A stretch of DNA of 64,000 nt from Cyanobacterium stanieri PCC 7202 (lineage in GTDB: Bacteria > Cyanobacteriota > Cyanobacteriia > Cyanobacteriales > Cyanobacteriaceae). Every line of letters starts with the position of its first letter. The stretch's first letter is position 1. The notes below the pieces were generated by a model. The model worked only from the letters and a program-made list of their open reading frames with translations. It made no database searches and was not told the DNA's origin. The position numbers were made by a program, and so were the translations under genes. The stretch is taken from positions 2,117,547 to 2,181,546 of the forward strand of contig CP003940.1 of the NCBI GenBank assembly GCA_000317655.1, written 5' to 3'. Positions 1 to 64,000 of this stretch are shown piece by piece.

Positions 1-1
1 A

Positions 2-439
2 ATTGATCGTAATGATCCTGAGTTAAATTTGATTAAGGGTTATTTTAATTTGATTTTGGCGGTGAATCTTCCTTTTTCTAGCCCTACCCAAGCTATTAAT
101 CAGTTACAGCAGTTTGCTAGTCCTCAGTATTTGGTACATCGGGGCATTGCGATCGCCTACAGGGATCTCAAAGACTTTGATCAAGCCCTCACCTTTGCCA
201 ATAAAGCAGTCCAAAGCACCCCCAATAACCCAGAAATTCATTACCTCCGTGGTCAAATTTTACGGGAAAAGGGGATGCGTGATAACAATGTTAATACCCT
301 AGAAGAAGCCCTGAGAAGTTTTGATATTGCCATGGAAAAAATTGACCAAACGCCCGTGGAAGCCACTCAAGAACCCTTAAGGCGCGATCGCACCAGCACC
401 ATTGAAGCCCTAGCCAGATTTCGAGGATTTACCGAATAA
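2..439 (+). CDS. TPR-repeat protein, 3' part (5' end outside window)
   Basis: The reading frame is open to the left edge, so this is the C-terminal part of a longer protein; the first internal start candidate is at 29. About 145 residues are visible. They contain a tetratricopeptide helix pair (LVHRGIAIAYRDLKDFDQAL, followed by a stretch ending in STPNNPEIHYLRGQI) and part of another (LEEALRSFDIAME). TPR units form protein-binding superhelices, so a scaffold role is likely, but no partner can be named. The gene converges on psaK. A 7-bp hairpin sits 12 bases after its stop. Family assignment is firm; the specific function is unknown. Confidence 0.8.
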   Translation: MDRNDPELNLIKGYFNLILAVNLPFSSPTQAINQLQQFASPQYLVHRGIAIAYRDLKDFDQALTFANKAVQSTPNNPEIHYLRGQILREKGMRDNNVNTLEEALRSFDIAMEKIDQTPVEATQEPLRRDRTSTIEALARFRGFTE

Positions 440-450
440 CTAGAGGATAC

Positions 451-474
451 TGTGACAGTTTAGAAAGTGTCACA
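451..474 (+). other. Stem-loop after the TPR gene
   Basis: TGTGACA (451-457) pairs perfectly with TGTCACA (468-474) around a 10-base loop. It lies 12 bases after the TPR stop codon and has no T-run, so it may be a weak terminator, an mRNA-end stabiliser or the 5' structure of the small ORF that follows. Confidence 0.35.
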
Positions 475-532
475 AGGTGCTGATCACTTGAAACAAAATA
501 AAGTTTAATTGTAGTTAAGTGAGGAGTTAAAT

Positions 533-616
533 ATGAGGAACCTTTGGAGTCGAAACATGGAAAGACGCCCGAAGGTTTTTCTTTTTAACAAGGGTGCTTT
601 ACGAAAACCCTATTAA
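533..616 (+). CDS. Possible 27-residue basic small protein
   Basis: An ATG at 533 follows GAGGAG (521-526) at a 6-base gap, an unusually good ribosome binding site for this genome. The frame runs 27 codons to TAA at 614. The product is strongly basic (starts MRNLWSRNMERRPK, ends GALRKPY) and has no membrane segment. It lies alone between the convergent TPR and psaK genes. I do not recognise the family. The same segment can fold (for example AGGTTTT against AAAACCCT), so it could instead be, or also encode, a regulatory RNA. The support is the binding site and the clean frame only. Confidence 0.4.
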   Translation: MRNLWSRNMERRPKVFLFNKGALRKPY

Positions 617-699
617 TCCAGCACTATCAATCATCTCCCCAAAATAGTATCCTATGTTGTGGTTAGGATCACTTACCAGAAGTCATAAATATTCTCAGA

Positions 700-721
700 G
701 GAGCTTTCCGAAAAAAGCTCC
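700..721 (-). terminator. Hairpin downstream of psaK
   Basis: GGAGCTTT (700-707) pairs with AAAGCTCC (714-721) around a six-base loop, 17 bases beyond the psaK stop. There is no clear T-tract, so it may protect the mRNA end rather than terminate. Confidence 0.35.
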
Positions 722-738
722 CTGATCAAGGCTATCAA

Positions 739-1005
739 TTATAAAGCGCCTAAATTTGACAATCCCAAGATTACACCAGCACCAATTAGATGACCTAAGC
801 TAGTGGTCGCTAATAAAGCGGGGAATCCCATACCGCCAAAGAGATTAGGAGAAGGTAATTGAGGCCCTTCGCTAGGATATTTGATGGTGAATTTACCAAT
901 GGCGATCGCAACGATATTGCAAACAATCATGGTAAAAGCTACATTAGGACTCCATTCAATGGTGGTAGGAATTGCAGTAGCAATGATAGAAGTAAATTGA
1001 AACAT
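739..1005 (-). CDS. psaK: Photosystem I subunit PsaK
   Basis: An 88-residue, two-helix thylakoid membrane protein of the PsaK family, a peripheral photosystem I subunit that binds chlorophyll at the complex edge. The family pattern is clear: a short hydrophobic leader, the TIEWSPNVAFTMIVCNIVAI helix, a loop with SEGPQLPSPNLFGGMGFP, and a C-terminal helix LLATTSLGHLIGAGVILG. Length matches the family. The start ATG at 1005 gives the expected N-terminus. It is transcribed alone, convergent with the TPR gene, with a hairpin after its stop. Whether it is the normal or the stress-type PsaK paralogue cannot be told from one copy. Confidence 0.95.
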   Translation of the reverse strand: MFQFTSIIATAIPTTIEWSPNVAFTMIVCNIVAIAIGKFTIKYPSEGPQLPSPNLFGGMGFPALLATTSLGHLIGAGVILGLSNLGAL

Positions 1006-1101
1006 TTAATACTTTCCCTGAAATATATAAAACGGTTTTCAAAGTCTTCATTTTAAACGCAACGGAAGAAAAACTCTCTTTTTTGTTGCAATACTTTGCA
1101 A

Positions 1102-2022
1102 TTAATTGCTACTTTCTTCCTTTTTCGTTTGATGATTTGCCCATCTTTCCTCCGCAGTGTCCATCACCAACTCTCGTTTTTCTAAAAATTCCCCTGGATA
1201 GGTTTCCAAAACTTTGGTAGAAAGAGAAATGCGATTTTTGACCGTATCGATTTCCATCACCACCACTTTAATTTCTTCTCCTACCTTAAAAATATGACTC
1301 ACTGAGTCGATATGTCCGCCACTAATTTGTTTAATGTGTAGCAATCCTGCCACGCCGCCAAAATCCACAAATACGCCGTAGGGTTGCAATTTTACCACCT
1401 TACCTTGTACCACCTGATGCTCTTGTAGTTGTGCCATGGCAGAAGATTTGGCAATATTTCTTTGGGTAAGAACAATTTTATTTTGTCCTCGATCCAACTG
1501 TAAAATATTAGCAGGAAGAGTTTGATCTACTAACTCTTCAAAGTTTTCTTTTTCGATGAGGTGCGATCGAGGAATAAAAGCCCGTAAACCATCAATCTGT
1601 CCAATGACACCACCACGATTTACCCCTGTTACCAGCATTTGTACCAGTTTGCCTTTTTCTTGGACTTCGGTTAAATTATCCCAAGCCTGATCAATATATA
1701 ACTGACGACGGGAAAGTTTTACCTGTCCTTCAGAATCTTGTTCTTTGATAATCAAAAATTCAAACTCTTGGTCAAGGGGTAGAACTTCGCTCACATCACC
1801 AAAAGATTGCCATGCAGCTTCACTGAGGGGAACAAATCCGGGAGATTTACCGCCAATATCTACATAAACGCCACTGGGATCATGTTGAAATACTTTCCCT
1901 TTTACTATTTCTCCTTTATTAAAATGATAGTCATATTGTTCCTGCTCTAGGGCTTGAGCAAAATCATCCATGGAGAAATTAGCGGCGTTTTGCCCTTGGG
2001 AGGGATTAGAATTAGCGGTCAT
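1102..2022 (-). CDS. rpsA: Ribosomal protein S1 homologue, three S1 domains
   Basis: Three S1 RNA-binding domains lie at about residues 36-107, 124-189 and 203-271. The third carries the typical YGVFVDFGGVAGLLHIKQIS. At 306 residues it matches short cyanobacterial S1 proteins rather than the six-domain S1 of E. coli. Cyanobacteria often hold two S1-like genes; the N-terminus (KGEIVKGKVFQHDPSGVYVD) looks closer to the second one (rps1b/Nbp1 type), which is inference. The ATG at 2022 is preferred to the TTG two codons upstream. S1 binds the mRNA leader on the 30S subunit. The stop codon lies inside the palindrome GCAATTAATTGC. Confidence 0.9.
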   Translation of the reverse strand: MTANSNPSQGQNAANFSMDDFAQALEQEQYDYHFNKGEIVKGKVFQHDPSGVYVDIGGKSPGFVPLSEAAWQSFGDVSEVLPLDQEFEFLIIKEQDSEGQVKLSRRQLYIDQAWDNLTEVQEKGKLVQMLVTGVNRGGVIGQIDGLRAFIPRSHLIEKENFEELVDQTLPANILQLDRGQNKIVLTQRNIAKSSAMAQLQEHQVVQGKVVKLQPYGVFVDFGGVAGLLHIKQISGGHIDSVSHIFKVGEEIKVVVMEIDTVKNRISLSTKVLETYPGEFLEKRELVMDTAEERWANHQTKKEESSN

Positions 2023-2109
2023 AATCAAAAATTAATTCAGTATCAAACAAATACCTTTAATTATAAAGGTTTCTGCCTCTGAATGAGGCAATATATTTGA
2101 CAAAAATAG

Positions 2110-3498
2110 CTAAAATTCTGCATTCATGGGAGTACGAGGAAAAGGTATTACATCTCGGATGTTGTCGATACCTGTCATAAACTGTACTAATCTCTCGAAT
2201 CCTAACCCAAATCCTGCATGGGGTACGGTGCCATATCTCCTTAGATCTAAATACCACCATAACTCTTGAGGATCGATATTCATTTCTTTAATTCTTGATT
2301 CTAAAATATCATACCGTTCCTCTCTTTGAGAGCCGCCGATGATTTCGCCAATGTTGGGGGCGAGGATGTCCATGGCGGCAACGGTTTTTTGATCCTCGTT
2401 TAGGCGCATATAAAATGCTTTGATGTCTTTGGGGTAGTTGGTAACGATGACTGGTTTTTTGAAATATTCCTCTGCCAAATATCTTTCATGTTCTGATTGT
2501 AGGTCAATGCCCCACTCTACGGGAAATTGGAAGGTGCGATCGCACTTTTCTAGTAAATTAATCGCTTCAGTGTAGGTAATCCGGGCAAATTCATTATTAA
2601 TGATGTTCTCAGCATTTGCCAACACCGTATTATTGATCCGAAGATTAAAAAACTCCATATCTTCGGGACAATGATCTAAAACATATTTAAATACATATTT
2701 TAAAAATTCCTGCGCTAAATTTTGATCCCCCTCCAAATCACAAAAAGCCATTTCAGGCTCAATCATCCAAAATTCTGCTAAATGACGGGAAGTATTAGAA
2801 TTTTCTGCTCGAAAAGTAGGACCAAAGGTATAGACATTCTCAAAAGACATGGCCATAATTTCTGCCTCTAGTTGCCCACTAACCGTAAGATAGGCTTTTT
2901 TACCGAAAAAATCCTCTGTATAATCAGTTTTTCCCTGATCATTACGGGGAATATTGTCCAAATTAAAATTAGTTACCGTGAATAATTCCCCCGCCCCTTC
3001 ACAGTCACTGGCGGTAATAATGGGAGTATGCACCCACAAAAATCCTTTCTCTTGGAAAAATTGATGAACTGCCTGCGCACAGGCATTACGCACTCGCATC
3101 ACCGCCCCAAGGGTATTGGTGCGCCCTCGTAGATGGGCAATGGTACGTAAAAATTCTAGGGAATGACGTTTCTTTTGTAGGGGATAGTCTTTTCCATCAC
3201 ATTCCCCATAGATGGTTATGGTTTGGGCGTGTAGTTCGATTTTTTGACCTTTTGCGGGGGATTCCACTAAAACTCCTTCTACTGCCAAAGATGCCCCTGT
3301 ACTTAGTTTTTTAATGACATTGTTATAGTCAGGTAAATCTTGATTTAAAATAACCTGTAAATTTGCCAGGGATGAGCCGTCACTGACTTCGATAAAGGTA
3401 AATTCTTTTAATTCTCTTTTGGTGCGTACCCACCCCTGAATTTTCACTTTTTCTTCGGGCTTACCTTGACGTAAAATATTAATGATACGGTTATTCAT
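2110..3498 (-). CDS. asnS: Asparaginyl-tRNA synthetase
   Basis: A class II aminoacyl-tRNA synthetase of 462 residues that charges tRNA-Asn with asparagine. The N-terminal OB-fold anticodon domain begins [20 protein letters not shown]. Motif 2 is at about 229-251 ([20 protein letters not shown]), with the HLAEFWM typical of AsnRS, and motif 3 near the C-terminus is [15 protein letters not shown]. Length is normal. gatB in the same window belongs to the amidotransferase, which can make Asn-tRNA or Gln-tRNA; with AsnRS present, GatCAB is most likely needed for Gln-tRNA here (inference). Confidence 0.97.
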
Positions 3499-3630
3499 TT
3501 TATTTGACAGTGAAGTATTCTAATTTTTTATTGCTAAAATATTTTAGCATATTTCATTGTTTATATTTTATATTTTTATCAATAACTATTGGCTTATTTA
3601 CTGTTTATTTGTCAGTACAATAAATAGTTT

Positions 3631-4338
3631 TTATGTGTTTTTTAATTGTCTATATATTTTTACTAATCGGTGAGGATCAATCCTTAAATAATAACCCACA
3701 ATTATTATTTGATTAATTAGGGTAGTTTTGACTACTCCCAATTTTTGCCACCTTCGGGCGGAGGTAACAACGGCAGCATCGGCAATTTTTATTTTGCCTA
3801 TTTTTTGTAATTGTTTGATGAGGGCAAAATCTTCCATGATTGGCATTTCAGGAAATCCCCCTAGGGTTTCAAAGATTTCTTTTTTCATAAAAATTCCCTG
3901 ATCTCCATAGGGCAATGAAAATAGGTGCGATCGCACTTTAACCATCATACAGACAAAATTAATTAGAGGAAGATGTTGATCAATTTTTAAATTAAAAGCT
4001 CCTGCCACAACACATTTTTGACTCAAAATATCTATGATGGCTTGACCATAATTATTAGGCAAAAGAGTATCTCCATGTAAAAAGAGTAAAATATCACCCC
4101 GTGCCAACTTAGCTCCCAAATTCATTTGATAACTACGACAAGCCACAGGGGATAAAACTACCCTCAAATTATGCCGCTCAAGAATATTTGTAGTTTCATC
4201 CTGACTACCACCATCTACAAAAATAATTTCCGTGTTTTCAAGGGATGTAAAAAAAGAAATATTTTGTTTTAAAAAATCTTCCTCATTAAAAACGGGAATG
4301 ATAATACTAATTTTATTCAATAATGTTTGAAAATCCAA
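3631..4338 (-). CDS. Family 2 glycosyltransferase, TIGR04283-like
   Basis: A GT-A fold enzyme of 235 residues. The nucleotide-sugar core starts at ISIIIPVFNEED (residues 10-21), continues with IIFVDGGSQDET (38-49) and holds a metal-binding FLHGDTLLP near 87-95. An EDFALIKQL segment with the catalytic acidic region follows. There is no membrane segment. The layout resembles the TIGR04283 group, annotated in databases as arsenosugar-biosynthesis-associated, but no arsenic genes are nearby, so the substrate is open. It stands alone, with a 132-base AT-rich gap to asnS. Confidence 0.8.
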   Translation of the reverse strand: MDFQTLLNKISIIIPVFNEEDFLKQNISFFTSLENTEIIFVDGGSQDETTNILERHNLRVVLSPVACRSYQMNLGAKLARGDILLFLHGDTLLPNNYGQAIIDILSQKCVVAGAFNLKIDQHLPLINFVCMMVKVRSHLFSLPYGDQGIFMKKEIFETLGGFPEMPIMEDFALIKQLQKIGKIKIADAAVVTSARRWQKLGVVKTTLINQIIIVGYYLRIDPHRLVKIYRQLKNT

Positions 4339-4394
4339 AAGACATTAATTACAGCTAATTTTAAATGTTTTTATATTAGCAACAATAACAATGT

Positions 4395-5291
4395 TTATTC
4401 GAGCCTAATATCATTTTGGTGGACATACCAATAACCAATTAACTTATAAATCAACTTTGCGGCTGTAAATTCGGACACTACAGAATCTTGGGTAGGGGCT
4501 AATTCCATCACATCACAACCGATTACCTGAAAACGGGCAAAAATTGCCCTCATAAATGCTAGAATTTGGTACCAGTCAAGACCCCCCGGTTCGGGAGTAC
4601 CTACCCCCGGCATAAAACTAGGATCTAAACCATCCAAATCAATGGTAATAAATACTTTGTTGGTCTTGATTTTTGCGAGGGCATCATTAATCCAATTGGA
4701 ATTATAATAAATATCCCTAGCCCATATCACAGGAACTTTTTTTTCCTTGATTAAATTTGCTTCCTCCTGACAAATCGCCCGAATACCGATGGGCAAAGTG
4801 GGTAAACCCAACTCTAATATCCTTCTCATTACACAGGCGTGATTATGAATTGAACCCTCAAACTCATATCGCATATCCCCATGGGCATCGATTTGGATGA
4901 CGGTAAAAGGTTCATCCATACTGGCTAAGTATCCTTTAACTAATCCTGTGGTGATGGCGTGTTCTCCACCAATTCCGATCACAAATTTACCATCCTTGAC
5001 TAGCTTTTGCACCGTTTCGCTGGTGACTAAAAGCATATCATCTGCGGTAAGGTCAGGGTTTTTTCTGGTGTCTGCGATGCGATCGCCCGTAAAAATTTTA
5101 GCCTTAAAACAAGTTTCTATCCCTAACTCCTCATCATAACATTCCAACTGATCAGAAGCCTCTAAAACCGCATCAGGGCCATATTCACAACCTTTACGAT
5201 AAGTAGTCGTTACCTCATAGGGAATAGGTAAAATGACCACATCAGACTCTTGATAACTAGATATAACCTCTGACTCTAAAAACTGCTTCAT
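4395..5291 (-). CDS. speB: Agmatinase (arginase/agmatinase/ureohydrolase family)
   Basis: A binuclear manganese ureohydrolase of 298 residues that most likely hydrolyses agmatine to putrescine and urea. The metal ligands are visible: H111 in GGEH, D135, H137 and D139 in DAHGD, and D218 and D220 in IDLDGLDPSFMPGVGTPEPG. The length and the PGGLDWYQ segment fit agmatinase rather than arginase. Related cyanobacterial enzymes can hydrolyse guanidine, so substrate is not proven by sequence alone. The urea product could feed urease, whose alpha subunit is also in this window. Confidence 0.85.
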   Translation of the reverse strand: MKQFLESEVISSYQESDVVILPIPYEVTTTYRKGCEYGPDAVLEASDQLECYDEELGIETCFKAKIFTGDRIADTRKNPDLTADDMLLVTSETVQKLVKDGKFVIGIGGEHAITTGLVKGYLASMDEPFTVIQIDAHGDMRYEFEGSIHNHACVMRRILELGLPTLPIGIRAICQEEANLIKEKKVPVIWARDIYYNSNWINDALAKIKTNKVFITIDLDGLDPSFMPGVGTPEPGGLDWYQILAFMRAIFARFQVIGCDVMELAPTQDSVVSEFTAAKLIYKLIGYWYVHQNDIRLE

Positions 5292-5383
5292 TGCACTCTT
5301 TCAGGAAAAAATAAAAAAATAGACAACCATTAAAATTTGTCCGCCCTAGATTCTATCCTAAAACTGGGATCTTTTTTCCTTCC

Positions 5384-5761
5384 CTACAAAACAAAAGGTT
5401 TTTCTCGCCAATCCACTGTCCATCCCTGCTCGTTGAGATATTTTAATAACTTAGTTGTGGTGGGTAAATCTCGACAAAACCAATAATCAACACGACCATC
5501 TTTACTGGTATAAATGATTTCATATTGGTAGGCATGACCCAAAGTTTTTAGTAGTCCGGGATACTTATATAGTTCCCTTTTCATATCCTTTTCTGAATAA
5601 GTCACAATATCATTGCGTTGAAAATGAAAAGGAATTTTGACCAATCTTTTCGGGCGCTCCTTTATTTTCGGAGTTGGGGGAGGGATATTTTTTTTATTAA
5701 ACTTAGGACGAAAAGAAAACATGGTAATCAAAAATAATGAAATCAAAGCCCCCATCTTCAA
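5384..5761 (-). CDS. Conserved hypothetical protein, possible membrane anchor
   Basis: A 125-residue protein that I do not recognise. The first 18 residues are hydrophobic (GALISLFLITMFSF) and could anchor it; a start at the second Met would remove this. A proline- and lysine-rich linker follows (IPPPTPKIKERPKRLVKI), then a compact domain with several aromatics that ends with YLNEQGWTVDWREKPFVL. It lies 28 bases downstream of rpiA in the same direction and may be co-transcribed with it. Confidence 0.7.
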   Translation of the reverse strand: MKMGALISLFLITMFSFRPKFNKKNIPPPTPKIKERPKRLVKIPFHFQRNDIVTYSEKDMKRELYKYPGLLKTLGHAYQYEIIYTSKDGRVDYWFCRDLPTTTKLLKYLNEQGWTVDWREKPFVL

Positions 5762-5788
5762 GTAAGGGGCCCTAAGACCGATCTTAAT

Positions 5789-6493
5789 TTAAAATTCTCG
5801 AATGTGGGGTTTACCGTCAACAATTTCACCCACTAAAACAACATCAGCCACCCCTACGAATAAACCGTTTTCTAGCACTCCCGGAATGTTATTAATTTCT
5901 GCCTCCAGACTAGCAGGATTGGGTATATTATCAAACTTGACATCAATAACTAAGTTACCTTGATCCGTTACCACTGGACCTGCTTTTTTGATTCCCATTC
6001 TTAAATCGGGTTTTCCGCCCAAGTCTTCTAGTTTACGCATAACAGGAGTAACCGCCATGGGTATCACCTCCACAGGTAACAAGAAAGTAGAACCTAATTT
6101 ATCAACCAACTTACCACCATCTACCACCACGATAAACTCTTGAGCAAGGCTATCAACTACTTTCTCCCTAGTATGAGCGGCACCACCCCCTTTGATCAAA
6201 TTTTTCTGAGGATCAACTTCATCGGCACCATCAATGGCGACATCGATATGATCAATGGCATCAAGGGTAGTTAGAGGAATATTATATTTTTTTGCTAATA
6301 CTTCTGCCTGAAAGGAAGTAGGTACACCGACAATGTTTTTAAGCTCACCACTAGCCAATCTTTCCCCGATATATTGAATTGCAAAAGCAGTAGTAGAACC
6401 CGTACCCAAACCGACGATAGAGTCAGATTTGACCCTTGCGGCGGCAGCTTTCCCTACTTCTTGTTTCATTAAAGTAACTGGATCTGTTGTCAT
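5789..6493 (-). CDS. rpiA: Ribose-5-phosphate isomerase A
   Basis: Interconverts ribose 5-phosphate and ribulose 5-phosphate in the Calvin and pentose phosphate pathways. At 234 residues it is of family length. Visible motifs are the phosphate loop [12 protein letters not shown] (28-39), the active-site stretch AIDGADEVD (86-94), and [11 protein letters not shown] (101-111), with the lysine and glutamate known to act in RpiA. It is divergent from ocp across a 208-base gap and followed closely by the 125-residue hypothetical protein. Confidence 0.97.
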
Positions 6494-6701
6494 GATGATT
6501 TTTTATCTTTGCTTATCTAAATAATTGATCATCAATTATCGGGGATTAACTATACATTAGGCAAATTTTTCTTTATTTTTACCCCCAACTTATCACATAC
6601 TCATCAAAAATACGTGGTGCAAAATCCACACCTGAATCTTAAATTAGCCTTAAAGAGTTTATGTTAAGTTTAAGCTATAAGTTAGTAAAACGGAGTAATT
6701 T

Positions 6702-7661
6702 ATGCCTTTTACCATTGATTCAGCTAGAAACATTTTTCCCGATACCCTGGCGGCAGATGCAGTTCCTGCAACTATTGCTCGATTCAATCAATTAAGCGCG
6801 GAGGATCAACTTGCCTTAATTTGGTTTGCATATTTAGAGATGGGAAAAACTATTACTATTGCGGCTCCAGGGGCGGCTAGTATGGTGCTAGCAGAGTCCA
6901 CCCTTGAGGAAATCAAGAAGATGAATCCTCAAGAACAGTCTCAGGCGATGTGTGACTTAGCAAATCGTGCTGATACTCCTTTGTGTCGTACTTATGCGGT
7001 ATGGTCTCCTAATATCAAGTTAGGTTTTTGGTATCAGTTAGGTAAATTTATGGAGGAGGGACTTGTTGCTCCTATTCCTGAAGGTTATAAGTTGTCGGCT
7101 AACGCTAATTCTGTGTTAAATACCATTAAAGGTTTAGAATCTGGTCAACAAATTACGGTATTACGTAATGCGGTCGTTGATATGGGTTATGATCTCACTA
7201 AACTTGATAGTTATACCCCTGTATCTGAACCCGTTGCACCTCCCAAGGATATGGCGAAAAGAACTAATGTATCTATTGAGGGTGTGACTAATCGGACTGT
7301 CCTTGATTATATGGACAATCTTAATGCTAATGATTTTGATACTTTGATCGAATTGTTTGCCCCTGATGGTGCGCTACAACCTCCTTTTAAACGTCCTATT
7401 GTTGGTAAGGAAAATGTTTTACGTTTCTTCAAGGAAGAGTGTCAAAATCTTAAGTTGTTACCTGATAGAGGGATTACTGAACCTGCGGATGATGGTTATA
7501 CCCAAATTAAAGTTACTGGTAAGGTTCAAACTCCTTGGTTTGGTGGAAATGTAGGTATGAATATCGCTTGGCGTTTTCTCCTTAATCCTGATGGTAAAAT
7601 CTTTTTCGTTGCGATCGATTTATTAGCGTCTCCCAAGGAATTATTAAATTTAATTCGTTAA
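6702..7661 (+). CDS. ocp: Orange carotenoid protein (OCP1 type)
   Basis: A blue-light-activated quencher of phycobilisome excitation. It has an N-terminal helical carotenoid domain (about 1-160), a linker, and a C-terminal NTF2-like domain (about 195-319). Key residues of the family are present: Y44 and W110 in the N-domain, R155 and E246 of the inter-domain salt bridge, and Y203 and W290 that hydrogen-bond the carotenoid keto group. The linker is two residues longer than in the Synechocystis protein. The start has GGAG at 6692, six bases before ATG. A strong terminator follows. The recovery protein gene frp, which often follows ocp, is absent here. Confidence 0.98.
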   Translation: MPFTIDSARNIFPDTLAADAVPATIARFNQLSAEDQLALIWFAYLEMGKTITIAAPGAASMVLAESTLEEIKKMNPQEQSQAMCDLANRADTPLCRTYAVWSPNIKLGFWYQLGKFMEEGLVAPIPEGYKLSANANSVLNTIKGLESGQQITVLRNAVVDMGYDLTKLDSYTPVSEPVAPPKDMAKRTNVSIEGVTNRTVLDYMDNLNANDFDTLIELFAPDGALQPPFKRPIVGKENVLRFFKEECQNLKLLPDRGITEPADDGYTQIKVTGKVQTPWFGGNVGMNIAWRFLLNPDGKIFFVAIDLLASPKELLNLIR

Positions 7662-7688
7662 TTTTTGTCAATTAATTCATAAATCAAT

Positions 7689-7727
7689 AAAAGAGTTTTC
7701 TGGTGGATTCAGAAACTCTTTTTTTTT
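7689..7727 (+). terminator. Rho-independent terminator of ocp
   Basis: AAGAGTTT pairs with AAACTCTT around TCTGGTGGATTCAG and is followed by a T-run of about nine. It starts about 30 bases after the ocp stop, so ocp is probably monocistronic. Confidence 0.85.
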
Positions 7728-7755
7728 GCTCTAGTTTTTTTCTGAGGCTACTTAA

Positions 7756-7783
7756 ACACCTGCAACCTGTCACCCGAAACCTA
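7756..7783. repeat. STRR remnant, ACCTGNA-type heptads
   Basis: Degenerate seven-base units (ACACCTGCAACCTGTCACCC and onward) lie between ocp and serA. The same unit recurs at several other intergenic sites in the window, in both orientations. Confidence 0.55.
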
Positions 7784-7923
7784 ATTATCAAGATATGAGT
7801 GCCAAAATACAGATAAGGACAGAGAATGATGATAATATTACAAAGGCGATCAGTTGATGATCTATGAAAGCTGATCCTGGGGCGATCGCCCTTGGTACAA
7901 TTAAGATTATTTATATATTTAGT

Positions 7924-9504
7924 ATGGCAAAAGTTCTAGTATCAGATTCTGTCGATGAGGCAGGTATTAAAATTCTCAGTCAAGTAGCCCAAGTTGACAT
8001 CAAAACAGGATTGTCCGAAGACGAATTAACCGCCATCATTCCCGAATATGATGCTTTGATGATTCGCTCAGGCACAAAAGTTACGGAAAAGGTAATCCAA
8101 GCCGCCGATAACCTCAAAATTATTGGTAGAGCAGGGGTTGGGGTTGACAATGTCCATGTAGCATCCGCTACTCGCAAAGGGATTGTGGTAGTAAACTCCC
8201 CCGAGGGAAACACCATCGCTGCGGCTGAACACGCTTTGGCGATGATGCTATCTCTTTCCCGTCACATTCCCGATGCCAATCAGTCGGTAAAAGGGGGTAA
8301 ATGGGATCGTAAAAGCTATATTGGTTCTGAGGTTTACAAAAAAACCCTTGGGGTAGTGGGTTTAGGAAAAATTGGCTCCCATGTGGCAAAAGTGGGTAAG
8401 GCAATGGGTATGAAAATTTTAGCCTATGATCCTTTCATTTCCCAAGAAAGAGCTAATCAATTAGGTTGTACCTTAGTAGATTTAGATATTCTTTTTAGTG
8501 AATCTGATTATATTACCCTCCACATTCCCAAAACCAAAGAAACCGCTAACCTAATCAATGCCCAATCCCTTGCCAAAATGAAGCCCCATGCCAGAATTAT
8601 TAACTGTGCTAGGGGTGGTATCATTGATGAGGATGCCCTCTACGAAACCCTCAAGGAAGGTAAAATAGGCGGTGCCGCCCTTGATGTATTTGCATCGGAG
8701 CCTTTGGGGGAATCTAAATTAAGGGAATTGGGCAACAATATTATCTTAACCCCTCACCTAGGAGCTTCCACTGCTGAAGCTCAGGTAAACGTTGCCATTG
8801 ACGTAGCCGAGCAGATTAGGGATGTATTACTCGGACTTCCTGCTCGTAGTGCGGTCAATATCCCCGGATTAAGCCCCGATGTGATGGAAAAACTACGTCC
8901 TTATATGCGTTTAGCAGAAACCCTTGGTAATTTAGTGGGACAGTTAGCGGGCGATCGCGTGGAGAGCTTAAATGTTAAACTACAAGGAGACTTAGCGGAT
9001 AATAGCAGTCAACCTCTGGTTACTGCTTCTCTCAAAGGTTTACTTTCCAAAGCCCTACGGGAAAGAGTTAACTATGTTAATGCGGCCATCGAAGCTAAAG
9101 AAAGAGGTATCCACCTAGTGGAAACCAGAGACGCAACAATTAAAGATTATAGTAACTCCATTTACCTCGAAGCCGTAGGCACCAAAGGCACCCATGCCGT
9201 AACTGGGGCACTATTAAATGATGGCGAAATCCGTATTACCAGTATCAACGGTTTCCCCGTCAATGTTCCCCCCAATGCTTATATGCTGTTTACCCTACAC
9301 CGTGATGTACCCGGTATTATCGGTAAAATAGGTTCTTTGTTGGGTAACTTTAACGTTAACATTGCCAGTATGCAAGTAGGACGTAAAATTGTCCGTGGTG
9401 ATGCTGTAATGGTACTTAGTATCGATGATCCTTTACCTGAAGGTGTTTTACCCGAAATTCTCAAGGTAGGCGGTGTTACCGATGCTTATACTGTAAGTCT
9501 ATAA
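7924..9504 (+). CDS. serA: D-3-phosphoglycerate dehydrogenase
   Basis: Catalyses the first step of serine synthesis, oxidising 3-phosphoglycerate with NAD. The ATG at 7924 (MAKVLVSDSVDEAG) gives 526 residues, the usual long-form size; the frame extends 20 codons further upstream but that part has no family similarity. The Rossmann motif is GVVGLGKIGSHVAKV, the catalytic set appears as NCARGGIIDE, ASEPLGE and TPHLGASTAEA, and a C-terminal ACT domain (YMLFTLHRDVPGIIGKIGSL) suggests amino-acid feedback. An intervening ASB domain precedes the ACT domain. A hairpin lies just after the stop. Confidence 0.97.
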   Translation: MAKVLVSDSVDEAGIKILSQVAQVDIKTGLSEDELTAIIPEYDALMIRSGTKVTEKVIQAADNLKIIGRAGVGVDNVHVASATRKGIVVVNSPEGNTIAAAEHALAMMLSLSRHIPDANQSVKGGKWDRKSYIGSEVYKKTLGVVGLGKIGSHVAKVGKAMGMKILAYDPFISQERANQLGCTLVDLDILFSESDYITLHIPKTKETANLINAQSLAKMKPHARIINCARGGIIDEDALYETLKEGKIGGAALDVFASEPLGESKLRELGNNIILTPHLGASTAEAQVNVAIDVAEQIRDVLLGLPARSAVNIPGLSPDVMEKLRPYMRLAETLGNLVGQLAGDRVESLNVKLQGDLADNSSQPLVTASLKGLLSKALRERVNYVNAAIEAKERGIHLVETRDATIKDYSNSIYLEAVGTKGTHAVTGALLNDGEIRITSINGFPVNVPPNAYMLFTLHRDVPGIIGKIGSLLGNFNVNIASMQVGRKIVRGDAVMVLSIDDPLPEGVLPEILKVGGVTDAYTVSL

Positions 9505-9515
9505 ACGAAGTCTAC

Positions 9516-9538
9516 GCAAGGGGATTTTAACCCCTTGC
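9516..9538 (+). terminator. Hairpin after serA
   Basis: GCAAGGGG (9516-9523) pairs perfectly with CCCCTTGC (9531-9538) around a seven-base loop, 11 bases beyond the serA stop. No T-run follows. Its right arm begins a repeat shared with 18528-18561. Confidence 0.5.
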
Positions 9539-9561
9539 CCCGGATACCTGACACCTTTACA
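9532..9561. repeat. Dispersed repeat, copy 1 (CCCTTGCCCC...ACCTGACACC)
   Basis: CCCTTGCCCC, then GGATACCTGACACCTTTA. A near-identical copy with one extra base lies at 18528-18561. It contains the ACCTGAC heptad of the STRR family. Confidence 0.6.
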
Positions 9562-9589
9562 AGACTATAAATTTTATCCCGAAATCAGA

Positions 9590-10552
9590 TTATTTCAGGG
9601 TTAATAATTCATCATATTTCAAAGTATTTTCTACTAAGAATAAACGCTGTATTTTTTGCCAATTTAACCACTCTTGGCGTTGATTTGTATTTATTAACAT
9701 ATCTAAATTGGTCATTTTTTTCTGCCAATTTTTACCAAACATATTTTTTATTCTATTAATTAAAACGCTGTTATCTTGAATATTACCTAAGATCTCTTGT
9801 ACTTGGACAATTAATTGTAAATAATCATCATAAGATTTGCCATAGCATTTACTTAGTAATTCCATTTGATAACGAGTTTTTTTGGCTTCTTTTCTTAGGT
9901 CATGGATACTTTCTTCATGATATTTTAATAAATTTTTCACTTCATCTAATGAATAATCTTCTTTGATAATAATTTTTTGATGATCATCTCTTTCAACGCC
10001 TACAAACCATCCCGATTGTAAAAGCATTTTACTAATTTGAGGCATTATTAAATAATTGGCAACTTCTTCTATGGGTTGATGGGCTATTAGGTTAAATTGG
10101 GGTTCTTTTAACCATTTTTTCAGGGATGATTTTATTTTTTGATATTCTTTTCCTTTTAGGGTGTTAATAATGTTTTGGTGACTATCTTTATTTTGTTTGT
10201 CTAAATGTTCTATGAATTGATCACATAATTTTTGTTCAGATTCATTCAAAAAGTGATAATAATATTTAATTAAGTTTTCTTTTAAAACATCATTATCTCT
10301 TTTTTTTCCTAGTATTCTCGCAATTTTACCGATCTTTTTTTCTTCAACTATTTTTGGTAGTTTCATGGCAGGGGAAAACCCGATTAAAACGCTTCTAAGT
10401 TTTCTTAATCCTACTCTCATCTGATGGACATATTCAGCATCTTCTCCTAATATTACTCCCTTTTCATTTTTATTAATTTTTTTTGTACTAAGGGCGATCG
10501 CACCATAGGAAAAATCAGCAAAAGTTGGGTTTTTGTTAAGATCAATATTCAT
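9590..10552 (-). CDS. CHAD domain protein
   Basis: A 320-residue helical protein with a conserved-histidine alpha-helical domain. The first signature is HQMRVGLRKLRSVL (about residues 43-56) and a second half signature is HDLRKEAKKTRYQMELL. CHAD proteins bind polyphosphate through basic residues, and this protein is lysine-rich throughout. No CYTH domain or polyphosphate kinase gene is adjacent. The methyltransferase gene lies 22 bases upstream in the same direction, so the two are probably co-transcribed. Biological role beyond polyphosphate binding is inference. Confidence 0.85.
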   Translation of the reverse strand: MNIDLNKNPTFADFSYGAIALSTKKINKNEKGVILGEDAEYVHQMRVGLRKLRSVLIGFSPAMKLPKIVEEKKIGKIARILGKKRDNDVLKENLIKYYYHFLNESEQKLCDQFIEHLDKQNKDSHQNIINTLKGKEYQKIKSSLKKWLKEPQFNLIAHQPIEEVANYLIMPQISKMLLQSGWFVGVERDDHQKIIIKEDYSLDEVKNLLKYHEESIHDLRKEAKKTRYQMELLSKCYGKSYDDYLQLIVQVQEILGNIQDNSVLINRIKNMFGKNWQKKMTNLDMLINTNQRQEWLNWQKIQRLFLVENTLKYDELLTLK

Positions 10553-10574
10553 AAAAAAAGCTCCTTATATAAGA

Positions 10575-11198
10575 TTATTTTTGAACTTGAATTACTTGTA
10601 AACTACCCCCTGCATATAGTTTTTTATTAATAGGTTTAAAACCTTTATTTAATAACATTTGAGATAAATCAGTTTTTAATAATTGCCATGCAGTACCAGT
10701 TTCAAATAACCACATAAAAATAGTTAACCCTGGCAAAAAAATAGGATTATGGGGTTGATGTAAATCAATAAAAGTAAAAATACCTTGGGGTTTTAACACT
10801 CGATAAACCTCCTCAAAAATTTGCGTTAACTCTTCGGTGGTCATTTCGTGTAAAGCCACGCTGGTATGAACAAGATCAAATGTATTGGCATCAAAAGGCA
10901 TCTCTTGAGCAAAACCTTCCACATATTCCGCATCGGGTACATTTTTTTTGGCTTGGGAAAGGGCAAGGGGTGATATATCTAACCCTGTCACCTCATGGGA
11001 ATGTTTCACCAAAAATTGGGTAGTCTGCCCTTTGCCACAACATAAATCGAGTATTTTGGTATTCTCATTGATGGTAATATTTTCAAGAGCCAAATTGCGA
11101 AATTTTTTCTCTCCGCCAACGGGTAATGCCGCTAAACGAGAAATACTATCATACAACCATTGATATTTGTAACTGAGAGGGCGCAAAAAAGTTGCCAT
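10575..11198 (-). CDS. Class I SAM-dependent methyltransferase
   Basis: A 207-residue protein with a Rossmann-like methyltransferase core: motif I ILDLCCGKGQTTQFL (49-63), the acidic ribose-binding VTGLDISPLAL (70-80), and motif II/III FDLVHTSVALHEM with VYRVLKPQGIFTFIDLH. This is the UbiE/Coq5-like superfamily, but length and the HEMTTEE helix do not identify a substrate. It is the likely first gene of a two-gene unit with the CHAD protein. Confidence 0.85.
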   Translation of the reverse strand: MATFLRPLSYKYQWLYDSISRLAALPVGGEKKFRNLALENITINENTKILDLCCGKGQTTQFLVKHSHEVTGLDISPLALSQAKKNVPDAEYVEGFAQEMPFDANTFDLVHTSVALHEMTTEELTQIFEEVYRVLKPQGIFTFIDLHQPHNPIFLPGLTIFMWLFETGTAWQLLKTDLSQMLLNKGFKPINKKLYAGGSLQVIQVQK

Positions 11199-11257
11199 GT
11201 TTAACTAATTGATTTTGTAATATTTTGAATCGTTGGAGGTTATATTTTTCTCACAAA

Positions 11258-11551
11258 TCACAATTTACTAGATACTTGCCGTAACACATCGGGGATAATG
11301 GTATCTTCAGAAAATTCTAAAACAGTTTCACTATAGCCAAGGTATCCCGAATTAGTAAAAAATAATAACATTCTCGAGAGGGCGAACCAAACTTCAGGTT
11401 CAAATTCCCAGTCGGCAGAGGGTGGAGAATAACCACTAATGGATTTTAGAGCCCAAAAATAATTATTTCTGACGATAGACGCATTTTTTTTGTACTCAGG
11501 AAGATCTTTTTTATTAATATAAAGGATATTATCTTGGAGGTAACTTTGCAT
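11258..11551 (-). CDS. Conserved hypothetical protein
   Basis: A 97-residue soluble protein of unknown function, divergent from menD. It is rich in aromatics (SGYSPPSADWEFEPEVWFAL) and has no signal peptide, membrane segment or recognised motif. It is probably a cyanobacterial family protein, judging from its clean frame and position 59 bases upstream of the methyltransferase gene in the same direction. I cannot assign a role. Confidence 0.65.
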   Translation of the reverse strand: MQSYLQDNILYINKKDLPEYKKNASIVRNNYFWALKSISGYSPPSADWEFEPEVWFALSRMLLFFTNSGYLGYSETVLEFSEDTIIPDVLRQVSSKL

Positions 11552-11644
11552 TGTTTAATATTTTTTCTCAGCTATTTAACTATGGCAAATAGGAAAAATC
11601 TTATATGATTATATAGTCATAAATGATCTAATATATTTTTTACA

Positions 11645-13402
11645 ATGAGTTTAGATTTTCGTAATGTAAATACTGTTTGGAGTTCTTTAATTGTTGAGAC
11701 ATTTGCCAGATTAGGATTAGAGAATGCAGTTATATGTCCAGGATCTCGTTCTACTCCTTTAACAATTGCCTTTGCTCAACATCCTAGCATAAAAACTATT
11801 CCCATTTTAGATGAGCGCTCGGCAAGTTTTTTTGCCTTGGGTATGGCTAAAAGTAGTCATAAGCCAGTGGTTTTGGTATGTACATCAGGCACTGCGGGGG
11901 CAAATTTTTATCCTGCGGTAATTGAGGCTAGGTATAGTCATATTCCTTTAATTATTTTAACAGGCGATCGCCCCCCAGAACTAAGAGAATGTCATGCAGG
12001 ACAAACCATTAATCAAGTTAATTTATATGGTAACTATCCGAAATGGCAAACAGAATTATCATTGCCTTCCTTCAAACTAAAAAGATTATTTTATCTCAGA
12101 CAAAATATAATTCATGGATGGGAAAAAGCCTCCCATTATGCAGGGGGAGTTGTTCATTTTAATATTCCTTTTCGAGAGCCTTTAGCACCTATCAAAAAAA
12201 ATAGTTATAGCGAGGAAGAAAAAGCTAGTATTAGCAGTAAACTTTTCCCAGGAAAAATGAAACTATCTACTTTTAAAATTAACTATTTTGGCAACTATGA
12301 AAATGTATTTTCCCAATGGCAAAAATATCAAAAAGGCATTATTATCGCTGGGGTAGATTCCCCCGATGACTCTTTATTATATAGCCGTGCGATCGCCTTT
12401 TTGTCGGAAAAACTGAACTTTCCTGTCCTCAGTGAAGCCCTATCTCCAGTGAGAAACTATCAACACTATAACCCTAACCTAATTTCTACCTATGATATTA
12501 TTTTACGAAATCCAGCATATCAAGAAGAACTCAGACCAGAAATAGTTATTTTAATAGGAGAATATCCTACCAGTAAAGAATTAAGAAAATGGCTCACAGA
12601 AAATAAAATTTCAACCTATATAATAACTCCCACTTGTGACAATTTAGATGCACTCCATAGCAATAGTCAACACATTAGAATTAGTGCCATAGAATTTGTC
12701 AAAAATATAGAACCAACTTTTATCAGTCAACAAAACAATAATTCCCAAAAATATCTTCAACAATGGCTTAAAATTGAGCAAAAAATAAAAAATAATTTAG
12801 ATCATGTCATTAACAATCATGACGAATTATTTGAAGGAAAAATATCTTGGTTACTCTCCCACCATCTTCCTGCCCAAGTACCTATTTTTATTGCTAACAG
12901 TATGTCTGTTAGATATGCCGAATACTTTTGGCAAACCAATCAAGGGGAAAGAGAGGTTTACTTCAGTCGTGGCGCCAACGGCATTGATGGCACGTTATCC
13001 ACTGCCCTAGGTATTAGTCAACAAAAACAACAAGCCGTATTACTGACGGGTGATTTGGCACTATTACACGACACCAACGGCTTTTTAATTAATCAACACC
13101 TATCGGGAAGTTTAACCATTGTATTGGTAAATAACAATGGGGGAGGAATTTTTGAAATGTTACCCATTGCTGAATTTGATCATATTTTTGAGGAATACTT
13201 TGCGACTCCCCAACAGATAGATTTTGAAAATTTAAGTAAAACCTATGGTATAGAATATAAGCAGATAGAAACTTGGCAACAGCTAACAGAAAATATACAA
13301 CATCTTCCCAATCAAGGTATAAGACTTTTGGAAGTCAAAACCAATCGTAAATATGATTCATGGTGGTTAAAAAATAACTTGTCAATGCTTAGTCAGAATT
13401 AG
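11645..13402 (+). CDS. menD: SEPHCHC synthase (menaquinone/phylloquinone synthesis)
   Basis: A thiamine-diphosphate enzyme that joins isochorismate and 2-oxoglutarate. In cyanobacteria this serves phylloquinone, the photosystem I electron carrier. At 585 residues it has the usual three-domain size. N-terminal VICPGSRSTPLTIAF is the family signature, RSASFFALGMAKSS follows, and the C-terminal ThDP motif is GDLALLHDTNGFL followed by LVNNNGGGIFEMLP. Its TAG stop is immediately followed by the ATG of the helicase-like gene, so translation of the two is probably coupled. Confidence 0.97.
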   Translation: MSLDFRNVNTVWSSLIVETFARLGLENAVICPGSRSTPLTIAFAQHPSIKTIPILDERSASFFALGMAKSSHKPVVLVCTSGTAGANFYPAVIEARYSHIPLIILTGDRPPELRECHAGQTINQVNLYGNYPKWQTELSLPSFKLKRLFYLRQNIIHGWEKASHYAGGVVHFNIPFREPLAPIKKNSYSEEEKASISSKLFPGKMKLSTFKINYFGNYENVFSQWQKYQKGIIIAGVDSPDDSLLYSRAIAFLSEKLNFPVLSEALSPVRNYQHYNPNLISTYDIILRNPAYQEELRPEIVILIGEYPTSKELRKWLTENKISTYIITPTCDNLDALHSNSQHIRISAIEFVKNIEPTFISQQNNNSQKYLQQWLKIEQKIKNNLDHVINNHDELFEGKISWLLSHHLPAQVPIFIANSMSVRYAEYFWQTNQGEREVYFSRGANGIDGTLSTALGISQQKQQAVLLTGDLALLHDTNGFLINQHLSGSLTIVLVNNNGGGIFEMLPIAEFDHIFEEYFATPQQIDFENLSKTYGIEYKQIETWQQLTENIQHLPNQGIRLLEVKTNRKYDSWWLKNNLSMLSQN

Positions 13403-15499
13403 ATGATGACCAAAAAAAATGCTCTGTGGATAGAAGGCAATAGTCGTTGTGGCAAAACCACAGCTTTAGTTAATCAATTAGAAAAATGGATAGAAGAAGA
13501 AAAAACAAAACAGTCCATTCCTCTTATTAAACCCCCTTTAATCATATCTGCTAATCGAGAAGAAAGAACTAATTTACAAAAACTAATTTTTAGTCAGATT
13601 AAAGATTTAGATTGCACCATAGAAATTCAAACTGTTTCTGGTTTTATCATCAATGAAGTGGAGTTATTTTTTCCCCTTATAGCTAAGGAATTAAATCTTA
13701 AAAATCCTTTTCCTATTCGTTTATATCCTGAAACTGAGCAAGAATTAGCATCACAATTATGGCGAGATTCTCTTAGTGCTGAATTACTTTCTTTATTTGG
13801 GAATGAATCTACTTGTGTTCGTCGTTTATTAGATTTATTACAATTAGCTGGAATGGCAGGTATTCCTTTTGAAGATATTGGTAATCGGCTAAAAAATGGT
13901 CAAGTTTTTTTAGGAGATTCTTTTGATGATAATATTTGGAACACCATTGATGAACTATTATCCCAATGGCGTGTATGGTGTTTAGAAAAAGGCTTATTAA
14001 GTTATGGTATTATCTACGAAATATTTTGGCGTCATCTTTTTCCCCATCAAGATTATCAAAAGAGTTTGTTAAATAGATATGGTGCTGTTTTTGCTGATGA
14101 TTTAGATAATTATCCCGCTGTTATGGGGGATATATTTAACTTTTTTATTACCCGTGAATATAACTGTATTTTTACTTATAATCATAAAGGAAAAGTTCGA
14201 CTAGGATTAAACGCAGATCCCGATTATTTAGCAACTATTTCTAATCGTTGTCAAAGAGAATTATTAACATTTTCTCCTGTTGATAATCTATCTAGTAAAT
14301 TAGAAAATTCTTTAAAACTATTAATTGAAGAAAATACCCTTGATAGGGATGATTTTGAAAACATTTTTTCCTTTAAAACTCGATCTAGGGCTCAGTTAAT
14401 TAAAGAAGTATCTTTTTTTATTATTGATAAGATTCAACAAGGTATAATAAGTCCTGCGGATGTTGCCATCATTGCCCCCGGTTTAGATGAAGTTGCCCGT
14501 TTTAATTTCCTTCATTTTTTCCACGAATATAACATCCCTGTGGAGCCTTTACAGGAGAAACGCCCCCTGATTGCCTCCCCCCTCGTGCGATCGCATTTAA
14601 CCCTATTAGGATTAATTTTCGGGGGCAATGGGCGATTAATTGAAAGGGATATGGTGGCGGAAATGTTGACGGTTTTATCTCCCAAATCGGACACTGAATT
14701 TGGTATACAACCCCATATTGATCCTGTGAGGGCAGGACTCCTCGCCGATTATTGTTATCATATTGATATAGAATCACCCCATCTCTTACCCATTGATTAT
14801 ATCCCTTCGGGCGATCGCCTCAACTACCAAACTTTTATCGCCTATAACCAAATCAAAAACTGGATAAATCAAACCAAACAAGAAGTCAAAGAAAAAAAAC
14901 TGTCACCCTTAGCGATTATCGATAAAATCAATCAGCAATATTTCAACGACATCCAATCCCTTACCTACACCCAAATTAACAACCTACGAGAATTTAAACA
15001 AACCGCCTCCCACTTTTGGGCAATTCAAAATAGACTAGGCAAAGATAAACAAATTATCCCATCCCTCACAGAATTTATCATTCTCATACGCAAAGGTACC
15101 ATTACCGCCAATCCCTATCCTGTTAACCCCCTACTAGAAAACAAAAAAAACAAAGGGATAACCCTTGCTACCATTTATCAATATCGCACCTCCCATCAAA
15201 GCCATCCTTGGCAATTTTGGCTCGATGCAGGTTCAACTCTTTGGAGTAAAGGAGGCGCTGCAGAATTATTTGCATCCTCCCTTTTCCTGCGAGGATGGGA
15301 TGGAAAACCCCTCAGCTTAGAATATCAACAACAACAAGAAAAAGAAAGAATAGATCGAGTTATCCATGATTTATTATCCCGTGTTACCGATAAAATCTTT
15401 CTATGTCACAGTGACTTAGACATTAATGGTAATGAACAAATGGGCAGTCTGTTAAATCTCATTTACCTTGCCCCTACCATAGAACAAATCAGCAATTGA
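13403..15499 (+). CDS. Superfamily 1 helicase-like protein (recombinase-like)
   Basis: A 698-residue protein with an N-terminal Walker A loop EGNSRCGKTTAL (11-22) and a helicase-type motif II FADDLDNYP near residue 230 in place of DExx. Motif III-like FTYNHKGKVRLGLNADPDY follows, then a motif IV-like VAIIAPGLDEVARFNFL. The C-terminal motif VI region (LLSRVTDKIFLCHSDLD) lacks the arginine-rich VALTRA pattern of UvrD/RecB. It resembles proteins annotated as recombinase family in cyanobacteria. ATP binding is plausible; unwinding activity is uncertain. Two consecutive ATGs begin the gene directly after the menD stop. Confidence 0.75.
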   Translation: MMTKKNALWIEGNSRCGKTTALVNQLEKWIEEEKTKQSIPLIKPPLIISANREERTNLQKLIFSQIKDLDCTIEIQTVSGFIINEVELFFPLIAKELNLKNPFPIRLYPETEQELASQLWRDSLSAELLSLFGNESTCVRRLLDLLQLAGMAGIPFEDIGNRLKNGQVFLGDSFDDNIWNTIDELLSQWRVWCLEKGLLSYGIIYEIFWRHLFPHQDYQKSLLNRYGAVFADDLDNYPAVMGDIFNFFITREYNCIFTYNHKGKVRLGLNADPDYLATISNRCQRELLTFSPVDNLSSKLENSLKLLIEENTLDRDDFENIFSFKTRSRAQLIKEVSFFIIDKIQQGIISPADVAIIAPGLDEVARFNFLHFFHEYNIPVEPLQEKRPLIASPLVRSHLTLLGLIFGGNGRLIERDMVAEMLTVLSPKSDTEFGIQPHIDPVRAGLLADYCYHIDIESPHLLPIDYIPSGDRLNYQTFIAYNQIKNWINQTKQEVKEKKLSPLAIIDKINQQYFNDIQSLTYTQINNLREFKQTASHFWAIQNRLGKDKQIIPSLTEFIILIRKGTITANPYPVNPLLENKKNKGITLATIYQYRTSHQSHPWQFWLDAGSTLWSKGGAAELFASSLFLRGWDGKPLSLEYQQQQEKERIDRVIHDLLSRVTDKIFLCHSDLDINGNEQMGSLLNLIYLAPTIEQISN

Positions 15500-15601
15500 A
15501 TAATAATTATAATTTGCGTTGTTACCCTTATCTTCAACAAACATTATTCACAATAACTACTCAAGGTAAAATATAACAAATAAAAATCACCCATAACATA
15601 T

Positions 15602-15952
15602 ATGCCATTAATCAAAGTTCAATCGTCCATAAACAACATTAACGACAATCAAGTACAAAACTTATTAACAACCCTATCGGCAAAACTAGCCAAACATTTG
15701 GGCAAACCAGAATCCTATGTAATGACAGCCTTTGAACAGAATATTAATATGACCTTTGCTGGTACTTTTGAGCCTGTCTGTTATGTAGAAATCAAAAGCA
15801 TTGGCACCATGTCTCCAACCCAAACAAAAGCCATGAGTCAAGATTTTTGTGATGAAATTAATCAACAATTAGGAGTTGATTCTAATCGTATTTATATCGA
15901 ATTTGCTGATGCCAAAGGTGCCATGTGGGGCTGGAATGGTTCTACTTTTTAG
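15602..15952 (+). CDS. MIF/phenylpyruvate tautomerase-like protein
   Basis: A 116-residue tautomerase-superfamily protein. It begins MPLIKVQSS, with the proline right after the initiator Met that acts as the catalytic base in this fold. The central LAKHLGKPESYVM and the C-terminal RIYIEFADAKGAMWGWNGSTF are typical of macrophage-migration-inhibitory-factor-like bacterial proteins, including the final NGSTF. The physiological substrate in cyanobacteria is not known. It is separated from the helicase-like gene by about 100 bases. Confidence 0.9.
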   Translation: MPLIKVQSSINNINDNQVQNLLTTLSAKLAKHLGKPESYVMTAFEQNINMTFAGTFEPVCYVEIKSIGTMSPTQTKAMSQDFCDEINQQLGVDSNRIYIEFADAKGAMWGWNGSTF

Positions 15953-15966
15953 ATAAATCATAATAA

Positions 15967-16074
15967 TAATATCAAGTTCGGATAAATTGTTACAATGAAA
16001 GTCCCCCAGAATTGGGGGATTTAGGGGGCAAAACAGGATTACTTTTCATAACTGATTCGTCGAACTTGATATTA
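15967..16074. mobile_element. MITE-like element with 14-bp terminal inverted repeats
   Basis: TAATATCAAGTTCG (15967-15980) is repeated as its exact reverse complement at 16061-16074, bounding 108 bases with no gene. Inside is a GC-rich hairpin, TCCCCCAgaatTGGGGGA (16002-16019), followed by GGGGG. Small size, perfect ends and internal hairpin fit a miniature inverted-repeat transposable element. No transposase is in the window and a target-site duplication is not obvious. Confidence 0.6.
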
Positions 16075-16125
16075 AGGGTGGGTATTGCCCACCTATGCTT
16101 ATATTTTGAATAAAATCGCCTATCT

Positions 16126-17253
16126 ATGAAGTATCGAAGGTTTGGTAAAACTAACTTAAATATCTCTGTTTTTTCTTTGGGATTAATGCGTTGCTGTTAC
16201 TCAGAAAAACAATTATTTGATACTGTCAATAAAGCCCTTAATTTAGGTATTAATCATTTTGAAATGGCGAAGGCTTATGGAAAAAGTGAACAATTTTTTG
16301 GTAATTTTTTAAAACAATCTAACATTAATCGCCATGATATTATTATTACCACCAAATTAACCCCTCCTGATACACAAAAAGGAAACATAATTAATATTCA
16401 AGAATCCCTTGATAATTTACAAACAGAGTATATTGATTGTTTAGCAATTCATGGTATTAATACCGAAGATCATTGGCAACAACTATTAACTAAAGATAGT
16501 TATATTTATACTCTTTTAGAAGCTAAAAAACAGGGAAAAATTAAATATTTAGGCTTTTCTACTCATGGTAATTTAGACGTTATAAAAAAAACCATTGACA
16601 CTAACTTATTTGATTTTGTGAATCTTCATTATTATTATTTCTTTCAACGAAATTATCCCATCATTGAATTAGCCAAAGAAAAAGACTTGGGGATATTTAT
16701 TATCTCTCCAGCTGATAAAGGAGGGATGTTATACCAACCACCCCAAAAACTCAAACAAATGTGTCATCCCTTCACTCCCTTGGCATTAAATTATCGATTT
16801 TTATTAAATAATTCAGCCATTACCACCCTTAGCCTTGGTGCCGCTAATCCAGAAGAATTATTAACCCCTTTACAAGTAGCTGATCAAGATTTTCCTTTAA
16901 CCAAAGAGGAAAAAGATACCCTCATCAAAATCGAAGACAGTTTAAAGCAAACTTTAGATACTCAAAAATGTTCCCAATGTTATCAATGTTTACCCTGTCC
17001 CGAAAATATTAATATCCCCGAGGTATTACGTCTGAGGAATTTGGGGGTGGGGTTGGACATGAACGATTTTGCCCGTTATCGTTATCAAATGTTTGAAAAT
17101 GCAGGGCATTGGTTTTGGGGGAATAAGGGTGATAAATGTACTGATTGCGGTGAATGTCTCCCCAGATGCCCCGAAAAATTAGCTATTCCTGAATTATTAA
17201 GGGATACTCATGATCGTTTTCAGGGTAGCCAAGGGCGCCGATTATGGGAATGA
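16126..17253 (+). CDS. Aldo/keto reductase with C-terminal 4Fe-4S ferredoxin domain
   Basis: A 375-residue fusion. The N-terminal TIM-barrel begins MKYRRFGKTNLNISVFSLGL. The usual catalytic Asp is Glu (HFEMAKAYGKSE), with Y in AYG, K in ITTKL and H in LAIHG. The C-terminal part carries two cysteine clusters, CSQCYQCLPCP and CTDCGECLPRCP, which can hold iron-sulfur clusters. The fusion occurs widely in cyanobacteria but its substrate is unknown; electron exchange between nicotinamide and iron-sulfur centres is an inference. It converges on the HEAT-repeat gene with 8 bases between the ORFs. Confidence 0.9.
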   Translation: MKYRRFGKTNLNISVFSLGLMRCCYSEKQLFDTVNKALNLGINHFEMAKAYGKSEQFFGNFLKQSNINRHDIIITTKLTPPDTQKGNIINIQESLDNLQTEYIDCLAIHGINTEDHWQQLLTKDSYIYTLLEAKKQGKIKYLGFSTHGNLDVIKKTIDTNLFDFVNLHYYYFFQRNYPIIELAKEKDLGIFIISPADKGGMLYQPPQKLKQMCHPFTPLALNYRFLLNNSAITTLSLGAANPEELLTPLQVADQDFPLTKEEKDTLIKIEDSLKQTLDTQKCSQCYQCLPCPENINIPEVLRLRNLGVGLDMNDFARYRYQMFENAGHWFWGNKGDKCTDCGECLPRCPEKLAIPELLRDTHDRFQGSQGRRLWE

Positions 17254-17261
17254 TATTTCAC

Positions 17262-17927
17262 CTAGTTATTGGTTACATAGTTTTTTGCTTCTTCTGCCAC
17301 GGCATCAGATTTATCTTGTGTTAGTTTTTGTAGAACATTTTGGGCTTTTTCTCCTCCTAATCTGCCCAAGGCTTGGGCGAGACGATGGCGTATTTGCCAA
17401 TCATCGTTATCAGCAAAAGGAATAAGCAAATCAATGGCTCTAATATCTCCCAATTCTCCAAAGGCACTGATGGAAGCAGTTTGAAGTAGGGTATTCTCAG
17501 AATTGAGGGCTTTTTCGAGTAGGTCAAATCCACGGGTATCTCCCAATTCCCCAAGGGCGGCTACGATACTAAATTGAATTAACCAGTCATCGGTACTGTT
17601 GTAAACCTTTTCTAAATCGGGATAGGTATCCTTCATTTTTAGTCCTGCTAAAGCATCCGCTGCCGCTGCCCTGACATCAGATTCGGGATCGTTGTATAAT
17701 CTATCTAGCAATAATTCTTTGCTTTTTGCTAGGTTAGCACCGCCGAGGGTGTCTAATTGGGAGACGGCGGCATATCTGACTCTGACATTTTTGTCGGTAA
17801 TTACGGGGATAATTAACTCAAAAGCATCATCAGGGGATAACTGTCTTAGTTCGTTGATAGCTTTGATGCGATCGCCAAAATTCTCGGAATAAAGACGTTT
17901 TTTAACTGATTCTGGTGTGATAGTCAT
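17262..17927 (-). CDS. HEAT-repeat protein, NblB/CpcE-lyase-like
   Basis: About 221 residues of HEAT/PBS-lyase repeats, with repeated cores such as VRVRYAAVSQLDTLGG, SDVRAAAADALAGL, LIQFSIVAALGELGD and WQIRHRLAQALGRLGG. The N-terminus (MTITPESVKKRLYSENFGDR) and size resemble NblB, which helps detach bilins during phycobilisome breakdown, but bilin lyases share the same fold. The second bilin-lyase-like gene in the window (cpcF) is far away and clearly different. Assigned as NblB-like with moderate confidence. Confidence 0.75.
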   Translation of the reverse strand: MTITPESVKKRLYSENFGDRIKAINELRQLSPDDAFELIIPVITDKNVRVRYAAVSQLDTLGGANLAKSKELLLDRLYNDPESDVRAAAADALAGLKMKDTYPDLEKVYNSTDDWLIQFSIVAALGELGDTRGFDLLEKALNSENTLLQTASISAFGELGDIRAIDLLIPFADNDDWQIRHRLAQALGRLGGEKAQNVLQKLTQDKSDAVAEEAKNYVTNN

Positions 17928-17976
17928 ATTTCTTTGTTATGGTTAATGAATAAAAAAAGATAAATTAAAAAAATAA

Positions 17977-18438
17977 TTAATTATCTAACGCCATGGCTTG
18001 AATAATATCCCCTTGGGTAACAATGCCCACCACATTGCCATTACCATCAACTACGGGCAAACGACCGATTTTTTTTTCGTGAAGGATTTGAGCCGCCCTT
18101 TTCACTGAATCATCAGATTTAATGGTAATGGCTTTATTGGTCATTACTTCTCCCACAGTTTGCCCCAAGGCTTTATGAATTTCTTTCTCGTAACGGTTGG
18201 GATTTTGCAGGTAAATAACACTATCCAAAATCATAATATAGGGGGGAGGTTCTACCCCCGTTTCTTGCCACATCAAATCAGTTTCAGAAATTACGCCCAC
18301 TAATTTATTATTTTTGTCTACCACGGGTAAACCACTCAATTTTTTTTCTGCCAAAATGGTAATAGCTTCTTTGAGAGGAGTATCAGGATTCACCGTGATG
18401 GGTGAGGGTGTCATTATATCAGCGACGGTCTTATTCAT
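17977..18438 (-). CDS. Tandem CBS domain protein
   Basis: A 153-residue stand-alone Bateman module. The first CBS repeat starts VADIMTPSPITVNPDTPL and holds LSGLPVVDKNNKLVGVISETDL; the second starts VGEVMTNKAITIKSDDSV and holds IGRLPVVDGNGNVVGIVTQGDI. Such modules bind adenosine nucleotides and regulate partner proteins. There is no attached enzyme or channel, so the partner is unknown. It lies 49 bases upstream of the HEAT-repeat gene on the same strand. Confidence 0.9.
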   Translation of the reverse strand: MNKTVADIMTPSPITVNPDTPLKEAITILAEKKLSGLPVVDKNNKLVGVISETDLMWQETGVEPPPYIMILDSVIYLQNPNRYEKEIHKALGQTVGEVMTNKAITIKSDDSVKRAAQILHEKKIGRLPVVDGNGNVVGIVTQGDIIQAMALDN

Positions 18439-18527
18439 TATTTTTTATATATAAAATATCTTATCTCCTTCGATTTTATCAAAATCAAGGGCTGGATCAG
18501 CCAAAACTGTCAAATTGTTAACAAAAA

Positions 18528-18561
18528 CCCTTGCCCCCTGATACCTGACACCTTTCAAGGG
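18528..18561. repeat. Dispersed repeat, copy 2, with terminal inverted arms
   Basis: CCCTTG (18528-18533) and CAAGGG (18556-18561) bracket CCCCCTGATACCTGACACCT. The unit matches the segment after serA at 9532 with one extra base. It lies between the CBS gene and gatB. Confidence 0.6.
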
Positions 18562-18615
18562 GAGATGCCCAAAGCAGAGGGGTAGGGATTCAGGGGTTGA
18601 ACCAAAAAAAAGATT

Positions 18616-20103
18616 CTAACCGTTTAGCTTCTTGTTGAGGATTTGGTTTGCCAATTTAGGCTCGGCACGTCCACCAGTTTTTTTCATCAATTGACCAACA
18701 AAAAAGCCTTGTAACTTGGTTTTTCCTGCCCTAAACTGTTCGAGTTTGTCGGGATTTTCCGCCAATACTTCATCAATGATTTTAGCTAACTCATCAGGAT
18801 CTGAAATACTAACTAAGCCTTTACTCTCGACAATTTGCTTAGGAGAACCACCTTTTTCCAACAATTCGGGTAAGATTTCCTTAGCGATTTTACCGCTAAT
18901 GGTACCATTTTCGATGAGGGTGATTAACTCCGCCAACATCTCAGGCTTGAGGGCAATTTTCGTAATATCTAAATCTAAATTACTGTTTAGATAGGCGGCG
19001 ATGTCCTGAGTTACCCAGTTAGCAGCACCTTTGGCACTAGCGCCCCCAGATACTACGGCTTCAAAATACAGAGCTACATCTCGATCATCACATAATACCC
19101 TAGCATCATAGGCAGATAAGCCATACTCGCTTTCATAACGGCTACGTTTTTGGGCGGGAAGTTCGGGTAATTTTTGCTCTAAGGCTTTTAGTTGGGCATC
19201 GGTAATTTCGAGGGGGGGTAAATCGGGTTCGGGGAAATAACGGTAATCGCTAGAGCCTTCTTTTACCCTCATGCTGATGGTGCGCCCTGTCCCTTCTTCC
19301 CATAATCTGGTTTCTTGGATGATGGGTTCGCCATTTTCAATGGCCTCTATTTGTCTTTCAATCTCATATTCGATGGCTTTTTGGATGGCACTAAAGGAGT
19401 TCATATTTTTAATTTCTACCTTCACACCAAATTCTTGTTGCCCTTCAGGACGCACGGAAATGTTAACATCACAACGTAGGGAACCTTCTTGCATATTACC
19501 GTCACCAATGCCCAAATAACGGACGATACGGCGCAATTCTTGCACATATTCCGAGGCTTCTTGCCCACTGCGTAAGTCAGGTTCGGAAACGATTTCGAGC
19601 AGGGGAACACCCGTACGATTAAAGTCTACCAGAGAATGGGTCGAGCCTGAGAGGCGATCGCTCCCTGCGTGTACCAATTTACCTGCATCCTCTTCCATGT
19701 GTAGGCGAGTGATACCGATGGTTTTGCGGGTGGCCTCCTTGGTTTTAGGATCTACTAATTCAATCTCTAATTTACCATGTTCGACGATGGGAAGGTCAAA
19801 CTGGGAAATTTGGTAGTTTTTGGGTAAATCGGGATAAAAATATTGTTTACGATCAAATTTACTATAACGGGCAATTTGTCCTTGTAAGGCTAAACCCATC
19901 TTGATAGCCGAGTTTAACACCTCTTCGTTTAACACAGGCAAAACCCCCGGATGCCCAAGACATACAGGGCAAACATTGGTATTAGGTGGGCTGTCAAATT
20001 CCGTCGAACAACTACAGAAAATTTTGCTCTTGGTATTGAGTTGACAATGGGTTTCTAAACCGATAATTGCTTCATATTTCGTTTTAGTAGCTGTTGCACT
20101 CAT
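18616..20103 (-). CDS. gatB: Asp-tRNA(Asn)/Glu-tRNA(Gln) amidotransferase subunit B
   Basis: The 495-residue kinase-like subunit of GatCAB, which activates the misacylated tRNA for amidation. Signatures are IGLETHCQLNTKSKIFCSC, the zinc-site region NVCPVCLGHPGVLPVLN, RLHMEEDAGKLVH and DFNRTGVPLLEIVSEPD. The C-terminal YqeY-like tail ends with GFFVGQLMKKTGGRAEPKLANQ. gatA and gatC are not in the window. Cyanobacteria generally lack GlnRS, so this enzyme is essential for Gln-tRNA. Confidence 0.97.
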   Translation of the reverse strand: MSATATKTKYEAIIGLETHCQLNTKSKIFCSCSTEFDSPPNTNVCPVCLGHPGVLPVLNEEVLNSAIKMGLALQGQIARYSKFDRKQYFYPDLPKNYQISQFDLPIVEHGKLEIELVDPKTKEATRKTIGITRLHMEEDAGKLVHAGSDRLSGSTHSLVDFNRTGVPLLEIVSEPDLRSGQEASEYVQELRRIVRYLGIGDGNMQEGSLRCDVNISVRPEGQQEFGVKVEIKNMNSFSAIQKAIEYEIERQIEAIENGEPIIQETRLWEEGTGRTISMRVKEGSSDYRYFPEPDLPPLEITDAQLKALEQKLPELPAQKRSRYESEYGLSAYDARVLCDDRDVALYFEAVVSGGASAKGAANWVTQDIAAYLNSNLDLDITKIALKPEMLAELITLIENGTISGKIAKEILPELLEKGGSPKQIVESKGLVSISDPDELAKIIDEVLAENPDKLEQFRAGKTKLQGFFVGQLMKKTGGRAEPKLANQILNKKLNG

Positions 20104-20211
20104 ATATATATTTAAATAACTAATAATTCGCTCTTGATTGCTTTATTTTATCCTTTTTGGGACAATGGGCATAGTTAGGCGATAAGCAAAAAGGGAAGTC
20201 GTGAGGGTGAA

Positions 20212-20246
20212 TTGATAATTGATAATTGATAGTTGATAATTGATAA
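20212..20246. repeat. STRR array, five TTGATAA heptads
   Basis: Five contiguous seven-base units (four TTGATAA and one TTGATAG) lie between gatB and the DUF2288 gene. This is the classic short tandemly repeated repetitive sequence seen in cyanobacteria. Confidence 0.8.
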
Positions 20247-20352
20247 TGTAATTTGTATTCCTTCAGCTCCAAGCCATTCCCTAATTTCTATTGCAGGAAA
20301 AGAACAACGATGAGAAAATATAAGGCGTGACAATTCCCTGAAAAATTTAATA

Positions 20353-20643
20353 ATGTCAGATTTAAAAACCCAACTAAAAGAACAAATTGCCGAGATTGAC
20401 TGGAAAGATTTAATTCCCCATGCCCAAAGAGATGCCATTATCTTAGTTGATGATAACTTAGATCTTATTGAGGTGGGCAGTGCGATCGCCCTTAACGACA
20501 CCAAAACCGTAGAAAACTGGATTAGCGAACAATTAATCCAAAAACCCAACGCCGAACAACTCAGCCACTGGAATAGTCAACCCACCACCCAATTTACCAC
20601 CATTATTGTTCAACCCTTCGTTTTAATTAAAAATTGTACTTAA
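20353..20643 (+). CDS. DUF2288 family protein
   Basis: A 96-residue acidic soluble protein of unknown function. The pattern LKTQLKEQIAEIDWKDLIPH, then RDAIILVDDNLDLIEVG and ENWISEQLIQKP is characteristic of the DUF2288 family, as is the final IIVQPFVLIK. No catalytic residues are obvious. It is flanked on both sides by STRR arrays and precedes the broken kinase gene. Confidence 0.85.
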   Translation: MSDLKTQLKEQIAEIDWKDLIPHAQRDAIILVDDNLDLIEVGSAIALNDTKTVENWISEQLIQKPNAEQLSHWNSQPTTQFTTIIVQPFVLIKNCT

Positions 20644-20709
20644 TAAGGGAACAGGGAATAGGGAATGGTGATACTATGTTGAGTAGTAAGTCATTTTTAT
20701 GAAGTTTAA

Positions 20710-20741
20710 TTGTCCATTGTCCATTGTTAATTGTCCATTGA
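20710..20741. repeat. STRR array, TTGTCCA heptads, overlapping the kinase start
   Basis: Units of TTGTCCA with one degenerate unit (TTGTTAA) run into the start region of the sensor kinase. The upstream-most possible TTG start at 20731 is itself part of a heptad. Confidence 0.75.
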
Positions 20742-22103
20742 TTTCCCCTTGTTCCAAACCACCAGAAGACGTTTAGCCCTTTACTACACCATCGTCACCG
20801 CCGTATTATTGATCATCTTTGCCATGGGGATTTATGGCTACGTCTATAAAACCCTCATTGATAGGATTGATGATACCCTTAAACACGTGGTGGAAATCGT
20901 TGAACCTTCCCTCGTTATTGATAATGTCAGTTTGGAGGAAGGGAGATATAAATTAAATGTCAACGCCAGTTTTCGTCAACATCCTGACACCACCAACAAG
21001 GTAGAAGATGATCACATTGATTTAGAATGGTTTAGTCCTAATGGCGAATTACTGTGGCAAACTTTAGAAGAGCCTTTACCTATTCCCCTTTCCTTCCATT
21101 CTGGGGGAAAAACCATCCGTATCTCCTCCGATTATCTCCTACGACAAATCACCAAACGAATTGAAGTGGGGCGCTATGTATTGGGTTATCTGCGGGTAAG
21201 TCATCCCCTTTTTGATGTTATCAAACCCATCCGTCAATTAATTACCGATTTAATTATTGGTGTACTATTGATGATTACCTCCGTAGGGGCGATCGGTTGG
21301 TTCTTATCAGGCATTGCCATTCAACCTGTAAAGGAATCCTATCAAAGTTTAAAACAGTTTACCGCCGATGCTTCCCACGAGTTGAGAAATCCCATCGCTA
21401 CTATTAAAACTAATGTTCAAACTCTCCTAGCTTATCCTGAAATAGAACCCGAACAGAATAAAAAACAGTTGGAAATCGTTGAACGTTTAACCCAAAGGTT
21501 ATCCAATTTAGTCAATGATTTATTATTTTTAGCCCGTAGTGATAGCGGTATTATTACCCCTGTTTTTCAACCTCTTCCCCTCGATTCTTTATTATTAGAA
21601 GTAGTAGAAGAACAAAGAATTATTGCCCAAGCTCAATCCATTAATTTATCTTTAGAAATTATTGATGATATTCCCGAATTAAATTCAAAAGATGTGGATC
21701 ATAATGATGATTTATTTACCATAGAAGGGGATTGGGGACAATTATCAAGGTTATTTACTAATTTAATTAGTAATGGTATAATTCATGGTTTTTTAGACAG
21801 TAAAAATAAAAACAAGGCAATTCAAGTAATATTAAAAACCTTTAAAAAAATAGCAAAATATATTATCAAACTCAGATAAAAGATAATGGTATGGGTATAG
21901 AAAAAGAGAATATTCCCCATCTGTTTGATCGTTTTTATCGAGGAGATTCTGCCCGTAGTTATCGGGATAACAATAATAGTAATACAGGATTAGGCTTGGC
22001 GATCGCCCGTGCCATTGTCGAAAACCATAAAGGCAGTATCAAAGTAGAAAGTAACCTCAACGAAGGAACAACATTTATGGTAAACCTGCCTAATCATCAT
22101 TAA
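20731..22103 (+). pseudogene. Sensor histidine kinase, frameshifted at an A7 tract
   Basis: The first frame encodes two membrane helices around an extracytoplasmic domain (about 41-165), the phosphoacceptor H-box ADASHELRNPIATIK, and an N-box region WGQLSRLFTNLISNGIIHG. It ends prematurely at 21879. The catalytic G1 and G2 boxes (IKDNGMGIEKEN and NTGLGLAIARAIVENH) continue in another frame to 22103. Adding one A to the A7 run at 21844-21850 joins both halves without a stop. Possible starts are TTG at 20731 or, more likely, TTG at 20749 (then FQTTRRRLALYYT). No response regulator is adjacent. Sequencing error, recent inactivation or slippage are all possible. Confidence 0.85.
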
Positions 22104-22106
22104 AAT

Positions 22107-23707
22107 TTAGGTGTTATGGTTCATCAACAACTCTTCTTGAGTCACCTGTAAATTTCTACCCTCATAAACATAAAAAGTTTCCACCACAACCCCTGCCCTT
22201 TCGAGGGGAATTTGAGCAACAGGAGTCAAACTATCAAAATATCCTGCCATCTCATCCATCAACTGCGTATCCTGTGCAAAAACCTCGATGGTAATATACA
22301 AACCATCTTGCCCCCTCAAATCATCCACAGGTTGCCATATACCAAAACCCCTGACATCATTACTAATACAAGTAAGAGGTATATCGATCATATCCTCATT
22401 TTGTGCCAATCCCATACCAATATACCCCCCTAAATAATAGGCATTGGTAAAAACAAAATCGCTGTTATTAATCCCTTCTCTAAATAAAGGAGAAGAATCA
22501 AATCTTTCCCCTAACTGTACTACATCAATTAATTCCGTAGAAGGATCATTTTCTGGGGTTAAAATACCCAAGGGAAATATAGGATTAGGACTTTGTAATG
22601 CCCCTGTAGTTACATGAATCAGAATAACCGTCAATAGGGTATAAATGGTTATGGCTGAAAAAGATAACCAATTTTCTATTTTTTTGGAAATTCCCTATCC
22701 CATGCACAAACATAATGACCAAATATAATCGTTAATCCCCAAAATCCGGGCATCGCCCAAGTAGGTAAAATTTGAGTAAATGCCCCCAAAATAGTAAAGC
22801 CAACAGTTAAAGGTAAAGAAACCCAAAGAATTAACTGATTGGGGTAGTGAGGGCGACTAAATATTTCAATCAAAAATGAACGAACAGTTACCCACCATAG
22901 GGGAATACCAAAACTAGGAAATAAATAACCAATCCCTGCCAAGAAGAAAACAATTAAATTAAGGATATTAATTTGTACATCCGAAGATGATTCAAAACGT
23001 CCTGAAAGTTGAAAACCAAAAGATACCCAGTCATGTTGCCAATTCCAATACCAAAGAGGAAAAAGAGTAAGTAAAAACAACAGCAAGGATAGTAAAAACC
23101 AAGAGGAAGTAAATACTTTTCGATAGGGTTTACTACTGAGACAAAAACCAACTAATCCCATTCCCAACAAAAAACCATGATATTTACTTAAACAAGTCAA
23201 ACCCATTAAAATTCCTATAATGGCGAGACGATAACTAGGTTTATATTGCCAGTCAGAATTAAAAAATTCCTCACTAACGACGTATAGAGTTAGTGTCCAA
23301 AAAAAGATGAGTGGTACATCAGGCAGGGTAAGAATGCCGAAAGCAATTTGAAAAATGGGAATTAAAGAAGCAATGATAAGGGCAAAAAAACCCGCTGACT
23401 CGTTATAAAGTTTTTTGCCCGTCAGATAAATTAAGTATAAACTGGCAGTATGTAATATTAGAGTACCGATACGGATGGTAAATTGATTGACAATCCCTGT
23501 TATCCAAACCCCTATTCCCGTAGTGAAGGCAACGAGGAGAGGGTGATCAAAATAACTCCAGTCAAGGTTTTTGCTATAGAGATAGTAGTAGGCTTCGTCA
23601 TAACCAGGGTTGAGGAAAAAGGCGATGACACTGCGGACAATCAAACCTAGTATCAAGATAAAATAGACTTGTTTCTGGATATTTTGTTTTTCTTTGGTGG
23701 TACTCAT
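22107..23707 (-). pseudogene. GT39/ArnT-like membrane glycosyltransferase, frameshifted at an A7 tract
   Basis: The first 343 residues form a multi-pass membrane protein with the lumenal acidic motif GYDEAYYYLYSKNLDWSYFD near the N-terminus and the DHPLLVAF segment, typical of dolichyl- or undecaprenyl-phosphate-sugar transferases. The frame ends EFPKK-stop at 22676. A further membrane helix and the soluble C-terminal part continue in another frame to 22107. One extra base in the seven T of the plus strand at 22679-22685 (A7 in the coding strand) restores a single protein of about 535 residues. The downstream part alone has no good start. Confidence 0.8.
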
Positions 23708-23788
23708 TGATCTTGAAAGAAGTCTGATAATGTTAGGATGGCTATATCTTGATAAGATATGTTGATTTGAAAATTAATTTTACTGTGA

Positions 23789-24916
23789 ATGCGTCGGTTT
23801 AATCTATCAATTATGGATAGCTACATTTTGGGGGAATTAATTTTACCCTTCATTTTTTGTGTAGCCATGTTTTCTGCCGTAGGAGTTGCGATCGCAACTT
23901 TATCCGATTTATCCCATAGAATTATAGAATCTAACTTACCATTTATTTCGGCAATTGAAGTATTTATTCTCAAAATTCCCGAATATGTAGGTTATGCCCT
24001 TCCTTTTTCAGTTTTACTCACATCCCTACTTACCTATAGTCGCCTGAGTAAAGATAGCGAATTAATCGCCCTACAAAGTTGTGGTATTAGTTTATATCGA
24101 CTAATCACCCCAATGATCATTTTTAGTATGATTATTACCCTTGTTACTTTTACCTTTAACGAACTAATCATACCTCAAGCCAACTACCGAGCCACTTCTA
24201 TCCTCACAGGAGACGAAGGCAACAGTAGATATGCCATCAAGCAAGATATTTTTTATCCTCAATATCAGGAAGTAACTACCCCTAATGGAGAAGTAAAAAG
24301 AGAATTAAGAAGCATTTTTTATGCCCAAGAATTTAATGGGGAAGAAATGCAAAATATTACGGTGATTGAAACCGATAATAATCAACTTGAGAAAATTACA
24401 GTCTCAGAAACAGGTCATTGGGATAATGAGGATAATAAATGGGATTTTTCCAATGGTGCTATCTATCATATTAAAATGAACCTATCGCAAATTACCAGTA
24501 GTTTTTTTGGCGAGAAAAAAGTTCCCTTACCAAAAACTCCCCTAGAATTAGCCTCTAAAAGTCGAAGCCCTTATGAGATGAACATTCGTGAATCCCTCGA
24601 ATATATCCGACTCTTAGAAGAAGTAGGTAATGAAAAAAACCTGCTGATGTATCAAGTACGCACGGCGCAAAAAGTTTCTTTTCCTTTTATTTGTGTTATT
24701 TTTGGTTTAATTGGTTCTACGGTAGGAGCAAAATTTAACAGTAATAATAAAGGTACCAGTTTTGGTCTAACAATTTTAATTGTTTTTGGTTATTATCTGA
24801 CCAGCTTTATTATTGGTAGTTTGGGATTAATTAATGTCCTATCCCCCATCATGGCGGCGTGGATACCAAATTTTATCTGTCTTGGCATTGGAATTTACTT
24901 ACTCGCCAAATCTTAA
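23789..24916 (+). CDS. LptF/LptG family permease
   Basis: A 375-residue inner-membrane protein of the YjgP/YjgQ family, which forms the membrane part of the lipopolysaccharide-extracting ABC transporter. Three N-terminal helices (for example LGELILPFIFCVAMFSAVG), a periplasmic domain of about 140 residues and three C-terminal helices are visible. Cyanobacteria typically carry one such gene, so it may act as a homodimer. LptB is not in the window. The gene overlaps the convergent anti-sigma-type gene by four bases. Confidence 0.9.
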   Translation: MRRFNLSIMDSYILGELILPFIFCVAMFSAVGVAIATLSDLSHRIIESNLPFISAIEVFILKIPEYVGYALPFSVLLTSLLTYSRLSKDSELIALQSCGISLYRLITPMIIFSMIITLVTFTFNELIIPQANYRATSILTGDEGNSRYAIKQDIFYPQYQEVTTPNGEVKRELRSIFYAQEFNGEEMQNITVIETDNNQLEKITVSETGHWDNEDNKWDFSNGAIYHIKMNLSQITSSFFGEKKVPLPKTPLELASKSRSPYEMNIRESLEYIRLLEEVGNEKNLLMYQVRTAQKVSFPFICVIFGLIGSTVGAKFNSNNKGTSFGLTILIVFGYYLTSFIIGSLGLINVLSPIMAAWIPNFICLGIGIYLLAKS

Positions 24917-25350
24917 ATAACTTCCCTGACATCGTCAATGTGTTTTTTGATTAATAAACAATTACGATCATCAGGATAACGTTCATATTTTAACTCATCA
25001 GCAACCTTCCCTAATATTTCAATCCCTCTTCCCCCTGTTTTCAAATCATCTGGTTGAGAAAGGGATTCTTGAAACGATATGAGATTAAAAGGATTACCAT
25101 GATCCCAAATTTTGATTTCTAACCAGCAAGAATTGATTATAATCTCTATTTCAACGGTGGTATCGGGGGGCATATTTTTATGGGCATGACGCACCGCATT
25201 GGTGAAACCTTCTGCCAAAGCCAATTGACATTCTAGCCAAAGTCTTTGATTTACCGATTCAGGTTTTACCTGTTCATATTTTGCCAACACTTCCCCTAAA
25301 CAGAGTAAGTCACTAGCCACAATAAAAGAAATTTGTTTAACAGCACTCAA
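24913..25350 (-). CDS. Anti-sigma-factor-type serine kinase (RsbW-like ATPase)
   Basis: A 145-residue GHKL ATPase without transmembrane parts. The N-box is LALAEGFTNAVRHAHKN, the G1-like segment is IKIWDHGNPFN and the G2-like part is TGGRGIEILGKVADEL. These are features of RsbW/SpoIIAB kinases that bind sigma factors or anti-anti-sigma STAS proteins. No partner gene is adjacent. The start appears to be a TTG at 25350, since no in-frame ATG precedes it after a stop codon. Confidence 0.85.
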   Translation of the reverse strand: MSAVKQISFIVASDLLCLGEVLAKYEQVKPESVNQRLWLECQLALAEGFTNAVRHAHKNMPPDTTVEIEIIINSCWLEIKIWDHGNPFNLISFQESLSQPDDLKTGGRGIEILGKVADELKYERYPDDRNCLLIKKHIDDVREVI

Positions 25351-25599
25351 AAGTAATTCAATCCTTTACTATTTACCCATTAATGACTCATTATCTATTA
25401 CACTACAAAAGGCTGAAAGTTGTTTCATGATCCATCGTCAATCAAAATATAGTATTGCTACTGATGATGGTGGAGATTCAAATATAACAATAATAATTGA
25501 GTTGTCCACGTCAAAAAGTTAGCCTTTAATAATTATGTTTAGTATTCTGATAATGCTATTCTAGCTTAAATTTATTCTGTCCATACCATTCTTTATATT

Positions 25600-26502
25600 A
25601 TGTTTACTTTACCTGAAACGAAGTTTTATTCTTGGAAAAAATACCAATGTGCCTATACTGAATATGGTTCGGATAATAATACACAATCTCTACCCTTGGT
25701 GTTGATTCATCCCATTGGGGTGGGTTTATCAGGAATATTTTGGCATCGTTTTCTCAAGGCAATTACTGCCTGTGATGGCAATTATAAGGTTTATAATCCT
25801 GATTTGTTGGGTTGTGGAGAGAGTGATTTACCGAGAATTGCTTATGATCCAAAAGATTGGGCAATGCAGTTAAATTTTTTCTTGGAAAATGTGGTAAAAC
25901 AACCCTGTATTTTAGTTGTGCAAGGGGCTTCTTTTCCTATTTCTGTTTATATGGCGGCAGGGGATTTAAAATGTGATTTAATCAAGGGTTTAATTTTATC
26001 TGGCCCTCCTGCGTGGAATATTATGACCAATGGGGGAAATCTTAAAATTAGTGAGATTATTTGGAATTTATTTTTTGATTCTTTGATTGGTTCTTTGTTT
26101 TATAAGTATGCCCAAAGAAGACAGTTTATTGAGTCTTTTTCTATTAAGCAATTGTTTGCTAATGCTGAGGATGTGGATGATGAATGGTTAAGTATGTTGG
26201 AAAAGGGGGCAATGGATCCTAAAAATCGTTTTGCTGTGTTTTCTTTTTTGGCTGGTTTTTGGCGCAAAAATTACTCAAAACTATTACAAAAATTAGATCA
26301 GAAAATTTTACTTTTGATGGGTGATAGTGCGAGTAGTGTGAGTAAGGATGGGTTTAAGGAAAGTCCTGATCAAAGAATAGAATTATATGGTAAAAATATT
26401 GCTAATTTAGAGGGTAAAAAAATTAAAGGTCGGAATGTTTTGCCCTATGAATCAACGGAAGAATTTTTAGAAGAAGTAAGGCTTTTTGTTGATAATTTTT
26501 AG
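25600..26502 (+). CDS. Alpha/beta hydrolase
   Basis: A 300-residue alpha/beta-fold protein. The oxyanion region is LVLIHPIGVGLSG, followed by a YNPDLLGCGESD strand-turn. The nucleophile elbow is VVQGASFPIS, with Ser in an unusual GASFP context where GxSxG is normal. A lid region rich in aromatics follows. The acid and histidine of the triad are not obvious near the C-terminus, so activity may be altered. It lies 38 bases upstream of hisS on the same strand. Confidence 0.8.
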   Translation: MFTLPETKFYSWKKYQCAYTEYGSDNNTQSLPLVLIHPIGVGLSGIFWHRFLKAITACDGNYKVYNPDLLGCGESDLPRIAYDPKDWAMQLNFFLENVVKQPCILVVQGASFPISVYMAAGDLKCDLIKGLILSGPPAWNIMTNGGNLKISEIIWNLFFDSLIGSLFYKYAQRRQFIESFSIKQLFANAEDVDDEWLSMLEKGAMDPKNRFAVFSFLAGFWRKNYSKLLQKLDQKILLLMGDSASSVSKDGFKESPDQRIELYGKNIANLEGKKIKGRNVLPYESTEEFLEEVRLFVDNF

Positions 26503-26540
26503 GTTTAGTTTTTTGTAGTTATTTTCAGGAATAAATTTTG

Positions 26541-27791
26541 ATGGAACAAATTCAAGCAATTCGTGGTACTAGGGATATTTTGCCCGATGAGGTGGTTTAT
26601 TGGCAGTTTTTGGAAAAGACGGCTTTTGATATTCTTTCTCGGGCTTGTTATCAGGAAATTAGAACTCCTGTTTTTGAGCAAACTTCTTTGTTTGAAAGGG
26701 GTATCGGCGAGGCTACGGATGTGGTTGGTAAGGAGATGTACACTTTTATGGATAGGGGCGATCGCACTTTAACCTTACGTCCAGAAGGTACAGCTGGAGC
26801 GGTACGAGCCTATATCCAGAATAAATTATCTGCAGGGGGTATTCAAAGATTGTGGTACACTGGCCCCATGTTTAGATACGAGCGCCCCCAGGCAGGAAGG
26901 CAGAGACAATTTCACCAAATCGGTTTAGAATTGTTGGGAGTAAAGGCGGCAAGGGCTGATGTGGAAGTAATTGCGATCGCCACTGACATTTTAAAGGCAT
27001 TGGGTTTACAAAACCTCAGCTTACAGCTAAACTCCGTAGGCAGTGGGGAAGATCGCCAAAAATACCGTGATGCTTTGGTGGCATATCTCATACCCTACAA
27101 AGATGATTTAGACCAAGATTCCCAAGATCGCCTCGAACGCAATCCCCTACGTATTTTGGACAGCAAAGACAAGAAAACCCAAACCATTGCCGAAAATGCC
27201 CCTTCCATTTTGGACTATCTCGGCACAGAATCCAAAGCACACTTTGACCAAGTTTGTCAACTGTTGACGGATTTAAACATTCCCTATGACCTTAATCCCC
27301 GTCTGGTGAGAGGACTAGATTATTATACTGATACCGCCTTTGAAATACAATCCGCCGATTTAGGCGCCCAAGCCACCGTATGCGGTGGGGGTAGATATGA
27401 CGGTTTAGTCTCTCAACTGGGGGGAGGAGAAGCCCCCGCCATTGGTTGGGCCATGGGTATGGAAAGATTAATCCTTTTGCTCAAGGAGTTACAACCCCTT
27501 TCCCTTTCTAGTCCTGATATTTACTTTGTTTCTCGGGGACAAAAAGCGGAAAATAAGGCGTTAGTTATGGCTCAAAATTTGAGACAAATGGGTTATAAAG
27601 TCGAACTGGATTTGACGGGTAGTAATTTTGGTAAACAGTTTAAAAGGGGCGATCGCACTGGTGCTAAAATTTGTTTAGTATTAGGGGATAGTGAAGTAGA
27701 AAACAACACCATTCAACTAAAATATCTTGAGACGGGCAAACAGGAAACCCTCTCCATGGATGAGATAAATCAAAGACTACAAAACCTTTAA
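26541..27791 (+). CDS. hisS: Histidyl-tRNA synthetase
   Basis: A class II synthetase that charges tRNA-His. Motif 2 is GPMFRYERPQAGRQRQFHQ; the His-binding motifs are LVRGLDYYTDTAFE and CGGGRYDGLV; motif 3 is AIGWAMGMERLILL. A C-terminal anticodon-binding domain follows. The ATG at 26541 with CAGGA nine to fifteen bases before it is preferred to the TTG codon just upstream, giving 416 residues. A hairpin lies between it and the convergent cation transporter gene. Confidence 0.97.
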   Translation: MEQIQAIRGTRDILPDEVVYWQFLEKTAFDILSRACYQEIRTPVFEQTSLFERGIGEATDVVGKEMYTFMDRGDRTLTLRPEGTAGAVRAYIQNKLSAGGIQRLWYTGPMFRYERPQAGRQRQFHQIGLELLGVKAARADVEVIAIATDILKALGLQNLSLQLNSVGSGEDRQKYRDALVAYLIPYKDDLDQDSQDRLERNPLRILDSKDKKTQTIAENAPSILDYLGTESKAHFDQVCQLLTDLNIPYDLNPRLVRGLDYYTDTAFEIQSADLGAQATVCGGGRYDGLVSQLGGGEAPAIGWAMGMERLILLLKELQPLSLSSPDIYFVSRGQKAENKALVMAQNLRQMGYKVELDLTGSNFGKQFKRGDRTGAKICLVLGDSEVENNTIQLKYLETGKQETLSMDEINQRLQNL

Positions 27792-27803
27792 TGGTATTGG
27801 GGC

Positions 27804-27839
27804 AGGGGGCGAAACAACAATATTTTGCACCACCCCCCT
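27804..27839. terminator. Hairpin between convergent hisS and cation efflux gene
   Basis: AGGGGG (27804-27809) pairs with CCCCCT (27834-27839), with a further inner pairing of GAAA and TTTT segments. It sits in the 46-base gap and may end transcription from both sides, though no T-tract is present. Confidence 0.4.
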
Positions 27840-28755
27840 ACTCATCGTCAAAAGTGATTTGATCTGATTGGTAGGATAAAGGTTCAATATGAATTAGAAT
27901 ACGGGCAGGATAAAATTTTTCCTGCAATTTTTTCTCCACCTTTTCAGTAATCAAATGGGCTGTTTCTACGTCCTTGGGTTCTACAATCAAGTGCATTTCG
28001 ATAAATACTTGTCTACCCAATAAACCCCTAGAGGCGATGTCATGACAGTTGATGACTCCCTCTACTTCCATAACGGTTTGATAAATCGATTCAGGGGCGA
28101 TCGCCATTTGATCCACTAACCATGGTATATTGTTTCGTAAAACATCCCACCCACTCTTAAAAACCAAAAAGGCAACGGGGAAAGCTAACCATATATCAAT
28201 GGTTTGTAAAGCGATGATATAACCTTGATTGGCCGCCCAAATAGCTATCAATCCCGCCAAAACAGTGATGGTTACCCACACATCCCCCATGGTATGACTA
28301 GCATCGGCAATGAGGATTTGACTGCCCAATCTTTTACCTACTCTACGCTCATACAAAGCCACAAAAATATTAATTCCCAAGACGAGAAATAATAGCCCCA
28401 ATTCAACTACACTGATAGATACAGATTCAATCGGGTTGATGATACGGGCGATCGCACTAGAAACAATTTCAAAACAAGCAATACCCAAAAACACAGCAAT
28501 TCCCAAAGCACCAAGAGCCTCAAACTTCTGATGTCCATAGGGATGATCTCGATCAGTCATGGGGGAAGCAAATTGATTCATAACCAAACCCAAAATATTA
28601 TTTACCCCATCAGTGACACTGTGCAACGCATCAGCCTGTAAACTTAACGAGCCAGTCACCACCCCGATAATTCCTTTAATAGCCACCACTGTCATATTCA
28701 AAATCAGGGTAACTATTAATACTTTTCTAACCTTGCTCCTGATGTCTTTTACCAT
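27838..28755 (-). CDS. Cation diffusion facilitator family transporter
   Basis: A 305-residue proton-coupled metal exporter with six membrane helices. The metal site is visible as DALHSVTDGVNN in helix 2 and DASHTMGDVWV in helix 5, both with the HxxxD pattern expected for Zn(II). A cytoplasmic ferredoxin-like C-terminal domain ends with ARILIHIEPLS. The specific metal (zinc, cobalt, iron or manganese) is uncertain. A ZiaR-like sensor gene lies 4 kb away; a regulatory link is only a possibility. Confidence 0.93.
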   Translation of the reverse strand: MVKDIRSKVRKVLIVTLILNMTVVAIKGIIGVVTGSLSLQADALHSVTDGVNNILGLVMNQFASPMTDRDHPYGHQKFEALGALGIAVFLGIACFEIVSSAIARIINPIESVSISVVELGLLFLVLGINIFVALYERRVGKRLGSQILIADASHTMGDVWVTITVLAGLIAIWAANQGYIIALQTIDIWLAFPVAFLVFKSGWDVLRNNIPWLVDQMAIAPESIYQTVMEVEGVINCHDIASRGLLGRQVFIEMHLIVEPKDVETAHLITEKVEKKLQEKFYPARILIHIEPLSYQSDQITFDDE

Positions 28756-28883
28756 GACAAAAACTATGTTAATTGTTACTATTTTGTTTCATATATCTCT
28801 ACCCCTCTGCCTTCAATGTCTTCCCCTATTGCCCATTCCCCACCTCAAACAAAGCACTTTTTAATCAAAGCCTAGTTAACTCG

Positions 28884-29117
28884 AGTTCGGGATAACATTT
28901 TTAGTCTTTACAAATAAAGGTGTCAGGTATCGGGTATCAGGTGTTAGGTTAAAGAATTTACAAAAAGTCTATGCTAGGGGTTGATGAAAAAGTGGGGTCA
29001 TGAGGGAGAATTGACAATGAACAATGAACAAACTATGACCTGCAACCTGCCGCCTGAAACCTTTACGGACGTAGCATGCTACGTCCCCTACCATACTGAC
29101 AACTATTATCCCGAACT
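28884..29117. mobile_element. MITE-like element with 12-bp terminal inverted repeats
   Basis: AGTTCGGGATAA (28884-28895) is matched by its exact reverse complement at 29106-29117. The 234 bases between hold no credible gene, two runs of STRR heptads (28918-28950 and 29011-29064) and a perfect 20-bp palindrome, GGACGTAGCATGCTACGTCC (29067-29086). It occupies most of the gap upstream of the ferredoxin gene. It may be a nonautonomous element that collected STRRs. Confidence 0.55.
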
Positions 29118-29174
29118 GAGGTTAGTTATAATTGTTATGGGAAAGCCATATATTATTCAACTATATAATTGACG

Positions 29175-29540
29175 ATGCGAAACTATAAAGTCACTATTCA
29201 TAACCGCCAAAAAAATACTACTCAAACAGTGGTAGTACCCGAAGATCAGTATATTTTAAGGACCGCTGAAAATCAAGATGCCGATGCTCCCTTTTCTTGT
29301 CGCAACGGTGCTTGTACCACTTGTGCGGTAAGGGTTTTGGAAGGAGATATTTATCAACCTGAAGCCATGGGATTATCTCCTGACTTACAAAAACAAGGTT
29401 ATGCCCTTTTATGTGTCAGTTATCCCCGCTCCGATTTAGTTGTGGAAACCCAAGATGAGGATGAGGTTTACGAATTACAATTTGGTCGTTATTTTGGTCG
29501 TGGTAAAGTGCGTTTTGGTTTCCCCATTGAGGATGATTAA
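29175..29540 (+). CDS. 2Fe-2S plant-type ferredoxin
   Basis: A 121-residue ferredoxin with the cluster ligands in CRNGACTTC and a fourth Cys in ALLCVSYPRSD. The ATG at 29175 is preferred to TTG at 29169. The C-terminus is about 20 residues longer than photosynthetic PetF and ends EDD, so this is one of the accessory cyanobacterial ferredoxins, not the main photosystem I acceptor. The last codons overlap the start of the nuclease gene by eight bases. Confidence 0.92.
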   Translation: MRNYKVTIHNRQKNTTQTVVVPEDQYILRTAENQDADAPFSCRNGACTTCAVRVLEGDIYQPEAMGLSPDLQKQGYALLCVSYPRSDLVVETQDEDEVYELQFGRYFGRGKVRFGFPIEDD

Positions 29541-30015
29541 GACAATCCAAGGCTTTTTGGTGATTGTCTTCATCGGTTTGATTCTTTCTGCTTGTGAAGC
29601 AAATATTCCCGTTGATAATCTTATTTTTGGACAACTACAACGGGTAGTCAGTGGGCAAACCTTGGAGGTGATGATCAACAATCAAGTTTATGGGGTAAGG
29701 TTGATTGGTTTTGATGTGCCAGAAAATCAGCAGGAAATGGCTAAAAAAAACATGGTGAACTTACTTACAAATCATGGTCAAAACCCTACTCATTTGGTTT
29801 CCCTTACCCTAAAAACAGATTTAACCTCAAAAGATTCCTTTGGTCGCCTTTGGGCTTATGTATGGTTAAATAATCTGTTTCTAAACAGAACTATGATTGA
29901 AGAAGGAAGGGCGATCGCCAATTTGACTTATACTGATGGTAAATATGATGACATGTTGATCAACGCCCAACATTACGCCCGAATTATGGGCAAGGGAGTT
30001 TGGGGAAATAATTAA
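29533..30015 (+). CDS. Secreted lipoprotein thermonuclease (SNase-like)
   Basis: The ATG at 29533 gives 160 residues with a lipoprotein signal (MIKTIQGFLVIVF, then LILSAC, Cys near residue 20). The staphylococcal-nuclease-like core shows VRLIGFDVPE and DSFGRLWAYVWL, with the conserved Arg and Glu, and IEEGRAIA. It probably cleaves DNA or RNA outside the inner membrane. Upstream extension of the frame lies inside the ferredoxin gene and is not credible. The 8-base overlap suggests coupled translation with the ferredoxin. Confidence 0.9.
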   Translation: MIKTIQGFLVIVFIGLILSACEANIPVDNLIFGQLQRVVSGQTLEVMINNQVYGVRLIGFDVPENQQEMAKKNMVNLLTNHGQNPTHLVSLTLKTDLTSKDSFGRLWAYVWLNNLFLNRTMIEEGRAIANLTYTDGKYDDMLINAQHYARIMGKGVWGNN

Positions 30016-30071
30016 TCAGAGAAAGAAAACCTGCAACCTAATCATACTGATAAATCCCGCACTTAAGTTAC

Positions 30072-30878
30072 TTAGGTTTCCGACGCAGACTGCTGATTGA
30101 GTAGAGGAGAAAAATACGCCACCAAAGCCCCTAAAATAAAACCAATCACATTACGGAACAAAGGTAGCCACTCAGTAGTACGAGTCACCACAGGCCCCAT
30201 ACCAAAAGCAATAAATAAAATCCCCCACAAAGGAGAAATAATTAACACCCATTGCCAAGCAAAAACCTGTCCCTCCTTACGAGGTAAAGCAGCCAAACCG
30301 AAAATAACACCCCCCACCACAGAAGTAATTAAAGTTAAAATCCATTGTTCTCGAGGCAATCCCGGCACCACCAAACAGCCCCCATCTTGTAAACAAGTTT
30401 TCACCGTATCCATTGCCGTCACAATAGAATTATTTTCGCCATTTTCACGGACATAATACATATTACCGAAACGAGTTTGTAGTTCAATCCAGAAAGTACG
30501 AGGTAATAAAGGATAGACATCATCTCCCACACTAAAAGCTAATAAATTACCACCTCTGCCATCTGCCACCAATAAAATACTCTGCTCATCCAAATTCCAA
30601 AACTTAATTACAGCCCTTCCGGGGGATTGGTCATACTGGGTTAAAACTCTCAACTTCCAGCCTGTTTCCTGCTCAAACTTTTCAAACTCTTCAATTAAAG
30701 ATTGTTCCTGCAAATCAGGCAAATAATTTGCCAAATCCACCACGGGAGTAACTTCTGCAGGTAATAATTCAGGATTATTCACTGCATAGGCAGGTTGAGG
30801 ATTAGAGAACCATGTTGTAATGGTTAGGAGACAAATGGTTAAGGATAAAAATATTTTAGTAAGAAGACGACTGTCCAT
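30072..30878 (-). CDS. psb32: Photosystem II repair protein Psb32 (TPM domain)
   Basis: Starts at the ATG at 30878 (MDSRLLTKIFLSL), giving 268 residues with a signal peptide ending near QPAYA. The lumenal TPM domain runs from LLPAEVTPVVDLANYLPD through KLRVLTQYDQSPGRAVIKFW, closely like plant TLP18.3 and cyanobacterial Psb32, which protect and help repair photosystem II. At least two hydrophobic C-terminal segments follow (LITSVVGGVIFGLAALP and VLIISPLWGILFIAFG). The frame extends 52 codons upstream, into the divergent promoter region, without similarity. Confidence 0.88.
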   Translation of the reverse strand: MDSRLLTKIFLSLTICLLTITTWFSNPQPAYAVNNPELLPAEVTPVVDLANYLPDLQEQSLIEEFEKFEQETGWKLRVLTQYDQSPGRAVIKFWNLDEQSILLVADGRGGNLLAFSVGDDVYPLLPRTFWIELQTRFGNMYYVRENGENNSIVTAMDTVKTCLQDGGCLVVPGLPREQWILTLITSVVGGVIFGLAALPRKEGQVFAWQWVLIISPLWGILFIAFGMGPVVTRTTEWLPLFRNVIGFILGALVAYFSPLLNQQSASET

Positions 30879-31115
30879 AGTTTCTAACGAAAGATTACTT
30901 TTTGATAAGGGTTTTTTAAGGTTTGTTACAAATATTAACTTTAATTTTAACTTACCTTTGGTAGGTAAAAACATATTTATCAAAAAAACTATTGTCTTTT
31001 GTCTCTTGCCTATGTCCACCACGTGACTTCTCATTATCCTTCATTGATTGTAGAAAATAGGAAAAAGTATCATTTTCAGGTAAACTTCATAACAGTTCAT
31101 TTCCATGTATCGACC

Positions 31116-32855
31116 TTGAAAACCAAAGCAAAATCAATCTACTGGCAATTAGTACCCTATATCCGCCCTCAACTAAAAACCATTCTCGGAGCATTTGTAT
31201 GTACCATTGGTTTTACCATTTTTTGGCCTATTTTGGCTTGGTTAGCAGGAGAAATGGCAGAATATGTGGGACAAGGGGATTTAACCTCCATTATCTCCCT
31301 AGCAGGACTTGCAGCGGTAATATTTTTGGTTAGGGGTATTGTGCAATATGGGCAAGACACCTTGATGGCAAAAGCCGCTTTATATATTGCCCTTGACTTG
31401 CGTAAATTGGTTTATGGACATTTGCAAAAATTGAGTCTTAGCTATTTTGAATCAGCAAAAACAGGGGATTTGTCCTATCGCTTAACGGAAGATGTGGACA
31501 AAATAGGAGAGGTAATTAATAAAATATTCCAGCAATTTTTACCTAGTATTTTACAATTAATTGCGGTTTTAGGATATATGATTTATGTCAATTGGCAGTT
31601 AACAATTTCTACTTTAATTGTTGCTCCCTTGATGGCATTATTAATTGGTGCTTTTGGTTCTAGGCTATTGGAACTAACCAGAAAAAGTCAAAATCGTATT
31701 TCTAATTTATCTGCATTGATTACGGAGGTTTTTGGGGGTATTAGATTAGTACAGGCCTTTGCGGCAGAAGAATATGAAATAAATCGCTTTGGCATTGAGG
31801 CTGAAAATAATCGCAAAAGTAAATTTGCCGCCGAAAGAATTAAGGCTTTACAGTTTGTGGTGGTGGGTTTTTTGGAGGCGATGAGCGTCATTTTACTTTT
31901 CTTTCTTGGGGGGTGGCAAATTTCTCAAGGTAATATGACGGGTACAGATTTTGTCAGTTACATTGCGGCGGTGGCTTTGTTAATCGATCCTATTTCTATC
32001 ACTACAAATAATTATAATGAGTTTAAACAGGGAGAGGCTTCGGTTGAGCGGATTTTTGAGTTGTTAAGTTTACAACCTTTGGTAATAGAAAAAAAAGAAC
32101 CAATTATTATTGAAAAGGCTACAGGATTGGTGGAATATAAAAATGTTAGTTTTGCTTATAATGATGATAAATTAGTTTTAAATAATATTAATTTATCAGT
32201 CAAAAAAGGAGAAACCATCGCCCTTGTGGGTAGCTCTGGAGCAGGTAAAAGTACCATGGTAAATTTATTGCCTCGCTTTTATGATGTAACTTCGGGGGAG
32301 ATTTTAATTGATGGTATTAATGTAAAAGATTTGACCATTAAAAGTCTGAGAAAACAAATTGGTATTGTTCCCCAAGAAACCAATTTATTTTCAGGAACCA
32401 TTGCTGATAATATTGCTTTTGGGCAAACAGATTTTGATATTCAATTAGTAGAAAGAGCCGCCATGATTGCTAATGCAGATCATTTTGTGAAGGATTTAAC
32501 CCAAGGTTATTATAGTTATGTGGGAGAAAGGGGCATTAGTTTATCAGGGGGACAAAGACAGCGCATTGCGATCGCACGGGCAATGTTTTTAGATCCTCCC
32601 ATTCTGATTTTAGATGAAGCTACATCCGCCCTTGACTCTGAATCAGAAGCCCTTGTGCAAGAAGCCCTAGAAAGAATTATGCAAGAGCGCACGGTGTTTG
32701 TAATTGCCCATCGTCTCGCCACAGTCAGAAGGGCAGATCGCATTTTGGTATTAGAACAGGGTAAAATTATAGAATCAGGTACCCATGAGCAATTATTGGA
32801 ACGAAATGGACGCTATGCCAGTTTCCATGCTCAACAATTTTATGATAACCAATAA
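31116..32855 (+). CDS. ABC transporter, fused permease and ATPase (exporter type)
   Basis: About 579 residues: a six-helix exporter domain followed by an ATPase. The Walker A loop is ALVGSSGAGKSTMVNL, the signature is ISLSGGQRQRIAIARA, Walker B is ILILDEATSALDSE and the H-loop is VIAHRLATV. It resembles MsbA-like half transporters that act as dimers; the substrate (lipid, peptide or drug) cannot be read from sequence. The start is uncertain because no in-frame ATG fits; TTG at 31116 (then KTKAKSIYWQLVPYIRPQ) is the best family match. Confidence 0.9.
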   Translation: MKTKAKSIYWQLVPYIRPQLKTILGAFVCTIGFTIFWPILAWLAGEMAEYVGQGDLTSIISLAGLAAVIFLVRGIVQYGQDTLMAKAALYIALDLRKLVYGHLQKLSLSYFESAKTGDLSYRLTEDVDKIGEVINKIFQQFLPSILQLIAVLGYMIYVNWQLTISTLIVAPLMALLIGAFGSRLLELTRKSQNRISNLSALITEVFGGIRLVQAFAAEEYEINRFGIEAENNRKSKFAAERIKALQFVVVGFLEAMSVILLFFLGGWQISQGNMTGTDFVSYIAAVALLIDPISITTNNYNEFKQGEASVERIFELLSLQPLVIEKKEPIIIEKATGLVEYKNVSFAYNDDKLVLNNINLSVKKGETIALVGSSGAGKSTMVNLLPRFYDVTSGEILIDGINVKDLTIKSLRKQIGIVPQETNLFSGTIADNIAFGQTDFDIQLVERAAMIANADHFVKDLTQGYYSYVGERGISLSGGQRQRIAIARAMFLDPPILILDEATSALDSESEALVQEALERIMQERTVFVIAHRLATVRRADRILVLEQGKIIESGTHEQLLERNGRYASFHAQQFYDNQ

Positions 32856-32971
32856 TTAATTTGGTTTTTGAAACCTGAAAATAATGGTGTATTAGCCAAA
32901 AAAATATCTGGATGATCAGGTTAATATAGTAATCATCATAAAAGCTATCAAAAATTTTTTATCAATTGATT

Positions 32972-33367
32972 ATGGAAATTCCTTCCTCTCGTGTGAATCA
33001 GTCAGAAAATGAATTAGTTTCCTGCTCTCCCCATGAAGTGGATAATAACTTATTGACAGTATTTGAAGGAAAAATTTTGAGCTATGAAAAATCCCAGAGA
33101 ATGGCAGATTTTTTTGGTTTGTTGGGAGATTCTAATCGTCTGAGAATTTTGTCAGTATTAGCTCAAGAGGAAATGTGTGTCTGTGACTTGGCGACAATGT
33201 TAAAAATGAGTGAGTCGGCAGTTTCCCATCAATTACGGACTTTAAAGTCCATGCGTTTAGTGGCTTATCATAAAAGGGGTAGAAGAGTTTATTATCGTCT
33301 TTTGGATCATCATGTCCTGGAATTATATCGCTCCGTAGCTGAACATTTGGATGAGATAGATTGTTAA
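32972..33367 (+). CDS. ArsR/SmtB-family metal sensor, ZiaR-like
   Basis: A 131-residue winged-helix repressor. The alpha-3N cysteine site is MCVCDLA (C69, C71). The DNA helix is SESAVSHQLRTLKSMRLV. The alpha-5 site carries D112, H114, H125 and E128, matching SmtB ligands. Having both sites is the ZiaR pattern, so Zn(II) is the likely effector. The partner P-type ATPase ziaA is not adjacent; the nearest neighbours are an ABC exporter and cp12. ATG at 32972 is preferred to TTG at 32966. A GATGAT/ATCATC inverted pair lies in the 100 bases upstream. Confidence 0.9.
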   Translation: MEIPSSRVNQSENELVSCSPHEVDNNLLTVFEGKILSYEKSQRMADFFGLLGDSNRLRILSVLAQEEMCVCDLATMLKMSESAVSHQLRTLKSMRLVAYHKRGRRVYYRLLDHHVLELYRSVAEHLDEIDC

Positions 33368-33524
33368 AAAAAACTACCTAAATAGCCTTGGGAAAGTCCT
33401 TATTCTCTTTACTATAGAGCTTAGAAGGAATCGGTTTTTTTGGCTAGTAGAATTATCCCCATAACAAAGATCTTAATTCTGTTATAAGCTATAAAGGAAT
33501 AACAAAATCATAAGGTATCCAACT

Positions 33525-33749
33525 ATGAGTAACATACAAGATCAAATTCAAGAAGAGTTAAAACAAGCTAGGGAAGTATGTAGTACAGAGGGAGCTACTT
33601 CTGGTGATTGTGCTGCGGCATGGGATGCTGTGGAAGAATTACAGGCAGAGGCTTCTCACCAACAACAAGGAGAGAAAAAGAAAACTTCTTTAGAGCAATA
33701 TTGTGATGATAATCCCGATGCGGCTGAGTGTCGTGTCTATGACGACTAA
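33525..33749 (+). CDS. cp12: CP12, Calvin cycle regulator
   Basis: A 74-residue, partly disordered protein that joins GAPDH and phosphoribulokinase into an inactive complex in the dark. Both redox cysteine pairs are present: C19/C29 and C60/C69. The core motif AWDAVEELQAEASHQ is intact, and the C-terminal YCDDNPDAAECRVYDD that enters GAPDH is canonical. It has its own upstream gap and a terminator downstream, so it is probably monocistronic. Confidence 0.97.
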   Translation: MSNIQDQIQEELKQAREVCSTEGATSGDCAAAWDAVEELQAEASHQQQGEKKKTSLEQYCDDNPDAAECRVYDD

Positions 33750-33780
33750 TTGTCCTATTTGTTGTTTAATAAGAGCAGGG

Positions 33781-33804
33781 GGTGGGGTTATCCCACCTCT
33801 TTTT
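33781..33804 (+). terminator. Rho-independent terminator of cp12
   Basis: GGTGGG (33781-33786) pairs with CCCACC (33792-33797), followed by TCTTTTTG. It starts about 30 bases after the cp12 stop. Confidence 0.8.
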
Positions 33805-33829
33805 GCGGTGAGTATTTTAATTTTTTATT

Positions 33830-34423
33830 ATGGAAGATACGTTATTAAGGGCTTTAGTTTGGACTAATTACAAGTTGTTTTTAGTTTTTTGTTTATTGTT
33901 TCCTCTCGGTTTATCTGTGTGGAGTTTGTTTGCCAAGATTCCTTCTATTCAACGATTATTATTAATTTTTTGGCGGGTGGCTAGTCTATTGGCGATCGCC
34001 ATTTATTTGTTTATTCCTGTGTGGCAATTGGGATATTTGGCATGGTTTATCGGTCATATTTTAATTGTCATCAGTCTATGGTTTTGGGTGGACATTAATG
34101 ATGAGATTCAAGATTTACCCAAAAGTCCTTTGCGTTTATTGCTCACTTCATGGCGTTGGGCAACTTCTATTTATGGTATCCTAGGGGCGATCGCCTTTAC
34201 TCCCTTTTTACGATGTACTTTTTCAGAAGATGCAGCGGTGGAAAAGGTTTGTCGAGCATGGTTAGAAGCACCATGGCATTATAAAAGCTGGTTTCACCCC
34301 AACGCTACCACAGGATTTTTAGGTTTTTTGGGTATGTCAGGACTAATTATCTATGGTATCTATCTACTTTATTTCCTTGTTTTTCGTCTCATTAAACAAG
34401 GTAGAATCGCCATCGAACAATAG
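33830..34423 (+). CDS. DUF3177 family membrane protein
   Basis: A 197-residue protein with about five hydrophobic segments (for example LVFCLLFPLGLSVWSL, LGYLAWFIGHILIVISLWFW and FLGFLGMSGLIIYGIYLLYF). A segment with two cysteines, FLRCTFSEDAAVEKVCRAWLE, lies between helices 3 and 4. This is a cyanobacteria-specific family of unknown function. It starts 26 bases after the cp12 terminator, so it is probably independent of cp12. Confidence 0.8.
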   Translation: MEDTLLRALVWTNYKLFLVFCLLFPLGLSVWSLFAKIPSIQRLLLIFWRVASLLAIAIYLFIPVWQLGYLAWFIGHILIVISLWFWVDINDEIQDLPKSPLRLLLTSWRWATSIYGILGAIAFTPFLRCTFSEDAAVEKVCRAWLEAPWHYKSWFHPNATTGFLGFLGMSGLIIYGIYLLYFLVFRLIKQGRIAIEQ

Positions 34424-34427
34424 TGGG

Positions 34428-34463
34428 AGGTTTCAGATGTCAGGCATCAGGTTTCAGGTGTTA
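34428..34463. repeat. STRR array, TTTCAGG/TGTCAGG heptads
   Basis: About five degenerate heptads (AGGTTTCAGATGTCAGGCAT and onward) directly after the DUF3177 stop. These are the reverse complement of the ACCTGAC units seen elsewhere in the window. Confidence 0.7.
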
Positions 34464-34530
34464 AATTCATTCATTGCCTCCTAAGTTATAACACCATTTC
34501 CCACCGTCGTTTTTTCACAAAACCCAAGTT

Positions 34531-34818
34531 ATGAATAACCTACTGTTCAAAATTGAAGAATATAGCAAGGACAACCCCCAATTAGTGGTAGTTGTACAAG
34601 CACAAGACAACGGACAAAATCTGGAAATTATGACCTTTAGGGGCTTTTCTAGTAATCTAACAGGAGCCACGGAATATGACCCAGATTTGCCTGTATTATC
34701 ATCTTCTGGGATAATTTTATCTGTTGACCTACTCCAAGCCCCCTATAACCCAGTCAACCCCCAATATATTCAACAAAATTTGACCCCTGCACAATTTGAA
34801 GCAAACTTTTTGTCCTAA
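34531..34818 (+). CDS. Conserved hypothetical protein upstream of cpcF
   Basis: A 95-residue acidic soluble protein. The N-terminal half reads as beta strands (PQLVVVVQAQDNGQNLEIMT), then FRGFSSNLTGATEYDPDLPV, then VDLLQAPYNPVNPQYIQQNL. I do not recognise a named domain; it looks like a conserved cyanobacterial family. It ends nine bases before cpcF and is surely co-transcribed with it, so a role around phycobilisomes or thylakoids is possible but unproven. Confidence 0.7.
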   Translation: MNNLLFKIEEYSKDNPQLVVVVQAQDNGQNLEIMTFRGFSSNLTGATEYDPDLPVLSSSGIILSVDLLQAPYNPVNPQYIQQNLTPAQFEANFLS

Positions 34819-34827
34819 AAATTAACC

Positions 34828-35469
34828 ATGACAGAGACTATCACCCCTGTAAATGATTTAATCAAGGCTGTAGAAGAAGCCGATTCTGCCTCCAAATTGT
34901 TTTTAGCTGTTAGTAATTTGGCTAAAGTGCGATCGCCCCTAGCCATACCCACCCTGATAGAAGTATTAGGATATAACAACCCCGGTGCCGCCGTTGCCGC
35001 CACAGAAGGATTAATCGCTCTAGGAGAAACTGCCATTACCTCCCTCCTCGAAAATGTTGACGACTACAACTATGGGGCAAGAGCATGGGCTATCAGAGTA
35101 TTTGCAGGAATTGGCGACCCCCGCGCCTTACAATTACTCTTAAAAGCCGCCAGTAGTGACTTCTCCCTCAGCGTCAGAAGAGCCGCCACCAAAGGTTTAG
35201 GTACCATTAAATGGCAACAAATTCCCTCTGACACATTATCCCAAACCCAACAACAAATATTAGATACCCTCCTCATCACTGCCCAGGATGGAGAATGGGT
35301 GGTACGTTATGCCACCGTAGTTTCCCTCGCCAATCTTTATCCAGCTGTCCATAATCTGGATCTGAAAAATATCATTGAAAAAACCCTCATCAGCTTAAGA
35401 GATAGTGACCCAGAAATCGCCATCACAACTCGCTCAAAATTGGCACTTCAAAATTTAGCAAAGGGATAA
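34828..35469 (+). CDS. cpcF: Phycocyanobilin lyase subunit CpcF-like
   Basis: A 213-residue HEAT/PBS-lyase protein. The N-terminus (DLIKAVEEADSASKLFLAV), LAIPTLIEVLGYNNPGAAVA and YNYGARAWAIRVFAGIGDPR match CpcF, the smaller half of the CpcE/CpcF lyase that attaches phycocyanobilin to Cys-84 of alpha-phycocyanin. cpcE and the phycocyanin operon are not in the window. A related bilin lyase or NblB-type function cannot be fully excluded because the fold is shared. Confidence 0.85.
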   Translation: MTETITPVNDLIKAVEEADSASKLFLAVSNLAKVRSPLAIPTLIEVLGYNNPGAAVAATEGLIALGETAITSLLENVDDYNYGARAWAIRVFAGIGDPRALQLLLKAASSDFSLSVRRAATKGLGTIKWQQIPSDTLSQTQQQILDTLLITAQDGEWVVRYATVVSLANLYPAVHNLDLKNIIEKTLISLRDSDPEIAITTRSKLALQNLAKG

Positions 35470-35604
35470 TCATAACTCAAAGCAACTTTTATTATTATGA
35501 CATTTTAATTTTTTTATTCGATAAATAACTATAATAAATCTAAATTCTGTGTTATCAAATATCAGCTAGTTTCGTGTAAACCCAATACAAAGGAACGAAC
35601 TACA

Positions 35605-36588
35605 ATGGAAATAAAAAGACTGTGGGAAACAATTAACTATTTTGAGATTTTTCCTTGGTTAAATTGTTTACAAAATATTTTTTCCTTTTCTCAAAATAAT
35701 CACTTCAAACCAAATATAACTATGAATTTGATTTTAATAAATCCCTCCCAAAGCGAACTTTCATCCCATACCTTAAACTATCTAAATCAGCAAAAAACAA
35801 ACCTAAAAATAATTAATAACACAGAACAAATAGAAGCATCAACATTAGAAAGAATTACCAATATAATTTGCTTTCCAGATAATGATAATAAACGTTTATT
35901 TGAGTTAATTAATAATACCCTAAAACCAGAAGAAACTTTGCTGTTTGATTTTCATAACCCCACCCAAGAAATCAAAAATTTATGGGGTACGGTGGATGAT
36001 ATTGTCATGGGGGGAGTAAGTCAAAGTAGCCTGAAAATTGGTAACCAAAAAGTAATCTTTAGTGGTATGGTTTCCACCGCTAACAATGGCGGTTTTGCTT
36101 CGGTAAGGACGAAAAACTTTCCTCAACCATGGGATTTATCAAATTATCAGGGTATTCGCTTAAAAGTACGAGGAGACGGAAAACGCTATAAATTTATTAC
36201 CCGTTGCGAAGGGAAATGGGATGGTTTAAGCTATTGCCACTCTTTTGATACCGATGGTAACGATAACGTCATTGACATTAAATTCACTGATTTAATCCCT
36301 GTATTCAGAGCCAAAACTGTACCAGAAGCTGATAAATTTGATTCTAGCCAAATGTATTCTATGCAATTGATGCTCAGTAAATTTGAATATGATGGGGATT
36401 ACAACCCCACTTTTGAAGCAGGTAGTTTCGCCCTAGAAATTGAGTCTATCACTGCCTATGGAGCAGAAAATGTACCGCAAATCATTCTGATGGGCAATCC
36501 TAGTCAATGGCAAGATATAAGCCTTAATGGTTCATTTTTGAGAACCTATGCCGAAGTACCCGAAGATTTAAATTTTGGCATTGCTTAA
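35605..36588 (+). CDS. CIA30-domain protein with unusual N-terminal extension
   Basis: The C-terminal 210 residues form a CIA30 (NDUFAF1-like) beta-sandwich: TLLFDFHNPTQEIKNLWGTV, DIVMGGVSQSSLKI, TANNGGFASVRTKNF, and FEAGSFALEIESITAYG. CIA30 proteins assist assembly of complex I in mitochondria; in cyanobacteria and plastids, related proteins are linked to photosynthetic complexes. The first 115 residues (NLILINPSQSELSSHTLNYL, then NIICFPDNDNK) look like a decayed or shortened dinucleotide-fold partner without the glycine motif. That reading is inference. Confidence 0.8.
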   Translation: MEIKRLWETINYFEIFPWLNCLQNIFSFSQNNHFKPNITMNLILINPSQSELSSHTLNYLNQQKTNLKIINNTEQIEASTLERITNIICFPDNDNKRLFELINNTLKPEETLLFDFHNPTQEIKNLWGTVDDIVMGGVSQSSLKIGNQKVIFSGMVSTANNGGFASVRTKNFPQPWDLSNYQGIRLKVRGDGKRYKFITRCEGKWDGLSYCHSFDTDGNDNVIDIKFTDLIPVFRAKTVPEADKFDSSQMYSMQLMLSKFEYDGDYNPTFEAGSFALEIESITAYGAENVPQIILMGNPSQWQDISLNGSFLRTYAEVPEDLNFGIA

Positions 36589-36625
36589 TCAGGGGATAAA
36601 ATATAGTTGAATAATGACTATTTGT

Positions 36626-36970
36626 CTAGTTGTCCTGATTTGGGGTTAACTCGGGTCTAATATGGGGTACCGCTCGATTATTCGGGGTTAACTCGGGTTT
36701 GATGTGGGGTACCGCCCGATTGTTCGGGGTTAATTCGGGTTTAATGTGAGGTACCGCCCGATTGTTCGGGGTACTATTATGATTTTCTTGGGGAATGGTC
36801 GGTTCTCCTCTTATTCCTTCAATTCTAAGTTGTCTGCCATCAGTGGAATTGATCTTGGAGATATTTTGAGCTTGGGTAGAATTAATATTGACTATAGCTA
36901 TTCCTGCAATAGAAGCGGCGATCGCCATGTACCAATTTACAGACAATTTTTTAAGATTAAATTCAAACAT
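36626..36970 (-). CDS. Secreted protein with 14-residue tandem repeats
   Basis: A 114-residue protein. A membrane or signal segment (WYMAIAASIAGIAIVNINST, cleavage likely after AQA or nearby) is followed by a short region and three units of TPNNRAVPHIKPEL, then TPNQDN. The repeats are proline-rich and basic, without cysteines, and are likely disordered outside the inner membrane. I do not recognise a family. The gene is divergent from two small ORFs. Confidence 0.7.
   Translation of the reverse strand: MFEFNLKKLSVNWYMAIAASIAGIAIVNINSTQAQNISKINSTDGRQLRIEGIRGEPTIPQENHNSTPNNRAVPHIKPELTPNNRAVPHIKPELTPNNRAVPHIRPELTPNQDN
36642..36772. repeat. 42-bp tandem repeat, three copies and a partial
   Basis: Units at 36642-36683, 36684-36725 and 36726-36767 share GGGGTTAA, CGGGTTTGATG-like and GGTACCGCCCGATTGTTC segments, with only a few differences, then a short partial copy. 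The length is a multiple of three, so copy changes keep the reading frame of the secreted protein. Confidence 0.9.
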
Positions 36971-36995
36971 TTTTTAATTGTATCGCTACAAACTT

Positions 36996-37169
36996 ATGTT
37001 AACACAAACATTGAGCCTCCCCCTTCATGACGCACCAAGAGATCCACATCTAATTCCTGAGTGGGCTTTGGTAAATGAAGGTATGATAGAAAAGGCAAAA
37101 AATGAAGTAACAAAAACTGAAATGTCAAATTTTATTGTCGTTCCAGCACCAAATTATAGACTATTATAG
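36996..37169 (+). CDS. Possible 57-residue small protein
   Basis: An ORF from ATG at 36996 to 37169: it begins MLTQTLSLPLHDAPRDPHL, then PEWALVNEGMIEKAKNEVTK and ends IVVPAPNYRLL. No membrane segment. The sequence is not repetitive, uses normal codons and precedes another small gene. The frame extends upstream to 36978 but this start is simpler. I do not recognise it, and coding status is moderate. Confidence 0.5.
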   Translation: MLTQTLSLPLHDAPRDPHLIPEWALVNEGMIEKAKNEVTKTEMSNFIVVPAPNYRLL

Positions 37170-37204
37170 AAATTTTTAAACTAAAAACAATACTTCAATA
37201 AACC

Positions 37205-37375
37205 ATGGATAGAAAAAAATTAGTGGCGGTAATTACAGGAATTATCTCAGTATTATTGGGAGTAGTTTATTTAATTTTAGTGCAATTGTTGGACTCACGG
37301 GGTGCTATGGTTCCAGCGCCCATTACCCCAGATTTATCATCCCTTACTCAAACTATGATCGGATTTTTAGCTTAA
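37205..37375 (+). CDS. Small membrane protein, 56 residues
   Basis: Starts MDRKKLVAVITGIISVLLGV with one clear transmembrane helix (residues 6-29, ending YLILVQLLD), then SRGAMVPAPITPD and a short amphipathic tail. Charged N-terminus and single helix are typical of small conserved cyanobacterial membrane proteins, although I do not recognise the family. It lies 35 bases after the 57-residue ORF. Its stop overlaps the A-run of the folE terminator. Confidence 0.7.
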   Translation: MDRKKLVAVITGIISVLLGVVYLILVQLLDSRGAMVPAPITPDLSSLTQTMIGFLA

Positions 37376-37398
37376 AAAAAAGGGCGAAAAATCGCCCT
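37373..37398 (-). terminator. Rho-independent terminator of folE
   Basis: On the minus strand, AGGGCGA pairs with TCGCCCT (plus 37381-37398) and is followed by seven T. It lies a few bases beyond the folE stop. Confidence 0.85.
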
Positions 37399-37405
37399 AA
37401 TAAGA

Positions 37406-38128
37406 TTATCTAAATTGAGGTTGATGTTGAATCAGATTCAAAAATTCCTCACGGGTTTTGTCTTCGTCTTGGAACACTCCAATCATGGCACTGGTGACAG
37501 TCCAAGATCCCGGTTTTTGAACCCCACGCATGGACATACACATGTGACTGGCTTCCATTACCACAGCAACACCACGGGGATCGAGAATAGTTTGGACCGC
37601 TTCGGCAATCTGACGAGTAAGTCTTTCTTGTACTTGCAGACGACGGGAATACATTTCCACGATACGAGCAAGTTTACTTAATCCGACTACTTTTTGATTG
37701 GGGATATAAGCAACATGAGCTCGTCCCATGAAAGGTAACATGTGATGTTCACAGAGGCTGAAGAAATCAATATCTCTGACTAAGACCATTTCGTTATGAC
37801 CTTCATCAAAAATCGCCCCATTAACGAGCTTTTCTAAAGATTGGCTGTAACCTTGGGTGAGAAACTGCATGGCTTCTGCTACCCTTTTGGGTGTTTTGAG
37901 CAATCCTTCCCGTTCTGGATCTTCTCCTAAACACTCTAACATTTGATGTACTGCATCCATCATTTTTTGTTTGTTTTCTTCTTTGATAGCCTGAATTTTG
38001 GCTTCTTTGCCGTCATGGGTGTTGCGATCGGGACGACTACCAACATTGTTGAATACTTCGGTAACGATGGATTGAGAGTTTAGAGAGTTTTCTTTAAGAG
38101 AGTCAGAACCGTTGGAAAATACTGTCAT
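37406..38128 (-). CDS. folE: GTP cyclohydrolase I
   Basis: Makes dihydroneopterin triphosphate from GTP, the first step in folate and pterin synthesis. The 240-residue protein has a long variable N-terminus of about 60 residues. Zinc ligands are in [17 protein letters not shown] and [33 protein letters not shown] is the usual core helix. A clear terminator follows. Confidence 0.97.
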
Positions 38129-38263
38129 GATTAAAGTTATAAGATTACTTGTATGGTTTTATTTGGGTTAACTATTTTGAGCATAGTTAAACAAAGTTCG
38201 ATAGTGATTTAAAGATCGGTTTTGATTTTATAATATAGCTCTTTAAATCTACGGGTTTATAGT

Positions 38264-38992
38264 TTACAGTGCGCCTAAACTGGGGGTAACAGTCAAGTTT
38301 TCGATTACTGATGACTGGGGTAGTAAGGCAGCATGAAGGATGGTTTCGGCAACGATTTCGGGAGTTAACATGGCAGAACGATTGAGATCTGCATTGACGG
38401 TGTCTGTGTCCCAGATGGGGGTATTTACGGCACCGGGGGATATGGTGGTAACTCTAATACCGTTGCTTCTTTCTTCCATGGCTAAGGATTGACTAAGGGT
38501 GACAAGAGCCGCTTTACTGACGGCATAGGTACCCCATTCGGGAAAGGGACTACTGGCGGCGATGGATGCCACGTTAATAATTGTTCCTTGTTGTTGTTCT
38601 CTCATGGTTGGTAATACTCCCATGATACATTGAAAGACGCTGGTTAAGTTCAGATTGAGAACTTTTTGCCAATCCTCTAGGGGGGTTTCCCTTAATAAGT
38701 TGGTGTAGGCAATTCCTGCGTTGTTCACTAATATATCGATGCCACCCCATTGCTCTACAATATGGGCGATCGCCCCTTGAACCTGTGATGTATTTTCAAG
38801 GTCAAAGGGATGAGTTTTTACTTGTACCCCATAATCGGCTGCTATTTTGGCGACTTCGTCTAGTTTTTGGGCAGAACGAGCGATAAGACATAGATCAATC
38901 CCTGCTTGAGCGAATTTGATGGCTACCGCTTTTCCGATCCCACTACTGGCGCCCGTGATGATAGCTCTTTTTTGATTGGGGGAATTTTCCAT
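38264..38992 (-). CDS. Short-chain dehydrogenase/reductase
   Basis: A 242-residue classical SDR. The cofactor loop is ITGASSGIGKAVAIKFA, the NNAG motif is LVNNAGIAY, and the catalytic Ser-Tyr-Lys are in NVASIAASS and YAVSKAA. The substrate is unknown. An acidic residue after beta-2 is absent and ARS follows, which favours NADP(H). It lies upstream of folE across a 135-base gap on the same strand, and an STRR array lies on its other side. Confidence 0.9.
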   Translation of the reverse strand: MENSPNQKRAIITGASSGIGKAVAIKFAQAGIDLCLIARSAQKLDEVAKIAADYGVQVKTHPFDLENTSQVQGAIAHIVEQWGGIDILVNNAGIAYTNLLRETPLEDWQKVLNLNLTSVFQCIMGVLPTMREQQQGTIINVASIAASSPFPEWGTYAVSKAALVTLSQSLAMEERSNGIRVTTISPGAVNTPIWDTDTVNADLNRSAMLTPEIVAETILHAALLPQSSVIENLTVTPSLGAL

Positions 38993-39172
38993 GATATTAT
39001 TTAATCCTTGTACAACATTCGGGTTGAATGATGATCTTTCAGGTTAGCTCTATTACTTTCCCTGATTGCTTCATCGTTTTCACCCTCACCGACAGAAAAC
39101 TGTCTTTATGAAGTTTTGTAACAAAATTCACTTTTAAATTATAACAGTTTCTGATCCCAGAAAACACGGAAT

Positions 39173-39198
39173 CAATGGACAATGGACAATGGACAATT
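39173..39198. repeat. STRR array, CAATGGA heptads
   Basis: Three full CAATGGA units plus a partial lie between accA and the SDR. It is the reverse complement of the TTGTCCA unit at 20710 and 40294. Confidence 0.75.
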
Positions 39199-39231
39199 AT
39201 TTTTTTTATTACCATTCCCGATTCCCTAAAT

Positions 39232-40209
39232 TTAGCCTTCCAAGAATACGCCAATTTTGCGGAACTTGTCGTAACGTAGGTTTTTACGTTGTTCTGGGGT
39301 GAGGCTAGAGAGATATTCTAAGTTATCTAAAATGGCTTTTTTGAGAATATCGGCGGCCCCGAGGGGATCAGAATGGGCGCAGTTGGGGGGTTCTGGTAAA
39401 ATTTGATCAACAATACCTAGGTGTAATAAGTCCTTGGCGGTAATTTTCAGGGCTAGGGCGGCTTGTTCAGATTTTTTGGCATCCTTCCACAAAATAGCGG
39501 CACAGGCTTCGGGACTGGCTACGGTATAAACAGAGTGTTCAAAAATCATTAATTTTTCGGCTACCCCAATACCTAAAGCACCCCCAGAACCTCCTTCACC
39601 GATGACGGTGGTAATGATGGGTACATCGAGACTGAACATTTCCCGTAGGTTATAGGCGATCGCCTCTCCTTGCCCCAATTTTTCTGCATCGACCCCAGCA
39701 TAAGCTCCGGGGGTATCAATGAAAGTAATAATGGGCAGCGAAAAACGGTTGGCGTGTTCCATCAACCGCATTGCCTTACGGTATCCCCCAGGGGAAGCCA
39801 TACCAAAATTACGAGCCACATTATCCTTGGTATCCCTTCCTTTTTGATGACCAATAATCATAACTCCTCGTCCATCGAGTCGGGCAATACCACCAATAAG
39901 GGCGGGATCATCGTTCCCACGGCGATCGCCATGTAACTCAAACCAATCATCGGTCATAGCTTGAACATAATCAAGGGTAGAAGGACGACGAGGATGACGG
40001 GCAATTTGTAACTTTTGGGAAGGGGTTAAACTACTAAAAATCTCTAACCTGAGTTGTTCTGCCTTGGACTCCAATTCGCTAACCTGTCCAGACACATCCA
40101 CATTAGTTTCCTCTGCCAGTTCCCTAATTTGATCTATCCTTGCCTGTAATTCCACCAAAGGCTTTTCAAACTCTAACAGAAAAGTGCGCTTTTTTTCGGT
40201 TTTTACCAT
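39232..40209 (-). CDS. accA: Acetyl-CoA carboxylase carboxyltransferase alpha subunit
   Basis: A 325-residue subunit that moves the carboxyl from biotin to acetyl-CoA for fatty acid synthesis. The N-terminal coiled coil ([18 protein letters not shown]) is followed by the crotonase core with [38 protein letters not shown] and [14 protein letters not shown]. It is downstream of bioB, bioY and lspA on the same strand, separated from lspA by STRR repeats. Confidence 0.97.
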
Positions 40210-40293
40210 ATCAGTATCTTAAAATTCTCTATCCTTATGATCTTAGGATATTCAGTATGTATTTATAAAAAGATTAATTATCAATTAACTAAA

Positions 40294-40350
40294 TTGTCCA
40301 TTGTCCATTGTCCATTGTCAATTGCCTTAGTTCATTGTTCATTGTCAATT
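40294..40350. repeat. STRR array running into the lspA stop codon
   Basis: TTGTCCA units and degenerate TTGTTCA/TTGTCAA units span the gap between accA and lspA. The lspA stop (minus strand TGA at 40345-40347) lies inside a heptad. Confidence 0.75.
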
Positions 40351-40794
40351 TTCCTGAAACATACCATAGATCAAAAAAACAATACCGATATTAATACACA
40401 CATCAGCAATGTTAAACACGGGAAAATTAATCAGACGAAAATCGAAAAAATCTACCACATAGCCAAAAATAAAACGATCAATACCATTACCGAAAGCCCC
40501 TGCTAAAATTAAACCATAACCCCATTGTTCAGGTTTTGGTAACTTTTCGAGCAAACCATAAACTATTAATACTAAACTCACAAACAGGGATAACCACCTT
40601 AACCAAAATGCCCCCCCGGTAAAGAAACTAAAGGCAGCCCCAGTATTTTGCACATAGGTAAGATGGAATACTCCTTCCCAAAGGGGAATGGTATCATTGA
40701 CATTTTCAAAGGTAAGAATAGTCCAAACTTTGGTAAGTTGATCTATGACTAAGCCAACGATCACCACTAGCCAAAAATAAAAGTTTTTCCTCAT
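40345..40794 (-). CDS. lspA: Lipoprotein signal peptidase II
   Basis: A 149-residue inner-membrane aspartic protease that cuts lipoprotein signals. Four helices are visible. Catalytic Asp residues are D106 (GAFGNGIDRF) and D131 (FNIADVCIN). QNTGAAFSFF is the conserved first box. It follows bioY by 10 bases and is probably in the same operon; the secreted nuclease in this window is a plausible substrate. Confidence 0.95.
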   Translation of the reverse strand: MRKNFYFWLVVIVGLVIDQLTKVWTILTFENVNDTIPLWEGVFHLTYVQNTGAAFSFFTGGAFWLRWLSLFVSLVLIVYGLLEKLPKPEQWGYGLILAGAFGNGIDRFIFGYVVDFFDFRLINFPVFNIADVCINIGIVFLIYGMFQEN

Positions 40795-40804
40795 GGTTTA
40801 GGGA

Positions 40805-41434
40805 TTAATAAAAAAGAAAAAGTCTAATTACAAAAGCGATGATGGCAATTACGGGAATTAGGGTTAATTGGGAAAAGAAAGGGGAAACAGTATAAAGATT
40901 AATCCCATCGGTAAGATAATTAGGATCCAATTCATTACCAAATAAAGGGGTAATAAAAGTATAACCTACCAAATAAAGAATGCCACATAGGTGAACGACT
41001 AACAAACCAAAAAAGATGGCATAGACAAATACCTCTAATCTTCTTTTGCCCGGAATGGCTAAATAACCACATAACCATGCCCCCGGAATAAAACCTAAGA
41101 TATAACCAAAGCTAGGTTGTTCTAAATATTCAAAACTACCCCCTTGATAAAATACAGGCAGTTTAAATAAACCCAATACTAAATAAGCAATCTGGGCGTA
41201 AGCTCCTGCATTTTTGCCCCCAAGGCAACCAGTGAGAAACACCCCCACCAGTTGATAGGTGACACCTAGGGAAGTAGGGTTTAAGTCTTCAAGGTTAGTA
41301 CCTTGGGGAATTACAAAAAATACCTCTACGAATGTACCAAAAATTGTGAGCATTAAGCCTGTCAATGCCCACAAAAACTCATGAATAGGATTAATTTTGA
41401 GTTCGTTTTGGTCGTCTTTAGACAATGGATTCAT
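40805..41434 (-). CDS. bioY: Biotin transporter BioY
   Basis: A 209-residue S-component of an ECF-type biotin importer with about six helices. Family segments include LVGVFLTGCLGGKNAGAYAQ and FGYILGFIPGAWLCGYLA. The bioB gene overlaps its first 17 bases, so the two are translated in tandem. EcfA and EcfT components are not in the window; some BioY proteins act alone. Confidence 0.93.
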   Translation of the reverse strand: MNPLSKDDQNELKINPIHEFLWALTGLMLTIFGTFVEVFFVIPQGTNLEDLNPTSLGVTYQLVGVFLTGCLGGKNAGAYAQIAYLVLGLFKLPVFYQGGSFEYLEQPSFGYILGFIPGAWLCGYLAIPGKRRLEVFVYAIFFGLLVVHLCGILYLVGYTFITPLFGNELDPNYLTDGINLYTVSPFFSQLTLIPVIAIIAFVIRLFLFY

Positions 41435-42515
41435 TTTGATAGGGAACAGGGGCTTCTCCCCCTTCTAAGCCGAGGGATTCTAGCATGGCTTGGTCTTCTT
41501 GGGGAGATTGCCCGAGGGTGGTTAAATAATTACCGATTAACATAGCATTAATTCCTGAAATTAAACCTTTTTTTTGCCATTCTCCCATGACGGCTTCTCT
41601 TCCCCCTGCATAACGAAGGATTTGCTGAGGTAAGATAAAACGGAAAAGGGCGATCGCCTTTAGGGCTAGTAAGGGAGTGAGCTTGTTTTGTTCTCCTAGG
41701 GGTGTACCTTCTCGGGGATTAAGTAGATTAATAGGTACTGATTCCACTTCCAATTCCCGCAAAGAAAGGGCTAAATCAACCCTATCCTCCCAACTTTCAC
41801 CCATACCCATAATGCCCCCTGTACAGGCTTGAATACCAACGGCTTTTAGGTTTTTCACCGTATCTACTCGATCTTGCCAAGTGTGGGTGGTAACGATTTT
41901 TTCATAAAAATTAGCCGATGCCTCAAGGTTATGATTGTAACGAGTTACCCCTGCCTCCTTGAGTTGTTGGGCTTGTTCTTGGGTAATCTCCCCGAGGGCG
42001 CAACAGGGTTTTACGTTGGTTTCCTCAATGATACGGCGCACGGTAGAGATAATTTGGGCAAACTCATTGGTTTTAGGGCTATTGTATTTTACCCCTCGCC
42101 CTTGGGATACTAAACAAAATCTTTTCGCCCCTGCTGCCTCTGCCGCTTTGGCGTATTCTAAAATTTCATCCTCGGTTTTTAAACCGTAAACGGGGGAGTC
42201 TTTTCCTTGGTGGTGTACTGATTGTGAGCAAAAACTACAGTTTTCCGAACAATTTCCCGATTTGACGTTAACGATACTACACAGGTCAACCACATTACCA
42301 CAACAGGCCTGACGAATACGATCTGCATTTTCACACAAGAGCAGGATGTTTTCCTCTCCTTCAATGGTGGTGATTTTTAAGGCTTCTTCTCTGGTAATAT
42401 GTTCACCGTCTATGATGCGATCGCTCAATTCCCTTAACCACACAGCAAGAGAATTATTACTATCGGTAGAAACATTGTTAACTTTTTGTTCTGGCTTACT
42501 GATGGTGTTTACCAC
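41418..42515 (-). CDS. bioB: Biotin synthase
   Basis: A 365-residue radical SAM enzyme that inserts sulfur into dethiobiotin. The radical SAM cysteines C89, C93 and C96 are in NCSENCSFC; a second FeS-site region includes RFCLVSQGRG and PCCALGEIT. The start is GTG at 42515 with GAGGGG about ten bases upstream. The ORF ends inside bioY. Together with bioY and accA it suggests a biotin supply and use cluster. Confidence 0.97.
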   Translation of the reverse strand: MVNTISKPEQKVNNVSTDSNNSLAVWLRELSDRIIDGEHITREEALKITTIEGEENILLLCENADRIRQACCGNVVDLCSIVNVKSGNCSENCSFCSQSVHHQGKDSPVYGLKTEDEILEYAKAAEAAGAKRFCLVSQGRGVKYNSPKTNEFAQIISTVRRIIEETNVKPCCALGEITQEQAQQLKEAGVTRYNHNLEASANFYEKIVTTHTWQDRVDTVKNLKAVGIQACTGGIMGMGESWEDRVDLALSLRELEVESVPINLLNPREGTPLGEQNKLTPLLALKAIALFRFILPQQILRYAGGREAVMGEWQKKGLISGINAMLIGNYLTTLGQSPQEDQAMLESLGLEGGEAPVPYQNESIV

Positions 42516-43146
42516 AAATACCGTCCCCTCATAATATGTATATTATCTGACATTTCGATCTAACCTAGGGTCAGAAAATCTTGAAATAATCACCTCAGAT
42601 TATACCCCAAAAAGTCGAGTACAGGAAACCGATCATAGGGTCAACTGTTTTGAAAATTGTTCACCAATTCTCGATTTTTGTTTCCCGAGACAAGCCTATA
42701 ATATTTTAGTTATCGTCGGACAAATTTTTACTTTTTATTTAGTACGTTTGTACGTAAAATATAAATTCGGTTCATTGTTAAAAAATAAACTATAATTTAA
42801 TTCTTAAGAAAAGATAACTAAAAAAGTCTAAGTTAGTAAGAAAGTAATCTAGTTAAAATATCACTTTAAAATTATTAACTATCAAAAATAAGTTTTTTTT
42901 ACTGGTTTATAATAATTGTGTATCCTCTAATACAAATAACAAATAAGTATTAGATTTATTTCTGAGGGTAATAAAAAACGATAAAATTATTGTCTAAAAA
43001 ACTATAAAAACTAATCAAAATACGCAAATATACCAATAAAAACAGAAATTTAAAGAAAAAAGGAACAAAACAGAAATTATCAGGTAGAATCATAACGAAA
43101 TATTATGATTAAACTTTATTTTAAATAAATATTGGAGGTAAAGACT
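42516..43146. other. 631-base intergenic region between bioB and murA
   Basis: A very AT-rich divergent promoter region. I see no credible gene. There is a small hairpin, TCTCG/CGAGA (42669-42690), followed by TATAAT (42697-42702), which could be a promoter box. Many A-tracts precede murA. No recognisable riboswitch was found. Confidence 0.5.
43134..43139 (+). promoter_or_regulatory. Strong Shine-Dalgarno that points to an ATT start for murA
   Basis: GGAGGT at 43134-43139. Counting from the end of GGAGG, eight bases precede ATT at 43147. The only earlier in-frame start candidate, TTG at 43132, overlaps the site itself. Confidence 0.6.
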
Positions 43147-44472
43147 ATTAATACTTTTATTCAGCCAAATCAGAGCGCTACATTTACTCAAGATTACAAT
43201 CGTGTTGCCTTAGAAATTATCGGTAGAAATCCCCTCAAAGGTGAGGTGCGCATCAGTGGAGCAAAAAACTCTGCCCTCGCTATTTTGGCAGGTACTCTAC
43301 TATGCAGCCAAGAATGTCGTCTTACCAATGTTCCCACCCTCAAAGATGTACAATTCATGGGGCAAGTATTAAGTGCATTAGGGGTAAAAATAGAGCAAAA
43401 TCAAGATGTATGGGATATTGATCCCCGTCAACTCAAAGATGCTCAAGCCCCCTACGAATTAGTATCCCAACTTAGAGCCAGTTTCTTTGTCATTGGGCCT
43501 ATTCTCACCCGTTTAGGGGTTGCCCATGTACCCTTACCGGGGGGCTGTGCCATCGGTTCTCGCCCCGTAGATCTTCACGTCAGAGGGCTTCAAGCTATGG
43601 GTGCTGATGTTCTCATTGAGCATGGAGTGGTAAATGCGTCCGTCAAGGGTAATAAAAAAAGACTTCAAGGCGCCAATATATTCCTCGACTATCCCAGCGT
43701 AGGAGCCACCGAAACCATCATGATGGCGGCCACCTTAGCAGAGGGTGAAACCATTATCCAAAATGCCGCCCAAGAGCCTGAGATTGTCGACTTAGCCAAC
43801 TTCTGCAACAGCATGGGAGCAAAAATTAAGGGCGCTGGTACCAATACCATCACCATCGAAGGGGTTAAAAGTTTACACAGTACAGATTATGCCATTATTC
43901 CCGATCGCATCGAAGCAGGTACATTTTTAGTAGCAGGTGCCATTACCCACTCCCCCATCACCCTTACCGCCGTTAACCATGAGCATTTGATTCCCGTCAT
44001 TGCCAAACTAGAGGAAATTGGCGTAAAAGTAGCCAGAGAATCAGAAACAAGCCTGAAAGTATTACCTGGAGAACTTCGTGGCACCGACATTGAAACCTCC
44101 CCCCATCCCGGTTTTCCTACAGATATGCAAGCTCAATTTATGGCACTGCTGACGGTAAGCGAGGGAAATAGTTTAATCACCGAAACAGTATTCGAGAATC
44201 GTTTACGCCATGTAGCCGAGTTGAAACGCATGGGGGCAGATATAAAAGTAAAAGGTAACTGTGCCATGGTAAGAGGAATTTACCGTTTATCGGGTGCCCC
44301 TGTAATGGCAACAGACTTGAGGGCTTCGGCAGCCCTAGTAATTGCTGCGCTTGCGGCGGATGGGACTACCATTGTTCAGGGATTACAACATTTAGATCGA
44401 GGTTATGAGAATATCGAACAAAAATTACGTTCTCTCGGTGCTAAAATTAATCGTATTCAGTATCAGAGTTAA
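43147..44472 (+). CDS. murA: UDP-N-acetylglucosamine 1-carboxyvinyltransferase
   Basis: Catalyses the first committed step of peptidoglycan synthesis. The active-site cysteine lies in [28 protein letters not shown] and the C-terminal [13 protein letters not shown] are conserved. The start is the odd point. Homology begins around [13 protein letters not shown]; before that only TTG at 43132 or ATT at 43147 is available. The GGAGGT site favours ATT, giving 441 residues; with TTG it is 446. No upstream ATG is in frame. The catalytic identity is certain, the start is not. Confidence 0.95.
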
Positions 44473-44669
44473 AATTTTTTCTGCTCACATATAAATATCA
44501 CTCCTAAGCGTTTAGCCTACAGCGTAATACTGAAAGCAAAACGCTTTAAATTTTTGTGTCGGTTAGCCATCATAACCATCAAGCACATACTCCTTACCAT
44601 CAGACATCCCGAGGGATTCTATATTCAATTAATTTAATTGATTGCCAAAAAACGTCCTATTAGATACCC

Positions 44670-45035
44670 ATGAAAAAGATATTACTTGTAGAGGATAGTA
44701 AAACTACTCGAGAAATAATTAGTAATTTACTAACCAAACAAGGATTATTAGTACACAGTGTAGCCAGTGGTGAAGATGCTTTAACTGTACTCAAAACGAC
44801 TATTCCTGACTTGGTTATTTTAGATATAATTTTGCCAAAAATGAATGGCTACGAAGTTTGTCGTCATATCAAATCAACGGAAAAAACTCAAAATGTACCC
44901 GTGATTCTTTGTTCTTCAAAAAAAGAAGAATTTGATCGCTATTGGGGGATGAAACAGGGTGCAGATGATTATATTTGTAAACCATTCCAAGCTAGTGAAC
45001 TTATGAAAATGATCGGTAAACTATTGAGAAAATAG
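44670..45035 (+). CDS. pilH: CheY-like response regulator PilH
   Basis: A 121-residue single receiver domain. The acidic pocket and phosphoacceptor are VEDSK and LVILDIILPKMNGYEV, the conserved Lys is in DDYICKPFQ, and Ser/Thr in VILCSSKKEE. The two genes after it encode CheW- and MCP-like proteins, so it belongs to a type IV pilus (Pil-Chp/Tax) chemotaxis system. In Synechocystis the matching order is a PatA-type regulator, a PilH-like regulator, CheW and PilJ; the PatA-type gene is absent here. No DNA-binding domain is present. Confidence 0.9.
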   Translation: MKKILLVEDSKTTREIISNLLTKQGLLVHSVASGEDALTVLKTTIPDLVILDIILPKMNGYEVCRHIKSTEKTQNVPVILCSSKKEEFDRYWGMKQGADDYICKPFQASELMKMIGKLLRK

Positions 45036-45165
45036 TGCTATTAATCTATTTTGAAATGGGAATAGTACACTATAATTAATAGTTAGTTACACTTCTCCTA
45101 ATATTTATATTTAATCCCCAAGTATCAACGAAGTTACAAAGTAATTTCATCTCAACAGCACTAAA

Positions 45166-45708
45166 ATGGCAGAGAATCAAAACAATCCCCTATCCATTGA
45201 CGAGTCCCCTTACTCTCTTCCCCTAGATTCTGACTTTACAGAAGATGTAGAAGCCTTAGAGGGTGAGTCTCACCTTCGTTTTTTTCTTCCTTCGGGGGAT
45301 GAGTTTGCCCTCTCAGCGATGGGCATTCGAGAAATTATGCAACAAGAACCAAGTAATATTACTCCTGTGCCCAATGCTTCGCCCCTTTTGTTAGGAACTA
45401 TTAACCTACGGGGAGAGATCATCTGGGTGGCAGATTTGGGGCAATTTTTAGGTTATCCTAATATGTTGAACACTGATCGGGGCGAGGTTCCCGTGATTGC
45501 AGTGGAGGAACAGGAAATAGTTTTAGGATTAGCGGTAAAATCTTTAGGAGCAATCCACTGGCTAGAAGTTGATAAACTACAAATACCTCAAAATGTTCCT
45601 GATCATATTGCTCCTTATGTTCAAGGGGAGTGGGTTGAAGGGAATAATCATCACATCAGAGTATTAGATCACATTGCGATTTTGCGCTCTGCTCGTTGGG
45701 TGGCGTAG
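45166..45708 (+). CDS. pilI: CheW-like adaptor (PilI)
   Basis: A 180-residue CheW-fold protein that couples a receptor to a CheA-type kinase. The core includes FALSAMGIREIMQQ, TPVPNASPLLLGTINLRGEI and VADLGQFLGYP. The N-terminal 40 residues are acidic and disordered. It lies between pilH and pilJ with gaps of about 130 and 67 bases. A CheA homologue is not in the window. Confidence 0.9.
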   Translation: MAENQNNPLSIDESPYSLPLDSDFTEDVEALEGESHLRFFLPSGDEFALSAMGIREIMQQEPSNITPVPNASPLLLGTINLRGEIIWVADLGQFLGYPNMLNTDRGEVPVIAVEEQEIVLGLAVKSLGAIHWLEVDKLQIPQNVPDHIAPYVQGEWVEGNNHHIRVLDHIAILRSARWVA

Positions 45709-45775
45709 CTGTTGAGCAATCATATCATAAGTACATTAAGTTTAAACCTAGAAAGCAACTGACGGAGAAGTACCG

Positions 45776-48418
45776 ATGGCATCAGAAACTGATTATCAAA
45801 AAAGATACACCGAAGCACAAAATGCATATTTAGAGGGTAATTTGCTTGAGGCTCGTGATATTACCGATATTCTGGTTAATGATTATCCTGAAGACCCTGC
45901 TATTTTGTTGCTCAAGGGTCATATTTGTTTACAGCAGGATGATTATGATACTGCTAAAGTCAGTTACCAGCAGGTCTTGAAACTGAGCGATCGCCCCGAA
46001 TTGATTAATTTAGCCAATCAAGGACTAGAACAAATCAACGGTGATGAAGAAAATATTTACCCGCCAGAATTAGAAGATCCCAACTTTGGCGATGAGGTGG
46101 AAGAATTTGACGAAGATGATCAAGGAGATGAATGGACAAATAGCCTTTCTTTACAAAATTTAGATTGGGATCCCGAGGATTTGGAAGAAGAGGAAATAGA
46201 GGATCCCACCCTACAACAAGATCCTACCTTTGAAAACAAGGATAAACCCTCTGGGGCTTATACCAATCCTTTCAATGCCGATTTAGACACCTTTGATGAT
46301 GAGGATGATGTTACAGCGACCAATTTTGATTCCCTTTCTCAATCCTTTGGTTTTATCATTGATGAAGAAGATCAAGAGGATGATGAGTTTGAATTTGGTG
46401 TCACCAATATCAAAGACTTGAATGTAGATATTGATCCCTCCAATATTGATTATGACGATTTACCGGGGGATGATTTTGATCATGATGAAGAATCGGAACA
46501 GACTACGGGAGCGCCTACCTTTGTGGTATCTTCCCAAGATTCTGATTTGGTGGACTTAGAAGAAATGCTCACCAATACGGGGGGAGATTTCCTCGATGAT
46601 TTGGGGGATGATGATTATGGCGACTATAGTTCTGCCCTAGAACCTTTAACCACCCCATCAGGTTCTTTTACTCAAAATAAAACCACTGGAGGATTTGAAG
46701 AAGAAACAGAGGAACCTTTGGCATTTGGGGAGGATGAAAAATTCTTTTTGGCACCTGATGATCTTGATGATATACCCGATATTTCGTCGGATAGTATTCC
46801 TTCTTCTATTTTCCCTCAACCTCAGCAGTTACAAGATAATGGTAAATTTGATGACGATGATGACAGCAGTAGTTTTAGTTTCAACACTTCGGATTTAAAT
46901 AGTATTGATCTCGGTGGTGATGAAGGTATCGGCACCAGTGCCTCTTTTACTCCCTACACTTCCCCTTCATATCAAACCATGCCCTCTGATGTGGAAGTCC
47001 ATCAGAGTAAGTTTAGTAAATATTACAATCTCTCTACTCTCAATAAGCAGTTATTCCATGGTGTAGTGACAGGGGTTGTTTCCTTTGTGGCAGTATTACT
47101 AATTAGTGGTTTTCAAGGGCGATCGCCCGAAACCCAAGGCCCTGGATTTGGTAGTAAAGTTATGCTGAGTTTATTAACGGCGATCGCCGCAGGGGGAACT
47201 ACCGCAGGGGCTGGATTTGTCATGGCAAAACACGTAGAACGTTATACCAACGATCTGCAAAATCAATTTGATTCCATCTATCAAGGTAACTACGATGTGA
47301 AAACCACTGTTTATTCCCAAGACGAATTTGGAACCCTAGCCTCTAGTTTTAATCACATGGCAAAAATGATTAAAATGACCACCACCGAGGCGAAAAAACG
47401 GGCAGAAGATACCGAAAAAGCAAGGGAAGATTTCCAAAAACAAGTGGTAAAATTCCTCGATGACGTGGAGGGTGCTGCCAGGGGTGACTTGACAGTCCAG
47501 GCGGAGGTAACTTCCGATGTACTCGGGGCGGTGGCAGATGCTTTTAACTTAATTATCAAAAACGTTCGCACCATCGTAACTCAGGTAAAACAAGCAGCGA
47601 TTCAGGTAAACAAAGGTAGTACCGATAGTGAAGTGTTTGCCCGTAGTCAGTCTAGTGATGCTCTTAGGATGGCAGAGGAACTGGCTGTAACCCTTAACTC
47701 GGTACAAATGATGACCGACTCTATCCAGAGGGTGGCAGAAAACGCCCGAGAAGCCGAGGAGGTGGCCCGTTCTTCTAGTGTAACCGCCCTCAAGGGGGGG
47801 GATGCGGTAGAGCGCACCGTATCGGGTATTTTACAAATTAGGGAAACGGTATCAGAAACTACTCGGAAGGTAAAAAGATTGGCAGAGGCATCCCAAAAGA
47901 TTTCTACCATTGTGGCGGTAATTTCTAACATTGCTTCTCGTACTAACCTATTGGCGCTTAATGCCTCGGTACAGGCGGCAAGGGCGGGGGAAGCGGGTCG
48001 GGGTTTCTCCATCGTTGCGGCGGAGGTACGACAGTTGGCGGATAGGTCAGCTAAATCTTTGCAGGAAATTGAGCAAATTGTATTACAGATTCAAACGGAA
48101 ACAGGATCGGTAATGACTGCTATGGAGGAGGGGTTGCAACAGGTAATGGACGTTACCCGCCGTTCTGAGGATGCAAAACGTTCCCTAGAGGATATTATTC
48201 AGGTGGCAAACCGTATTGATGCTTTGGTACGTTCTATTACGGCGGATACCGATGAGCAACGGGAAAACTCGAAAGGGGTGGCAAAGGTTATGCAAAATGT
48301 GGAGTTAACGGCTCAGGAAACCTCCCAAGAATCTCAACGGGTGGCAGGTTCTCTACAGAATTTAGTAACCATTGCTCGGGATTTAATTGCTTCTGTGGAT
48401 ATGTTTAAGGTTGAATAG
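45776..48418 (+). CDS. pilJ: Methyl-accepting chemotaxis protein PilJ
   Basis: An 880-residue receptor for the pilus chemotaxis system. It has an N-terminal TPR-like pair (AYLEGNLLEARDITDILVND), a very acidic linker of about 330 residues, then two membrane helices near 430-490 (GVVSFVAVLLISGF and LSLLTAIAAGGTTAG), a HAMP region and the MCP signalling hairpin with TNLLALNASVQAARAGEAGR. The acidic linker is longer than in most receptors and has no enzymatic motif. Confidence 0.92.
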   Translation: MASETDYQKRYTEAQNAYLEGNLLEARDITDILVNDYPEDPAILLLKGHICLQQDDYDTAKVSYQQVLKLSDRPELINLANQGLEQINGDEENIYPPELEDPNFGDEVEEFDEDDQGDEWTNSLSLQNLDWDPEDLEEEEIEDPTLQQDPTFENKDKPSGAYTNPFNADLDTFDDEDDVTATNFDSLSQSFGFIIDEEDQEDDEFEFGVTNIKDLNVDIDPSNIDYDDLPGDDFDHDEESEQTTGAPTFVVSSQDSDLVDLEEMLTNTGGDFLDDLGDDDYGDYSSALEPLTTPSGSFTQNKTTGGFEEETEEPLAFGEDEKFFLAPDDLDDIPDISSDSIPSSIFPQPQQLQDNGKFDDDDDSSSFSFNTSDLNSIDLGGDEGIGTSASFTPYTSPSYQTMPSDVEVHQSKFSKYYNLSTLNKQLFHGVVTGVVSFVAVLLISGFQGRSPETQGPGFGSKVMLSLLTAIAAGGTTAGAGFVMAKHVERYTNDLQNQFDSIYQGNYDVKTTVYSQDEFGTLASSFNHMAKMIKMTTTEAKKRAEDTEKAREDFQKQVVKFLDDVEGAARGDLTVQAEVTSDVLGAVADAFNLIIKNVRTIVTQVKQAAIQVNKGSTDSEVFARSQSSDALRMAEELAVTLNSVQMMTDSIQRVAENAREAEEVARSSSVTALKGGDAVERTVSGILQIRETVSETTRKVKRLAEASQKISTIVAVISNIASRTNLLALNASVQAARAGEAGRGFSIVAAEVRQLADRSAKSLQEIEQIVLQIQTETGSVMTAMEEGLQQVMDVTRRSEDAKRSLEDIIQVANRIDALVRSITADTDEQRENSKGVAKVMQNVELTAQETSQESQRVAGSLQNLVTIARDLIASVDMFKVE

Positions 48419-48427
48419 TGACGGGTT

Positions 48428-48880
48428 ATGGATGGAGAAAGACAGGTATTTTCTAATCAAAGGTTGTGGTTTTCTGATACCTATTATGGTTTATTTGGTT
48501 TACATCCTTCGGCTTCGGTGATGGAGATACGCCGAGCTTATCGGGAGTTGAGTAAACTTTATCATCCTGATACTACTTCTTTACCCCTTGAGGAGGCCAG
48601 ATCAAAGTTTCAATCTTTGAATGAGGCCTATGGGGTATTGGCAAATCCTGAGAGGCGATCGCTCTATGACCTAAAAATAGGATATTCCCGTTGGAATGTC
48701 ATTCAATCTCCCCTTGATTTTCATGGGGATGAATCGGAGGATGATTATAAAAGTTCTGCTTATTTAGATGCTAGTGATCGACCACTATCATCAGGGGAGT
48801 TGTTTGCTCTTTTTTTAATGGGCTTGACTCTTTTTGCTTGTCTGATTCTTGCTTTATCCCTCGCTTGGTTCAGGGGTTGA
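48428..48880 (+). CDS. J-domain protein with C-terminal membrane helix
   Basis: A 150-residue DnaJ-domain protein. The J-domain is YYGLFGLHPSASVMEIRRAY, then KLYHPDTT with the HPD tripeptide that stimulates Hsp70, and FQSLNEAYGVLANPERRSLY. The C-terminus has a single helix (LFALFLMGLTLFACLILALS). It starts nine bases after pilJ and may be translated with it. It lacks the Gly/Phe and zinc-finger domains of DnaJ. Its link to pilus function or to NDH assembly is uncertain. Confidence 0.88.
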   Translation: MDGERQVFSNQRLWFSDTYYGLFGLHPSASVMEIRRAYRELSKLYHPDTTSLPLEEARSKFQSLNEAYGVLANPERRSLYDLKIGYSRWNVIQSPLDFHGDESEDDYKSSAYLDASDRPLSSGELFALFLMGLTLFACLILALSLAWFRG

Positions 48881-48924
48881 GGATTTTTTGATAAAATTGT
48901 CTTGCATTATATTTATGAATCACA

Positions 48925-49197
48925 ATGCCTCAATTATCACCTACTAGCCCTCTCTATAATTACCCTTTACCTGCCATCGAAGATTGGTTGACAAGTATGG
49001 GGTGTGAACAAAACACCCAAGAGTTAAATCGTTGGTATCTTAAAAAAGATGATTGGGAAGCAGAAATTATTTTGGAAACTGAAGATCTCAATATCCATTA
49101 TCTAAAGGCCGGCGCCGATGGTAGTGATATTAAGAGGGCTTTTCGCTATTCCCTTTCTCGTCAAGATATTGAGGATGCCGTCTTTTCTGGCCCTTAA
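48925..49197 (+). CDS. DUF3143 family protein
   Basis: A 90-residue soluble protein of a cyanobacterial family with unknown function. The core is LPAIEDWLTSMGCEQN, then WEAEIILETEDLNIHYLKAG and RAFRYSLSRQDIEDAVFSGP, all typical of DUF3143. It follows the J-domain gene closely and probably shares its transcript. Confidence 0.85.
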   Translation: MPQLSPTSPLYNYPLPAIEDWLTSMGCEQNTQELNRWYLKKDDWEAEIILETEDLNIHYLKAGADGSDIKRAFRYSLSRQDIEDAVFSGP

Positions 49198-49245
49198 CTA
49201 TACTTAGGGGCGATCGCCCCTTATTCTTCTGAGACCACAAAAACC

Positions 49246-49560
49246 CTAATTATCAATAATCCATTCTGAAGTGCGATCGCCCAAATCCAAAAAAATACTA
49301 ACCGCCTTACCCAAACGAGGACGACTTTTCGCTTCCAAAATTCCCACCTGCACTTGATTAACTACCCCCCACTCTGTCAGATAAGTGGCAATTTGTTGTA
49401 AATGTTGATCATATTGTTCAGAAGAGAGGGGAAAAGAATTCTGCTCCAAATATTTCCACATTACCTGAAAATAGATGCGATCCTTAATTCTGAGAATTTG
49501 CACATCATAGGAGCAACCCCACTTATTGAATATTAACGCTTGTAACTCTTTTCCTGTCAT
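49246..49560 (-). CDS. DUF3067 family protein
   Basis: A 104-residue soluble protein on the opposite strand. It begins MTGKELQALIFNKWGCSYDV and contains IYFQVMWKYLEQNSFPL, both typical of the cyanobacterial/plastid DUF3067 family, whose function is not known. It converges on DUF3143, with 48 bases between them. Confidence 0.85.
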   Translation of the reverse strand: MTGKELQALIFNKWGCSYDVQILRIKDRIYFQVMWKYLEQNSFPLSSEQYDQHLQQIATYLTEWGVVNQVQVGILEAKSRPRLGKAVSIFLDLGDRTSEWIIDN

Positions 49561-49824
49561 ATCCCTTTTAAATTAAATGTAATATTCGATTTTCTTATAC
49601 CAAAAATTAGAAAAAATTATTAATACTTTATAATATTTAACATAAAGGTTTAATGATCAAGACCCATTACTGGGCTTTTTTCCCATAGAACAGGGAATAA
49701 TAGTATTCAAAAAAGTTCATTTTTTGTAATAATTAGATAATAACTTGGATTTACCTCCTAAAAAAGCCTATTTGCGTTATTGGTCAAACCAAAGTTAAAC
49801 ATAATAAATTAGATAAATTTCAAT

Positions 49825-50364
49825 ATGACACAAATTCCTGCTAATTCTGATGTACCCGATATGGGGCGCCGTCAGTTCATGAATTTACTGACTTTCGGCA
49901 CGATTACTGGTATTGCAGCGGGTGCTTTATACCCCGTTGTTAGTTATTTTATTCCTAAATCTGCAGGTGGTGCAGGTGGTGGTATCACGGCAAAAGATAA
50001 ATTAGGTAACGATCTTTCCGCTAGTGAATTTACTGCTAATCGTCAACCGGGCGATCGCAGTTTAGCCCAAGGATTAAAAGGAGATCCCACCTACATCATC
50101 GTCAGTGAAGATCAACAAATCGCTTCCTACGGACTCAATGCCGTATGTACTCACCTAGGTTGTGTAGTACCTTGGAACGCTTCCGAGAACAAATTTATCT
50201 GTCCTTGCCACGGTTCTCAGTACAACAACGAAGGAAAAATGGTTCGTGGACCCGCTCCCCTTTCCCTTGCTCTTGTTCACGCCAATGTTAGCGATGATAA
50301 AGTTATTTTAACCGATTGGGAAGAAACCGACTTCCGTGATGGTTCCAATCCTTGGTGGGCTTAA
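49825..50364 (+). CDS. petC: Cytochrome b6f Rieske iron-sulfur subunit
   Basis: A 179-residue thylakoid protein with a twin-arginine segment (RRQFMN) and one helix as membrane anchor (about 20-43). The 2Fe-2S ligands are C108, H110 in CTHLGC and C126, H129 in CPCHGS, with the disulfide partners C113 and C128. It precedes petA by 63 bases, the conserved cyanobacterial order, and passes electrons from plastoquinol to cytochrome f. Confidence 0.98.
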
Positions 50365-50427
50365 TATATCCTCCATACACCTTTAAAGGTAAACAATTTA
50401 ACAAAAATTAAGTAATTGTAAATATCG

Positions 50428-51408
50428 ATGAGAAATCATTTTCCTTTAGACAATATAGTCAAAAATATTAGTAGACTGGTATTAGTTGCGATCGTCTCTA
50501 CCTGTTTCTTTCTCGCCAACGACATCCTCCTTCCCCAAGCCGCTAATGCTTATCCCTTTTGGGCCCAAGAAACCGCGCCCATGACCCCCAGAGAAGCCAC
50601 AGGACGCATTGTATGTGCCAACTGTCACCTCGCCTCCAAACCTGCCGAAGTAGAAATTCCCCAGGCAGTATTACCTGACACCGTATTTGAAGCCGTAGTA
50701 AAAATTCCCTACGATCATTCACAACAACAGGTATTAGGAGATGGCTCTAAAGGTGGTTTGAACGTCGGTGCAGTCCTTATGTTACCCGATGGCTTCCAAA
50801 TTGCCCCCGATGACCGCATTCCCGAAGAAATGAAAGAAAAAATCGGTGGCGTATACTATCAATCCTACCGTGAAGGCAAAGAAAACTGGGTATTAGTAGG
50901 GCCCATGCCCGGTGATCAGTACGAAGAAATCATATTCCCCGTACTATCTCCTGATCCTGCCAAAGATCCTAACATTCATTTTGGTAAATATTCCGTCCAT
51001 CTAGGTGCCAACCGTGGCAGAGGACAAGTATATCCCACTGGTCAATTAAGCAATAATAACGCCTTCAAGGCATCCGTTGCTGGAGTAATTACTGACATTA
51101 CCGAAGAAGAAGCAGGAGGACATTTAGTAACTATCACCACCGCAGAAGGTGAAACCAATACCGTTAAAATTCCTGCCGGTCCCGAATTAATTGTTAGTAA
51201 TGGTCAAGAAGTTGGCGCAGGAGAATTCCTCACCAATGACCCCAACGTAGGTGGTTTTGGACAAAAAGATACCGAAGTAGTATTACAAAGCCCTGCTCGT
51301 ATCGCTTGGTTATTGGTGTTTATTGCAGGTATCATGTTAGCTCAAATTCTTCTTGTGTTGAAGAAAAAACAAATCGAAAAAGTACAAGAAGCTGGTATGT
51401 ATTTCTAA
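50428..51408 (+). CDS. petA: Cytochrome f
   Basis: The 326-residue c-type haem subunit of cytochrome b6f. The signal peptide ends at AANA, making Tyr42 the mature N-terminus and axial haem ligand (YPFWAQ). The haem site is CANCH (63-67). The large lumenal domain precedes a C-terminal anchor helix (IAWLLVFIAGIMLAQILLVL). A strong terminator follows, ending the petCA operon. Confidence 0.98.
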   Translation: MRNHFPLDNIVKNISRLVLVAIVSTCFFLANDILLPQAANAYPFWAQETAPMTPREATGRIVCANCHLASKPAEVEIPQAVLPDTVFEAVVKIPYDHSQQQVLGDGSKGGLNVGAVLMLPDGFQIAPDDRIPEEMKEKIGGVYYQSYREGKENWVLVGPMPGDQYEEIIFPVLSPDPAKDPNIHFGKYSVHLGANRGRGQVYPTGQLSNNNAFKASVAGVITDITEEEAGGHLVTITTAEGETNTVKIPAGPELIVSNGQEVGAGEFLTNDPNVGGFGQKDTEVVLQSPARIAWLLVFIAGIMLAQILLVLKKKQIEKVQEAGMYF

Positions 51409-51433
51409 AAAGCCAACTTTTATTTTTAGCTAT

Positions 51434-51459
51434 GGGGGTGGAAAATTCACCCCTTTTTT
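51434..51459 (+). terminator. Rho-independent terminator of petCA
   Basis: GGGGTG pairs with CACCCC around GAAAATT and is followed by six T, about 26 bases after petA. Confidence 0.88.
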
Positions 51460-51763
51460 ATTGCTTATATATCTTATATTTTGGCTTAAAACCTCAAAAT
51501 AAAAAAACAAAGTCCTTTTTTAACAAGTATTGCAACTTTCTGTTAATATTTTAAATAAAGTATTATAAATACAAATGTGTTAAAGCAACGCTAAAATTTA
51601 ACACAGTCAAAGGGTATTGCGGAAACACTAAATTTTGAAACTACCAACATAAGATTACGATTTTTCACGTTCAATCCCAATTTAGTTTTTTGTAAACCGG
51701 TAAATTTTTGAGCTTGATAGGGGCTACTATCAAAAAAAATTGTTGTTAAGTTGAGGAAAATTT
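51460..51763. other. Intergenic region between petA terminator and MshEN-like gene
   Basis: AT-rich, without a credible gene. A perfect hairpin TTGATAG/CTATCAA (51714-51733) lies in the probable leader, 30 bases before the ATG, followed by an A-run; GAGG (51753-51756) is the binding site of the next gene. Confidence 0.5.
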
Positions 51764-52489
51764 ATGGACGACATTAATCATAATAAACAGGGACATAATC
51801 CTCCAAACAAAAAGAAATTAATAGGAGAACTTTTATTAGAAGCAGCTTTGATTACAGAATCTCAGTTAGAGGTTGCCCTTGCTGATCAAAGCCATTGTTT
51901 CAAGTTAAAATTAGGAGAAATACTAGCTTTAAGAGGCTGGTTAAAATCTCAGACAGCTGATTTTTTAGTGGAAATAGAAAATAAAAAAGCGGCTAAAATT
52001 TATAAAAAAGAGTATCCCATTGGATATTATCTCAAGAAAGCAGGACTATTAAATAGTGAACAAATTGATGCTATTCTTCAGGAACAAAAACACCTAGGAA
52101 TCAAATTTTGTGAAACAGCAGTTTTAAAGGGTTTTTTAAAAGAACAAACGGCGGAATATTTACTTAAGTTTCTTTTGGTAAAAGATAATAAAATTTCCCA
52201 TAGTTTTATCAGTAAAGATACTAGCTCAGAAGCAACCATTTTATTAACAGATGAGGAATATATTACGGGTACTAAGAAGTTAAGGGTAAAAAGAATTAGA
52301 AAAGAAAAAGAAGAAGAAGAAAATGATCAAACCCTCGAAGATTTTTATAGTGCGCAAACAGAAATGGCTATAGTTGATCAAGAGGATATTATTGTTACTC
52401 CCCAAGAAATTATTATTATTTCCAATAGTGAGGCTAAGTGTTTTTACTATAATGATATTGCCTATAGTCCTATTTCCATTGATCTTTAA
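51764..52489 (+). CDS. Protein with four MshEN-like helical repeats
   Basis: A 241-residue soluble protein. Two units (LIGELLLEAALITESQLEVA and PIGYYLKKAGLLNSEQIDAI, each then LADQ/LQEQ) resemble the MshEN domain of type II secretion and pilus ATPases, which binds cyclic di-GMP. Each unit is followed by a weaker copy (KLGEILALRGWLKSQTADFL and KFCETAVLKGFLKEQTAEYL), so the module looks doubled. The leading Arg of the binding motif is missing. The C-terminal 90 residues are acidic and lysine-rich and lack an ATPase. Ligand binding is speculative. Confidence 0.65.
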   Translation: MDDINHNKQGHNPPNKKKLIGELLLEAALITESQLEVALADQSHCFKLKLGEILALRGWLKSQTADFLVEIENKKAAKIYKKEYPIGYYLKKAGLLNSEQIDAILQEQKHLGIKFCETAVLKGFLKEQTAEYLLKFLLVKDNKISHSFISKDTSSEATILLTDEEYITGTKKLRVKRIRKEKEEEENDQTLEDFYSAQTEMAIVDQEDIIVTPQEIIIISNSEAKCFYYNDIAYSPISIDL

Positions 52490-52537
52490 CAAATTTATAT
52501 AAATGCTTTCAATGGTCTATGTTACTGATGAGTTTCC

Positions 52538-53674
52538 TTAGAATAGGGCTTTTTTTGGTCTATTCAAGAGGTTCATATATAGATTTTCAAGTTTGGTAAC
52601 GTTATGTTTGAGAGTATATTTTTCAAGGATTTTTTGCCTTGCTTTTTCTCCTAACAGAGGGGGTAATTCAGGATGATGTTGGAACATGGGTAATATGGTT
52701 TTTAATTGGGTGGTTACTCCTTGGGTACTGAGAATAATTCCTGCATTGGCTAATACTTCTCCATCTGCGCCCGCATCTGTGGCAACACAAGCCAAACCAC
52801 AAGCCATCGCCTCCAACAAAGAAAGAGATAATCCTTCTACGAGGGAGGGTAAAATAAAGACATCGGCACCTCTAAGAATGTCGATACGTTTAGTTTCATC
52901 AACGATCGCCCCTAGCCAGATAATGCCATCATCTTCGTTATAATTAGGTCTAAGATTGGGGGTAAGGTGTCCGTCTCCCACTATCAGGAGACGACAATCA
53001 TGTTTGAGAGGAGAAAGTTTCCAGGCCTTGAGTAAAGACTCAACATTTTTCTCCACCGCCACCCTACCTTGATAAACAAATAATCGATGGTCAGGAAACT
53101 GTTGTTTAAAATAAGATTTTCCCGGTTTGTATTTATCCGTGTCCACACCGTTGGGAATGATAGCTAATTTTTCGGGGGCAACCCCTAATTTAATCAATAA
53201 ATTTCTTTGTAGTTGTGAGAATACAATGGTTTTATCATAACGGGCTAAACTGGGCGCATAGAGTTGATAGGTTAAATATTGGGTGCTAGATTTGATATTG
53301 CGCCAATGACTATCAAAAGGGGGATGAAAAGTGGAGACGAGGGGAATATTTAATTGTTGGCAAATTTCAGGTAATTTAAAATCGAGGGGAGATAAGGTTA
53401 GGGAGGCATGAACTAAATCTGGTTGTAATTCCTGGAGCGATCGAAGTAAAATTTGACTAGATTTAGGAGCAGGAATAGTATAAATTTGTGATTTATAAAT
53501 AAAGGGTAAATTGACCTCCGCATTGTAAGGGTCAACCATAGAATCCTCATTTTCTTGACCAAAATGGAGAAAACTAACCTTGTAGCCTCGAGACAACAAA
53601 GCATTAGTAATTTCTCTGCTATATGTCACGTTTCCGCAAAAAGGTGATTTTTTCCCGAGCCAAGCAATGTGCAT
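52538..53674 (-). CDS. GT4-family glycosyltransferase
   Basis: A 378-residue GT-B enzyme. The C-terminal nucleotide site is FVYQGRVAVEKNVESLLKAW, then VFILPSLVEGLSLSLLEAMACG, with the EGLSLSLLEA signature. N-terminal VSTFHPPFDSHWR is like glycosyltransferases of the alpha-mannosyl/diglucosyl type. It may make a glycolipid or polysaccharide; substrate not known. It is alone on this strand. Confidence 0.88.
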   Translation of the reverse strand: MHIAWLGKKSPFCGNVTYSREITNALLSRGYKVSFLHFGQENEDSMVDPYNAEVNLPFIYKSQIYTIPAPKSSQILLRSLQELQPDLVHASLTLSPLDFKLPEICQQLNIPLVSTFHPPFDSHWRNIKSSTQYLTYQLYAPSLARYDKTIVFSQLQRNLLIKLGVAPEKLAIIPNGVDTDKYKPGKSYFKQQFPDHRLFVYQGRVAVEKNVESLLKAWKLSPLKHDCRLLIVGDGHLTPNLRPNYNEDDGIIWLGAIVDETKRIDILRGADVFILPSLVEGLSLSLLEAMACGLACVATDAGADGEVLANAGIILSTQGVTTQLKTILPMFQHHPELPPLLGEKARQKILEKYTLKHNVTKLENLYMNLLNRPKKALF

Positions 53675-53828
53675 TCAATTAACTATTAACTTTTACTATA
53701 CTTTATAAACGTTAGTTAACAATTATCCCCTTTATTGGTCAAATTAATACAGTGATTAGTTGAAAATAAAGGAGTTTTTGTAGTTAAAAGGACTATATTT
53801 ACGCTCGGGAATGAATATTGAGTGATTA

Positions 53829-54518
53829 TTATTCTTCTCGGTAAATTTTGGGGCAAGGAGCAAGATTTTTGATAGTTGAAGAAGTTACAGCCGTATCACA
53901 AATTTCCTGTAAACAAGGCTGACGGGAGCATTCTTCTTGGTTTAGGGGAGGGGGATTTTGTCCGAATACCATTTCACAACTAAAATCTTCAAAATTAGGA
54001 GTCATGGTAACGGGAATGCCAAAAGATTCGGTGAAAAATTTTTGGGTAGGTAGCTTACACATATTAATACACATTGCCACACAGCCACTATTTTCCAGAT
54101 AGCGACATTTTTTGATATGTACCCCACTATTTTGGATAGTTTTTTGATTATTTTCTGTTTCAATTTCTACCTCCCTTAGCTCACATATCCCCACTAACCA
54201 TGGAAATAATACCTTAGCAAACCAAGCGTTTGCCTCACATACCCATTTATTGGCGGGTACAAAGGTACGGGTAAGATATAATACTGGGGATGGTACAAGG
54301 GATTTTAAAATTACGGCGACTAAATCCTGTTGTTGTTGTGGATTACGTCCTTTCATAATTTTTTGGGATAAATCCACAAAACCATCATAACCTTTCAAGT
54401 TTGTTTTGGCACCCAAGGCTTTTTCCATCTTACGGCAAAAGAGGGCAATAAATAAACGGTCAATAATATTATCTTTATAAATGGTTTTCGTGGTAGTATT
54501 TTTTTCCCTTAGATTCAT
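53829..54518 (-). CDS. D27-like beta-carotene isomerase family protein (DUF4033)
   Basis: A 229-residue soluble protein. The core KKCRYLENSGCVAMCINMCK, then PTQKFFTESFGIPVTMTPNF and EDFSCEMVFGQNPPPLNQEE matches DUF4033, the D27 iron protein family that in plants isomerises all-trans to 9-cis beta-carotene. The plant role is in strigolactone synthesis; in cyanobacteria function is not established. Cysteines are plentiful (about 12). No carotenoid cleavage gene is adjacent. Confidence 0.85.
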   Translation of the reverse strand: MNLREKNTTTKTIYKDNIIDRLFIALFCRKMEKALGAKTNLKGYDGFVDLSQKIMKGRNPQQQQDLVAVILKSLVPSPVLYLTRTFVPANKWVCEANAWFAKVLFPWLVGICELREVEIETENNQKTIQNSGVHIKKCRYLENSGCVAMCINMCKLPTQKFFTESFGIPVTMTPNFEDFSCEMVFGQNPPPLNQEECSRQPCLQEICDTAVTSSTIKNLAPCPKIYREE

Positions 54519-54605
54519 AAATCCCTGTTATTTGATTCTCTATAACCATTGTATAAATAAAGGTAAGATTTAGGTTGAACAATGTTCAACCCGTATCAGT
54601 TTTCG

Positions 54606-56318
54606 TTAAAACAAAAAGTATCTTTGCGCCATGGGTAACACAGAAGCAGGTTCGCAGGTCAAAAGTTCCCCGTCGGCTCTAACTTCGTAGGTTTCAGGAT
54701 CCACATCTATTTTGGGGGTATAGGCGTTTAATTTCATGTCTGCTTTGGTGATGGTGCGGGTATTTTTGACTACAACGGTGGGTTTTTGTAAGCCTAATTT
54801 ACTTTTGATGTCTAATTGTTGAGCGACTTGGGAAATGAAGGTTAAGGATGTAGAGGCGATCGCACCGCCAAAACTAGCAAACATGGGGCGAGAGTGGATA
54901 GGCTGAGGGGTAGGAATACTAGCATTAGCATCACCCATCTGGGCAAAGGCGATCACCCCTCCTTTGATCACCAATTCAGGTTTTACCCCAAAAAAAGCAG
55001 GTTTCCATAACACTAAATCCGCCAATTTACCCACCTCCACCGAACCCACATGATCCGCTACTCCATGGGTAATAGCAGGATTGATGGTATATTTCGCCAC
55101 ATATCTTTTGGCTCGAAAATTATCCGCAGGGGAATTGTCCGAAGAACTCAAAACTCCCCTTTGTACCTTCATTTTATGGGCAGTCTGCCAAGTACGAATA
55201 ATCGTCTCCCCTACCCTACCCATCGCCTGAGAATCCGAGGCGATCATACTAAAAGCCCCCAAATCATGGAGAATATCCTCCGCCGCAATGGTTTCCCGAC
55301 GAATACGAGACTCCGCAAAAGCTACATCCTCGGGAATATTTTTATCGAGATGATGGCACACCATCAGCATATCCAAATGTTCTTCAAGGGTATTCATGGT
55401 ATAAGGACGAGTGGGATTGGTAGAAGAAGGCAAAACATTCATTTCCCCGCATACCCGAATAATATCAGGGGCATGACCACCTCCTGCTCCTTCGGTGTGA
55501 TAGGTATGGATTGCCCTATTTTTGAAAGCGTTGATAGTTTCCTCCACAAAACCTGCCTCATTGAGAGTATCAGTATGGATTGCCACCGACACATCATATT
55601 TATCTGCTACCGATAGGCAAGTGTCGATAGTCCAGGGAGTTGTACCCCAATCCTCATGCAGTTTTAAACCGATCGCCCCTGCTTTGATTTGTTCAATTAA
55701 CCCTGCTTCCTGACTACTGTTTCCTTTGCCCAAAAAACCCAAGTTCATGGCAAAGGCATCTGCCGATTCCAACATCCTCGCCATGTGCCACTCTCCAGGG
55801 GTGCAGGTGGTGGCATTGGTACCCGTCGCAGGGCCTGTGCCTCCGCCAATCATGGTGGTAATACCCGAGGCGAGGGCTGTTTCAATTTGTTGAGGACAGA
55901 TAAAATGAATGTGGGTATCAATTCCCCCAGCGGTGAGAATCATCCCCTCCCCTGCAATGGCTTCGGTACCCGGACCAATAATTATATCTACATTAGGTTG
56001 AATATCGGGATTTCCTGCTTTGCCTATGGTGCATATTTTGCCGTCCTTGATACCTATGTCTGCTTTGACGATCCCCCACCAATCAAGAATTAGAGCATTG
56101 GTAATGACTGTGTCCACTGCCCCATCTGCCCTAGAAATGCCCGACTGCCCCATGCCATCACGAATGACTTTACCGCCCCCAAATTTTACCTCATCTCCAT
56201 AGACGGTATAGTCTTCCTCTACTTCGATAAACAATTCTGTATCAGCTAACCTGAAGCGATCGCCTTTAGTAGGTCCATAGGTTTCGGCGTAAGCCCTTCT
56301 ATCCATGTAATAGCTCAT
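54606..56318 (-). CDS. ureC: Urease subunit alpha
   Basis: The 570-residue catalytic subunit that hydrolyses urea to ammonia and carbamate at a dinickel centre. Metal ligands include H136 and H138 in GGIDTHIHF, the carbamylated K219 in [11 protein letters not shown], and the HTDTLNE and [14 protein letters not shown] segments. The mobile flap [16 protein letters not shown] holds the conserved Cys and His. No other ure gene is adjacent, so the urease genes are scattered, as in several cyanobacteria. Confidence 0.97.
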
Positions 56319-56462
56319 ATTAATCGTTAGTAATAGTCAATTGTTGTTTTTAAGTTTATCTGTTATTACGCCCTTGTTTCATCTTTTATTAACATCCTCC
56401 GATAGTCCCATGACTAATTCCCGAAACATCATATTTAAACTATAATTTGATTGTAGTGATAG

Positions 56463-56873
56463 TTAAATATTCATCAGAGAAATAACGTTGATGTCGGTCA
56501 CCCGATGGAGAGGTTTCGTTGGTTTTTCTGTGGTTATAAACTCATCAGCATTGACAGAAATAGCACTAGCTATCTGTAAAGCATCTAAAGCATTTAAACC
56601 ATAGCTAATTGCTAAATCTTCTGCTAATTTAACAATAGTATTTAAGTCATTTGCCCATACATTACACATATCAAAAAAAGCATTATAAAAATTAGCTTTT
56701 TCAATCTGCTTATAATATTTTGCCTTGGTTAAAATTTCTAAACGCACAAAATTACTAGAACAAAAATAACGACTATTATCATCTAATATTAAGTTAGCTT
56801 GTGCGGAGACTAGATCATTTCCCCTAGAGGCAGCAATTAATACACCTGAGTCCAAATAGGAAAGAATGTACAC
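56463..56873 (-). CDS. PIN-domain toxin, VapC-like
   Basis: A 136-residue PIN nuclease-like protein. The first acidic residue is in YLDSGVLIAA, a Glu in FVRLEILTKA, and a second Asp in ALDALQIASA; the final acidic residue is less clear, since ITTEKP occupies that place. VapC toxins cut RNA. A GTG start at 56873, two bases after the antitoxin stop, is used. The pair is a small toxin-antitoxin unit between ureC and sufS. Confidence 0.85.
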   Translation of the reverse strand: MYILSYLDSGVLIAASRGNDLVSAQANLILDDNSRYFCSSNFVRLEILTKAKYYKQIEKANFYNAFFDMCNVWANDLNTIVKLAEDLAISYGLNALDALQIASAISVNADEFITTEKPTKPLHRVTDINVISLMNI

Positions 56874-56875
56874 GA

Positions 56876-57136
56876 TTATTCTTTGCCTCTAATGTCATTC
56901 ATTTCAGCTTCTATTTCATCCCAATCTAAAAGTTTTACACCAGATTTTTTAACGATTTCTTGTCTTAAAGCCCATAATTTTTTACCCCTTTTTGTTTTAG
57001 GCAGATAGTCTATTAGTTTATTATTATCTTGCTCACTATTTTCACTTAATTTATCAATTAAAGCCCAAACTTCAGCCTTCTTTTCGATATCTAAAGATTG
57101 CCATTTGGTTAATAATAATTGTTCCGTAATTATCAT
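56876..57136 (-). CDS. Antitoxin of a VapBC-like pair
   Basis: An 86-residue protein directly upstream of the PIN gene. Its N-terminal half is helical (LTKWQSLDIEKKAEVWALID), and its C-terminus is acidic and neutralising (DWDEIEAEMNDIRG). No classic ribbon-helix-helix or AbrB motif is evident, so the antitoxin family is not certain. Its position and size are strong support. Confidence 0.8.
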   Translation of the reverse strand: MIITEQLLLTKWQSLDIEKKAEVWALIDKLSENSEQDNNKLIDYLPKTKRGKKLWALRQEIVKKSGVKLLDWDEIEAEMNDIRGKE

Positions 57137-57339
57137 TTTATACCTCTATTTCTTTTTTATAAGGATATGATTAAATATATTTTGCTAATCCTATTATAAA
57201 TAGTCATAATTTTGTTCAGTTTGGGAAAAATAAAAAGTTCAGAACAAATACCTGTGGTTTTTATTTATATGCTATTTACTAAATTAGAGGCATTATTAAC
57301 CATTATCCTTAGTATTATTTGGTTTGCAGTATATCGGCA

Positions 57340-58599
57340 CTACATCATTTGTGTGAAAAAATCGATAGTTTCCTTGAGGGCTTTTATAAAAGTATCTATT
57401 TCCTCAAAAGTATTGTAAAAATAAAGACTTGCCCTCGCACTGCCTGAAATTTCTAAATAACGGTGCAAAGGTTGGGTACAATGATGACCAGAACGAATGG
57501 CAATACCTTCATTATCAAGAAGTGTTGCTAAATCACTGGCATGGATACCATCCACATTAAAAGCCGCTAAACAAGCTCTTCCTTTGCCCTCTGGGGTGGG
57601 TTGATTGCCATAAATTCTCAGGTTAGGAATTTGGTCTAATTTTTCAAATAGATAGGCAGTTAATTGTTCTTCATATTGATGAATTTTATCCATACCAATA
57701 TTACTCAAATAATCCACCGCCGCACCAAGGGCAATGGCTTCACCGATGGCAGGAGTACCTGCTTCAAATTTGTGGGGAAGTTCACCACAAGTAAAATGGT
57801 CGAGATATACTTCGCCTATCATTTCCCCTCCCCCAAGGAAAGGGGGCATTTCTAATAATAGTTCTTCTTTACCGTATAAAAATCCAATGCCTGTGGTGGC
57901 ACACATTTTATGACCCGAACCCACTAACCAATCACAATCCATGGCTTGGACATCGATGGGAAGATGGGGAAGGCTTTGACAGGCATCGATTAACACTTTC
58001 GCCCCTTGCTTATGGGCGAGGTTGATAATTTCCTCTACGGGATTAATACATCCGAGGGTATTAGAAACATGAACTATGGATACTAATTTGGTTTTTTCGT
58101 TGAGGAAGGTTTTATATTGTTGTAGGTCAAATTCTTCGGTGTCAGTGAGTTCTACAAAACGGATTTTTGCTCCTGTTTTTTGGGCGATGATTTGCCAAGG
58201 AACAATGTTACTATGATGTTCCATGACACTTAAAATGATTTCATCATCTGGTTGAAGATTGCTTAAACCCCAAGTATAGGCAACGATGTTTATGGCTTCA
58301 CTGGCGTTACGGGTATAGACGATTTCGTTGCGACTACGGGCATTGATAAATTTGGCGACTTTATCCCTTGCACCTTCATAGTCATCGGTTGCCCTACCGC
58401 TAAGACTGTGGGCGCCTCTATGGACATTGGCGTTGTTATACTCATAGTAATTTTTCAGGGCGTTGATAACGGCGGTGGGCTTTTGGGATGTGGCGGCATT
58501 ATCAAAGTAAATTAAGGGCTTTCCGTTAATTTCTTGGTGGAGGATGGGAAAGTCTTTTCTGATGTTAGGATCGATCGCACTTACTTGAGTTACAGTCAT
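57340..58599 (-). CDS. sufS: Cysteine desulfurase SufS
   Basis: A 419-residue PLP enzyme that takes sulfur from cysteine for Fe-S cluster assembly. The PLP lysine is in [16 protein letters not shown] and the active-site Cys in [26 protein letters not shown] starts the fold. Cyanobacterial suf clusters usually have sufBCDS together; here sufS lies alone in the window. The downstream end is 203 bases from the antitoxin gene. Confidence 0.96.
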
Positions 58600-58679
58600 A
58601 ACAGGGTTATTTTTTTATAAAATTAGTGATCGCCATGGAGGTCAAGAATAATCATTATTTTAACATAGAGAGCCGTTAG

Positions 58680-58712
58680 CAATGGACCATTGACAATGGA
58701 CAATTAACAATT
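58680..58712. repeat. STRR array, CAATGGA heptads
   Basis: CAATGGA, CCATTGA, CAATGGA and CAATTAA units lie between sufS and the kinase gene. Mixed orientations appear within one array. Confidence 0.65.
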
Positions 58713-58771
58713 ATTTTTTGCTCAAACCTTTATGTTGATGTATTTTTGTTTTGCTAAGAAATGGAGGTGTT

Positions 58772-60019
58772 ATGGTGGAAAGTTTTTATTTAGGTTTTGA
58801 TTTTGGTACTTCGGGGGTAAGGGCGATCGCCCTTGATCAAGATCGTCAATGTACTGATACTATCAAGATAGAATCCTCCCATTACGAGCATTTTTCCCAG
58901 TGGGAGGAAGCACTGTGGCAAGTTTTTGCCCAATTACCCCTCAATATAAAACAAAATCTAAGGGCGATCGCCCTTTCGGGTACATCCAGCACGGTTTTGT
59001 TGTGCGACAAGGAAGGAAAACCCCTCACCAATCCCCTTTGGTATAACGATAATCGAGGAAAAAGTATCCTCCCCCAACTACGAGAATTTGTCCCCGAAAA
59101 TCATCTTACCCTCAGCGCCACTTCTAGCCTTGCCAAACTTTATTGGTGGTATCAACAACCTATATTTAAAAAAGCCCATTATTTTCTCCATCAAGCGGAT
59201 TATCTCGGTTTTTTATTACATGGAAAATTAGGCATCAGCGATTATCATAACGCCCTCAAATTAGGCTATGACGTGGAAAATTTAACCTATCCTCAATGGC
59301 TAAAAAATAAACCTTTTTCCCACCTTTTACCGATGGTGAAATATCCGGGAGAAACAGTTGCCTCCATAATGGTAAATATTAGTAAAAAATTTAATATCAA
59401 TCCTCAGTGTGTCATTAAAACAGGTACCACAGACAGTATCGCTGCTTTTTTGGCTAGTGGTGTTAAAACAACGGGGGAAGGAGTAACTTCCTTGGGTTCA
59501 ACCCTTGTCTTAAAACTTTTGAGTGATAAAAAAGTTGATGATAGTCGTTATGGCATTTATAGCCATCGTTTGGGCAATTTATGGTTAACTGGGGGCGCTT
59601 CTAATACGGGAGGTGCTGTTTTAAAACATTTTTTTTCTGCCCAACAATTGCAAGAGTTAACCAATCATATTAATCCTAATAAACTACTTAATTATCATTA
59701 TTATCCATTAATAAATAAGGGCGATCGTTTTCCTATTAACAATCCCGAATTAAACCCAAAATTAGAGCCAAAACCTGATAAACCTCTGCTTTTTTTCCAA
59801 GGTATTTTAGAAGGTATTGCCGATATTGAGAATAAAGGTTATCAATTATTACAACAACTAGGGGCAAATGCCCTTACTAAAGTATATACTGCAGGAGGGG
59901 GTTCGGTAAATGAACCATGGCGACAGATAAGGCAATTAAAGTTACATGTGCCTGTGGTAAAATCTCTGCACACTGAAGCCTGTTATGGGGTTGCTCTTTT
60001 GGCGATGGGGCAAGATTAG
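58772..60019 (+). CDS. FGGY-family sugar kinase, D-ribulose kinase-like
   Basis: About 415 residues of the FGGY/ribokinase-like actin fold. The N-terminal phosphate loop is LGFDFGTSGVRAIALDQD, then IALSGTSSTVLLCD and WYNDNRG. The C-terminal part has TGTTDSIAAFLASG and YTAGGGSVNEPWRQIR. It resembles the SePSK/AtXK-1 sugar kinases that phosphorylate ribulose. The ATG at 58772, after GGAGGT, is preferred. It is convergent with the membrane protein at 60125, and a small stem ATGGC/GCCAT lies between. Confidence 0.85.
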   Translation: MVESFYLGFDFGTSGVRAIALDQDRQCTDTIKIESSHYEHFSQWEEALWQVFAQLPLNIKQNLRAIALSGTSSTVLLCDKEGKPLTNPLWYNDNRGKSILPQLREFVPENHLTLSATSSLAKLYWWYQQPIFKKAHYFLHQADYLGFLLHGKLGISDYHNALKLGYDVENLTYPQWLKNKPFSHLLPMVKYPGETVASIMVNISKKFNINPQCVIKTGTTDSIAAFLASGVKTTGEGVTSLGSTLVLKLLSDKKVDDSRYGIYSHRLGNLWLTGGASNTGGAVLKHFFSAQQLQELTNHINPNKLLNYHYYPLINKGDRFPINNPELNPKLEPKPDKPLLFFQGILEGIADIENKGYQLLQQLGANALTKVYTAGGGSVNEPWRQIRQLKLHVPVVKSLHTEACYGVALLAMGQD

Positions 60020-60124
60020 CTTTACCTATGGCATAAAAAATACGCCATGGCAGTACATCTTCTCTTGATTTTAATCCCTTAGATTTAGAATAGTTGTCAT
60101 CAAAAGTCAGAAAATAAATCAATT

Positions 60125-60877
60125 TTAGGGATGACGAAGATAATCGACATTAAGGAAAAATACTGTCAGCATGGTGAAGAAAAAATAAGAAATTAAGCCT
60201 GTTACTAAAACATCAGCAATGGAAATTAAGAGAGGCATAAAAGGAATCCAACCCAGACCAAAATTTATCAAAGTAAATCCAATAGTACTTACAAAAATCA
60301 TCACAAAAAGAATTAGGAATAATAGAATATTTCTACCAAAAATTTTCCACCATTGTCCTTTGACTAAATTATAACTATATCCCAAAGATTCCATAACTTT
60401 TTGATTTCTTAAGACGATGGAATCAAGAGCAAAATATAAGACATTGGCTATATATATTCCCGGAATGAAGAAAAAGATAAAACCCACCAGTGATAAGAAA
60501 GTGATGATAATTGTCACCAGTATGGACGAAAGTAATTTTGATAAGGCAAAACTAAGGGCTTCACTTACTTGAATAGATTTGCCAAGAATATAGGCTTCTG
60601 TGATTTTCATAGTTGCCATGACACCTAAAATGCTCAAAATAGATGAGATGACAGAGTATGGAAAAAATAAGGGCGTTATATCTTCTGGACTTTCAATGGG
60701 CCCTATACCTATACCTAATAAAGCCACTGGGAGTTGAGTGATTAATACTAATGTGAAAAATTCAGAGAAATATTCTCGGCAAATTTTCCCAGCTATGTCC
60801 ATATAATCCTTAACGGTGACGTGGGCTTCTTTTAGTTTGGCTTGATACATGATTATTTTTGATAATATTGATCCCAA
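60125..60877 (-). CDS. Integral membrane protein of unknown function
   Basis: A 250-residue protein with about six hydrophobic segments (LLSSILVTIIITFLSLVGFI, then FFFIPGIYIANVLYFALDSI and ILLFLILFVMIFVSTIGF). It has DSIVLRNQKVMESLGYSYNL, like the DUF975/glycerophosphoryl-diester-phosphodiesterase membrane-domain family, with the KGQWWKIFGRN turn. Function is not known. It follows the 129-residue membrane gene by 47 bases. Confidence 0.75.
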   Translation of the reverse strand: MGSILSKIIMYQAKLKEAHVTVKDYMDIAGKICREYFSEFFTLVLITQLPVALLGIGIGPIESPEDITPLFFPYSVISSILSILGVMATMKITEAYILGKSIQVSEALSFALSKLLSSILVTIIITFLSLVGFIFFFIPGIYIANVLYFALDSIVLRNQKVMESLGYSYNLVKGQWWKIFGRNILLFLILFVMIFVSTIGFTLINFGLGWIPFMPLLISIADVLVTGLISYFFFTMLTVFFLNVDYLRHP

Positions 60878-60924
60878 TTTTATAAAAAAAATAATATATA
60901 TTCAAATAGTACATTTAATTTCAA

Positions 60925-61314
60925 TTAATTTATTTTGAGTAAAAATACTAAACTAGGGGCGATAAATAGAAATAGCATTCCAATGCCTAAAAAGCCACCT
61001 CGATAAATATTGAAGTCATAGCTGATGCGTTTCCATGAATAATGAAAAACATATCTACCAAGTAAAAGATCGAAATTGACCATTAGAAATAACCATAATA
61101 AGCCAATTAAAAAAGCGTCTATTATCGTATTCGGTTTTATCCAAGGAAGAGTAAACCAAGTAATTAAAAATATCAGGAAACAACCACTAATTATTCCTAA
61201 CTTTTTGGCTAAAGATTCTCCTATTTTTCGGCTCACAAATTTTACTCTAATAATGCCCTGTATTGTTTCTGCTAGGGCTATTAATAGCCATATAATTAGG
61301 GCTTTTATAATCAT
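60925..61314 (-). CDS. Small integral membrane protein, overlapping sirB
   Basis: A 129-residue protein with about four hydrophobic segments. ALIIWLLIALAETIQGIIRV begins it, and VFHYSWKRISYDFNIYRGGF precedes the last helix. I do not recognise a family. Its start overlaps the last four bases of the sirohydrochlorin chelatase gene (ATGA junction), so it is translated with that gene. Confidence 0.75.
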   Translation of the reverse strand: MIIKALIIWLLIALAETIQGIIRVKFVSRKIGESLAKKLGIISGCFLIFLITWFTLPWIKPNTIIDAFLIGLLWLFLMVNFDLLLGRYVFHYSWKRISYDFNIYRGGFLGIGMLFLFIAPSLVFLLKIN

Positions 61315-62042
61315 TTTTCGAGAAGATTTTTGACTATTATATGGGCTAATTCGGGGGTTGCCCCTAAAGGGTCTATAATTTCTAAGCTAAGGTCATTATA
61401 TTCGGTTTTTATTTCTTCTATTCTAAAGGCGATCGCCCTTGTAATTTTACCGGGGAATAAAAAGTAAGGAAGCATCACAATCTTTTTTGCCCCTAATGTG
61501 ACTAAATTAGTTATAACCTGATCATAAAAAGGATTCATTGACCAAAACGTCAGTGTCGCTGAACTATTTTTTGCCAACAAACTCGCCTCTGCTTGTCCTT
61601 CTTTTAACCTTGTACCATGGGCTATTAAGATTCTTTGATGATGAGGATATTTTTGATATTTTTCTTGTAATAAGCCTAACAATGAGCCTTCAGAACCTAA
61701 ATGAGGTAATATTTTTATGTCTATACCAACATAAGCTATATTTTTAAGGGCGATCGCACCTTGTTCGGGTATATCATCCATAACATGAGTACCAGAAAAA
61801 AGAAAAAGAGGTAATATTTTGATTTGTTTATAACTCTGCCGATGACAAAAGTGGGCAAAATCGGTAATTTTTTGCGCCAAAGATTGTGAAGAAAGTTCCA
61901 GATAAGCAGTATCCAAGTAGCCGTTAACCCCTAGTGTCTTCAACTTCTCCCGAATCAAGTCAGCAAGACGATCCAGATATATTTTATATTGAGGATTTCT
62001 ACTACCATGCACTACTAACAAGTAGCCTGTGTCATTATTCAT
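61311..62042 (-). CDS. sirB: Sirohydrochlorin chelatase-like protein (CbiX/SirB)
   Basis: A 243-residue chelatase that inserts iron or cobalt into sirohydrochlorin for siroheme or cobalamin. Two similar halves are seen: LLVVHGSRNPQYK with LPLFLFSGTHVMDDIP, and ILIAHGTRLKEGQ with LPYFLFPGKITRAIA, each with an HG-type metal site. The plain sirohydrochlorin function is likely; cobalt versus iron cannot be decided. Downstream genes encode two membrane proteins. Confidence 0.9.
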   Translation of the reverse strand: MNNDTGYLLVVHGSRNPQYKIYLDRLADLIREKLKTLGVNGYLDTAYLELSSQSLAQKITDFAHFCHRQSYKQIKILPLFLFSGTHVMDDIPEQGAIALKNIAYVGIDIKILPHLGSEGSLLGLLQEKYQKYPHHQRILIAHGTRLKEGQAEASLLAKNSSATLTFWSMNPFYDQVITNLVTLGAKKIVMLPYFLFPGKITRAIAFRIEEIKTEYNDLSLEIIDPLGATPELAHIIVKNLLEK

Positions 62043-62219
62043 TTAATAGTTTTGATAAAAGACTGGCAAAAGTTTATACTACCCTCAAATATTTTAACCT
62101 CAACTAGGATTAAGGTGATTGTATTTTTGTTTCTAAGATAATATAAAATTTTCAACCCAAGAGAAAATAATACTTTCCACTTATCTCCAATTTAGATTAT
62201 TTAAGAATATTAAATATAA

Positions 62220-63221
62220 TTATTCTGTGGTAACTTTGCCACGAAATACAAAATAATTATAGATATTATAAAAAAGCATAATTGGTATTAAAAAGCCAAT
62301 GAATATTAACATAAATACCAATGAGCTAGGAGAAGCAGCGGCTTCATAGATAGTAATACTGGGGGGAATAATGTAGGGAAATACCACTAATGCCAAACCC
62401 ACAAAAGTAAGTAAAAATATTAAGATAGTCAGGATAAACGGGATTTTTTCTTGCTTTTTATTAAGGCTAATAAGTAGCCAAATAATTAAACTTATCCCAA
62501 TAATAGGAATGGTACTAAAAATGTAAATAAATGGTTGTTCAAACAATCGATTTCTAGCAAAAATAGAAAAAATTGGGGTCACAGCAGTAATGGCGATCGC
62601 ACCTAATAAAGTAGTAATAGAAGCGATTTTAGCTGTTTTATAATGGGTGTCCTGTAAACTACCAGAAGTTTTCATAATTAGATAACAAGAGCCAATTAAA
62701 ACATAACCTTGGATCAAAGTGAAAGCAATAATAATACTACGCCAGTTAAACCAATCCCAAGTGGAGCCAATAAAATGCCCTGTCTCATCCACATGAATTC
62801 CCTCAATTACCCCTGCAAGGGCAAAACCCTGCCCCAAAGTAGCCACGAAACTACCAATACCAAAAGCCACATTCCAGAAAAATTTACGCTCAGAATTTTC
62901 CCGAAATTCAAACGCCACCGTGCGAAAAACCAACCCAATTACCATAATCATAATCGGGATATAGAGAGAGCTTAAAATGGTGGCATAGGCAAGAGGAAAA
63001 GCACCAAATAAACTTCCCCCCATCAAAATTAGCCAAGTAGCATTAGCATCCCACACATTACTTAAACTGGTCATTAATATACTCCTCCTTTCCTCCGTAG
63101 AAGAAGTAAGGGAAAGAATACCCACCCCCAAATCAAAACCATCTAACATCACATACATAAACAAAAACAAAGCCAAAATAGCAAACCACACTAAAGGCAA
63201 CAAATAATCTAATGATTCCAT
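62220..63221 (-). CDS. cydB: Cytochrome bd oxidase subunit II
   Basis: A 333-residue, nine- to ten-helix membrane protein that pairs with CydA in the quinol oxidase. The N-terminus has VWFAILALFLFMYVMLDGFD and LGVGILSL, and SNVWDANATWLILMGGSLF is the typical segment. Helices continue to the C-terminus, ending NYFVFRGKVTTE. The gene is downstream of cydA and separated from it by an STRR array. Confidence 0.96.
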   Translation of the reverse strand: MESLDYLLPLVWFAILALFLFMYVMLDGFDLGVGILSLTSSTEERRSILMTSLSNVWDANATWLILMGGSLFGAFPLAYATILSSLYIPIMIMVIGLVFRTVAFEFRENSERKFFWNVAFGIGSFVATLGQGFALAGVIEGIHVDETGHFIGSTWDWFNWRSIIIAFTLIQGYVLIGSCYLIMKTSGSLQDTHYKTAKIASITTLLGAIAITAVTPIFSIFARNRLFEQPFIYIFSTIPIIGISLIIWLLISLNKKQEKIPFILTILIFLLTFVGLALVVFPYIIPPSITIYEAAASPSSLVFMLIFIGFLIPIMLFYNIYNYFVFRGKVTTE

Positions 63222-63288
63222 GATAAAAATTTCTTGAATTTACAATAAAAGCCACAGGTAAGAGGCAAAAGATAATTTTCTGCCTAAA

Positions 63289-63321
63289 ACCTGACACCTG
63301 ACACCTGAAACCTACCACCTA
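63289..63321. repeat. STRR array between cydA and cydB
   Basis: ACCTGAC heptads (ACCTGACACCTGACACCTGA and onward) end inside the cydA stop codon region. The array lies within an operon, which it splits by about 97 bases. Confidence 0.75.
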
Positions 63322-63999
63322 ATTAATGGGGCGACTATTGGGAATATGTTTAGCAGGATTGACATCCAAAGGGGTTTCTACCTCCGTCGCATTGGGTAAA
63401 GGTAAATCAAAATTGGGTCCTTTGCGGATGATACGACTGCCAAAATAAAGGGCAGAAAAGAAAAGCAAAGTATAAATAGCCAAAAAGATAATCAAGGAAG
63501 TTAAGACATTTCCCGCAGGTAGATTGGACACTGCATCTGCCGTGCGAATTTGTCCATATACAACCCAAGGTTGTCTACCCACACAGCGCACTATCCAACC
63601 AGATTCTACCGCCAGATAACCCATAGGGGCGCTGAATATCCAAGCCCACATTAATAATTTTTGTTCCGTTAAACTTTCGGCGGTAAATTTACCCCTTAGC
63701 CATTGAATGATAGATACTACCATGATGCCCACAAACACGAAAGCAATGCCACTCATGAGGCGAAAGGCATAATATACCAAACCTACCATGGAGGGACGAT
63801 CTTCTGGTTGCCATTCTTTTAAACCTAATACAGGCTCACTTAAACGAGGTTTAAACTCTAGGATATAGCTTAGGGCGTTTGGTACTTTAATTTCCCAATT
63901 GTTACTCTCTATTTTATTGTTGGGCGCTGCCAACAGACTCCAATCAGCTTTCTCTCCTGCGGGAATGGTATCCCACAACGCTTCCATGGCTGCTAACTT
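63319..63999 (-). CDS. cydA: Cytochrome bd oxidase subunit I, 3' part
   Basis: The frame is open to the right edge (codons for KLAA precede the internal Met at 63987), so only about the last 227 residues are seen. Signatures are RLMSGIAFVFVG, the GWIVRCVGRQPWVVYGQIRT segment and the last helices. The Q-loop region that separates the classes is absent or short in this part, as in cyanobacterial CydA with a short loop. It is the first gene of cydAB. Confidence 0.95.
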   Translation of the reverse strand, partial: KLAAMEALWDTIPAGEKADWSLLAAPNNKIESNNWEIKVPNALSYILEFKPRLSEPVLGLKEWQPEDRPSMVGLVYYAFRLMSGIAFVFVGIMVVSIIQWLRGKFTAESLTEQKLLMWAWIFSAPMGYLAVESGWIVRCVGRQPWVVYGQIRTADAVSNLPAGNVLTSLIIFLAIYTLLFFSALYFGSRIIRKGPNFDLPLPNATEVETPLDVNPAKHIPNSRPIN

Positions 64000-64000
64000 C

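Follow-up and report, generated by a model that had tools for sequence, protein, structure and literature searches.

A frame break at an A7 tract in a glycosyltransferase gene of Cyanobacterium stanieri PCC 7202, possibly due to local miscounting of a homopolymer in the genome record

Coding sequences interrupted at short homopolymer tracts have been described in several settings, of which sequence error is one. According to the available part of PMC4687164, a PacBio-finished genome contained approximately 240 under-called homopolymer sites, most of them in runs of 4-8 bases, and 142 of its coding sequences were falsely frameshifted. One category of singleton frameshift genes is expected to represent sequencing errors rather than genuine indels (PMC3711429, available part), and we take this category to be that of genes with a full-length homologue. 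The same source lists A_AAA_AAA as a slippery sequence for ribosomes, and describes poly-A switching via slipped-strand mispairing in other bacteria. As far as the available parts of the respective papers go, ribosomes correct at an oligo-A tract in chloroplasts (PMC8254509), polymerase slippage is usually evident from nine A's, with eight perhaps sufficient in Nostoc and a threshold that varies by genome (PMC1088944), and single-base frameshifts arise in cultured cyanobacteria, as in spkA and glcP of Synechocystis substrains (PMC10068330).

Here we describe a glycosyltransferase gene of Cyanobacterium stanieri PCC 7202 that is interrupted at an A7 tract within a window of 64,000 nucleotides (the whole stretch of DNA analysed; positions 2,117,547 to 2,181,546 of contig CP003940.1), drawn from a source chromosome of 3,163,381 bases in one contig. 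No paper on this site was found among the literature matches listed. We lean towards a local homopolymer miscount in the PCC 7202 assembly as the explanation; most likely, the break does not represent a new biological mechanism. Coordinates of this and the other frame breaks are summarized in Table 1.

Table 1. Frame-break features in the window (plain coordinates) and at sampled loci of the chromosome (L numbers, with genome coordinates where available).
Feature	Position	Strand	Remark
A7 tract, glycosyltransferase frame break	22679..22685	-	T7 on + strand
TAG in frame, immediately 3' of A7	22676..22678	-	read from sequence
Glycosyltransferase N-terminal part, 343 aa, PMT_2	22676..23707	-	78.5 bits vs cut-off 26.1
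Glycosyltransferase C-terminal part, 189 open codons, neighbouring frame	22107..22675	-	relatives' open frame common to both parts
A7 in sensor kinase, TAG after A7 out of frame	21844..21850	+	sequence
Kinase N-terminal part, HisKA	20731..21879	+	ends at TAA 21877-21879
Kinase C-terminal part, HATPase_c, from first ATG	21891..22103	+	profile match
Kinase and glycosyltransferase breaks	L092	convergent	accepted
WD40 gene break between two A7 runs	L075 ~5971, genome ~796,816	-	frame and homology
Two adjoining accessory-gene breaks	L079 ~17689 and 14836	-	frame evidence alone
L079 gene pair	L079:13625-18344, genome ~1,120,808-1,125,527	-	both broken at A7
MTHFR break	L085 ~13625		A7C5 stretch, one base too many
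MTHFR gene	L085:12874-13774, genome ~1,594,564-1,595,464		A7C5, one base more than HL-69 frame needs

At the break the glycosyltransferase frame reads CCA AAA AAA TAG, the homopolymer being A7, as an assembly homopolymer error would need. The upstream open reading frame (23707..22676) terminates at this TAG and passes the cut-off of the PMT_2 profile (PF13231) over residues 54-221, and the downstream frame is open to 22107, extending from its first start codon over 22634..22107; neither half was matched in NCBIfam. The original prediction, that an A7 is followed by TAG on the coding strand and that a one-base shift rejoins the downstream remainder, was borne out on both points, since the TAG is in frame and both halves match a single open frame in relatives.

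Of the 14 other genomes of the genus and family searched, 12 contained an intact, stop-free glycosyltransferase frame of 526-550 aa, the gene not being found in G001 (63% complete) or G012. With the C-terminal half as query, eight of nine other genus and family genomes matched where the full-gene matches predict; the matches in G002 and G003 cross one stop, which we interpret as the normal end of the gene. For the neighbouring kinase, the best match was an open frame of 438-531 aa with no stop in all 39 other genomes, that of G029 (E 3e-27) perhaps being a paralogue. The kinase spot carries A8 in four of the six relatives inspected (G001, G003, G004, and G011) and A6 in the other two (G002 and G010), and in G003 this A8 is followed by TAG, yet the gene is intact. 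At the glycosyltransferase spot an A run is absent in the same-genus genomes G002-G004, on which the comparison rests as distant relatives align too loosely to judge; in G003 an A6 occurs a few bases further along. A scan of genome contigs yielded 15 relatives, with identities of at most 65%.

The cut-off half of the glycosyltransferase yields dN/dS values of 0.24 (G003), 0.28 (G004), and 0.28 (G002), compared to 0.25, 0.26, and 0.22 for G002, G003, and G004 among themselves, and values for the cut-off half of the kinase are 0.10-0.17, although synonymous distances mostly lie near or above 0.6 and dN/dS cannot separate a recent break from a record error. A signal of relaxed selection or decay is absent from both cut-off halves in these comparisons with relatives, and the break is therefore either recent or not real; old decay was rejected on dN/dS together with the open frames. 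The original prediction had dismissed chance decay, which holds insofar as both genes look recently intact and goes too far insofar as a real recent deletion is a less probable alternative. As a separate observation, the N-terminal part of the kinase (window 20731-21840) has an unusually low dS to G004 (0.31, versus 0.60 for the C-terminal part and ~1.1 for the glycosyltransferase), possibly reflecting gene transfer or gene conversion. The adjacency of the two genes (window 20731-23707) is absent in G003, where they lie at C1:2,181,149 and C1:517,722, and in G004 they are on separate contigs.

The kinase and the glycosyltransferase are convergent, adjoining genes of unrelated families, and their A7 tracts are separated by 829 bases and embedded in an identical decamer, AAAAAAATAG. 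The original prediction had described both sites as A7-TAG approximately 830 bases apart; the distance and the decamer are as described, but the kinase TAG is out of frame, the phase there being TTT AAA AAA ATA GCA and the stop actually met being the downstream TAA. Nor did the decamer prove to be a special motif, as it occurs 97 times in the genome (77 times for a reversed control pattern). In a sample of 1.6 Mb, half of the chromosome, taken as 80 segments of 20 kb at even spacing, it was found at 36 sites, 20 of them with coding sequence on both sides, and 18 of these are in frame; the two broken ones are the kinase and glycosyltransferase themselves, and the string is usually harmless. Of 1129 tracts of exactly seven A's in this sample, 26 have TAG as the next three bases, and the other accepted breaks have flanks that differ from this decamer.

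The same 1.6 Mb were surveyed using a 3-periodic Markov model for frame changes and a test of every run of at least six bases with coding sequence on both sides. In-frame coding tracts comprised 777 A6, 244 A7, 86 A8, and 7 A9 or longer, along with 86 T7, 14 T8, and 91 G or C tracts of at least seven. Six breaks were accepted, all at homopolymer-dense spots; breaks at A7 are rare considering the 244 in frame, and the tract test found no shifted coding A6. The Markov model returned 231 transitions, 54 of them without a nearby ATG; 17 sites in the PCC 7202 sample were inspected and nine translated, most others being classed as gene boundaries without comparison to homologues. The thresholds of the tract test miss the glycosyltransferase and L079:14836, and the test counts the WD40 locus twice, such that its four same-sense A7 shifts amount to three loci. 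A further weak A7 transition of the same sense (scores 18 and 10) lies at L096:13603, two A6 transitions with no ATG close by at L068:5492 and L082:2278, and a weak A8 transition at L099:2968; L163:15793 was rejected as a gene end. We also observed a transposase-like gene on the minus strand (L068 ~6212), which appears TnpB-like by eye and is apparently broken at A5.

Cyanobacterium sp. HL-69, as which we take G003, served for comparison. In 0.8 Mb of G003 both A7 candidates (L123:16576 and L180:14471) were rejected as gene ends, and no A7 break was accepted. Comparison of G003 proteins with the PCC 7202 sample gave 257 intact pairs and one break, in the gene for methylenetetrahydrofolate reductase (MTHFR); in the opposite direction there were 244 intact pairs, with the MTHFR break again and one break in a repeated G003 gene (L109 ~2380), to which six copies in G003 itself point. 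As a control, this last break argues against a clean contrast between the two genomes.

No second MTHFR gene was found in the genome, and the one present reads as interrupted close to the C-terminus: one frame matches the profile as far as position 246, and the next frame continues the match from 248, though weakly (16.4 bits; cut-off 24). Judging from the pathway, it would be hard to accept that a phototroph had truly lost its only MTHFR. The C-terminal half of the WD40 gene has good matches in eight of nine other genomes of the genus and family, within open frames of at least 502 aa, and between its two A7 runs G003 has GGG where PCC 7202 has GG, suggesting that the missing base may be a G. 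One of the L079 genes encodes a coiled-coil protein weakly matched by an AAA profile and the other a protein weakly matched by DUF2357, all of these scores falling below the cut-off; the gene broken at ~17689 has only distant matches, in three of the other genomes, and the one broken at 14836 was found in none of the 14. Their layout is, we presume, reminiscent of McrBC-like defence systems.

The PCC 7202 sequence was presumably obtained by 454 plus Illumina sequencing. Counting A8 versus A7 tracts in other genes, the check proposed in the original prediction, revealed no assembly-wide loss of A8, as the in-frame coding A8:A7 ratio is 86:244 in PCC 7202 and 42:103 in HL-69 (Fisher p 0.50), a genome produced with PacBio and Illumina (PMC5805888). 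The absence of a genome-wide shift to shorter runs relative to HL-69 excludes systematic, though not local, error, and assembly-wide under-calling of A8 was rejected. Four of the six breaks (the kinase, the glycosyltransferase, and the L079 pair) resemble an A8 minus one base, with A8 in relatives shown for the kinase break only. If these four are counted as short A8 tracts, 4 broken versus 86 in frame for A8, set beside 0 versus 244 for A7 in the tract test, gives p 0.005; compared to G003, where 0 are broken and 42 in frame, the same 4 versus 86 is not significant (p 0.31). A bias towards A tracts on the coding strand was discarded as a candidate, coding T tracts being too few to judge it (86 T7 and 14 T8 in frame; A8 vs T8 p 1.0). 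Two breaks at most 850 bases apart among five or six random events have a simulated p of 0.0105 or 0.0155, calculated after the pair was seen, and two close pairs among five or six breaks a probability of 0.0003 or 0.0008, also computed post hoc and including the window's own pair.

The intact homologues and the undecayed cut-off half, together with the concentration at A7, the closeness of the breaks, and the broken sole MTHFR gene, make a miscount the likeliest explanation, and we infer an incorrect number of bases in the record. The record would be one A short in the A tract of an otherwise healthy glycosyltransferase gene, creating a false TAG, and the cell would possess one frame encoding one membrane glycosyltransferase of ~530-550 aa. 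The kinase break is probably an error of the same type in the same stretch; given that the two genes are convergent and of unrelated families, a locally poor consensus would explain both more simply than two mutations. Against one uniform under-call, the MTHFR gene is off in the opposite direction and the base missing from the WD40 gene may not be an A. Hence the under-calling proposed in the original prediction is upheld as the likeliest cause locally, on the intact homologues, the lack of decay, the MTHFR break, and the close breaks, and is not upheld for the assembly as a whole.

A real and very recent one-base deletion through slippage during replication in a former A8, fixed in the strain or culture, is possible though doubtful. 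The glycosyltransferase would then stop after 343 aa and probably be off. Same-sense breaks at A7 with none of the 777 coding A6 tracts shifted are what would be expected if A8 loses one base, and the Synechocystis substrains provide precedents in culture; the L079 pair, moreover, consists of adjoining accessory genes prone to joint decay. However, two unrelated genes, with tracts 829 bases apart, would each have had to lose a base recently and independently, one being the kinase, for which all 39 other genomes have a match, and the sole MTHFR gene would be broken in addition.

Much less probable is a real break that is partly corrected, either by ribosomes slipping -1 on A_AAA_AAA or by a polymerase adding an A, to give some full-length protein. 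In the glycosyltransferase the heptamer is in phase immediately 5' of the stop (CC A_AAA_AAA TAG), of a kind with the slippery sequence and the chloroplast correction cited above, and the coding sequence 3' of the break is conserved. In the kinase, however, the phase differs (TTT AAA AAA ATA), such that a single mechanism cannot serve both sites; a stimulatory RNA fold was not detected downstream of either tract (z -0.36 and -0.12, the glycosyltransferase value being matched by 68 of 200 shuffles); and the frameshift site is not conserved, as relatives have one open frame, with no A run at the spot in G002-G004. A Shine-Dalgarno-like AGGGAA noted by eye five bases 5' of the glycosyltransferase heptamer was given no weight because -1 frameshift stimulators sit approximately ten bases from the slippery site. 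The differing phases, the lack of conservation and of a fold, and the 18 in-frame coding decamers led us to reject a programmed frameshift or shared slippage signal; the shared slippage habit suggested in the original prediction is likewise not supported by the phases, folds, and decamers or by the other flanks elsewhere. A tract of seven also falls short of the nine A's from which polymerase slippage is usually evident (PMC1088944, available part), and even A8 is insufficient in tobacco plastids, according to the part of PMC8254509 available.

It is also highly improbable that short A tracts with frame breaks are tolerated or exploited by C. stanieri in several conserved genes (kinase, glycosyltransferase, and MTHFR) owing to unusually good correction by its ribosome or RNA polymerase, the breaks thereby serving as low-level expression valves; if reads confirmed the breaks, tolerance of frameshifts at such tracts could be studied naturally in a free-living cyanobacterium. 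A phase-variation switch, in which the enzyme is made with eight A's and not with seven, is scarcely credible: glycosyltransferases are common phase-variable genes and poly-A switching has the precedents mentioned at the outset, but a tract of seven to eight bases is short for such a switch, the spot lacks an A run in G002-G004, the sample contains 86 in-frame coding A8 tracts, and no cyanobacterial example was found among the literature matches listed.

It is important to note that six genes in the sampled half of a reference chromosome read as broken, the sole MTHFR gene included, which constitutes a quality flag. The record alone is not a sufficient basis for concluding that C. stanieri has lost the sensor kinase, the glycosyltransferase, or MTHFR.

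Compared to known systems, the glycosyltransferase site shares an in-phase A_AAA_AAA with ribosomal frameshifting at A_AAA_AAA or A_AAA_AAG (PMC3711429, available part), and differs from it in being unconserved and without a stimulatory fold, with the kinase in the wrong phase. Transcriptional slippage at about nine A's (PMC1088944, in its available sections) likewise places an A run at the frame break, whereas the run here is unconserved and too short for most of the genomes surveyed there. The frameshifts in Synechocystis PCC 6803 substrains (spkA, glcP; PMC10068330, available part) resemble the present case as one-base frame breaks affecting a kinase or a membrane protein in a laboratory-grown cyanobacterium; there several substrains were resequenced, whereas PCC 7202 is represented by a single record. 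The under-calls in Clostridium autoethanogenum (PMC4687164, as far as available) were assembly-wide in a PacBio-made sequence, at the ~240 sites mentioned above, while PCC 7202 has few sites, an unshifted run-length spectrum, and discrepancies of mixed sign; what the two share is sequence one base short in runs of ~4-8, false stops within conserved genes, and intact homologues.
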